Of a DNA stretch of 37,731 bases, positions 1-37,731 are shown piece after piece. The DNA comes from Gammaproteobacteria bacterium (GTDB taxonomy: Bacteria > Pseudomonadota > Gammaproteobacteria > Steroidobacterales > JABDMI01). Under the pieces are notes generated by a model. The model was not told the origin of the DNA, searched no databases, and saw nothing but the letters and a program-made list of their open reading frames with translations. The stretch spans positions 1 through 37,731 of the forward strand of contig JABDMI010000049.1 in assembly GCA_013001575.1 (NCBI GenBank). Direction: 5' to 3'. Both the position numbers and the translations under genes were made by a program. Position 1 is the stretch's first letter. Every line of letters starts with the position of its first letter.

Positions 1-212
1 GTCGCAGCTTCATCACGGCGTAATAAATTTTTATCTTCCAGTGCTTTACTGCACAGGTTGATATCGGCTTCACTACTGGAGGATGTTTGGGCGGCGACAT
101 GTGCCGCAGCAGCACACTCTTGCGCATCGCTAGAACCGGATTGAATAACAACTGAAGACGCCCAAACTGGAATCAGTAAAAACTGGCTTAGCAAAAGGAT
201 TATCGTTCGCAT
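1..212 (-). CDS. Secreted protein, N-terminal part only (possibly TPR-type)
   Basis: Reading the minus strand from an ATG at 212 gives an open frame that runs off the left edge, so about 70 residues are visible. It begins with a short basic start (MRT) and a hydrophobic stretch ending near VWASS, a typical Sec signal peptide. The mature part is rich in Ala and Ser and has two cysteines (in QECAAA and NLCSKAL). The pattern of a Cys-containing helix followed by a basic, charged helix resembles small exported TPR-type proteins, but no complete repeat is visible and the function is unknown. It lies 16 bases downstream of the next minus-strand gene (229-552), so the two may be co-transcribed. The call as a real gene rests on the signal peptide and the uninterrupted frame. 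Confidence 0.6.
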   Translation of the reverse strand, partial: MRTIILLLSQFLLIPVWASSVVIQSGSSDAQECAAAAHVAAQTSSSSEADINLCSKALEDKNLLRRDEAA

Positions 213-228
213 ATTCTCTATTTCAATG

Positions 229-552
229 TCAGTTTTGCTCATCCAGAAAGATTACATTCTCAACCATGCAGTGCTTACGCGTTCCCCCATCTTTAAGCAT
301 GGCATGCGAATATATAATTTTTACGCGTTGTTCTGTTGGAGATTTGAGTTTGGCGATAAGTTCTTTGTTAGACGCAGGGATCATATAGCGGGACTCACAC
401 ACAGAATCTACAAGCGATGCGTTTTTAAGGCCGATCAGCTGATAGCCTTTGGCTGGATACGTAACACTTAAGTTACCGACGACTTCATCGGAAAATATCT
501 CCCAGCCTGTTGACATAAATACAAAAATAACGATATATTTCAATAACTTCAT
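229..552 (-). CDS. Small exported protein of unknown function
   Basis: This encodes 107 residues. The ATG at 552 is preferred over an in-frame TTG at 558, because an AAGGAG ribosome-binding site (561-566 on the opposite strand) stands 8 bases before the ATG and only 2 before the TTG. Residues 1 to about 21 form a signal peptide: a basic start, then a hydrophobic run ending before SDEVVG. The mature protein is about 85 residues with two cysteines (in DSVCESR and RKHCMVE) that could form a disulfide in the periplasm. I recognise no family. It sits between the truncated secreted protein at 1-212 and the cupin gene, all on the minus strand, which suggests a small group of exported proteins. Confidence 0.6.
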   Translation of the reverse strand: MKLLKYIVIFVFMSTGWEIFSDEVVGNLSVTYPAKGYQLIGLKNASLVDSVCESRYMIPASNKELIAKLKSPTEQRVKIIYSHAMLKDGGTRKHCMVENVIFLDEQN

Positions 553-836
553 AACCAAAACTCCTTATTTGGTCAGGTCCGGATAATACTATTCAGACCG
601 GGAAACTGGTGTAATTATCCCATTTTCCAGAGATTAATTGACATTATCTGCAACTATTTGTAATTGATAACGGTTCTACAATCTCCATAACTTGAACAAG
701 TCTCATTCTGTATTAAGTTGCAACCCGTCGCCAGTCTTGTAATTTCGCAATTCATTTATTGTTAGGAAAACTGGATAAGCATCCCAAACTGTGTCATTAC
801 GATTCATGTTTTCAGTATTCGGGCTGCAACTATGAT

Positions 837-1388
837 TTATTTTGGCAAAACAGACTCTGCCGAAGGAGGTATTTTATCGGGATGAACGGTTACCCCGTAT
901 TTTGCGGCGACCATACCAATAATCTGACCTACCTTTTGTGGGTCATCCGGATTTTCCTTTCTTATTTGTGCGACTACGGTATCAAAAAACGAAGCGAATT
1001 CCCCGGGTGATACCACTAAAAGAAGTTTTGCTGGCTTATTCGTAATATTCCAGAAACCATGTAAATGACCACGAGGTAAAACAAGTAATCCGCCCTCGCC
1101 AACTGACACCACTTCATCCTTGTTCAAAAACTCCACGCTACCGCTTAACACATAAAAATGTTCGTCTTCCTTTGTATGAATATGTGGTGGTGCACCAAAT
1201 GTTTTTGGCGGCAATACAAGTTCAAGTATTGCCACATTTGATGGTGTCGAATCAGAATCCGAAAGTAAAAATGATTTGTGACCTGGAAACGGAATCTCTT
1301 CAGACGTACCAGCTTGCACAATCGCAGGTTCATGTGCAAATATATTGGCACTCACAAATATTGACAGCAATAATAAGATTTTGTACAT
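837..1388 (-). CDS. Exported cupin-domain protein
   Basis: This 183-residue protein has a signal peptide at residues 1-18 ending ANIFA, so it is probably periplasmic. It carries both cupin motifs. Motif 1 is H69-x-H71-x4-E76 followed by G83. Motif 2 is P105-x-G107-x2-H110-x3-N114. H69, H71, E76 and H110 would bind one metal ion in a single small beta-barrel. A C-terminal helical tail of about 55 residues follows the barrel. The ATG at 1388 is preceded by GGAG at a workable distance. Substrate and reaction cannot be told from the fold: exported single cupins of this size are usually annotated only as cupin-domain proteins. It lies downstream of the aceA terminator, so it probably has its own promoter. 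Confidence 0.8.
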   Translation of the reverse strand: MYKILLLLSIFVSANIFAHEPAIVQAGTSEEIPFPGHKSFLLSDSDSTPSNVAILELVLPPKTFGAPPHIHTKEDEHFYVLSGSVEFLNKDEVVSVGEGGLLVLPRGHLHGFWNITNKPAKLLLVVSPGEFASFFDTVVAQIRKENPDDPQKVGQIIGMVAAKYGVTVHPDKIPPSAESVLPK

Positions 1389-1492
1389 AGGTATTAGCTC
1401 CGAATTCGATTTTATATATCTTAGGATATTTAAGCGCCAGCCAATAGTACCAAACTTCCCTGGCGGCGACCAAGTTTGAGAATCACCAATTA

Positions 1493-1519
1493 AAAACCCG
1501 ACTCAATGAGTCGGGTTTT
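1493..1519 (-). terminator. Rho-independent terminator of aceA
   Basis: Perfect 12-base arms (1493-1504 and 1508-1519, AAAACCCGACTC and its complement) enclose a 3-base loop. The A-run on the plus strand gives a U-run in the minus-strand RNA. It lies about 60 bases past the isocitrate lyase stop codon and is nearly symmetrical, so it could work both ways. Confidence 0.8.
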
Positions 1520-1578
1520 CGGGTTCCTGTCTCACAGGAAAGACGTCACCACCTAAGCGTAGATGACAGTAATATAAT

Positions 1579-3159
1579 TTAGAACTGATTCATCGTGTTT
1601 TTCTCACCACCAGCTTTCAAGGCCTGATCTCCGGCAAAAAATTCTTTGTGGTCATCACCCAGATCTGAACCGGCCATGGCCTGATGCTTCACACAAGATA
1701 CACCTTTGCGAATCTCTTGTCGCTGAACACCGGCCACATACGCGAGCATACCTTGTTCGCCAAAATATCCTTCAGCGAGGTCATTCATGTGCAATGCGGT
1801 GGTGTGATAGGTTGGTAAAGTGATCAGGTGATGGAAAATACCGGCTTCACGTGCTGCGTCTTTCTGGAAGGACTTGATCATGGCATCAGCTTTAACTGAA
1901 AGCGCGGTGTCATCGTATTTTGCGTCCATTAACTCGGCACGTTCATAGCCTGACACATCGTCACCTGCTTCGAGCATGGCGTCGTATGCCTGCTGACGGA
2001 AATTCAAGGTCCAGTTGAAGGACGGTGAGTTGTTGTAGACCAGTTTGGCATTTGGCACCTGTTCTTTAACCCGGTTAACCATATGCGCGATCTGTCCAAC
2101 ATGCGGTGTTGGGGTTTCTATCCACAACAGGTCAGCGCCATTTTGCAAACTGGTGACACAATCCAGCACCACACGGTCAATATTGGTATCTTCACGGAAG
2201 GCATACAAGCCGTTCGGCAAACGCTTGGGACGGTGCAGTTCTCCATTGCGCTTAATCAGCACTTCATCTTCTTTTGCGTCCTTAATGTTGACGGCTTCGG
2301 TATCTATAAAAGCAATGTACTGCGATGCGAGATCACCCTTCTCATGTGAAACCGGCACTTTCTGGGTCAAACTTGCACCTTCCGAGTCTGTGCGTGCAAC
2401 GATGACACCGTCGTCCACACCCAGTTCCAGAAAGGCATAACGCACGGCATTGATCTTGGCCAGAAAATCTTCATGCGGAACCGTGACTTTGCCGGCTTGA
2501 TGACCACACTGCTTAGCGTCCGATACCTGATTTTCGATTTGTATGGCACAGGCGCCCGCTTCAATCATTTTTTTGGTCAACAAATAAGTGGCTTCTTCAT
2601 TACCAAAACCTGCATCAATGTCGGCAATGATTGGTACTACATGGGATTCGTAATTATCGATCTGGGCCTGGATTCCTACTTTGTCACTGTCGGCCGCTGA
2701 ATTTAACTGACGGAACAGGTCGTTCAGCTCTTTGGCATCAGCCTGTTTTAAAAATGTATACAACTCTTCGATCAGCTTTGGTACCGCGGTCTTTTCATGC
2801 ATGGATTGATCCGGCAAGGGGCCGAACTCGGAACGTAAAGCTGCAACCATCCAACCCGACAAGTACAAATAGCGTTTTTTCGTGGTTTTATGATGCTTTT
2901 TAACCGCGATCATTTTCTGTTGGGCCACAAAGCCGTGCCAACAACCCAGGGACTGGGTGTATTTTGATGTGTCAGCATCGTACTCAGCCATGTCTTGTCG
3001 CATAATAGCTGCTGTGTATTTGGCGATATCGAGACCCGTGCGAAATCTGTTTTGCACGATCATACGACCGGCACTTTCCGGATTGATCGCATCCCAGTTG
3101 CTGCCGTGTTTTGCTTTGAGCGCTTGTACTGCTTCGATGGCCGAGGTGTATGTAGACAT
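1579..3159 (-). CDS. aceA: Isocitrate lyase (long form)
   Basis: Isocitrate lyase splits isocitrate into glyoxylate and succinate, the first step of the glyoxylate shunt needed for growth on acetate and fatty acids. The protein has 526 residues, the length of the long Pseudomonas-type enzyme rather than the roughly 430-residue E. coli type. The catalytic loop reads KQCGH with Cys218; E. coli has KKCGH. The metal-binding region (DIDAGFGNEEATYLL) and the conserved segments IENQVSDAKQCGH and NNSPSFNW are present. The ATG at 3159 follows an AGGGA stretch. The gene is monocistronic, with a strong terminator at 1493-1519 and no malate synthase next to it. Two operator-like palindromes lie upstream at 3200-3211 and 3268-3280, and the first is identical to one upstream of psrA. 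Confidence 0.95.
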   Translation of the reverse strand: MSTYTSAIEAVQALKAKHGSNWDAINPESAGRMIVQNRFRTGLDIAKYTAAIMRQDMAEYDADTSKYTQSLGCWHGFVAQQKMIAVKKHHKTTKKRYLYLSGWMVAALRSEFGPLPDQSMHEKTAVPKLIEELYTFLKQADAKELNDLFRQLNSAADSDKVGIQAQIDNYESHVVPIIADIDAGFGNEEATYLLTKKMIEAGACAIQIENQVSDAKQCGHQAGKVTVPHEDFLAKINAVRYAFLELGVDDGVIVARTDSEGASLTQKVPVSHEKGDLASQYIAFIDTEAVNIKDAKEDEVLIKRNGELHRPKRLPNGLYAFREDTNIDRVVLDCVTSLQNGADLLWIETPTPHVGQIAHMVNRVKEQVPNAKLVYNNSPSFNWTLNFRQQAYDAMLEAGDDVSGYERAELMDAKYDDTALSVKADAMIKSFQKDAAREAGIFHHLITLPTYHTTALHMNDLAEGYFGEQGMLAYVAGVQRQEIRKGVSCVKHQAMAGSDLGDDHKEFFAGDQALKAGGEKNTMNQF

Positions 3160-3542
3160 GGGGATCCCTAATGATTGAGTCAGAAAAACATGCAGTTTAA
3201 AACGATTGTTTAAAAAGTAAATCAGTACTCCGACAACGCTTATAAAACACGCAGGACTATTATCTGGAAAACAATGTTTTTTACATTAAATACAATCAGT
3301 TATAGGACTATTGTAATAATTTTCTAATAAAATTCTGGTGCATAATTATTACTCCCATTTTATATCTTGCGCATGTACTTTGTTGCACAGCACAAAAATC
3401 CAGCATGGCAAAATAGAAACTTGTAAAGTCTACATCTGCGAAAACAGATTAAGCTCTGTTATCATTCGCGGCTGAAAAAAACATAAAAAAAGCGTTAATT
3501 ACACAAATCACAAGACAGGCTTTCACACTTTAAGGTCAAGAA
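3160..3542. other. Divergent intergenic region between aceA and the M1 peptidase
   Basis: This AT-rich, 383-base stretch has no credible gene. It must hold the promoters of both divergent genes, but I could not pick a convincing -35/-10 pair for either. It contains the palindrome AAACGATTGTTT (3200-3211) and a related one with arms AAAAC and GTTTT spaced by 3 bases (3268-3280). Confidence 0.6.
3200..3211. promoter_or_regulatory. Putative PsrA operator upstream of aceA
   Basis: AAAC-GATT-GTTT is an inverted repeat with a 4-base spacer, 41 bases upstream of the aceA start codon. It fits the known PsrA-type operator form (AAAC, 2-4 bases, GTTT). The same 12 bases occur at 15044-15055 upstream of the psrA-like gene in this window. 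A second, looser copy, AAAAC-AAT-GTTTT, lies at 3268-3280. Control of aceA by PsrA is an inference from this match. Confidence 0.5.
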
Positions 3543-6500
3543 ATGGGAAATAATCTACAACAATTGGTTGATGAGAGTTTAAGTGACTCTTTACTTGAAA
3601 AAACTGCCGCCTTACTGGGCGAGCCGCTTGATATTACACGCAAAGGATTGCAAGGCGCATGTCTGAAACTTTCCAAGAGTCTCGACGCAGTCCGGGATGA
3701 AGAATTTTCGGCCTTTTATGAGTCACTTGGGGATGGCAGCAAGCTGGATAAACTGGAACAACACTTAGCCGGTGGCAATCAAACCGTGACCTATCTAAGC
3801 ATGGGAAATGAAAAAGCTCGGGAGTTGCTAGCCTACGACACAGAAAACGACGTTGATACACACGTGTCACTGATTGCCGAAGATTCCGGTATAAAACACG
3901 AGTCTATTTCATTCTTACTCGGTATCGCTCACCCTTTTTTCCTTGGATTACTGGGTAAAAAGAAATCAGAGGGTTTGAGTAGCCAGGGCATTAATGCCTT
4001 AATCAGCACACAACCTGTACCAACTGTGATCGATGATAATGAAGACCCGTATATCGCAAGATATGCAGCAGATTCCAGTGATGCAGATCTTGGTCAGCAA
4101 TCAGGGTCCGATTCGGCAGATGCTGGAAGTGAAAAGCGAAAATCAAAGACATCGCTGGTCGGATTAACCACCTTTTTAATCATTCTGGCCTTGGCGATCG
4201 CCGCTTATTTCAATCAAGCGCTTATCAAAGACTTTTTCGGCATACAGAGTGATACAAAACCAATTCCAGAGCGGACAACACAAAATCAGCCGACACCCAA
4301 GACAGCGAACAATGTAGACAGCGCAACCGAGTCGATTACTCCAATTGCTGATACTAATGCGTATCCGGCTTCAACCCCGGTCGGGCGTTTGCCAAACAGC
4401 GTTCGCCCGCTTGAATACAAACTGGATTTGACCATTGACCCTGACCAGGACGGATTTAGGGGGGTAACCACAATTGACCTGGAGTCAGATATTGAAACCG
4501 ATTACCTGTTTTTGCATGGGCGAGATCTACAAGTCAGTAATGTACGTTTGACCGACTCCGCAGGTAATGAAATTTCCGGTGAGTATCGTCAGGTCGATGC
4601 TTCAGGCGTGGCCCGAATCGACTTTTCAGGCACCCTTGCAAAAGGAAGCTCGACTCTGGAAATTACTTACAGTGCTCCATTCAACTTGTCACTGGAAGGC
4701 TTGTATAAAGTGACAGATGGCGGCTTGAATTACGCGTTCACCCAATTCGAAGCAACGTCGGCGCGCTTGAGCTTCCCGGGTTTTGACGAACCCGCTTTCA
4801 AAGTGCCTTTCACTACCAGCCTCACCATCAAAAATGAACACAAGGGCTTTGCCAATACCCCACTGACAGCAGTCACCGAAATGGAGAACGGTATGCAAAG
4901 ACTGGACTTTGCGAAGTCCAAACCCTTGCCGACTTACCTTATCGCCTACGCGGTTGGTGATCTGGATGTGGTGAAATGGGACGACATTCCGGCCAATTCC
5001 ATTCGTAAAAAACCCATTCCTTTAAATGGGTTGGCAACCAAAGGCAAAGGTAAAAACCTGACTTATGCCCTGGAACACACCAATGAGATCTTAACCTCCC
5101 TGGAAGAATATTTCGGTATTCCCTACCCGTACGAAAAACTTGATATTGTCGCTGCACCCGATTTTGCCTTTGGTGCCATGGAAAATGTCGGTCTGATCGT
5201 GTATCGCGAACAGCTATTGTTATTTGATGACACCATTTCATTGGATCAAAAGCGTCGCTATGCCAATGTGCACGGCCATGAACTGGCCCACCAGTGGTTT
5301 GGCAATCTGGTCACCCCGGAATGGTGGGATGATATCTGGTTAAACGAAGCATTTGCGACCTGGATGGCACATGTCTCGAATGACAATGTTTATCCGGAGC
5401 AAAAATTCAGACAAACCCTGATGGGTCGCGCCCTGGGAGCCATGGCTAATGATAGCTTGATCAGCGCACGCCAGATCCGCCAGCCAGTTAACAACAATCA
5501 TGATATTGATTCAGCGTTTGACGGCATCACCTATTCCAAAGGTGGTGGAGTATTGCGCATGTTTGAATCTTTCCTGGGGCCTGAAAATTTCCAACTTGGA
5601 ATAAACCATTATCTAAACAAGTTTGCTTTTGACAATGCCACGGCGACCGATTTTATTGAAGCCATTGCGGAAAACTCGACTCAATACACGGTCGAAACCA
5701 TTCGTGATGCTTTTAATAGCTTTCTTGAACAACCTGGTATTCCTAATCTGGACATCAGCACAACTTGCTTAGATAGCAATGTGGAGGTCAATGTAAAACA
5801 ATCACGCTATTTGCCCATCGGGTCCAGTGGCAGCAGCGCACAGATCTGGAAAGTGCCGGTGTGTCTAGGCTTTGAGACTGCTGGCAAAGTTGAACAGCAA
5901 TGCAGCTTAGTCAGTAAACCAATTCAAAGCATAAAACTCGATACCCAGGTTTGTCCAAAATTCGTAATTCCAAATGCGGGTGGCACAGGGTATTATCGCT
6001 TCGCCTTGAACAGTACCGATTGGCAGACCCTGTTTAGCAATCAGGACATGTTGGGTGCTGAAGAGATGATGGCAGCGAATGACAGTTTCAACGCATCCAT
6101 CAATGCCGGCAAACTCTCCTTTCGTGATCTGGTGCAAGTCGCACCTAAAATTATTCGATCCGACTCCTCACGAGTAGCTACCGCTCCAACCGAACTTCTG
6201 AGTTTTGCCTATGACAAAATTGCTAAAACCAAGGCGCAAAAATCGGCCCTGGCCAATTTAAATCGCCGACTGTACGAAAACCGGTTTAAAGAATTAGGCT
6301 TTGATTACCAGCCTGATGATTCAGTGGATACCATACAACTTAGAAACAGCCTATTCACTTTTTTGGCCAAACAAGGTGAGTCTGCCGAAGTTCGAAGTCA
6401 TTTACGCAAAATGGCGGTGGAATATACAGGGTATGCAAGTGATAAACAGTTGCACCCGGAACTGGCCGACTCCAATATCATTGCGACTGCACTAGCAGTT

Positions 6501-6983
6501 GCTGCAAAAGATATTGGTACTCCCTTCATACAGCATTTAATGGAATTATTTGAAAATGAAAGTGATGGCACCATTCGTGGGCGCCTGTTAGGAGCTATTG
6601 CGGAAGCCAAAGATCCTAAGCTGGCAGATGAACTGAGAGACTGGACTTTGTCGGAAAAGATTCGCGATAACGAGATATACACAATTATTTTCACCCAACT
6701 CAGTGATGACCAACAAAAAGACGCAGCCTGGAACTGGTTCAAACAGAACTTCGATGGCTTTATTCAACGTGTTTCCAGTTTCTCCCAGGGACGAATTCCT
6801 CGCATTGCATCCGGATTCTGTACTGCTGAAGACAAACTAGACGTGGAAAAGTTTTTTAGCCCGTTAATTGAAAATGTATCGGGTGGCCCGCGTTCCTTGG
6901 CACAAACCCTTGAATCAATCGATCTCTGCATTGCCAAGGCGAATCATCACACACCAAGCGTTGCCAATTACTTTCCTGAGTAA
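3543..6983 (+). CDS. Membrane-anchored M1 family aminopeptidase with DUF937-like N-terminus
   Basis: This protein has 1146 residues in four parts. Residues 1 to about 157 resemble DUF937: helical, with a SISFLLGIAHPFFLGLLGKK stretch followed by LSSQGINALI. Residues 160-203 are an acidic linker ending in basic KRKSK. Residues 205-223 form one transmembrane helix. From about 280 the M1 peptidase begins. It has the exopeptidase motif GAMEN (544-548) and the gluzincin zinc site HELAH (579-583), with the third ligand Glu602 in LNEAF. The C-terminal third resembles the ERAP1-type helical domain. By the positive-inside rule the DUF937-like part is cytoplasmic and the peptidase periplasmic, where it would trim N-terminal residues from peptides. 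Ordinary bacterial PepN is about 870 residues and cytoplasmic, so this layout is unusual. The gene is monocistronic and ends at the shared terminator at 7005-7032. Confidence 0.85.
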   Translation: MGNNLQQLVDESLSDSLLEKTAALLGEPLDITRKGLQGACLKLSKSLDAVRDEEFSAFYESLGDGSKLDKLEQHLAGGNQTVTYLSMGNEKARELLAYDTENDVDTHVSLIAEDSGIKHESISFLLGIAHPFFLGLLGKKKSEGLSSQGINALISTQPVPTVIDDNEDPYIARYAADSSDADLGQQSGSDSADAGSEKRKSKTSLVGLTTFLIILALAIAAYFNQALIKDFFGIQSDTKPIPERTTQNQPTPKTANNVDSATESITPIADTNAYPASTPVGRLPNSVRPLEYKLDLTIDPDQDGFRGVTTIDLESDIETDYLFLHGRDLQVSNVRLTDSAGNEISGEYRQVDASGVARIDFSGTLAKGSSTLEITYSAPFNLSLEGLYKVTDGGLNYAFTQFEATSARLSFPGFDEPAFKVPFTTSLTIKNEHKGFANTPLTAVTEMENGMQRLDFAKSKPLPTYLIAYAVGDLDVVKWDDIPANSIRKKPIPLNGLATKGKGKNLTYALEHTNEILTSLEEYFGIPYPYEKLDIVAAPDFAFGAMENVGLIVYREQLLLFDDTISLDQKRRYANVHGHELAHQWFGNLVTPEWWDDIWLNEAFATWMAHVSNDNVYPEQKFRQTLMGRALGAMANDSLISARQIRQPVNNNHDIDSAFDGITYSKGGGVLRMFESFLGPENFQLGINHYLNKFAFDNATATDFIEAIAENSTQYTVETIRDAFNSFLEQPGIPNLDISTTCLDSNVEVNVKQSRYLPIGSSGSSAQIWKVPVCLGFETAGKVEQQCSLVSKPIQSIKLDTQVCPKFVIPNAGGTGYYRFALNSTDWQTLFSNQDMLGAEEMMAANDSFNASINAGKLSFRDLVQVAPKIIRSDSSRVATAPTELLSFAYDKIAKTKAQKSALANLNRRLYENRFKELGFDYQPDDSVDTIQLRNSLFTFLAKQGESAEVRSHLRKMAVEYTGYASDKQLHPELADSNIIATALAVAAKDIGTPFIQHLMELFENESDGTIRGRLLGAIAEAKDPKLADELRDWTLSEKIRDNEIYTIIFTQLSDDQQKDAAWNWFKQNFDGFIQRVSSFSQGRIPRIASGFCTAEDKLDVEKFFSPLIENVSGGPRSLAQTLESIDLCIAKANHHTPSVANYFPE

Positions 6984-7004
6984 CGACCAACAATAGGTAC
7001 ATTA

Positions 7005-7032
7005 AAAAAGCCACTCGAGTGAGTGGCTTTTT
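7005..7032. terminator. Bidirectional terminator between convergent genes
   Basis: Twelve-base arms (7005-7016 and 7021-7032, AAAAAGCCACTC and its complement) enclose a GAGT loop, with A-run and T-run ends. It lies between the convergent M1 peptidase and YpfJ-type genes and can serve both. Confidence 0.85.
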
Positions 7033-7061
7033 GCTAATTTAATTTGGATGTTTGACGAGAT

Positions 7062-7916
7062 TCAGATTCCCGTATCGCAAGCGCCTATTTCGCCACTTTG
7101 CATGCCGCGGGCAAACCATTCCATGCGTTGTTGCGAGGTGCCATGAGTGAATTGTTCTTTGCGCGGCACACGGCCGGCTTTTTTCATTATGGTGTCATCA
7201 CCGACCGCTGCTGCTGCATTGAGAGCTTCTTCCAGATCACCTTCTTCCAGCATGCCGGTTCGTTGTTGCGTGTGATTGGCCCAGATACCGGCATAACAAT
7301 CCGCCTGTAATTCCATTTTCACTTGCATGGCATTTGCCTGTTCCTTGGAAGCTCTTGCCTGATATTGACGAACTTTTGCCGCGGTGCCGGTAATAGTTTG
7401 AATATGGTGACCGACCTCATGCGACAAGACATAGGCGACGGCAAAATCACCTTGCGCCCCCATGCGACGTAATTCATTCAAGAAACTCAGATCAAGATAG
7501 GCTTTTTGATCGCCCGGGCAGTAGAAGGGTCCCGAAGCCGCCTGCCCGGTACCACAAGCTGTTGGTGTCATGTCTGTGTAGAGCACTAATTTGGGCGCCT
7601 GATAGCGGTATCCGGCTTTCTGAAACACCGCATTCCAGGTATCTTCCGTATCGGCCAAAACCGTAGACACAAAGCGCTTGATTTCTTCTTCTTGTGCACT
7701 GCCACGATATTCGCCTTGTTGTTGGGGTTGTTGGCGTTGTTGTTGGGCTTGCTGCTTTTGCATTTGCTGCATAACTGTTCCCGGATCTTGGCCTAACAGA
7801 AATATTGCTACCAGGGCCATGATTATTCCACCACCACCAACCGCGGCACCGCGCCCCATACGGCGACCACGACGGTCTTCTACATTTGAACTTTGTCTTC
7901 TACCTTTCCAACGCAT
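7062..7916 (-). CDS. ypfJ: YpfJ-type neutral zinc metallopeptidase
   Basis: This 284-residue protein belongs to the bacterial neutral zinc metallopeptidase family (Pfam Zn_peptidase, E. coli YpfJ). The first 30 residues are rich in Arg and Gly, followed by one transmembrane helix (about 26-42) and a Gln-rich linker (50-67). The catalytic domain has HEVGH at 166-170 and a probable third zinc ligand, Glu202, in the family motif ELQADCYAG. Two cysteines (121 and 133) flank the segment ahead of the active site. The topology suggests a periplasmic catalytic domain; the natural substrate is not known for the family. The ATG at 7916 has AGGAG 9 bases upstream. The gene is single and converges on the peptidase gene through the shared terminator. 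Confidence 0.9.
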   Translation of the reverse strand: MRWKGRRQSSNVEDRRGRRMGRGAAVGGGGIIMALVAIFLLGQDPGTVMQQMQKQQAQQQRQQPQQQGEYRGSAQEEEIKRFVSTVLADTEDTWNAVFQKAGYRYQAPKLVLYTDMTPTACGTGQAASGPFYCPGDQKAYLDLSFLNELRRMGAQGDFAVAYVLSHEVGHHIQTITGTAAKVRQYQARASKEQANAMQVKMELQADCYAGIWANHTQQRTGMLEEGDLEEALNAAAAVGDDTIMKKAGRVPRKEQFTHGTSQQRMEWFARGMQSGEIGACDTGI

Positions 7917-8166
7917 TCTGCATTACTCCTGATCTGTGTAGGTCAATTGGGCAATTTAGCACACTAATTAAGCCCTGATAATGCCAAATTGAGCTCAACA
8001 AGATTATCTGTCGATGAATTTACTTATATTTATCTATTTTGACATTTATATGCATTTTAGAGCGATTCCAGACACTTAAAAGGCCAGGAAAATCCGGTAA
8101 ATCTAGCGATAAGTAATTGTAAAATAATGTAAACTACTGAAAATAACAATCAGAAATTAATAACTG

Positions 8167-11100
8167 ATGAACAACATTTGGAGTGAACTCAAACGTCGCC
8201 ACGTCGTACGCGTGACTCTCGCTTACGCCTTTGTTGCGTGGCTGTTATTACAAGTTGCCGCAATCTTGTTCCCGGCCTTCAATGCGCCTCAATGGTCGAT
8301 CCGTGCATTAACCATTGCGCTCCTCTGCGGCCTGCCTCTGACAATACTTCTGTCCTGGATATTTGACATCACTCCAGACGGGATTGTAGTAACAAAAGAA
8401 GATACCGGTCTGATATCGAAAGCTTTCATCGACGCACCGGTGAAACCGATTAAATTATCCAAACTGAATTTGGCATCACGAAAACTAACCCCATTGGTTG
8501 GACGAGTGCAAGAATGCGAGTCGATACGTAAACATTTAACAGAGGCCAAAGCGGGTTCTGGCAGTATTTTGCTAATTGGAGGTGAACCCGGACTGGGAAA
8601 AACCAGATTGGCAGAAGAAGCTTTACACATCGGCACAGAACTCGGGATGCTGCCACTGGTTGGTCACGCTTATGAAGAACAAAGCGCGCCCTATATTATA
8701 GCCACCGAGATGATTGAAGAAATGTCTCGTTCATTACCGATATCGTCATTTCATAATATTCTGGGCACAACCGCTTCTGAAGTATCCCGACTGGTTCCTG
8801 ATCTAAAACGTACCTTTCCTGATATACCCGAACCGATTGAGTTGCCACCCGGACAACAACAACGCTATCTGTTTAATGCATTGCTTGAATTGCTAACCCG
8901 ACTTACCCAGGCCACGCCGGTAGTCATGTTGCTTGATGACATGCACTGGGCCGATGAGTCCAGTGTTCAACTACTCGAACACGTTGCAGCGCAGGTTCCC
9001 AATGCTCCCATTGTATTTGTCGTGACCTATCGTGATGCCGATATTGATATGGGAGAAGCATTTAAAAATGCCCTGCCAAAACTCGGTAAGCTTCCATTTG
9101 TGCATCGCATTCCTTTGAATCAGCTTTCCTTTCAAGAGGTAAAAACCCTGCTCATGAACAATGGCGGTAGCGAACCGCCGGCCAAGGTCGTGGATCTGGT
9201 GTATGCAGAAACCGAAGGCAATGTTTTTTTTGTTCGCTCGGTGTTTCAACACCTTAAAGATCAAGGCAAATTGTTTGATGCACAGGGTAACTGGGTGCCT
9301 GAACTCGATAGTGAGACGATTGATGTTCCGGAAAGCATACGTCTGGTGACCAACCAACGCATAGATCGCCTGAGTAACTATGCGCGAGAAGTATTGACCA
9401 TGGCTGCCGTCATGGGTTTGCGTTTCAGACTGCAAGCGCTTGAAACAGCCATGCAAGAGCACAGTAAGGTCCTTGAGGTCGTAGAGCTTGCCGAAGCCGC
9501 CGAGCTGATCAAACCGGCCATTGGTGGCCATGAGCTGCGTTACGAATTTGTACATGCGCTTGCACGTCAAGCCATACTTTCTCAAGTCTCTGCTATTCGT
9601 AAACAGCAATTACATTTAAAGATCGCAGAAGCCATCGAGGCCGTTGAGGGCCGCAGTCTGGAAAACCACGCCGTGGACATTGCCTATCATTTAAACCAGG
9701 CCGGCGCTTATGCGGATATACATAAAACCGTAAGTTGGCTGGAAAAAGCCGGTGACCATTCGCGTTCAGCAATCGCCATGGATCAAGCGGTCACTTATTA
9801 TCATGCTGCACTCGAACGTGCTAATGACGATGCCTTGCAAGCAAAACTATTGAACAAACGCGCCAGCGCCTATTTGAGCAAGGGTATGGTGGTCGAATTT
9901 GAACGCGACATGCGCGCGGCACTGAACATTTACGAGCAACTTGCTGACATCGATCAAGCCGCGCATTTATGTTATGAGCTTTCCTACTTTTTTGCCTGGC
10001 ACCATCAACCGCTCGAAGCCATGGAGATTGCTCAAACGGGCTTGGAAATTGCCGGAACCCAAGCCTCGCCGGCACGTTGTATGCTGCTTTCGACCATGGG
10101 CTTTGCTTTGAACATCGCCGCTCTAACTGATCAATCGGAACCAATAATAGAACAAGCGATACAAATTGCAACGGAACTCGAAAGTGATGAACTACTCGCC
10201 AACGCTTTATTTGTCAGAGCAAATATGCATTGGTTCAATATGCAGCCGGACGAGCTATTGTTAACAGTCAAAAAAGCCATTCCGTTGTTTCGTAAACTCA
10301 AAGACGAGTGGAATCTGGCCGAATGTCTTTGGATGCAGCAAGCTGGCCATTCATTAAAGGGCGAGCATCAGCAGGTAACCAAGATCAGTTCAACACTCGA
10401 ACCACTTGGTGTTAAATATGGCATTTATGGGGCATTGTTGTGTATGGAACTGTTCGAAGGGGTCGCTCTACAACAACAAGGCGACATCAATAATGCCATT
10501 CGACAATTAAAACGCGCCGCCAATTATGCCCGGATCGGCAACCTGCCCTGGGTCATGGAAGGACACGTAGTAATGAATTTATTACTGCATGGAAATATTA
10601 ATGAAGCCCGCACAGATATGGAATATTGCTATGAAAACCGTATGCATGGTGGCAGTGGCGCAGGCAGTGTAATTTGTTTTTGGTTATACGGTAAAGCCTT
10701 TTTAGGCGATGAAGATACTCTTGATGCATTCGAGAGTTTGCAATCTCTACTGCCAGAATCCGGCAAACCCATTTGCACTGGCACGATCATGTTCTTGTTG
10801 TTGGCGACTGAGAGTCTGGTTTTGTGCAAGCAACATGAAACCGCTGCTGACATGTACAAGCATATCGTTTACATTTTGAATGAGAAGAAACTTAATTTAC
10901 CCTTTTCACTCGGGCTAACAGAACGTTTTGCGGCCATCGCTGCAAGCGCAGGTAAAAACTGGCAAGTTGCTGAGCAGCACTTTGCTAATGCCATGCAAGC
11001 GGCAAAAAAACTACCGCACAAAACCGAAGAACCACAATTACTGTATTGGCATGCGCGCATGCTTTTAGATCGTAATGCACCGGGTGATAGTGAGCTTGCA

Positions 11101-11223
11101 CAAACCTATCTGACTAAAGCAAGGCAGTTATGCAAAAAGTTAGGCATGCTTGGGTATCTTGCGATGATCGAACGTACCATTCCGGATTCCGTATTGAGCC
11201 AGACAATCAGCGATCTCGAATAA
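8167..11223 (+). CDS. Membrane AAA ATPase with C-terminal TPR-like region
   Basis: This protein has 1018 residues. Residues 1-75 match a recurring N-terminal membrane module of marine gammaproteobacteria: a basic ELKRRHVVRV start, two transmembrane helices (about 17-36 and 45-65), then FDITPDGI. A second part opens with the LVGR motif typical of AAA_16 regulators. It has Walker A GEPGLGKT (139-146) and a Walker B of the LLDDMHWADESS type, as in MalT-like and cyclase-associated ATPases. From about residue 480 to the end the sequence is helical with TPR-like periodicity. There is no visible DNA-binding, cyclase or kinase domain, so the output is unclear. I infer a signalling scaffold or ATP-dependent switch at the inner membrane. 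Its stop overlaps the convergent gene's stop by 17 bases. Confidence 0.75.
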   Translation: MNNIWSELKRRHVVRVTLAYAFVAWLLLQVAAILFPAFNAPQWSIRALTIALLCGLPLTILLSWIFDITPDGIVVTKEDTGLISKAFIDAPVKPIKLSKLNLASRKLTPLVGRVQECESIRKHLTEAKAGSGSILLIGGEPGLGKTRLAEEALHIGTELGMLPLVGHAYEEQSAPYIIATEMIEEMSRSLPISSFHNILGTTASEVSRLVPDLKRTFPDIPEPIELPPGQQQRYLFNALLELLTRLTQATPVVMLLDDMHWADESSVQLLEHVAAQVPNAPIVFVVTYRDADIDMGEAFKNALPKLGKLPFVHRIPLNQLSFQEVKTLLMNNGGSEPPAKVVDLVYAETEGNVFFVRSVFQHLKDQGKLFDAQGNWVPELDSETIDVPESIRLVTNQRIDRLSNYAREVLTMAAVMGLRFRLQALETAMQEHSKVLEVVELAEAAELIKPAIGGHELRYEFVHALARQAILSQVSAIRKQQLHLKIAEAIEAVEGRSLENHAVDIAYHLNQAGAYADIHKTVSWLEKAGDHSRSAIAMDQAVTYYHAALERANDDALQAKLLNKRASAYLSKGMVVEFERDMRAALNIYEQLADIDQAAHLCYELSYFFAWHHQPLEAMEIAQTGLEIAGTQASPARCMLLSTMGFALNIAALTDQSEPIIEQAIQIATELESDELLANALFVRANMHWFNMQPDELLLTVKKAIPLFRKLKDEWNLAECLWMQQAGHSLKGEHQQVTKISSTLEPLGVKYGIYGALLCMELFEGVALQQQGDINNAIRQLKRAANYARIGNLPWVMEGHVVMNLLLHGNINEARTDMEYCYENRMHGGSGAGSVICFWLYGKAFLGDEDTLDAFESLQSLLPESGKPICTGTIMFLLLATESLVLCKQHETAADMYKHIVYILNEKKLNLPFSLGLTERFAAIAASAGKNWQVAEQHFANAMQAAKKLPHKTEEPQLLYWHARMLLDRNAPGDSELAQTYLTKARQLCKKLGMLGYLAMIERTIPDSVLSQTISDLE

Positions 11224-12328
11224 ACTGTTCCAGGGCAGGATCCAGTACACGATAAAGCTCATCGGGTCGATAGATCAGGTCCTTTTCCAGTAACACCTGC
11301 AATGCCTGACCCGCACTCGCCGAGGCAAGACGGGTTTTCATTAAATATTCCCTACTGCGCGGCTGTGCCACAGGATCGTTGGCCAAGGCCTTAAGCAAAG
11401 CACGTTGATTCGGACTCAATCCAACCAATTGTTGAGCCAAACGATGTGTCTCGGCTTGCAGGTAGGCATTCCAGGCGGAGTCGATCTCTTGTGGGGTTGG
11501 TAATTTCTTGTCCTGCCATAAACGGCCACATAACATATTGACGTAATAAGGATGCCGTTGGGTAATACGCATAATGCGCTCAATAGCATCCGGGCTGAGA
11601 ATTTTCCCCCAGTTCAATCTTGCTGCATCGTCCAGGAACGGAATGTAATCTTGCTGTTGAATACGAGCGAGTTCCATTTTTTCACATAAATGGTAAAGCG
11701 GCCGTTTGGGGTCCTCAAACATTTGCCTGAGTAAATGTTGGTAACTGCCGGCAAACAAATAAGTGATATGGGAAGCGCGTTCCACCGCGTGTCGAAACGC
11801 AGCTTCAATGGCCAAATGGTTCTTCAAACTGGCCAATTGCTGAAATTCATCCAGTATCACCACAAAACGCAATTTTTTATCGGCAGCGAAACGATCAAGA
11901 CTAAGCAGCATATCGACTAAGGATTCAGGTTCTTTTTTATCCGGGCTGAGCATCAGCTCCATACCATGCGAAGTAACTCTAAGTTCTGGTCGTAAACTAT
12001 TGAAATAGCTATTAATTGCTTCAAGAAGCCTTTGCTGTCCAGGAACGCTTTCTCGCATTAAGTGACTGACTAATTTGCTCAGATGCTGGAAAACCGAGTC
12101 CATATCGTGAACCAGAAGCAGATCAATACTCTGGCTGTATACTTTTTTCTTTTCATGCCCTAATTCTGAGCAGGTTTGCAAGATCAAACTGGTCTTACCA
12201 TAGCGCCTGGGCGCCATTAGCCACGTGTGACGCCCATTTTTAATATTATTTTTCAGTAGCTTACGTTCATGTTCTCGATTGCAGAAGGCGCCACCTAAAG
12301 CAATACCAAGTGGAAATATTTGCAGCAT
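11207..12328 (-). CDS. Archaeal-type AAA ATPase with winged-helix tail
   Basis: This 373-residue protein resembles the Pfam ATPase_2 (archaeal-type STAND/AAA) family. Walker A is in APRRYGKTS (39-47), with a double Arg before the glycine as is usual in this family. Walker B is VVILDE (156-161), and a sensor-like YLFAGS lies at 190-195. The C-terminal 70 residues (from LSPNQRALLKAL to the end at RDR) look like a winged helix ending in a YRVLDP motif. No signal peptide or transmembrane segment is seen, so it should be cytoplasmic. Family members are of mostly unknown function. It converges on the membrane ATPase gene, sharing 17 bases at the 3' ends. No strong ribosome-binding site precedes the ATG at 12328. 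Confidence 0.75.
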   Translation of the reverse strand: MLQIFPLGIALGGAFCNREHERKLLKNNIKNGRHTWLMAPRRYGKTSLILQTCSELGHEKKKVYSQSIDLLLVHDMDSVFQHLSKLVSHLMRESVPGQQRLLEAINSYFNSLRPELRVTSHGMELMLSPDKKEPESLVDMLLSLDRFAADKKLRFVVILDEFQQLASLKNHLAIEAAFRHAVERASHITYLFAGSYQHLLRQMFEDPKRPLYHLCEKMELARIQQQDYIPFLDDAARLNWGKILSPDAIERIMRITQRHPYYVNMLCGRLWQDKKLPTPQEIDSAWNAYLQAETHRLAQQLVGLSPNQRALLKALANDPVAQPRSREYLMKTRLASASAGQALQVLLEKDLIYRPDELYRVLDPALEQFIRDR

Positions 12329-12509
12329 AACTAGCTCAGATCAGACTAAAGCCCCATCTTAGCATTACGTGACATAAAGTTATAAGCTTTATTTTTATGT
12401 GCTATATATCTATGGCTTATTGTTTTATAGCATGACTCGTTGATAACCATGGAATAGCCGTCAGCATAGACCTGATCAATAACTGAGATTGAATTGGAAC
12501 AATATGTTC

Positions 12510-13700
12510 TTAGCTAAACAGCTTTACCATTCGTTCTGCCGCTTCGCGTAAACGCCCTTCTTCAGTTGCAATCGACAAACGAATGCAATTTGAATCGCCA
12601 AAAGCAGACCCCGATACCGTTGCAATATGAGATCTTTCCAGCAGAAGCTCGACCACGTCATCGGCCGTATGTAGAGTAACTCCGTGAACGGTCTTACCAA
12701 ACAAGCGACTTACATCCGGAAACAAATAAAATGCCCCTTCTGGTTTTGCGATCTGGAAATCTTTGATGGGGCTTAACAATTCGATCATCATGTCCCTACG
12801 CTGCAAATAACTCGCGGTCATTGCATAGGTAGGTTGCATATCACCTTGCAATGCCTCGATGGCAGCGTACTGATTGAAATTACAGGTCCCTGAGGTAAAT
12901 TGCCCCTGGATCTTGGCCGTAGCCTTGGCTATCCATTCCGGGGCGGCCAGATAACCCAGGCGCCAGCCGGTCATTGCATAACCCTTGGAGAATCCATTCA
13001 CCGTAATGGTGTTGTTGTACATTCCGTCGATGCCAGCCAAACTCGCGTGCCGATCACCAAAATTGATGTGCTCGTAAATCTCATCCGAAATAACGTATAA
13101 ATTTGGAAAATCGCGTAAGACTTCAGCCAAAGCCTCTAATTCTTTGTGTGAGTAGACCGCTCCAGTCGGGTTGCAGGGGCTGGAAAAGATCATTAATTTA
13201 CTGCGTTCATTCAACCTGGCACGCAATTGCTCTGGCGTGACCTTGAAATTATTGCTGACATCCGCTGCAAGCTGCACCACCGCAGCACCCGTCATTTCAG
13301 CGATGGTGAAATACGAGACCCAGTAGGGTGTAAGCAATATGGCTTCGTCACCCTCCTCCAGTAATGCCAGACAAGTGTTAGCAATACTCTGTTTGGCGCC
13401 AGTCGAAACAAGGATCTGTTCTGGCTGGTAGCGAAGTCCGTTTTCCCGCTGTAACTTGTTACATATGGCCTCGCGTAATATTGCGTGTCCTGGAACGGGT
13501 GTATAGGACGTATGGCCAGCCTGGATCGCTTTAATCGCGGCGTCCTTGATGTGCTGTGGCGTATCAAAATCCGGCTCGCCAATGGACAGGTTGATCACAT
13601 CGTGCCCCTGGGCGGCAACATCCCTGGCTTTTTGTGCCATCGCAAGTGTGGCCGGAGCCTGCATTTGGTTAACGAAGGCGGATAATCTGGTGTCGGTCAT
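12510..13700 (-). CDS. Class I aminotransferase (aspartate aminotransferase type Ib)
   Basis: This 396-residue PLP enzyme of fold type I is full length for the type Ib aspartate aminotransferase group. It has the GEPDFDTP start motif (41-48), the cofactor-binding NPTG (177-180), SDEIYEH (205-211), the PLP lysine K239 in NGFSKGYAMTGWRLGY, and a C-terminal IRLSIA segment with the carboxylate-binding Arg. The likely reaction is transfer of an amino group between aspartate or glutamate and 2-oxo acids; related enzymes also use prephenate or aromatic substrates, and specificity cannot be read from the sequence. It lies about 120 bases upstream of the left-hand ATPase region and downstream of the dioxygenase gene, all on the minus strand. 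The ribosome-binding site is weak (AAAGAAA). Confidence 0.85.
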   Translation of the reverse strand: MTDTRLSAFVNQMQAPATLAMAQKARDVAAQGHDVINLSIGEPDFDTPQHIKDAAIKAIQAGHTSYTPVPGHAILREAICNKLQRENGLRYQPEQILVSTGAKQSIANTCLALLEEGDEAILLTPYWVSYFTIAEMTGAAVVQLAADVSNNFKVTPEQLRARLNERSKLMIFSSPCNPTGAVYSHKELEALAEVLRDFPNLYVISDEIYEHINFGDRHASLAGIDGMYNNTITVNGFSKGYAMTGWRLGYLAAPEWIAKATAKIQGQFTSGTCNFNQYAAIEALQGDMQPTYAMTASYLQRRDMMIELLSPIKDFQIAKPEGAFYLFPDVSRLFGKTVHGVTLHTADDVVELLLERSHIATVSGSAFGDSNCIRLSIATEEGRLREAAERMVKLFS

Positions 13701-13818
13701 GGTGTTTCTTTAGTCGTGTTGTAATTGTTGTTGTGATTGTCTGAAAAACAGATATTGCAGCCGTGTCATAGAATTTTGTAGCATCTCGCCACTTTCAATT
13801 GGCCAGTACTATCGATGC

Positions 13819-14397
<579 letters not shown>

Positions 14398-14907
14398 TTA
14401 ATCGATTCCGAGCAATTTCTTGGGCGTCTGATAATGCAGTAGTTTACCAACACCCGAATCAATACGCTCAAGTGTCTGCGGAATTTGCACGATTGCCACG
14501 CCACAGGTTGGAATATTAAAAATATTCACCTCACATAGCCAGTTAACAATCTGGGTAATGCCAGGGTTATGGGCAAAAAACGCAATATTCGAAACCACCG
14601 GATTCAAGTTCTCGAGCACTCGAATCCACTCTTGCATACCGGCATGATACAAATCAGGTTCATGACTAAAATTTGAATCCGGTAGGCTTAATGCTTCTTG
14701 AAATGCACGGGCTGTTTGTTGGGCGCGAACCGCAGTACTTACAATGAATTTATCTGGATTGTACAAAGATTCTGCAAGCCATTCCCCCATCAGGGGCGCA
14801 TCACGTCGACCACGATTGTTCAAAGGCCTTTCGTGGTCGCTTAAAGAGTGATCACTCCAAGAGGACTTGGCATGACGCACAAAAATCAGATGTCTATGTT
14901 TAGTCAT
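14398..14907 (-). CDS. sixA: SixA-like histidine phosphatase
   Basis: This is a 169-residue member of the histidine phosphatase (RHG) superfamily. The catalytic RHAKS motif has His12 as the likely phospho-acceptor, and the second histidine is in FAHNPG. The length and the RHAKSSW start fit the SixA branch, whose E. coli member removes phosphate from histidine in HPt domains or in the nitrogen phosphotransferase system. No phosphorelay partner is nearby, so the target is unknown. The gene begins the minus-strand unit that includes the dioxygenase and is divergent from psrA across 320 bases. Confidence 0.82.
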   Translation of the reverse strand: MTKHRHLIFVRHAKSSWSDHSLSDHERPLNNRGRRDAPLMGEWLAESLYNPDKFIVSTAVRAQQTARAFQEALSLPDSNFSHEPDLYHAGMQEWIRVLENLNPVVSNIAFFAHNPGITQIVNWLCEVNIFNIPTCGVAIVQIPQTLERIDSGVGKLLHYQTPKKLLGID

Positions 14908-15013
14908 ATTATTTATATAAGTAACAATAAGTTATAGGTACTTTTTTATGTAAAATATTATCTAACTTTACCCACTGATCCATGCTCATGTCCACAAGAC
15001 ATTGTAAGTAAAC

Positions 15014-15042
15014 TTGCAGGCTAATCTGTCACAATCTATTAT
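15014..15042 (+). promoter_or_regulatory. Candidate psrA promoter
   Basis: TTGCAG (15014-15019) and TATTAT (15037-15042) are spaced by 17 bases. The -10 matches the consensus at 5 of 6 positions, the -35 at only 3. Transcription would start near 15049, inside the operator at 15044-15055. This is the expected geometry for self-repression. Confidence 0.45.
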
Positions 15043-15043
15043 T

Positions 15044-15055
15044 AAACGATTGTTT
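15044..15055. promoter_or_regulatory. Putative PsrA operator upstream of psrA
   Basis: AAAC-GATT-GTTT is an inverted repeat fitting the PsrA operator form. It directly follows the candidate -10 box and is identical to the site at 3200-3211 upstream of aceA. PsrA repressing its own gene is known in Pseudomonas; binding here is inferred. Confidence 0.6.
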
Positions 15056-15227
15056 CAAACGGTCTTATGGGATCAAAAGCCGGAATAGATGTGAAATCAC
15101 CTTATCCATAGTTTTCCCAAACGACCAAGCGCAATAACCATCCAGACTTACGCCAAAACACAACAAGATCAATTTGCGTAACTCGACTTTACCACTAACC
15201 GGAAAGAAAAATTCCTATTGAGGTCTT

Positions 15228-15872
15228 ATGAAACGCATTTTAAATTCAACACGGGAACGCATACTCTCCACCGCCGAACAACTATTTGCTGAATCCGGCA
15301 TTGCCGCGACATCGATGCGCAGTATAACTGCGATGGCCAGGGTTAACCTGGCGGCGGTAAATTATCACTTTGGTTCCAAAGACGCCTTAATCGAAGCCGT
15401 GTATGAACGCCGCTTGGAGCCTTTAAATAAAGCACGTTTACGTAATTTAACTGAACTGGAAAACCAATATGGTAAAGCACCGGTTCCTGCAGAGGATTTA
15501 CTAAAGGCTTTTATCCTGCCGCTACTTGAGATCAGTGTTGGCGAAGGCAAACAAACCTTGAATATTATGCGGCTCATCAGTCGAACCTACTCAGAAGCTG
15601 CCAAGCAATTTCGTAAGCTGTTTGCCAAAAGTTATCATGACGTGATTGAGCGATACCAGCAGGCCCTGGGGAAAAGTTTTCCCAAACTCACACCCGAAGT
15701 CATCAACCTGCGTTTGCAATTCACCATCGGGGCTATGTCACACTCATTTGTTGAGAGTGAACTGCTCGGCCTGATCTCCGGCGAAACGGTTACGGATGAG
15801 TGGATCGAACGTCAGGTTAACCAGCTCATTCCCTTTGTGATCGCCGGCTTTAAAGCCAAACCGGCAAAATAA
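15228..15872 (+). CDS. psrA: TetR-family regulator, PsrA-like
   Basis: This 214-residue regulator has an N-terminal TetR helix-turn-helix (about 10-58), including the typical ILSTAEQLFAESG and VNLAAVNYHFGSKDALIEAV segments. The latter closely resembles PsrA of Pseudomonas. The C-terminal helical domain would bind the ligand; PsrA proteins respond to long-chain fatty acids or acyl-CoA and release DNA. The ATG at 15228 has GAGG about 7 bases upstream. The gene leads a plus-strand unit with the thiolase, the multifunctional beta-oxidation enzyme and a thioesterase, and the operator upstream supports control of the whole unit. Orthology to PsrA is inferred from sequence likeness and context. Confidence 0.82.
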   Translation: MKRILNSTRERILSTAEQLFAESGIAATSMRSITAMARVNLAAVNYHFGSKDALIEAVYERRLEPLNKARLRNLTELENQYGKAPVPAEDLLKAFILPLLEISVGEGKQTLNIMRLISRTYSEAAKQFRKLFAKSYHDVIERYQQALGKSFPKLTPEVINLRLQFTIGAMSHSFVESELLGLISGETVTDEWIERQVNQLIPFVIAGFKAKPAK

Positions 15873-15922
15873 ACAAAACATTACAAATTTACTTTTAATT
15901 TTTAACAAGAATCGGAATATTC

Positions 15923-17221
15923 ATGTCTAGATCAAATGCTTACAAGCAAGAAGCCGTATACATCGTGGATGGAGCACGCACACCCTTTTTAAAAGCGCGC
16001 GGCAAGCCGGGTATATTCTCGGCTTCCGAATTGGCCGTTGCCGCTGGTCGTGACTTGTTGGCGCGTCAGCCTTTTGCACCCGATGCGTTGGATGAAGTGG
16101 TCGTGGGTTGCGCCATGCCCAGTGCCGATGAACCAAATATCGGGCGCCTGATCGCCCTGCGCCTGGGGGCTGGTGACGCCACGCCAGGTTATACCGTTAT
16201 GCGTAATTGCGCGTCGGCCATGCAAGCTGTAGATAATGCGGCCAAGGATATTGCCCTGGGGCGTTCTGATCTTATGTTGGCGGGTGGTACCGAGGCGATG
16301 AGTCGTGCACCCTTGTTATTTAATGATGACATGGTGAATTTTCTGGGTGATCTCGCCAAGGCTAAAAAACCTGCCGATAAACTCAAAGCCATGTCTTCGT
16401 TCCGACCGGGTCATTTGAAACCAGTGATCGGGATTATGAAAGGTTTGACCGACCCATTGGTCAATCTCAACATGGGTCAGACCTGTGAAGTTATTGCGCA
16501 TAAATTTGATGTCACGCGCAAAGCCATGGATGAATACGCGGTCAGGAGTCACCTGCGTTTGGCCAAAGCCTACGATGAAGACCGTATGGACGAAGTTATT
16601 CCCTTGTATAACAAAGCGAAAGTTTTGGCCGAGGACGATGGTCTGCGGCGTGACTCGAATGTTGAAAAACTATCAACTCTCAAGCCTTTCTTTGATCGCA
16701 AAGTGGGCAAAGTGACTGCAGCAAATTCCTCTCAAATTACCGATGGTTCCGCGATGCTCTTATTGGCCAGCGCGAACGCCGTTGAAAAATACGACCTAAA
16801 ACCTCTGGGAAGACTGGTCGACGCCCAATGGGCCGGTTTAAATGCCGCAGAAATGGGTCTTGGCCCGGTGTATGCCAGCACCCCCTTATTACAACGCAAT
16901 AATCTGGATCTATCCGATGTGGACTATTGGGAGTTGAATGAAGCCTTTGCCGGACAAGTCCTGGCCTGTCTGGCCGCTTGGGAAGACGAGGCATTTTGTC
17001 AAACAGAGCTTGGCCTCGATGCGGCACTTGGCACCATAGACCAAGACAAACTGAATATTGACGGAGGTGCCGTCAGTATCGGACATCCCGTCGGAGCAAC
17101 CGGCGCACGTCTGGTGCTGCACGCCTTGAAAGTTTTGCAACAAACCGGTCAGCAACGTGCCATTGCCACCTTGTGCATCGGTGGCGGTCTGGGGGGCGCG
17201 ATGTTACTGGAACGAGTATAA
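15923..17221 (+). CDS. fadI: Acetyl-CoA C-acyltransferase (FadI-like thiolase)
   Basis: This thiolase cleaves 3-ketoacyl-CoA with CoA, the last step of each beta-oxidation round. It has 432 residues, near the length of E. coli FadI and longer than FadA (about 390). The nucleophile Cys96 lies in RNCASAMQAVD, His388 in the GHPVGATGARLV motif, and the second active-site Cys418 in CIGGGLGGAM. A central insertion (about 125-215) with several lysines is typical of the FadI branch. The gene starts 50 bases after psrA and ends 63 bases before the fadJ-like gene, whose product should be its partner in a two-subunit complex. Confidence 0.9.
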   Translation: MSRSNAYKQEAVYIVDGARTPFLKARGKPGIFSASELAVAAGRDLLARQPFAPDALDEVVVGCAMPSADEPNIGRLIALRLGAGDATPGYTVMRNCASAMQAVDNAAKDIALGRSDLMLAGGTEAMSRAPLLFNDDMVNFLGDLAKAKKPADKLKAMSSFRPGHLKPVIGIMKGLTDPLVNLNMGQTCEVIAHKFDVTRKAMDEYAVRSHLRLAKAYDEDRMDEVIPLYNKAKVLAEDDGLRRDSNVEKLSTLKPFFDRKVGKVTAANSSQITDGSAMLLLASANAVEKYDLKPLGRLVDAQWAGLNAAEMGLGPVYASTPLLQRNNLDLSDVDYWELNEAFAGQVLACLAAWEDEAFCQTELGLDAALGTIDQDKLNIDGGAVSIGHPVGATGARLVLHALKVLQQTGQQRAIATLCIGGGLGGAMLLERV

Positions 17222-17284
17222 ATCCACAGCCATTTGCCAAACCTATATACCAAATTAAATAATTACGAAAGGTAGAATTTCACG

Positions 17285-19345
17285 ATGAGCAATCAACACT
17301 GGTTTCTTGAAACCGATGCGAATAATGTCGCCTGGTTGAGTTTTGATAAAGCCAACACCGGCACCAATGTGCTGTCGCAGGAAGTCATGCAGGAATTGCA
17401 TGAGCGTCTTAATGAATTACAAACCAATAAACCAAAAGCCTTGATCATTCGCTCTGCCAAAAACAGCGGTTTTATCGCCGGTGCCGACATCACCGAATTT
17501 GAGACCATGCAATCACCCGATGCCGCCTTTGAGATGGTGCGCCAGGGTCAACAGATCATGGATCAGATCGAGGACCTGCCCTTCCCAACGGTCGCCATGA
17601 TCAATGGCTTTGCCTTAGGCGGCGGCCTGGAACTGGCACTGGCCTGTGATTACCGGGTTATGACCAATGATACCAAAGCGGTTTTAGGCTTCCCTGAAGT
17701 GAAACTTGGGTTGAATCCGGGTTTTGGTGGCACGGTGCGTTCTACCCAATTGATCGGTGCGACCAATGCCATGGACATGATGTTGACCGGTCGCAATATT
17801 CGCCCCAAAGCGGCCAAACGTATGGGCCTGGTTGACCAGATCGTCCCAACACGGCATTTAGAAAAAGCCGCCGAAATGCTGGCCCTGAATCCGCCAAAAA
17901 AATCGTCACGCTCGTTAAAGCTCAAGGCGATGGACAGCTTTCCAGTACGCAAAGTGTTGGCAAAAGTTTTGCGTAAGCAAGTCGCCAAAAAAGCCAAAAA
18001 AGATCATTACCCGGCCCCGTATCGCATGATCGATCTGTGGGAGCAATTTGGTCATGACCCCGAAGAAATGATGGTGCAAGAAGCCAGAGCCATATCCGAA
18101 TTAATGTGTACACCAACCTCACGTAATCTGGTGCGAGTATTTGGATTGCAAAACAAACTCAAGGGTGCGGGTGGTAAAACCAAACACACATTCAAGCATG
18201 TGCATGTGATCGGCGCCGGTGTGATGGGTGGCGACATTGCAGCCTGGTGTGCCTATCGTGGTATGACCGTCAGCCTGCAAGATCGTGAAGCCAAATACAT
18301 TGCCCCGGCACTGGAACGTGCGCGTAAGCTGTTTTTGAAAAAGACCCGCAGTGCAGAAAAGGCCAGTCTGATCATGGATCGCCTTATTCCGGATGTTGAA
18401 GGTGAATCCGTGGTGCGTGCCGATGTGGTGATCGAAGCTATTTATGAAAATGCTCAGGCCAAACGCGATCTGTATGCAAGCCTGGAGCCAAAAATGAAAC
18501 CTGGCGCAGTTCTCGCCACCAATACTTCCAGCATTGAATTGACCGAGATCGCAAAAGACTTGCAAGATCCTAATCGGTTGATCGGTCTGCACTTCTTCAA
18601 CCCGGTAGCCATGATGCCTCTGGTTGAAGTTATCGGTACTGAAACCACAAATAAACAAGACCTGGAAAAAGGCATGGCATTCACACGTCGGATCGATCGT
18701 CTGCCATTAGCGTGCAAAAGCGCGCCCGGATTTGTTGTGAACCGAGTCTTGACCCCCTACACCACTGAAGCTTTTTTCATTGCTAAAGAAGGCGTACCGT
18801 TAATTGCAATCGATAAAGCCGCAACCGATTTTGGCATGCCGATGGGCCCGATCGAACTTGCCGATACCGTGGGTCTGGATGTCTCTGCACATGTCGGTAA
18901 AATCTTAAGTGAAGCGTATGATCTGGACATTCCGGATGGCATTGAAGAAATGCTGGAGAAAAAACATCTCGGCAAAAAAACCGGCCAAGGCTTTTACACC
19001 TGGGATAAAAAAGGCAAACCGATCAAACCAAAAGCCGAAAATTACACACCCCCGTCTGATCTTGCCGAACGTATGATCTATCGTTATTTGAATGAGGCCG
19101 TTGCAGTCTTGCGTGACGGCATTGTTAGTGACGCTGATCTACTCGATGCAGGCATGATCTTTGGAACCGGATTCGCTCCTTTTCTAGGTGGGCCCATCAA
19201 TTACATTCGCCAGCATGGCGCCAATAAGATAGTTAACCGCTTAAAAGAATTTGAAGCAAAATACGGTAAACGATTTGCTCTAGACGCCGGCTGGGAAAAA
19301 TTTATAACGTCAGGCGCAATTGAGCACGATGATGAAAATGAGTGA
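17285..19345 (+). CDS. fadJ: Multifunctional beta-oxidation enzyme (FadJ-like: enoyl-CoA hydratase / 3-hydroxyacyl-CoA dehydrogenase)
   Basis: This protein has 686 residues. Residues 1 to about 190 are a crotonase domain with an IAGADI oxyanion segment, GGGLELALAC with Glu116 and GFPEVKLGL with Glu138, the two expected hydratase glutamates. From about residue 308 a NAD-binding fold begins (GAGVMGGDIA). The dehydrogenase catalytic His436 lies in GLHFFNPVAMMPLVEV, and the C-terminal domain includes PGFVVNRVL and GKKTGQGFY. It performs hydration and NAD-dependent oxidation of acyl-CoA intermediates. The gene follows the thiolase and has an AAAGG ribosome-binding site. The order fadI-fadJ and the lengths fit FadJ better than FadB, though the FadB/FadJ split was not tested by phylogeny. 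Confidence 0.9.
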   Translation: MSNQHWFLETDANNVAWLSFDKANTGTNVLSQEVMQELHERLNELQTNKPKALIIRSAKNSGFIAGADITEFETMQSPDAAFEMVRQGQQIMDQIEDLPFPTVAMINGFALGGGLELALACDYRVMTNDTKAVLGFPEVKLGLNPGFGGTVRSTQLIGATNAMDMMLTGRNIRPKAAKRMGLVDQIVPTRHLEKAAEMLALNPPKKSSRSLKLKAMDSFPVRKVLAKVLRKQVAKKAKKDHYPAPYRMIDLWEQFGHDPEEMMVQEARAISELMCTPTSRNLVRVFGLQNKLKGAGGKTKHTFKHVHVIGAGVMGGDIAAWCAYRGMTVSLQDREAKYIAPALERARKLFLKKTRSAEKASLIMDRLIPDVEGESVVRADVVIEAIYENAQAKRDLYASLEPKMKPGAVLATNTSSIELTEIAKDLQDPNRLIGLHFFNPVAMMPLVEVIGTETTNKQDLEKGMAFTRRIDRLPLACKSAPGFVVNRVLTPYTTEAFFIAKEGVPLIAIDKAATDFGMPMGPIELADTVGLDVSAHVGKILSEAYDLDIPDGIEEMLEKKHLGKKTGQGFYTWDKKGKPIKPKAENYTPPSDLAERMIYRYLNEAVAVLRDGIVSDADLLDAGMIFGTGFAPFLGGPINYIRQHGANKIVNRLKEFEAKYGKRFALDAGWEKFITSGAIEHDDENE

Positions 19346-19354
19346 TAGACAAGC

Positions 19355-19774
19355 ATGACCGGGCATTCCGAGAAAAACAAAACTAAACGCGAACAACCTA
19401 TTCCGCGCGGGATCCCGACGGTGCGCATGATGGCCATGCCGGCAGACACCAACTGGCTGGGTGATATTTTTGGTGGCTGGTTAATGTCTCATGCCGATAT
19501 CGCAGGTGCGGTACTCGCTTATCGTCGTGCTGAAGGTAAAGTGGTGACTGTAGCTGTGAACAATTTTTTGTTTCTGGAACCGGTCTTCATTGGCGATATT
19601 GTGAGTTTTTACGCCGAGATCGATCAAATTGGCACCACGTCTATCACGATGAATATCGATATACTCTCCGAAAGACCGGATGTGGCCGGTCCCTATGAAA
19701 ACATCCGTGTGGCCACAGCAAACATCACATACGTGCATATTGACGCAGATGGTAACCCCGATAAGGTGAAATAA
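19355..19774 (+). CDS. Acyl-CoA thioesterase (YciA-type hotdog fold)
   Basis: This 139-residue protein fits the YciA/acyl-CoA hydrolase group of hotdog-fold thioesterases, which release free acids from acyl-CoA. Seen features are the MPADTNWLGDIFGGWLMSHAD segment (split here by the conserved N and D residues), followed by the long central helix, and the strand VNNFLFLEPVFIGD with the region that usually binds CoA. It starts 9 bases after the fadJ-like stop, so it belongs to the psrA-fad operon. A thioesterase here would relieve acyl-CoA build-up or restore free CoA during beta-oxidation; chain-length preference is unknown. Confidence 0.85.
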   Translation: MTGHSEKNKTKREQPIPRGIPTVRMMAMPADTNWLGDIFGGWLMSHADIAGAVLAYRRAEGKVVTVAVNNFLFLEPVFIGDIVSFYAEIDQIGTTSITMNIDILSERPDVAGPYENIRVATANITYVHIDADGNPDKVK

Positions 19775-19863
19775 TCAGCAGCAATCGGTATTCCTGGCAA
19801 TCCCTCTGAAATTGTCGAAATTACCGAGGAACAATCGTCTTCAGCTTTGGTCGAATTTGCTGG

Positions 19864-19891
19864 TTCGCATATTCACAAAATATGGTACGAT
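19864..19891 (+). promoter_or_regulatory. Weak candidate promoter of the cNMP/rhodanese gene
   Basis: TTCGCA (19864-19869) and TACGAT (19886-19891) are spaced by 16 bases, each matching the consensus at 4 of 6 positions. It sits in the 174-base gap after the fad operon. Low certainty. Confidence 0.25.
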
Positions 19892-19948
19892 ATGCGCTTG
19901 AATTGGACTCAAACCCTAAGAAAATCAACAAAATAAGCGTATTCTGGA

Positions 19949-20998
19949 ATGTCAAAACCCGTTGATCCATCAATCTTGCAAAAATTCACTCCTCTGGACA
20001 GCCTCAAACCAGAGAATTTACTCGCACTCGCAAAAAAATCTCGAGTTCATGAACTGGACGCTGGACGTTCTGTTTTCAGGGAAGGCGATAACGACAAACA
20101 CGCCGTTTATTTGTTGAATGGCGACATAGAATTACGCGCCGGCGACAAAGTCGTTAGAGCGATTCAAAGCGGCACTCCCGAAGCGGCTCACGCCATTGCA
20201 CCAGTCTTGCCACGCAAAGTAACTGCACGCGCGCTTAACAAGATCGAATACATCACGGTGGATTCCGATCTCTTGGATGTATTGCTCACCTGGGATCAAA
20301 CTGGTTCTTACGAAGTGGGCGAATTGCAAGCCGAATTGTCTAACGACAGCGATGACTGGATGACCAAGTTATTGCAAACCAAAGCCTTGCACAATATCCC
20401 TCCCGCCAATATCCAGGCAATATTCATGCGCATGGACAAGGTGAATAAAAAAGCCGGTGATATCGTAATCAAGCAAGGCGACGAAGGCGATTATTTCTAT
20501 GTGATCGTGAGTGGCCGTTGTAATGTCACGCGAGAAACCCCTCTTAACAAAGAAGGCATCAGACTGGCAGAATTACGTATTGGCGACACTTTTGGTGAAG
20601 AGGCCTTAATTTCAGAAGCCAAGCGTAATGCCACAGTCAGCATGATCACGGATGGCAGTTTAATGCGATTGAGCAAGAGTGATTTCCAGACCTTGCTGAA
20701 AGAACCGATGCTCGGCATGGTAGACATGGACGAGGCAAAAGAAAAAGTTGCCGCAGGTTCTAAATGGCTGGATGTTCGCTTGCCTAGCGAATACGGCAAT
20801 TTTCACCTCGAAGGCGCGATCAATATTCCGCTGTACTTCATCCGCTTAAAACTGAAAACCCTGGATAAAGACACTCATTACATTGCCTGTTGCGACACCG
20901 GTCGCCGCAGTTCAGCAGCCGCATTCATTCTCAAGGAACGTGGTTATAATTGTTCTGTGCTTAAAGATGGCTTGAAAATGGCCGGTGTGGGTAATTAA
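19949..20998 (+). CDS. Double cyclic-nucleotide-binding protein with C-terminal rhodanese domain
   Basis: This protein has 349 residues in three domains. Residues about 15-115 form a cNMP-binding-like barrel lacking a clear phosphate-binding cassette. Residues about 140-255 form a second barrel with a good cassette, FGEEAL (215-220) and R226 in KRNATV, so this one probably binds a nucleotide. Residues about 258-345 are a rhodanese domain (WLDVRLPSEY, HLEGAINIP) with an active-site loop C315-DTGRRS. No helix-turn-helix is seen, so it is not a CRP-type activator; it may link nucleotide sensing to sulfur transfer or protein binding in the cytoplasm. No signal peptide or membrane segment is present. 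The gene stands alone after the fad operon and ends at a strong terminator. Confidence 0.85.
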   Translation: MSKPVDPSILQKFTPLDSLKPENLLALAKKSRVHELDAGRSVFREGDNDKHAVYLLNGDIELRAGDKVVRAIQSGTPEAAHAIAPVLPRKVTARALNKIEYITVDSDLLDVLLTWDQTGSYEVGELQAELSNDSDDWMTKLLQTKALHNIPPANIQAIFMRMDKVNKKAGDIVIKQGDEGDYFYVIVSGRCNVTRETPLNKEGIRLAELRIGDTFGEEALISEAKRNATVSMITDGSLMRLSKSDFQTLLKEPMLGMVDMDEAKEKVAAGSKWLDVRLPSEYGNFHLEGAINIPLYFIRLKLKTLDKDTHYIACCDTGRRSSAAAFILKERGYNCSVLKDGLKMAGVGN

Positions 20999-21028
20999 CC
21001 CTCTGCTAATACCAAGCATCACACAATT

Positions 21029-21058
21029 AAAAAAAGCACTCCATTGAGTGCTTTTTTT
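21029..21058. terminator. Bidirectional terminator
   Basis: Thirteen-base arms (21029-21041 and 21046-21058, an A-run plus GCACTC and its complement) enclose a CATT loop. It lies between the convergent cNMP/rhodanese gene and pilZ, and it ends the long minus-strand fab-pilZ unit. Confidence 0.88.
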
Positions 21059-21083
21059 TATCGCTTGAAACAACCTATCCAGA

Positions 21084-21422
21084 TTACATGGTATGCGTCG
21101 GCTGTTCCGCTTGCAAAGCGCCGGCCAGGAAAGTCTCAATCTTTTTCTGGGTTTCGCCATTATCCTGCGAGCTGAATTGCACACCGATACCCGCCTTGCG
21201 CTTGCCCGCCGCACCATCCGGGGTAACCCAGATCACATTTCCGGCCAATGGGATTTTTTCATTATTATCCATCAGCTGCAAAAGCATAAAAACCTCGTCT
21301 CCGAGTTTGTATGGCTTGCGCGTAGGGATAAACAATCCGCCATTCGTAATGAACGGCATATAAGCTTGGTATAGCGCGGTCTTATCCTTGATCGTCAGGG
21401 TCAATATACCTGGCTTGGACAT
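21084..21422 (-). CDS. pilZ: PilZ-domain protein (type IV pilus PilZ ortholog type)
   Basis: This 112-residue single-domain protein lies at the end of the mltG-tmk-holB line, exactly where P. aeruginosa keeps pilZ. Visible PilZ features are FITNGGLFIPT and the strand pattern through GNVIWVTP to AGIGVQF. The N-terminal RxxxR motif needed for cyclic di-GMP is missing, and the D/NxSxxG motif is altered to TNGG. This matches the founding P. aeruginosa PilZ, which does not bind cyclic di-GMP and acts in type IV pilus assembly through PilB and FimX. A pilus role here is inferred by synteny; no other pilus gene is in the window apart from the pseudopilin genes of type II secretion. Confidence 0.87.
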   Translation of the reverse strand: MSKPGILTLTIKDKTALYQAYMPFITNGGLFIPTRKPYKLGDEVFMLLQLMDNNEKIPLAGNVIWVTPDGAAGKRKAGIGVQFSSQDNGETQKKIETFLAGALQAEQPTHTM

Positions 21423-21482
21423 TGTGCGTTTCCTATATTGATTCAGGTGGTTCGAGGGTAAATATTACCATAAACCGGTATC

Positions 21483-22478
21483 TTATAAATGCTGACATTG
21501 GTTAACCAGGGATTCGATCTGCAATGGCCAATTCAATGAATTTTTTTGTTGTTGTGATAATTCTATAACATTATCGCGCAAAGCAAATAACTTCCTTAAT
21601 TCAAAATCTTCGGACAATTGCTCTATGCCAGGATATAAATGCATTGTCTGTACGCTATCCTCAGACAGGCCGGCTTCCGGTTCAACGCCGCTTCGTATAA
21701 GCGCCTGGATCAAGGTATCAAGCCAGTTTAATAATGTATCCGAATCTGATTTTGCCCAGTTTTTTGCTATTTCCAGAGCCGATTTTTGTTTTTTATGTAA
21801 TGCCAAAAAATCATGCCACCACTGGCTACTTGCCGCAATCAGATCATCCACTTTATCAGGCTCCAGATTAAATCGCAGTGGTGCGCCCAGGCTTAGCGCA
21901 AGAATCGTTTGCGCTGTGTTTTTGGCGATTCCTTGACTTGTCAACCAGTGGATGGCGTCGTTTTGACTTGGCAAATGAAATTTTATCCGCGTAGCTCGGG
22001 AACGAATAGTGGGTAACAATCGTGAAGGCTTGTCAGTAATCAACAACAACAAAGTCTGTTCTGGAGGTTCTTCCAGGGTTTTAAGCAAACTATTTGCCGC
22101 AGCTATCGTCATGGCGTCAGCCGGTTCAATAATCAAGATTCGATAACCGTCCTGATGTGCGGTCGTAAATACGCGTTGAGAAGATTTTCTAACCGCCTCA
22201 ATTGATATCAGCTTTTTGCCCTCTTCGGGCTCCAGCACCACGAAATCGGGATGCGTATTGGCTATAAACCATTCGCAGGATTTACAGTTTTGGCAAATTC
22301 CAGTCTCACTCTCGCCATGACACAACAACATCTGGGCAAGTTGAAAAGCAAATAGTTTCTTGCCGACACCCTGCATGCCTTCAAGCAACAGGGCATGCGG
22401 AAAACGCTGCTGCGATAACATTTGAGCAATTTGCTGCCACTGCCCACTGTGCCATACCAGATTTTGTTCTGTATCCAT
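21483..22478 (-). CDS. holB: DNA polymerase III subunit delta'
   Basis: This encodes 331 residues from the ATG at 22478; an in-frame TTG two codons upstream is less likely. The clamp-loader delta' subunit helps open and load the sliding clamp at replication forks. Seen are FPHALLLEGMQGVGKK with a modified P-loop, as is usual for delta', and a zinc module with a run of cysteines (LLCHGE, ICQNCKSC). The SRC-like motif region reads TIRSRATRIKF, with Ala in place of Cys. The delta' core around NSLLKTLEEPP is well conserved. It lies 30 bases after tmk and 60 before pilZ in the same unit. Confidence 0.92.
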   Translation of the reverse strand: MDTEQNLVWHSGQWQQIAQMLSQQRFPHALLLEGMQGVGKKLFAFQLAQMLLCHGESETGICQNCKSCEWFIANTHPDFVVLEPEEGKKLISIEAVRKSSQRVFTTAHQDGYRILIIEPADAMTIAAANSLLKTLEEPPEQTLLLLITDKPSRLLPTIRSRATRIKFHLPSQNDAIHWLTSQGIAKNTAQTILALSLGAPLRFNLEPDKVDDLIAASSQWWHDFLALHKKQKSALEIAKNWAKSDSDTLLNWLDTLIQALIRSGVEPEAGLSEDSVQTMHLYPGIEQLSEDFELRKLFALRDNVIELSQQQKNSLNWPLQIESLVNQCQHL

Positions 22479-22508
22479 CTTCAATGTTTAATATGAATTA
22501 TTTTGAAA

Positions 22509-23180
22509 TTAATCGCTGGTAAGTAGTTCGGTAAGTACTTCCATTATATCCGTACTCACTTGATCGATAGACTGGCTGGCATCGATCAGTTTGATCCGTT
22601 GTGGTATCTGTTTGGCCAGTTCAAGATACCCACTCTGGACACGACTAAAAAAGTCGAGTTTTTCGGCGTCAAAGCGGTTACTCTCGCCTCGACTTGCCAC
22701 TCTTTTCAAACCTAATTCTATTGGCGCATCGAGTAAAATAGTTATATCCGGCCACACTCCGCGTTGTACAGTGGTCGCCAACTGCTGAATGAAGGCCAGT
22801 GACTGCCCCCTGCCGTATCCTTGATAAGCAATGGTTGCATCCGTAAAACGATCACACAACACCCAGGCGCCACGTTCGAGTGCCGGAATGATCTTGTTGT
22901 GTAAATGTACGGCTCGCGCAGCAAACATCAATAATAATTCCGCCTCGGCATTAATCGCTTCATCTTCGCGATCCAGTACCACGCTTCGAATAGCCTCAGC
23001 CAAGGGAGTTCCGCCCGGTTCTCGGGTAAGAATAACTTCTTTGCCCTGTTTTTCCAGATAAGAACGCAAGCGCGCGCTCTGAGTACTTTTACCAACACCT
23101 TCAATCCCCTCCAAACTGACAAAAGTGCCAGGAAATTTTTTCTGGTTGAGTAACTCTTTTGCTGCGATTGCTTCAGTCAT
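22509..23180 (-). CDS. tmk: Thymidylate kinase
   Basis: This 223-residue enzyme phosphorylates dTMP to dTDP. The P-loop is in LEGIEGVGKST (Lys31), the DR(F/Y) motif in CDRFTDATIAYQGYGRG, and the LID region holds the Arg-rich VASRGESNRFD. The first 16 residues extend beyond the usual start of the family; the ATG at 23180 has no strong ribosome-binding site, so a somewhat later start is possible, although translation may be coupled to mltG, whose stop lies 2 bases away. It sits between mltG and holB, the usual gammaproteobacterial place. Confidence 0.93.
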   Translation of the reverse strand: MTEAIAAKELLNQKKFPGTFVSLEGIEGVGKSTQSARLRSYLEKQGKEVILTREPGGTPLAEAIRSVVLDREDEAINAEAELLLMFAARAVHLHNKIIPALERGAWVLCDRFTDATIAYQGYGRGQSLAFIQQLATTVQRGVWPDITILLDAPIELGLKRVASRGESNRFDAEKLDFFSRVQSGYLELAKQIPQRIKLIDASQSIDQVSTDIMEVLTELLTSD

Positions 23181-23182
23181 GA

Positions 23183-24202
23183 CTATTTATTCTGTTTACG
23201 GTAATTTCGTAAATATCGCTGTACAGCTAGTTGATGCTCGGCAAGCGACTCGGAAAAATAATGTCGTCCATCACCGTCTCCAGTCGCTACAAAATACAGT
23301 TTTTTATGTTGTTCGGGGTTAAGCGCCGCCATAATTGCATTTTTCCCGGGCAACGCAATGGGCGTGGGAGGAAGACCCGACCGGGTATAAGTGTTGTATG
23401 GAGTATCGGTTTGCAGGTCACGTTTGCGTATATTGCCCGTATATCTGTCACCCATGCCATAGATAACGGTGGGATCGGTTTGCAAACGCATACCAATCCT
23501 CAGGCGTGAATTAAACACTCCTGCGATAGTTGCCTGTTCATCAAACACCCCCGTTTCCTTTTCTATTATTGAAGCCAGTATCAGTGCTTCGTAGGGTGTT
23601 TTAATCTCGATATCCGGATTTCGATTTTCCCAGGCAGCTTTCAACACTTCCTGCATGGCATTAAAAGATTGTTTCAAAATAACGCGATCTTCTGTGCCTT
23701 TTGCAAATCTATAGGTTTCGGGTAGAAACTGCCCTTCAGGCGTCACATCAGCTTGACCGATCGCCAGCATAATTTCAGCATCGCTCTTGTCTTTCAAGCT
23801 TGGAATGATGTTGGAATTATTGTGTAAAAGAGCGAGCATTTCACGAAAAGTTAAGCCTTCAGGTATGGTGATCTGTTCCAGAACAACTTTACCCTCCACC
23901 AATTTTATTAATAACTCAGGAATATTTAACTTGTTATCGAGAACGTATTGCCCTGCCTTAATCTTGTGAGCCTGATTTTGCTGTTTAGCGTGCAAACGTA
24001 TTAATAAGGCATTGCTAATAATTCCGTCGTTTTCCAGTCGTCTGGCCACAGCATTCAAGGTATCGCCCTTTTTAATGTTCAGGGTGTAATTCTCACTCGT
24101 AGCAATATTCAATGGCGACACCAGGGCGTCTTGATACCATACATATAATCCGGCGCTTAGCAGAAGAACGACAAGTAGCAATCCACCAAATAGTTTACCC
24201 AT
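23183..24202 (-). CDS. mltG: Endolytic murein transglycosylase
   Basis: This 339-residue MltG (YceG-like) protein has an N-terminal transmembrane helix (about 5-23), a LysM-like segment (about 40-100), and the catalytic domain. The catalytic glutamate is in ASIIEKETG (Glu214), followed by GVFNSRLRIGMRLQTDPTV with its conserved basic and Asp residues. MltG cuts nascent glycan strands at the outer face of the inner membrane and so sets glycan length. The start overlaps the end of pabC by 8 bases and the stop lies 2 bases before tmk, showing tight coupling. Confidence 0.94.
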   Translation of the reverse strand: MGKLFGGLLLVVLLLSAGLYVWYQDALVSPLNIATSENYTLNIKKGDTLNAVARRLENDGIISNALLIRLHAKQQNQAHKIKAGQYVLDNKLNIPELLIKLVEGKVVLEQITIPEGLTFREMLALLHNNSNIIPSLKDKSDAEIMLAIGQADVTPEGQFLPETYRFAKGTEDRVILKQSFNAMQEVLKAAWENRNPDIEIKTPYEALILASIIEKETGVFDEQATIAGVFNSRLRIGMRLQTDPTVIYGMGDRYTGNIRKRDLQTDTPYNTYTRSGLPPTPIALPGKNAIMAALNPEQHKKLYFVATGDGDGRHYFSESLAEHQLAVQRYLRNYRKQNK

Positions 24203-25025
24203 GCTTGAATTCTCGAGGTAATAAGGTTCTTATTTTTGCGATAAGAGGATGCTTAGTGTTCTTACTATGCGAGTTTTGACCAGCATCAACCAGTGTGTGC
24301 ACTGGCCACAAACCGATCAAGGCGTTGCTCAAAAACATGGTGTCACAAGAATTCATTGTGTCTATAGTAACAGGTTCGATTTGCACAGTAATACCACATG
24401 ATTTCATTTGCTGTATCAAATAAGCGCGCATCACACCCGCAACTCCACCGCCCTGTAGATCGGGTGTAATAATTTGGTTTGCCTTAATCAGGAAAATATT
24501 GGTTTTTGTGCCCTCAACTACGAAATCATTGTCGTCTTTGACAAGAATCTCCGCATATTGATCAGACAGATATTTGGACTGGAGTTGTTCGTAAGCACTA
24601 CGCTCGGTCGACTTGATCCCCCCGGACATCGCATCCAATACGAGCGATTCTTCTGGCAGGAAAGTCGCAATACCAATTGTCCAATTGCTCGCAGGATAGC
24701 TTCTGGGATTTTCCACACTCAGAAATCGATCTACACGATTGGAACTCATTGAGTGAAACACCTGGTACTTTGCCAGTCCGTGTTCAAAGTCAGGCATTAG
24801 TGATATATCTGATCGAAACAGTGCCGCAATATTTGACTTGATATTTTGAATCTTTGCGCTGTGTTTTAATCTATTCGCATGATAATTGAGTAATGGAATC
24901 TTATTATTAATCCAAAGCATAGTTTCAAAAAAACCTGATACGCCTGTTTCATGCAAGATTTCCTCCGAAGCACCCCTAAACATCTCGACAGAAACTTCAT
25001 TGGCATTTATCCAGTATTTGTTCAT
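24195..25025 (-). CDS. pabC: Aminodeoxychorismate lyase
   Basis: This 276-residue fold-type IV PLP enzyme converts aminodeoxychorismate to 4-aminobenzoate and pyruvate for folate synthesis. The PLP lysine is probably K138 in GGIKSTERSAY, and the cofactor-binding glutamate lies in DFVVEGTKTNIFL. The N-terminal segment usual in PabC (a DRGxxYGDG pattern) is changed here to ETGVSGFFE, so the protein is divergent. Its start overlaps the end of pabB by 4 bases (ATGA), and its end overlaps mltG by 8. The pair with pabB strongly supports this function over a branched-chain or D-amino acid aminotransferase. Confidence 0.85.
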   Translation of the reverse strand: MNKYWINANEVSVEMFRGASEEILHETGVSGFFETMLWINNKIPLLNYHANRLKHSAKIQNIKSNIAALFRSDISLMPDFEHGLAKYQVFHSMSSNRVDRFLSVENPRSYPASNWTIGIATFLPEESLVLDAMSGGIKSTERSAYEQLQSKYLSDQYAEILVKDDNDFVVEGTKTNIFLIKANQIITPDLQGGGVAGVMRAYLIQQMKSCGITVQIEPVTIDTMNSCDTMFLSNALIGLWPVHTLVDAGQNSHSKNTKHPLIAKIRTLLPREFKHG

Positions 25026-26461
25026 TGAGAGAATTCATTCAATGCTTGTAGCATGCCTTTGGCCTTGGCACGAGTTTCCAGCACCTCATTATCCGGATCT
25101 GAGTCATACACTATTCCGCCACCGGCTCTAAAACTGATCTGATCAGCCTGGATCTGGATCGTTCGAATCAGAATATTCATGTCCATATTGCCATTATGAT
25201 TCACATAACCCATAGAGCCGGTGTACGCTTCGCGCGGTTTTTTTTCCAACTCCGAAATAATTTCCATACAACGCACCTTTGGGCAACCAGTAATAGTGCC
25301 TCCTGGAAAAACAGCTTTAAGTGCCTGTCCCGGGCTTACATTCGGTTTAAGATTTCCGCTTACATTAGACACAATATGATGCACATGTTCATAAGATTCG
25401 ATTACCATTAGCTCATCAACCTCTATGCTTCCAGGTTCGCATATGCGACCCAGATCATTACGTTCGAGGTCAATGAGCATCACATGCTCGGCTCGTTCTT
25501 TTGGGTGCTTGAAGAGCTCGCGTCGCATCAGTTCGTCTTCATTTAGGAGCTGTGTGCGTGGGCGAGTACCGGCGATCGGACGTGTACTGGCTTTATCGTT
25601 ATCTACCTTTAATAGCCTTTCCGGAGACGAACTCATAACGATAGCATTGTTGTGATACATCAAACCCGCAAAAGGGCCGGGATTTGATTCACGCAACTTA
25701 CGGTACAAATTTGCAGAGTCCAGGGGCTTACTGATTTCTCCATGCCATGCACGTGACAAATTAGCCTGGAATATATCGCCGGCGTAAATGTATTCCCTGG
25801 TTTTCTGGATAGATGCCCGATAAATATCCGGGTCTTCTACTTTAAGTATTGAAACAGAATTTATATAAGTAGATGGATTGCTCACATCAAGATTTTCTTG
25901 ACCTTTAAGCATCTGGAGTAATTGTTTAAATTCTGTTTGAAACCCGACTTCAGCCACTAAGTAACTGGTTTTTTCTACATGGTCTACAATTACAGCTACT
26001 GGGATGCGGCAGGCGAATGCAATTGGCAATCCATTTACTTGATATTGCTGACTATGAAATTCAACGCTGGGTTCTATTTGTTGTGCAAGCTCATATGCCA
26101 GATATAAAAACCAGCCACCAAGAAACGGAAGCTTATGCTCGTTGTTAATTGTCTTATGTTGTTCTTCCCAAATCTTGTCAAATGCGTCAAGAAAATCGTT
26201 AGAGGCGTGCTCCAGGGGTTTGTCATAAGACAGCTTATTATCGGAACCCAGTGTTAAGATTTTTTGGGGATAGGCGAATAGAATGCTATAACGCCCAAGC
26301 GATGTACTCTGCTTTCTAAACCCGGTGGGACTCTGTTCATCACGCGCATAGCATGAGCCATGTGCCGCACTGTCTAGAAGATACGGAAAAATATTCGTAT
26401 CGGTATGTTGTAGTTCGATTAGATCCAGTTCATGTTCAAACCGGTGCAGCAATTCGGGCAA
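25022..26461 (-). CDS. pabB: Aminodeoxychorismate synthase component I
   Basis: This 479-residue chorismate-binding enzyme uses ammonia from a glutamine amidotransferase partner to make aminodeoxychorismate. The C-terminal half has the family signatures GDIFQANLSR, RPIAGTRPRT, HVMLIDLERNDLGRI, VFPGGTITGCPK and YTGSMGYV. The start appears to be TTG at 26461, because no ATG lies near the expected N-terminus, and the fabF stop is 10 bases upstream. The motif PIAGT has Ala where E. coli PabB has its catalytic Lys274; TrpE also has Ala, as do some genuine PabB proteins. The 4-base overlap with pabC makes PabB the better call. No pabA is seen in the window. Confidence 0.85.
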   Translation of the reverse strand: MPELLHRFEHELDLIELQHTDTNIFPYLLDSAAHGSCYARDEQSPTGFRKQSTSLGRYSILFAYPQKILTLGSDNKLSYDKPLEHASNDFLDAFDKIWEEQHKTINNEHKLPFLGGWFLYLAYELAQQIEPSVEFHSQQYQVNGLPIAFACRIPVAVIVDHVEKTSYLVAEVGFQTEFKQLLQMLKGQENLDVSNPSTYINSVSILKVEDPDIYRASIQKTREYIYAGDIFQANLSRAWHGEISKPLDSANLYRKLRESNPGPFAGLMYHNNAIVMSSSPERLLKVDNDKASTRPIAGTRPRTQLLNEDELMRRELFKHPKERAEHVMLIDLERNDLGRICEPGSIEVDELMVIESYEHVHHIVSNVSGNLKPNVSPGQALKAVFPGGTITGCPKVRCMEIISELEKKPREAYTGSMGYVNHNGNMDMNILIRTIQIQADQISFRAGGGIVYDSDPDNEVLETRAKAKGMLQALNEFSQ

Positions 26462-26471
26462 TTCAATAAAC

Positions 26472-27716
26472 TCAGTTAAAACGTTTCAGGATAAGTGTGC
26501 CGTTAGTGCCGCCAAAACCAAATGAATTATTCATGGCCTGGTCAATTTTCATTGAGCGCGCTGCATTTGGCACATAATCAAGATCACAAAGCGGATCAGG
26601 ATTTGCATAGTTAATAGTTGGAGGCGCAACCTGGTCACGCAATGCCAGTGCTGTAAAAATTGCCTCTACCGAACCAGCCGCACCTAATAAATGACCGGTC
26701 ATGGACTTGGTCGAGCTGACTGCCAGTTTATAGGCATGTTCTGAAAAGGCACCTTTGACCGCATCTGTTTCAGCTTTATCGCCTACCGGTGTAGACGTGC
26801 CATGTGCATTTATGTAATCAATACTTTCCGGCGCAACACCCGCATCACGCATCGCCGCTTGCATACATCGTTTGGCGCCATCACCATTCTCTGGTGGTGC
26901 CGTCATATGGTGTGCATCACCACTCATTCCGAAACCGGTGACTTCTGCGTATATTTTTGCACCACGTTTTTTGGCGTGTTCAAGTTCTTCCAATACCAAA
27001 ATGCCGGCTCCGGAACCCATGACAAAGCCATCGCGTTCGGCGTCCCAAGGACGACTTGCAGCTTCAGGATCATCGTTGCGTGTTGATAATGCCCGCATGG
27101 CACCAAAGCCGCCCAAGCCTAATTCTGTCATGGCACTTTCCGCACCACCGGCGATCATCACATCGCACTCGCCGTATTGAATGCTACGGGTCGCAAGACC
27201 AATGCTGTGAGTGCCCGTAGTACAGGCTGTAACCAATGCCAGATTCGGGCCTTTGATGCCGTAACGAATGGAAAGTTCGCCGGCGATCATGTTGATAATG
27301 CTACCTGGAATAAAGAAAGGTGAAATTCTTCGCGGGGAGCCATTTTTATTCAGGATCAAGGTGTTTTTTTCTATCGCACCTAGACCACCAATACCGGAGC
27401 CAATAATAAGACCACTGCGCTCTGCCAATTCACCTTCAAAGTTCAGTCCCGAGTCCTGAATGGCATCCATCCCTGCTGCAATGCCCAAATGCACAAAAGG
27501 ATCGAGCTTACGAGACTCTTTGCTGTTGAGATATTTTTCAACATCAAAACCGGAAACCTCACCGCCAATTTTGGCTGGATAGTTCTCGACATCAAATGCT
27601 TCGATTCGGGAGATTCCACTACGTCCGTTTTGAATTGCATCCCAGGCAGAATCCAGAGTGGATCCAACTGGAGAAACTATTCCCATTCCGCTAATTACTA
27701 CACGACGTTTAGACAT
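26472..27716 (-). CDS. fabF: 3-oxoacyl-ACP synthase II
   Basis: This 414-residue condensing enzyme elongates acyl-ACP with malonyl-ACP. The Cys-His-His triad is present: Cys165 in [10 protein letters not shown], His305 in [11 protein letters not shown] and His342 in [12 protein letters not shown]. The C-terminal [13 protein letters not shown] motif is intact. The length and triad fit FabF rather than FabB or FabH. It lies downstream of acpP, separated by 143 bases that contain an intrinsic terminator-like hairpin (27792-27823), so part of its expression may depend on read-through or a promoter of its own. Confidence 0.95.
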
Positions 27717-27791
27717 AATTCACCTTTAACTTCTGTGCTGTTCAAAATACTTGGAATTACAATTGTAAATTGATTAAATCGACTCACATAT

Positions 27792-27823
27792 AAAAACCGT
27801 CGCAACTTATGCAGTTACAACGG
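27792..27823 (-). terminator. Terminator or attenuator hairpin between acpP and fabF
   Basis: In the minus-strand RNA, arms 27813-27823 and 27797-27807 pair over 11 bases (two G-U pairs) with a 5-base loop, followed by a run of U from 27796 to 27792. This is a typical Rho-independent shape, placed so that acpP can be expressed above fabF. Confidence 0.65.
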
Positions 27824-27859
27824 CTTCAAATTCTGTAACAAACAGGGTTTAGCTGGTTA

Positions 27860-28093
27860 TTAACTCGAATGACTTTTTACGTAATCAATTGCCAATTGAA
27901 TGGTTGTGATCTTTTCAGCTTCTTCGTCAGGAATTTCTGTATCAAATTCTTCTTCGAGAGCCATCACCAATTCAACTGTATCAAGTGAATCTGCACCCAG
28001 ATCATCCACAAAAGAAGCATCGTTGTTTAATTGATCTTCTTTAACACCTAACTGTTCTGCGACAATTTTCTTGACGCGTTCTTCTATACTCAT
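27860..28093 (-). CDS. acpP: Acyl carrier protein
   Basis: This 77-residue acidic protein carries growing acyl chains on a phosphopantetheine arm attached to Ser36 in the motif [10 protein letters not shown]. The sequence is nearly canonical for AcpP ([15 protein letters not shown] start). It lies between fabG and fabF as in most gammaproteobacteria, with gaps of 129 and 143 bases, both larger than elsewhere in this unit. The upstream gap contains a possible promoter and a 5' hairpin, and the downstream gap a terminator-like hairpin, which fits high separate expression of this abundant protein. Confidence 0.97.
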
Positions 28094-28124
28094 TGAGTTA
28101 TATCCTCTGCTATTAATAAAATCA

Positions 28125-28152
28125 GCAAAATTCCTTACGAGGGTAATTTTGC
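28125..28152 (-). other. Hairpin in the acpP 5' leader
   Basis: GCAAAATT (28125-28132) and AATTTTGC (28145-28152) pair over 8 bases, extended by two G-C pairs across a bulged A. If transcription starts near 28153, as the candidate -10 suggests, the hairpin forms the very 5' end of the acpP RNA and could protect it from decay. It has no U-run, so it is not a terminator. Confidence 0.4.
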
Positions 28153-28159
28153 AGCGCGT

Positions 28160-28165
28160 ATTGTA
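28160..28165 (-). promoter_or_regulatory. Candidate extended -10 of an acpP promoter
   Basis: On the minus strand the sequence reads TGATACAAT: a TACAAT -10 (5 of 6) preceded by an extended TGn. The -35 region is poor. It would start an RNA about 60 bases upstream of acpP, inside the fabG-acpP gap where E. coli also has an acpP promoter. Confidence 0.35.
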
Positions 28166-28222
28166 TCAGGAAATACAGGCACTGCATGGCATAAAATCAA
28201 ACGCTTGTATGATTAAAACCAA

Positions 28223-28969
28223 TTAAATCATATACATACCACCATTCACATGCAGGGTTTCACCCGTAATATAGCCTGCTTCGTCAGAACACAAGAAACA
28301 GACTGCGTTGGCTATATCCGCGACTTGCCCCATTCTGGCCAACGGGATCTGAGACAATAAGCCCGAAGTCTGTTCATCATTCAATGCGTCGGTCATGTCT
28401 GTTTGAATATAGCCAGGAGCTACAGTATTGACCGTAATGCCTCTCGAACCAACCTCTCGCGCCATGGATTTGGCAAAACCCGCCATTCCAGCTTTAGCGG
28501 CTGCGTAGTTGCTTTGTCCGGCATTTCCCATGCTCCCTACGACCGACGAAATATTTACAATACGGCCGCTTCTGGCCTTCATCATGCCGCGTAAACAGGC
28601 CTTACTGGTCCGGTAAACGGAACTGAGGTCTGTGTTGATAATATCGGACCATTCTTCCTCAGACATACGTAATAGCAAGTTATCCCGAGTGATTCCCGCG
28701 TTATTGACCAGGATTTGAGGAGCTCCCTCTTGTGATGATATCTCCTTGACCAGTTTTTGCACTGCATCATTATCTCTGACATCCAAAATTGCACCCCGAC
28801 CAGTTATTGCTTTATCACTAAAAAGTGCCGAAATATTATCTGCCCCTTTTTGCGAGGTCGCAGTACCGATCACAGTTGCTCCGCCCGCCCCAAGAGCATT
28901 GGCGATTGCGGCTCCAATGCCCCTGGAAGCGCCAGTGACTAATGCTATTTTGTTACTAAAATCATGCAT
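28223..28969 (-). CDS. fabG: 3-oxoacyl-ACP reductase
   Basis: This 248-residue short-chain dehydrogenase reduces 3-oxoacyl-ACP with NADPH. The cofactor motif is TGASRGIG (12-19), the NNAG motif is at 89-92, and the catalytic residues are a Ser in NISSVVG (about 141-142), Tyr155 and Lys159 in SNYAAAKAG. The C-terminal GYITGETLHVNGGMYM is the standard FabG ending. It lies 35 bases after fabD. The ATG at 28969 is directly followed by CATGAT, and a second in-frame Met is not near, so the start is secure. Confidence 0.96.
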   Translation of the reverse strand: MHDFSNKIALVTGASRGIGAAIANALGAGGATVIGTATSQKGADNISALFSDKAITGRGAILDVRDNDAVQKLVKEISSQEGAPQILVNNAGITRDNLLLRMSEEEWSDIINTDLSSVYRTSKACLRGMMKARSGRIVNISSVVGSMGNAGQSNYAAAKAGMAGFAKSMAREVGSRGITVNTVAPGYIQTDMTDALNDEQTSGLLSQIPLARMGQVADIANAVCFLCSDEAGYITGETLHVNGGMYMI

Positions 28970-29004
28970 GGTGTGTAATCCTGTTTATAAAATTTATTTT
29001 GACC

Positions 29005-29982
29005 TTACGCTTTGCCAGCAAATGCTTCTTGTAGAATCAGTAAACTATTGTTATCAAACAATGGAAAAGCCGTAAGGTCTCTGGAAATTCTTTTTTGAAG
29101 ACCGCTCAATACTTTACCGGGGCCACATTCAATTATTATTTTAGTACCCGATGCTTGTATTTTTTGCATGGACTCAACCCAACGCACTGGATTATGCAAT
29201 TGCCTGACCAGCACTTTTTTAATGTCTGTTACCTCGCGATGTGTTTCTACATCAGTGTTATGAATTACAGGTATCGATGGCACATTGAATTCTATTGAAT
29301 CTAGCCGGTTGGCCAGTCGCTTTGCCGCCGGAATCATCAACTGACAATGCGATGGCACACTGACTGGCAAGGGCAAAACGCGACGTGCGCCTGATTCTTT
29401 GAGTACCTCTTGGGCTTTTTCAACCGCAGCTTTTTCGCCGGCAATCACGACTTGGCCAGGGGCATTGAAATTCACCGCTTCTACGATCCCTACTTCGGCA
29501 GCCATTGCACAACCCTGTACGACCTCTTCATCGTTCAATCCCAAGATCGCTGCCATAGCGCCTGTGCCCGCTGGTACCGCATCTTGCATGCATTGACCGC
29601 GATATTCAACCAGCTGCAATGCATCACCAAAACTCAATACCCCAGCCGCAACAAGAGCCGAATACTCTCCCAGACTATGACCAGCCAAATACGCAGGTAA
29701 CTTTAAGTTATTGCTTTTACAGTGTTGTAGCCATACACGCCATGCCAGCACGCCGGCAATCAACATGGCCGGTTGTGTTATTTCAGTCTGGTTTAATTTC
29801 TCAAGCGGGCCAGATTGAATAATTCCACCAATATCATAGCCGAGACATTCATCGGCCTCTTGCAATATATTATCGAGTAACTCTGAATGTCCAGACCATC
29901 CATCGAGCATAGCCAGACTTTGCGAACCTTGTCCGGGAAATACCACAGCATAATTATGAGATGAGTTTTCAGGATTAGTCAT
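29005..29982 (-). CDS. fabD: Malonyl-CoA:ACP transacylase
   Basis: This encodes 325 residues from the ATG at 29982. The open frame extends 45 codons further, but that part overlaps the rhombosortase gene and does not resemble the family, whereas YAVVFPGQGSQ near residue 11 is the usual FabD start. The nucleophile Ser103 lies in GHSLGEYSALVA, with conserved QPAMLIAG, MQDAVPAGTGAMAAILGL and VSVPSHC segments. FabD loads malonyl groups onto ACP. The gene begins 7 bases after the rhombosortase stop. The fabH, plsX and rpmF genes that commonly lie upstream are missing at this locus. Confidence 0.95.
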   Translation of the reverse strand: MTNPENSSHNYAVVFPGQGSQSLAMLDGWSGHSELLDNILQEADECLGYDIGGIIQSGPLEKLNQTEITQPAMLIAGVLAWRVWLQHCKSNNLKLPAYLAGHSLGEYSALVAAGVLSFGDALQLVEYRGQCMQDAVPAGTGAMAAILGLNDEEVVQGCAMAAEVGIVEAVNFNAPGQVVIAGEKAAVEKAQEVLKESGARRVLPLPVSVPSHCQLMIPAAKRLANRLDSIEFNVPSIPVIHNTDVETHREVTDIKKVLVRQLHNPVRWVESMQKIQASGTKIIIECGPGKVLSGLQKRISRDLTAFPLFDNNSLLILQEAFAGKA

Positions 29983-29989
29983 ATTATTC

Positions 29990-30628
29990 TCATTTGTTAG
30001 AATGGGTGAATTTGAACAGAAATAAGGCCCAGATACAACCGGTAATTGCACCATATAAATGGGCGTTAATAACAACTGACCCACCACTTGCGGACTGTGT
30101 GAATGGCAATGACCCAATTATTTGCTCATACACAAGCTTGCCCACAAGCCCTGTGAATAACACAAAATCTTCAACTCCAAATTCTGAAGTGAATTTATAG
30201 ATTCGTTTGAGCAATGAAAACCCTAGTGCGCTGGCAAGCAGACCATGCAATACTCCTGACATACCTAAATACCATTGCAATTCCGGATAGAAAACCATCA
30301 AACTCAAAGAAACGCCAAAACACAGCACGAGAAAACTTGCGAGCCAGATTTTTACAGTAAAGCAGTCAGCGTACATGAGAAAGATCAAAACAAGCGCAAG
30401 CGCATTGACAATAAAATGACTCCAGCCCAAATGAACCAGATGTGCTGTCATCAACCGCCAATATTCATGGTTAACATGAAAATCGGATTGATAACGTAAG
30501 AGTTGTCGTCCCGCATCACCCTGAAATTCGAAACCTACGCCAACTGCGAGGAGAAAACCGCAAAAAAGCCATACCATCTTGTTTGATGTCATCGCAATAG
30601 GACCCCTTACTTTGCTGCCATAACCCAT
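29990..30628 (-). CDS. rrtA: Rhombosortase (rhomboid-family intramembrane serine protease)
   Basis: This 212-residue membrane protein has about six hydrophobic segments. It has the rhomboid catalytic serine in GMSGVLHG (Ser124), the catalytic histidine in NAHLYGAITG (His190), and the HxxxN motif in WSHFIVNALAL (His71, Asn75). The compact size and the EYWRLMTAHLVHLGWSH and KLVYEQ segments fit the rhombosortase branch, which processes proteins with a C-terminal GlyGly-CTERM anchor before type II secretion. A later in-frame ATG at 30592 is an alternative start. It is the first gene of the minus-strand fab unit, 7 bases before fabD, and is divergent from gspG across 96 bases. Confidence 0.88.
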   Translation of the reverse strand: MGYGSKVRGPIAMTSNKMVWLFCGFLLAVGVGFEFQGDAGRQLLRYQSDFHVNHEYWRLMTAHLVHLGWSHFIVNALALVLIFLMYADCFTVKIWLASFLVLCFGVSLSLMVFYPELQWYLGMSGVLHGLLASALGFSLLKRIYKFTSEFGVEDFVLFTGLVGKLVYEQIIGSLPFTQSASGGSVVINAHLYGAITGCIWALFLFKFTHSNK

Positions 30629-30645
30629 TTATAGTTTCCAAGTAT

Positions 30646-30676
30646 TTTTCATATGTGCTGAACTATTTGCTATCAT
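30646..30676 (+). promoter_or_regulatory. Weak candidate gspG promoter
   Basis: TTTTCA (30646-30651) and TATCAT (30671-30676) are spaced by 19 bases, longer than ideal. The -10 is preceded by TGC, an extended -10. It lies in the 96-base gap between the divergent rhombosortase and gspG genes. Confidence 0.3.
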
Positions 30677-30724
30677 ACCAGCCTAATTAAAGGTATTTTT
30701 TTAGATTACAAAAGCAGAGAAATC

Positions 30725-31168
30725 ATGAATCGTAAAATCATCAATTCGCAAAAAACCAATTATGGATTTACCCTGATTGAAATGTTAGTTGTTGTAGCCA
30801 TAATGGCCACATTAATGGCGCTGATTGCTCCAAGATTCATTGAAAGGGCAGAAGAGGCAAAAGTGACTGCAACTGTTGCACAACTTCAACAGATCTCTAC
30901 TGCTCTAGATATGTATAAACTCGACAACTCGACATATCCAACTATTGATCAAGGACTCCAAGCCCTTGTAGAAAAACCTTTCGGCAGTCCAGAACCCAAG
31001 AACTGGAAACATTATCTGAATGAAGTACCCCTAGATGCCTGGAAAAATGAAATTTATTATGTTTATCCAGGTGAGCATGGAGTCTATGACCTCTACAGTC
31101 TTGGCGCGGATGGTCAGCAAGGGGGCGAAGGATCGAACGCAGATATTGGAAACTGGACCCAAAATTAA
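30725..31168 (+). CDS. gspG: Type II secretion major pseudopilin GspG
   Basis: This 147-residue major pseudopilin builds the periplasmic pseudopilus that pushes substrates through the outer-membrane secretin. The prepilin leader ends at Gly14, just before FTLIEMLVVVAIMA, with the Glu at mature position 5. The mature part has the family segments KVTATVAQLQQISTALDMYKLD, YPTIDQGLQALVEKP, DAWKN and the calcium-loop region YDLYSLGADGQQGGEG. It is the first gene of the plus-strand set gspG to gspM. No gspC, gspD, gspE or gspF precedes it; upstream lies the divergent rhombosortase. Confidence 0.95.
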   Translation: MNRKIINSQKTNYGFTLIEMLVVVAIMATLMALIAPRFIERAEEAKVTATVAQLQQISTALDMYKLDNSTYPTIDQGLQALVEKPFGSPEPKNWKHYLNEVPLDAWKNEIYYVYPGEHGVYDLYSLGADGQQGGEGSNADIGNWTQN

Positions 31169-31213
31169 GATTTAAATACAGACCGTCATGATAGGATTAT
31201 CAGGCACAATCAA

Positions 31214-31762
31214 ATGACACGAATGTCAAATATCAGATCAGGTTTTACCCTGATCGAATTTCTTACCGTAATTGTGATTCTCGCAGTCGTTGCTGGAATG
31301 GTGAGTATTGCAATTCAAGGCGATCCAAATCGCCTATTGGAAAATTCTGCGCGTAAATTCATAGCCGAATTTAATTTAGTTACTGAAGAGTCCGCATTAC
31401 TCGGAAATGAGTATGGCTTGCAAATAAATGACAATGCCTACCGTTATCTGCATTGGGATCAAATCAAATGGCAAACACCACAAGATCCTGCGATGGCGAC
31501 ATTACTATACTTTCCGGACGAAATCACTCCCGAACTAATTCTGGATCAAAACTCGGTATTGTATTTAGAAACAGAAGACAATCAAGGCATTGATTTCAGC
31601 GAGAATGAAAAAGAAATTGAACCACCTCAGGTATTAGTACTCTCAAGTGGAGAAGTTACCCCCTTTACCTTAATACTCAGAACTGTATACAACGATGACT
31701 ATATTTCTATTGATATTGACAGTCTCGGACGTGTAAAACTCACGTTTCATAATGAAATTTGA
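31214..31762 (+). CDS. gspH: Type II secretion minor pseudopilin GspH
   Basis: This 182-residue minor pseudopilin has its leader cleavage after SG, before FTLIEFLTVIVILAVVAGMV, with Glu at mature position 5. The body has SARKFIAEFNLVTEESALLGNEYGLQI, a typical GspH segment (length given here in parts), and a beta-rich C-terminus. It is thought to be part of the pseudopilus tip. A second ATG three codons downstream (31223) is an alternative start. It ends 11 bases inside the start of gspI, so the two are translationally coupled. Confidence 0.85.
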   Translation: MTRMSNIRSGFTLIEFLTVIVILAVVAGMVSIAIQGDPNRLLENSARKFIAEFNLVTEESALLGNEYGLQINDNAYRYLHWDQIKWQTPQDPAMATLLYFPDEITPELILDQNSVLYLETEDNQGIDFSENEKEIEPPQVLVLSSGEVTPFTLILRTVYNDDYISIDIDSLGRVKLTFHNEI

Positions 31763-32225
31763 TCGTTCCAAAGGTTTTACGCTCATTGAAGTGGTTGTCG
31801 CCACCTTCATTGTCGGTTTGGCGCTGGTCGCACTGGCTGGAACTGTACAAAATTTGACCCGACAAACCAGTCTGGTTAAAGAAAAATACGTTGCCGACCT
31901 GGTTGCAAATAATGTGCTTGCCGAGCTACGACTCGCCGGCCAATGGCCAGAAATTGGCGAAAACAGTGATGTAGTTGAAATGGCTAGCCAAAGCTGGTTT
32001 TACGACACTAAAGTTTTTGCAACGGATGTAGAGCAATTACGGCGCATTGAGGTCAGCGTGGGTCTGGATGATGAGCTTAAGCAGACTCGCGCAACTTTGA
32101 TAGGATTTATCAGTTCCAGCCCAACCGTGACGGCGCAACCTGTTGAGTGGGTTAAATCTCAAGAACAAGATAATCAAGCGAGATTTCCTGACGATTTAAA
32201 CCCGCTACAAAATTCTGGGAATTAA
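31752..32225 (+). CDS. gspI: Type II secretion minor pseudopilin GspI
   Basis: This 157-residue protein has a short basic leader ending KG before FTLIEVVVATFIVGLALVAL, and then the GspI-type segment YVADLVANNVLAELRL. GspI starts the tip complex with GspJ and GspK. The C-terminal tail (after residue 120) is longer than in the E. coli and Vibrio proteins and rich in polar residues. It overlaps gspH by 11 bases and ends 7 bases before gspJ. Confidence 0.88.
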   Translation: MKFDRSKGFTLIEVVVATFIVGLALVALAGTVQNLTRQTSLVKEKYVADLVANNVLAELRLAGQWPEIGENSDVVEMASQSWFYDTKVFATDVEQLRRIEVSVGLDDELKQTRATLIGFISSSPTVTAQPVEWVKSQEQDNQARFPDDLNPLQNSGN

Positions 32226-32232
32226 TAATCGC

Positions 32233-32943
32233 ATGCAACCCAAATCATTACATCGCAATATTGTAAAACTGGCTCCAAACATATCTGGTTTCACCTTATT
32301 GGAAATACTACTCGCTGTGTTTATCTTTGCATTAATATCTATCGGAGCTTATAAAGTTTCCAGCATTTCACAACAAAGCGCTGAGCTCATGCTTAATGCA
32401 CAAAACAGGTTGCGAGATGTGAGCATCAGTTTGGAAATGATCGAAAAAGATTTTACCCAAATATCCGCCAGAAACTGGCGCGACCCATTTAGTAATTTAT
32501 ATAACTCGTCGCTTTCTACTGATCCGTCTGAGGCATACGTCGTGCAATTAGTACGCGGTGGCTGGAAAAATCCATTGAATATTGCACGCTCGGAGTTGCA
32601 ATTAGTTCGATACCGTTTACAAGATAAAGTCTTAATTAGAGAGCATGCGCTGCATGTAGACAACCTCGGTTCACTGGAATTCACCAAGACTGAGTTAGTG
32701 ACAAATGTAAATTCTATTAGTCTTACATTTTTCGATCAAATCAAGCGTAGTGATGCAAATCAGGCAGCTGACACTAATAAATGGCCCCCGATAAGCAACA
32801 ATCCAGCTCCCACTCAAAATAGTGACGGCTCTAATGTACCCTTACCATCCTACCCCTTACCGATTGCAGTTGAAATCAGACTAGACTTAGAAGATTATGG
32901 TGAAATCTCTAAAATTATCAATCTACCTCCTGCCGGCGCATGA
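32233..32943 (+). CDS. gspJ: Type II secretion minor pseudopilin GspJ
   Basis: This 236-residue protein has its leader cleaved before FTLLEILLAVFIFALISIGAY. The leader is about 20 residues, longer than usual. The GspJ-like body includes EMIEKDFTQISARNWRD and a beta-rich region with LVRGGWKNPLN and LQLVRYRL. Near the C-terminus there is a Pro/Asn/Ser-rich insertion (about 176-205). GspJ joins GspI and GspK at the pseudopilus tip. The stop codon is followed one base later by the preferred ATG of gspK. Confidence 0.88.
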   Translation: MQPKSLHRNIVKLAPNISGFTLLEILLAVFIFALISIGAYKVSSISQQSAELMLNAQNRLRDVSISLEMIEKDFTQISARNWRDPFSNLYNSSLSTDPSEAYVVQLVRGGWKNPLNIARSELQLVRYRLQDKVLIREHALHVDNLGSLEFTKTELVTNVNSISLTFFDQIKRSDANQAADTNKWPPISNNPAPTQNSDGSNVPLPSYPLPIAVEIRLDLEDYGEISKIINLPPAGA

Positions 32944-32944
32944 C

Positions 32945-33952
32945 ATGAATTTTAATTATGTAAATATAAATCGCCAAAAACAAAATGGCGTTGCGCTTAT
33001 AGTAATTCTATTGATTGTAGCAATCGTTGCTGCGCTCGCAACACAAATGCACTGGCAACACCGCATTAGCTTGAAGCGAATCGATAACCTGTCTACGCTT
33101 TCCCAAGCTCGACAATATGCAATTGGTGGAGAGAACTGGGCCAGAGAAATATTGCTGGAAGACCTTAAAGAGTCTACAAATGACAATTTAAAAGAACTTT
33201 GGGCGGAACCATTACCACCCTTACCTATTGAAGGAGGGGCAATTCAAGGTCAAATGTATGATTTACAATCCCGTTTTAATTTAAATAATCTGATATCAAA
33301 AGACGGCAAGATAAATAGAGATTCTGTTGCACAATTTAAACGATTATTACGATCCCTTGAGATTGATGAAAATTATGCAGTAAGTATTGCTGATTGGATT
33401 GATTCTGATAATTATCCGGAATTTCCCGGGGGCGCTGAAGACTCAAGTTACAGTTCATTACCAGTTCCCTATCTGACGGCAAATCAGTACATCACAGATA
33501 TATCTGAATTGATGAACATTAAAGACATGAACAAATCCGTATATCAGCAATTGAAGCCATTTGTTGCTGCATTACCGGTTGAGACCTCAATTAATATAAA
33601 CACAGCCAGCGCAGAAGTCCTGGTCTCTATCAATCAACAAATAAGTACCAGTGATATAGACTCAATTATTAGTTCAAGAGAATCCAGCCCTTTTGAGTCT
33701 GTTGATGAATTTTATCGAATGCTCAATTTAGATAAACCCGACAATTCCGATGCACTTGATATTCAAAGCGAATATTTTTTAACTGAAGTTGAAGTATTAT
33801 TGCATGATAAAATATACAGACGTCATATTTATCTTTTTAGAGACTCACAATCAGGAAGCGTAAGCGCTTATCAGTATACACACTCGCCAACTGCGTTAAA
33901 TATTGAGCAAAACAACAATGATCAGAACAACTCGAAAATTGAATCCGGTTAA
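32945..33952 (+). CDS. gspK: Type II secretion minor pseudopilin GspK
   Basis: The preferred start is the ATG at 32945, giving 335 residues. An in-frame ATG at 32897 lies inside gspJ and would add 16 residues that do not fit a prepilin leader. From 32945 the leader is short and polar and ends NG before VALIVILLIVAIVAALAT. As in other GspK proteins, Glu5 is absent from the mature N-terminus. Conserved segments are RIDNLSTLSQARQYAIGGENWA, LQSRFNLNNLI and two helix-hairpin-helix-like stretches (ININTASAEVLVS and IISSRESSPFESVDEF). GspK caps the pseudopilus. Confidence 0.9.
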   Translation: MNFNYVNINRQKQNGVALIVILLIVAIVAALATQMHWQHRISLKRIDNLSTLSQARQYAIGGENWAREILLEDLKESTNDNLKELWAEPLPPLPIEGGAIQGQMYDLQSRFNLNNLISKDGKINRDSVAQFKRLLRSLEIDENYAVSIADWIDSDNYPEFPGGAEDSSYSSLPVPYLTANQYITDISELMNIKDMNKSVYQQLKPFVAALPVETSININTASAEVLVSINQQISTSDIDSIISSRESSPFESVDEFYRMLNLDKPDNSDALDIQSEYFLTEVEVLLHDKIYRRHIYLFRDSQSGSVSAYQYTHSPTALNIEQNNNDQNNSKIESG

Positions 33953-33959
33953 ATAGAAT

Positions 33960-35180
33960 ATGAAACACTACATCTTTTTAACAGAAAATAAATCAAACCG
34001 TGGAATATATTTATACCTGCGTAAGAATATTATCGTGCACGAGCCACATGAGTTGAATATTGGTGAAATCTCCTCAATACCAAATGATGAAAAGCTTTGC
34101 CTGGTTTTGAGTGATCAACTTGTATCAAAATTTAATTTACAACTAAAAGCAAAAAATCAATCGCAGTTACTGAAAGCAGCAAGTTTTGCAATCGAAGAAA
34201 AACTTCCTGAAAGGATAGATAATTATCACGTCGTTATTCACAAAAGTTCAAGTGATAAAGTGTGGGTACGCGCGATTAAGAGAATAAAACTTGAGCAAAT
34301 TCTGAAGCAATTACAAGAGCATAATCTGACTCCAGATTCGGTAATTGTTGAATCCGATTTATTTGCAAAAACAACACCTGCGCTATTATTCAATTCTACT
34401 GAAGCAACACTTTGTGGCGCGGACCTTCCACAAAGCTACCAATTTGATGCGTCACTTGTACCCATGATAAGTCAAAAAATATATGGCTTACTAGATGCAA
34501 AGAATGAAATACAATTAATTTACACAGAAACAAACCAACTACAAGTTGAGGCTTTTGAAAATCAGTCTCCAGAAAATATTCGCATTAAGAAAATAATTAA
34601 AAATGATGAATATTACAAAACCATATGTAGGCAAGATGAATCTGCAGTAAATTTGCTGCAAGGCGATTTCGCAAGTCAAGCTGTCACAGGACCCGATGAA
34701 TCAATCTGGAAATACCCGGCTTGGTTAGCTTTAGCAGGAATACTTATTAGCAGTGGAAGTCTAATTGCACAAAACCTGATTCAAAATAACCGAATTTCCA
34801 AACAAGAAATAAAAATAAAAGAACAATATGCATATTTATTCCCTGATGCGAGCAAACCCTCTTCTCTAATAGATTTGCAAAATAAAATTAAAATCAAAAA
34901 AAAGCAATTTAATAGCCAAAGTAATAAAACTTCAATGCCAATCGACCCATTAACCTTATTCGATCTTTTTGCTAACATTTCAAAAACTTCAAGCATGCAA
35001 ATATTGGGTATTAATATTGATCAAAATCTGGCTGAAATTTTAATTTCTGCTAATGATGTAGATTCACTTAATAAAGTAAAATCAATTATTGAAAAACAAC
35101 TCCCCGATGGAATTAGTATGTCTATGGATTCAATAAATGCGAAAAATGATGTGTACCACGGTAAAATAGTCATTAGATAA
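33960..35180 (+). CDS. gspL: Type II secretion inner-membrane protein GspL
   Basis: This 406-residue protein has a cytoplasmic actin-like domain (about 1-245) that would bind the ATPase GspE. It ends with the family motif NLLQGDF. One transmembrane helix follows (about 253-273, WLALAGILISSGSLIAQNL), and then a periplasmic ferredoxin-like domain. The sequence is rich in Lys, Asn and Ile, and the DNA is clearly more AT-rich than the fad region. It follows gspK by 7 bases and precedes gspM by 12. GspE itself is not in the window. Confidence 0.85.
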   Translation: MKHYIFLTENKSNRGIYLYLRKNIIVHEPHELNIGEISSIPNDEKLCLVLSDQLVSKFNLQLKAKNQSQLLKAASFAIEEKLPERIDNYHVVIHKSSSDKVWVRAIKRIKLEQILKQLQEHNLTPDSVIVESDLFAKTTPALLFNSTEATLCGADLPQSYQFDASLVPMISQKIYGLLDAKNEIQLIYTETNQLQVEAFENQSPENIRIKKIIKNDEYYKTICRQDESAVNLLQGDFASQAVTGPDESIWKYPAWLALAGILISSGSLIAQNLIQNNRISKQEIKIKEQYAYLFPDASKPSSLIDLQNKIKIKKKQFNSQSNKTSMPIDPLTLFDLFANISKTSSMQILGINIDQNLAEILISANDVDSLNKVKSIIEKQLPDGISMSMDSINAKNDVYHGKIVIR

Positions 35181-35192
35181 TGGAATTGAATA

Positions 35193-35651
35193 ATGAATAA
35201 TTTAAAAGAATATTTTCATCAATTGGAATCGCGCGAAAAATTAATATTAATAATTGCGATGGTATTAATCCTGACAGTGGTCTTTAAATTATTCATTTTT
35301 GATACACTTAGCAATCAGCAAATAAACCTATCAAAGCGTGCATCACTGGCAGCAAATTTACAATCAGAGATAGCTAAAATTACCACTAAACCATTGGCAG
35401 CAAATGCACAGCAAGAATCAAATTTGTTAATAAATGATTATCTAAAAAACCATGCGATAACAGGCAAGATCAAGCAAATTAGAAATACTGCTAAAGGTGA
35501 AAAACAATTAGAAATTGAAGGTATTGTTTTCGAAAATTTGGTTAGCTTGCTGGACATATTGCAAAATAATGACACACAATTGTCTGGATTACAGATCAAG
35601 TCGAACACTAGCCCAGGTACAGTAAATGCAACATTAACTTTCGCAAACTAA
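35193..35651 (+). CDS. gspM: Type II secretion inner-membrane protein GspM
   Basis: This 152-residue protein has the GspM layout: a short cytoplasmic start with YFHQLESREKLIL, one transmembrane helix (about 17-35), then a coiled and ferredoxin-like periplasmic domain. GspM pairs with GspL. Sequence conservation in this family is low, so the call leans on its position after gspL and on the topology. No gspN follows; instead a minus-strand sensor gene converges with only 19 bases between the stop codons and no visible terminator. Confidence 0.83.
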   Translation: MNNLKEYFHQLESREKLILIIAMVLILTVVFKLFIFDTLSNQQINLSKRASLAANLQSEIAKITTKPLAANAQQESNLLINDYLKNHAITGKIKQIRNTAKGEKQLEIEGIVFENLVSLLDILQNNDTQLSGLQIKSNTSPGTVNATLTFAN

Positions 35652-35670
35652 ATATATAAAAATTGAATAA

Positions 35671-37731
35671 TTATTTCGTTAGACTATCAAGATAAATTCC
35701 ACTCACAGATAATATTTCAACACTTTGTTTAACTTGTAAATTTGTATTTTTTGTTAAATCTGCTTCACTCAGTAGTGTCAAAAGACTTTTGGTATATTTG
35801 CTCAACATCTCAGATCCAACCTCGCCAAGGTACACTATAAATTTATCATTTTTTCGAGATTTTTCTACGTATGTTGCAACTACATGGTGACCAAAAATAT
35901 ATTTTATTTGATCGCCAAATCCTAATAGCTGAATTCGCTTAAGCAAATTATTACCGCGAAATTGATTTCGATCTATTGCAAATTCAAGTAATTTTATATC
36001 TGCTCCAACAATTTCTGCTCTTTCTATTTCGTCCCTCAATATTTGTATAAATGCTTCTGTATTATGTAAACCTGTTACCGAATTAAAATAATCATTCCAG
36101 TTGTACCTTTGCTTGTCAATTATTGCTTGCTGCATGCTTACCATCTGTAAAAAAAGCATATCAATATCAGATTCAATTGCACTTAGCAACTTAACATCAC
36201 GTTTTTGTATAAACAATTGTGCCAAGGTGGTTTGCGAGATTAATTCCTTCTTGTGCAGAATTCTATCTATATCTTGTAAAACCCCTACGGAAATCTCAAA
36301 AGATGTGCCATTAAGTTGCTGTTGATATCTTAAATAATCACAACCGGATATAAAACATAATTGATCAAGAAACTTACGAACGATTGTTTGATATGAATTT
36401 AATTTGGTCAGATCTGTTGCATACTTATTATAGTTATTTATAAATGCTTCTTTATTCTTTTGCACAATTGCAATACTTTTTCTTTTTTGACGATTTTGCG
36501 CATAGAAATATATATACCCAAAAAAAGTGATAAAACTCGCAAAGTAAAGTAAATATGCAAGTTGTGATTTCCAAAATGGAGGTGATATTGAAAATATTAA
36601 TGATATTTCAGTTGGGCTTTGCAATTGATTCGCATTAAAGGCTCTTAACTTAAATTCATATTGCCCGCTATTCAAATTAGTATATGAAACATTGTTTTCG
36701 TTTGTCTTTTCACTCCATGATTTATCAAACCCACTTAGCTGATATTGAAAACGATTTGAACGTGGTGACTTAAAATCCATATAAGAAAAACCAAAGCGCA
36801 AACTATTTTCATTATATGAAAGTTTAGTTCCAGATTTAATTTTTCTTAATAAGTTTGGTTCGCCACTTACATTCAACAATTTAACCGATCGCATGCGAGG
36901 AGTAATATTGTTTAATATTGGTATCTCAATGTCGCTATCAAATACATTAAATCCTTTGTCGCCACCAAAATACAAGCGTGAATTTTCAACATCGTGGTAA
37001 GAAGATTTTTGAATATTAATACTGTTAAATACCCCATCTTCCTTTACAAAATAATCAAACGTAGACAAGTCTTTTTTCGATGCTTTTAGTAATCCATTCG
37101 TCGTGCTTAACCAAAAATATCCATTTGCTTCTTCAATGGATAAAATATTATTGTCGGGAAATTCACTGTATTCAACTAAAATTTTTTCGGATGTAACGCG
37201 ATATAATCCGCGTTCTGTTGCAATCCAAGCATGACCTTCTTTGTCAAAGTAAAAGTCATTAATTGCAAATGATAAACGGCTCATTAACTTATTATTTAAT
37301 AATGAATTATTAGTAAGTTCTTTATTATCATCTGAAAATGAAATAACTTGCCCGCCACGAGGATATCCAAGCCATAAGGTATTTTCACGGGCATTATATT
37401 CCATAGCCACTATCCAGTTATCGTTCAACGCATTAATCTCAGACTCACTATTAAAAACATTTACAGCTTCAAAAGTTTTTTTATCCACAACGATTAACCC
37501 GTAAAAGGTACCTATGTATAAATATTTATCCGAAATCGCCATATCTAAAACAGATGTTTCAATATCAAATATATTATTTAAGTTATTAGTCAATATATAA
37601 GTTAAATCTGTAATTACTCCTGTTTCATGTAATTGATAAAGTCCACTTGCTGTGCCTATTAGTAATTTTTCATTATTAACTAATAATTTATAAGCTAATT
37701 TATACTGATTTTTTACGAGAACGGGTGATAG
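35671..37731 (-). CDS. Beta-propeller membrane sensor with degenerate GGDEF-like end (5' part missing)
   Basis: The frame is open from the stop at 35671 to the right edge (686 residues seen), so the true start lies outside. A TTG at 37593 is not a convincing start, because propeller-type sequence (LIGTASGLYQL) continues upstream of it. Order of parts: propeller repeats of the two-component-regulator type (several IGT, GLY and W-containing blades), then a Y_Y_Y domain (about 36795-36570: LSGFDKSW, YTNLNSGQYEFKLRA), one transmembrane helix (about 36555-36480), a helical region, and a GGDEF-like domain starting SVTGLHNTEAF. At the expected GGDEF site it reads YLGEVGSEM, so cyclase activity is unlikely. 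The role is probably periplasmic ligand sensing; the ligand is unknown. The coding DNA is very AT-rich. Confidence 0.82.
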   Translation of the reverse strand, partial: LSPVLVKNQYKLAYKLLVNNEKLLIGTASGLYQLHETGVITDLTYILTNNLNNIFDIETSVLDMAISDKYLYIGTFYGLIVVDKKTFEAVNVFNSESEINALNDNWIVAMEYNARENTLWLGYPRGGQVISFSDDNKELTNNSLLNNKLMSRLSFAINDFYFDKEGHAWIATERGLYRVTSEKILVEYSEFPDNNILSIEEANGYFWLSTTNGLLKASKKDLSTFDYFVKEDGVFNSINIQKSSYHDVENSRLYFGGDKGFNVFDSDIEIPILNNITPRMRSVKLLNVSGEPNLLRKIKSGTKLSYNENSLRFGFSYMDFKSPRSNRFQYQLSGFDKSWSEKTNENNVSYTNLNSGQYEFKLRAFNANQLQSPTEISLIFSISPPFWKSQLAYLLYFASFITFFGYIYFYAQNRQKRKSIAIVQKNKEAFINNYNKYATDLTKLNSYQTIVRKFLDQLCFISGCDYLRYQQQLNGTSFEISVGVLQDIDRILHKKELISQTTLAQLFIQKRDVKLLSAIESDIDMLFLQMVSMQQAIIDKQRYNWNDYFNSVTGLHNTEAFIQILRDEIERAEIVGADIKLLEFAIDRNQFRGNNLLKRIQLLGFGDQIKYIFGHHVVATYVEKSRKNDKFIVYLGEVGSEMLSKYTKSLLTLLSEADLTKNTNLQVKQSVEILSVSGIYLDSLTK

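Follow-up and report, generated by a model that had tools for sequence, protein, structure and literature searches.

Why a rhombosortase gene should stand between type II secretion genes and fatty-acid synthesis genes, and whether it belongs functionally to one side or to both, is the question raised by this locus. The locus lies in a window of 37,731 nt, the whole stretch of DNA that was analysed. The open reading frame at 29,990–30,628 on the minus strand begins with ATG and encodes 212 amino acids of a rhomboid-family intramembrane serine protease. It matched the rhombosortase model TIGR03902 at 128.5 bits (2.1e-37), compared to the curated cut-off of 84 bits that was used for rhombosortase calls, and the Pfam Rhomboid model at 48.2 bits. 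Ser124 (in LGMSGV) and His190 aligned with the rhomboid active site and were invariant in 15 aligned relatives, and the rhombosortase profile matched GlpG structures over the GxSG region. Simple hydropathy gave six hydrophobic segments and showed no large N-terminal cytoplasmic domain. The product is a bona fide rhombosortase, as an earlier sequence-only reading of this DNA had proposed. The coordinates also agreed with that reading on the placement of the gene, which is divergent from gspG across 96 bp (a putative divergent promoter region at 30,629–30,724) and ends 7 bp before the fabD start codon (TGA-GAATAAT-ATG).

On one side of the rhombosortase gene, and head to head with it, gspG at 30,725–31,168 on the plus strand encodes the major pseudopilin of the type II secretion system (TIGR01710, 171 bits). 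It is followed on the same strand by gspH, gspI, gspJ, gspK, gspL and gspM at 31,214–35,651, assigned by NCBIfam models for gspH to gspL and by Pfam T2SSM for gspM, and the pseudopilin operon gspG–K with gspL and gspM is complete in the window. The canonical order of the operon is gspC-D-E-F-G-H-I-J-K-L-M. The window retains gspG-H-I-J-K-L-M intact and in this order, but the operon is split before gspG, with rhombosortase at the break, and gspD-E-F are not on this contig. No GspD above its cut-off was found in the window's own assembly (G000; 2.25 Mb in 132 contigs, 96% complete). A single secretin was detected there (G000:C90:22026-23303); it is PilQ and was rejected as GspD. At the end of the contig, and running towards gspM, a gene at 35,671–37,593 on the minus strand encodes a 640-aa protein with a Reg_prop propeller and Y_Y_Y domains, and Pfam gave no match to a kinase domain in it.

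On the other side, and on the minus strand, lie fabD (malonyl-CoA:ACP transacylase, 29,005–29,982; TIGR00128, 342.5 bits), fabG (28,223–28,969; NF004197, 383 bits), acpP (acyl carrier protein, 27,860–28,093) and fabF (26,472–27,716; TIGR03150, 648 bits). The acpP reading frame was assigned from sequence and position, and the order fabD-fabG-acpP is kept in relatives. Further downstream come pabB, pabC, mltG, tmk and holB, and several of the names in this series rest on sequence and position only. The usual fatty-acid operon reads yceD-rpmF-plsX-fabH-fabD-fabG-acpP-fabF. The window has fabD-fabG-acpP-fabF and then pabB to holB in the usual order, but upstream of fabD stands rhombosortase instead, fabH is on contig C127 close to a yceD-like gene, and plsX was not found in the genome. 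The remark that rhombosortase stands where plsX or fabH would normally be was thus fair, because fabH is elsewhere and no plsX was found. Most relatives have plsX, but it was not found in five genomes, the three from the genus of the window and two of 6–7 Mb from family f9 (G000, G001, G002, G010 and G023). In relatives with a fabD-less fab operon, a divergent malonyl transferase is encoded elsewhere (L284–L295) and scored 188–242 bits, under the TIGR00128 cut-off, which suggests repeated displacement of the canonical FabD.

Across 63 loci, about 14 nt (median) separate the rhombosortase stop from the fabD start, an operon-like spacing, and rhombosortase and fabD are likely to be co-transcribed. 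In the window, the 17-nt element ATAGCAAATAGTTCAGC at 30,657–30,673 on the minus strand lies beside the extended -10-like TGGTATGAT. The same 17 nt were found exactly, at the same place between gspG and rhombosortase, in a genome of the same genus (G002), where 0.06–0.17 matches with up to three mismatches were expected by chance. The rhombosortases of the two genomes are only 45% identical, and the shared element despite this divergence indicates a promoter upstream of rhombosortase that would also serve the fab genes. The pair ATAGCAAATAGTTCAGC/TGGTATGAT is the probable promoter or start region of a rhombosortase-fab operon; a search for ATAGCAAATAGTTCAGC around fabH in the window's own genome found no copy. 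The co-transcription with the fab genes that the earlier reading implied is made probable by this spacing and this element. The comparison with G002 also gave a lead to a second start: the 3′ end of rhombosortase (30,002–30,049, minus strand) has unusually conserved codons, with 34 of 36 nt identical in the best window, from codon 197, where the median was 19 (permutation p about 0.04). Because these last codons are conserved at the nucleotide level, they may possibly hold an internal fabD promoter. A sigma-70 scan of 27,700–30,760 gave 14 promoter-like sites when 7.2 were expected and was uninformative, and terminator-like sites in the same interval were at chance level.

When the window's own genome was scanned for GlyGly-CTERM tails, as the sequence-only reading had proposed, one protein (G000:C39:22993-23055) exceeded the cut-off of TIGR03501, a short model on which all such counts rest and which may miss tails. 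Because this is one clear match, the genome does not lack a GlyGly-CTERM protein, the absence of which would have counted against that reading. The tail of the protein is NSGGGSIGLYSLFLLSLVAIRKK and its C-terminal end is NSGGGSIGLYSLFLLSLVAIRKKYVFKINNEDLTED; it has a DTDGDG-rich repeat region, with a weak TSP3 match below the Pfam cut-off. The protein is predicted to be a substrate of the rhombosortase of its own genome. The two genes are not adjacent, as the target is on contig C39 and rhombosortase on C49, and further targets could have been missed or be unassembled. On the targets found, the genome does not fit a dedicated single-target system, in which the target gene would adjoin rhombosortase. 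In two genomes of the same genus, the GlyGly-CTERM tail was carried by M36 metallopeptidases with PA and PKD domains, and orthologues of these peptidases were not found in the window's own assembly. Across the order, significant tails were present in 13 of the 41 genomes with rhombosortase above the cut-off and in none of 17 without it (Fisher p 0.006; placing the 73%-complete G001 among the genomes that lack rhombosortase gives 0.04).

The junction was compared in 59 genomes of the order, including the window's own. Woeseiaceae belong to this order and were recognised as family f7 by their position in the tree and by identical sequences; a Steroidobacteraceae genome with a name grouped with family f11. 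This comparison of related genomes, also proposed earlier, showed rhombosortase above the cut-off in 41 of the 59, and in 38 of these carriers it lies directly before fabD or fabG in the same orientation and order. The next gene is fabD in 33 genomes (24 from fetched loci and 9 by coordinates) and fabG in five (G004, G022, G029, G035 and G040), and nearly all fetched loci of the order have a divergent gspG on the other side. Dozens of genomes in more than 10 families have the junction, a conservation far beyond chance. In three genomes (G051, G057 and G058) rhombosortase is elsewhere. There are 15 genomes without rhombosortase at the junction in which gspG is head to head with fabD (G012, G013, G026, G057 and G058) or with fabG (G007, G014, G016, G021, G027, G034, G038, G044, G051 and G054), and therefore the gsp/fab neighbourhood is independent of rhombosortase. 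A concatenated tree with 91 rows required seven changes for rhombosortase presence and eight for fabD presence, and presence and absence of rhombosortase were mixed within families f11, f12 and f15, where the gene was, most simply, lost or moved more than once. Displaced rhombosortase genes adjoin type IV pilus genes with a PilE-like pilin in G058 (L246, contig C28) and G051 (L248, contig C38), and the one in G058 lies about 11 nt before an ispH-like gene.

In a sample of the class, 132 of 370 genomes were rhombosortase-positive, and neighbours were read from 105 loci, with tallies in G+C-rich loci based on the longest open reading frames, which may miss genes. A divergent gspG was the recurrent neighbour, next to rhombosortase in 38 of the 105 loci (36%) and in many families. 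Nine of these 38, assigned to other orders of the class, have the arrangement gsp-rhombosortase-fabD-fabG (L089, L102, L106, L116, L123, L129, L130, L131 and L135). A gspF that converges on rhombosortase was seen in eight loci (L051, L076, L082, L083, L084, L096, L104 and L221), of which seven belong to the class sample and the eighth is a named record; this gives gspD-E-F facing rhombosortase and gspG-H-I-J-K leading away from it. In those of the loci that were read further, gspE and then the secretin gene gspD lie behind gspF, and rhombosortase therefore sits inside an otherwise canonical gsp operon, antisense between gspF and gspG. The tie to the secretion operon that had been read from the window was borne out by the divergent gspG in many families and by this embedding in eight loci, and a link between rhombosortase and type II secretion is supported.

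We consider it likely that rhombosortase belongs to the type II secretion locus and that the fab operon was joined behind it by an old, inherited rearrangement rather than for a joint function; a link to lipid function is not required. Rhombosortase would cleave secreted proteins at a C-terminal GlyGly-CTERM, and the products would become lipid-linked and be handed to the type II secretion system. We infer an order of events in which the gene entered a canonical gsp operon between gspF and gspG, making a place divergent from gspG its primary home, and in which the gsp locus later broke beside it. In an ancestor of the order, and it seems of certain neighbouring orders as well, a rearrangement would then have put fabD-fabG-acpP-fabF directly behind rhombosortase, which became the first gene of the fab operon and probably shared its promoter. 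Several later losses or moves of rhombosortase would have left gspG facing fabD or fabG. The direction from a gspF-adjacent to a fab-adjacent state rests on the canonical gsp order and on parsimony. We propose that rhombosortase kept its place because the gsp genes and the essential fab genes stayed head to head with the promoter upstream of rhombosortase, and not for a role in fatty-acid synthesis. A bolder version, which we hold tentatively and think rather unlikely, is that the antisense rhombosortase between gspF and gspG is a component of one type II secretion lineage, a rhombosortase-equipped subclass, and that the later capture of the fab genes co-regulated surface anchoring and membrane synthesis throughout the order.

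The fab linkage could also have arisen by repeated, independent insertion of rhombosortase into a permissive and well-expressed divergent gsp/fab junction. A tree of rhombosortase, built from a short alignment, took 16 changes for fab linkage and recovered no single origin, as repeated insertion would predict; it was rejected as proof of one origin, being too weak. In the class, rhombosortase also has a number of different housekeeping genes as neighbours, and in G058 it has ispH- and pilE-type genes. However, repeated insertion does not readily account for an orientation and gene order shared by 38 of 41 genomes, nor for the same gspG-divergent orientation where no fab genes are present. Distances between rhombosortases also correlated with those between GspG proteins (Mantel correlation 0.64, versus 0.32 for rhombosortase and FabG), and the correlation with GspG was 0.72 in loci with gspG only. 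We regard repeated insertion as improbable.

A functional coupling between the two sides would hold that the anchoring of GlyGly-CTERM proteins consumes phosphatidylethanolamine and gains from co-expression with fatty-acid synthesis. The retention of the junction through the whole order with operon-like spacing would fit such a coupling, but the gsp and fab genes remain head to head in the 15 genomes without rhombosortase at this spot. Elsewhere in the class, gspG-rhombosortase pairs precede genes for a GST-type (sspA-like) protein with SspB, or for YicC, RecG or chorismate lyase (UbiC), or they face gspF, and the lipid demand of a few anchored proteins would be tiny compared to that of membrane synthesis. 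Rhombosortase copies with neither a gspG nor a fab neighbour had a gene for a GlnD-type protein (ACT/HD domain) upstream in about 20 of 73 cases, which is a second conserved housekeeping neighbourhood of rhombosortase. Downstream of unlinked copies, EamA genes were found in 8 of 76 and subtilase genes in 4 of 76, and no recurrent fatty-acid or phospholipid gene was found beside unlinked copies in the class sample. Lipid synthesis was rejected as the reason for the linkage on this last ground. The meaningful tie to lipid synthesis that had been suggested earlier thus found no support, given gsp and fab genes head to head without rhombosortase and gspG-rhombosortase pairs before unrelated housekeeping genes, and we judge functional coupling very unlikely. 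The other suggestion made then, that the gene was inserted here by chance alone and its position means nothing beyond this genome, has next to no probability, with the junction conserved across the order and present in nine loci of other orders of the class.

In Vibrio cholerae, rhombosortase (RssP) cuts after the GlyGly-CTERM signal and the product becomes joined to a moiety that contains glycerophosphoethanolamine; the cleaved protein goes to the type II secretion system and is kept at the surface (PMC6219818). The earlier description of targets as membrane-anchored before release matches part of this mechanism but omits the glycerophosphoethanolamine conjugation and the retention at the surface. 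Haft and Varghese (2011) found that rhombosortase co-occurs with type II secretion, tied it to no subclass, and found it next to its target only in single-target genomes (PMC3237569). In the searches made, these two papers report adjacency to single target genes and no link to a gsp operon or to fab genes. The window's genome has in common with the described system the family model, the residues of the active site, a GlyGly-CTERM protein (one found) and genes for type II secretion. It differs in that rhombosortase is divergent from gspG and heads a fab operon, and in that the one target found is not adjacent. Myxosortase and MYXO-CTERM likewise combine C-terminal sorting, an intramembrane protease and surface delivery via type II secretion, but Myxosortase belongs to the unrelated CPBP protease family and its signal contains cysteine (PMC11980579). 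No paper treating both rhombosortase and fabD was found in the open-access literature. The enzyme is known; the gsp-rhombosortase-fab neighbourhood is apparently undescribed. Gene order now ties rhombosortase physically to type II secretion, where the 2011 survey had co-occurrence only, and a predicted step, the passing of proteins from rhombosortase to the secretion apparatus, becomes testable in named gene sets. A conserved neighbour can also mislead: linkage to the fab genes is conserved to the same degree, yet its best reading is a rearrangement passed on by descent. A separate arrangement was seen in G010, in which a second rhombosortase adjoins a gene for a secreted 716-aa protein (L256, G010:C93) and looks like a dedicated enzyme-target pair.
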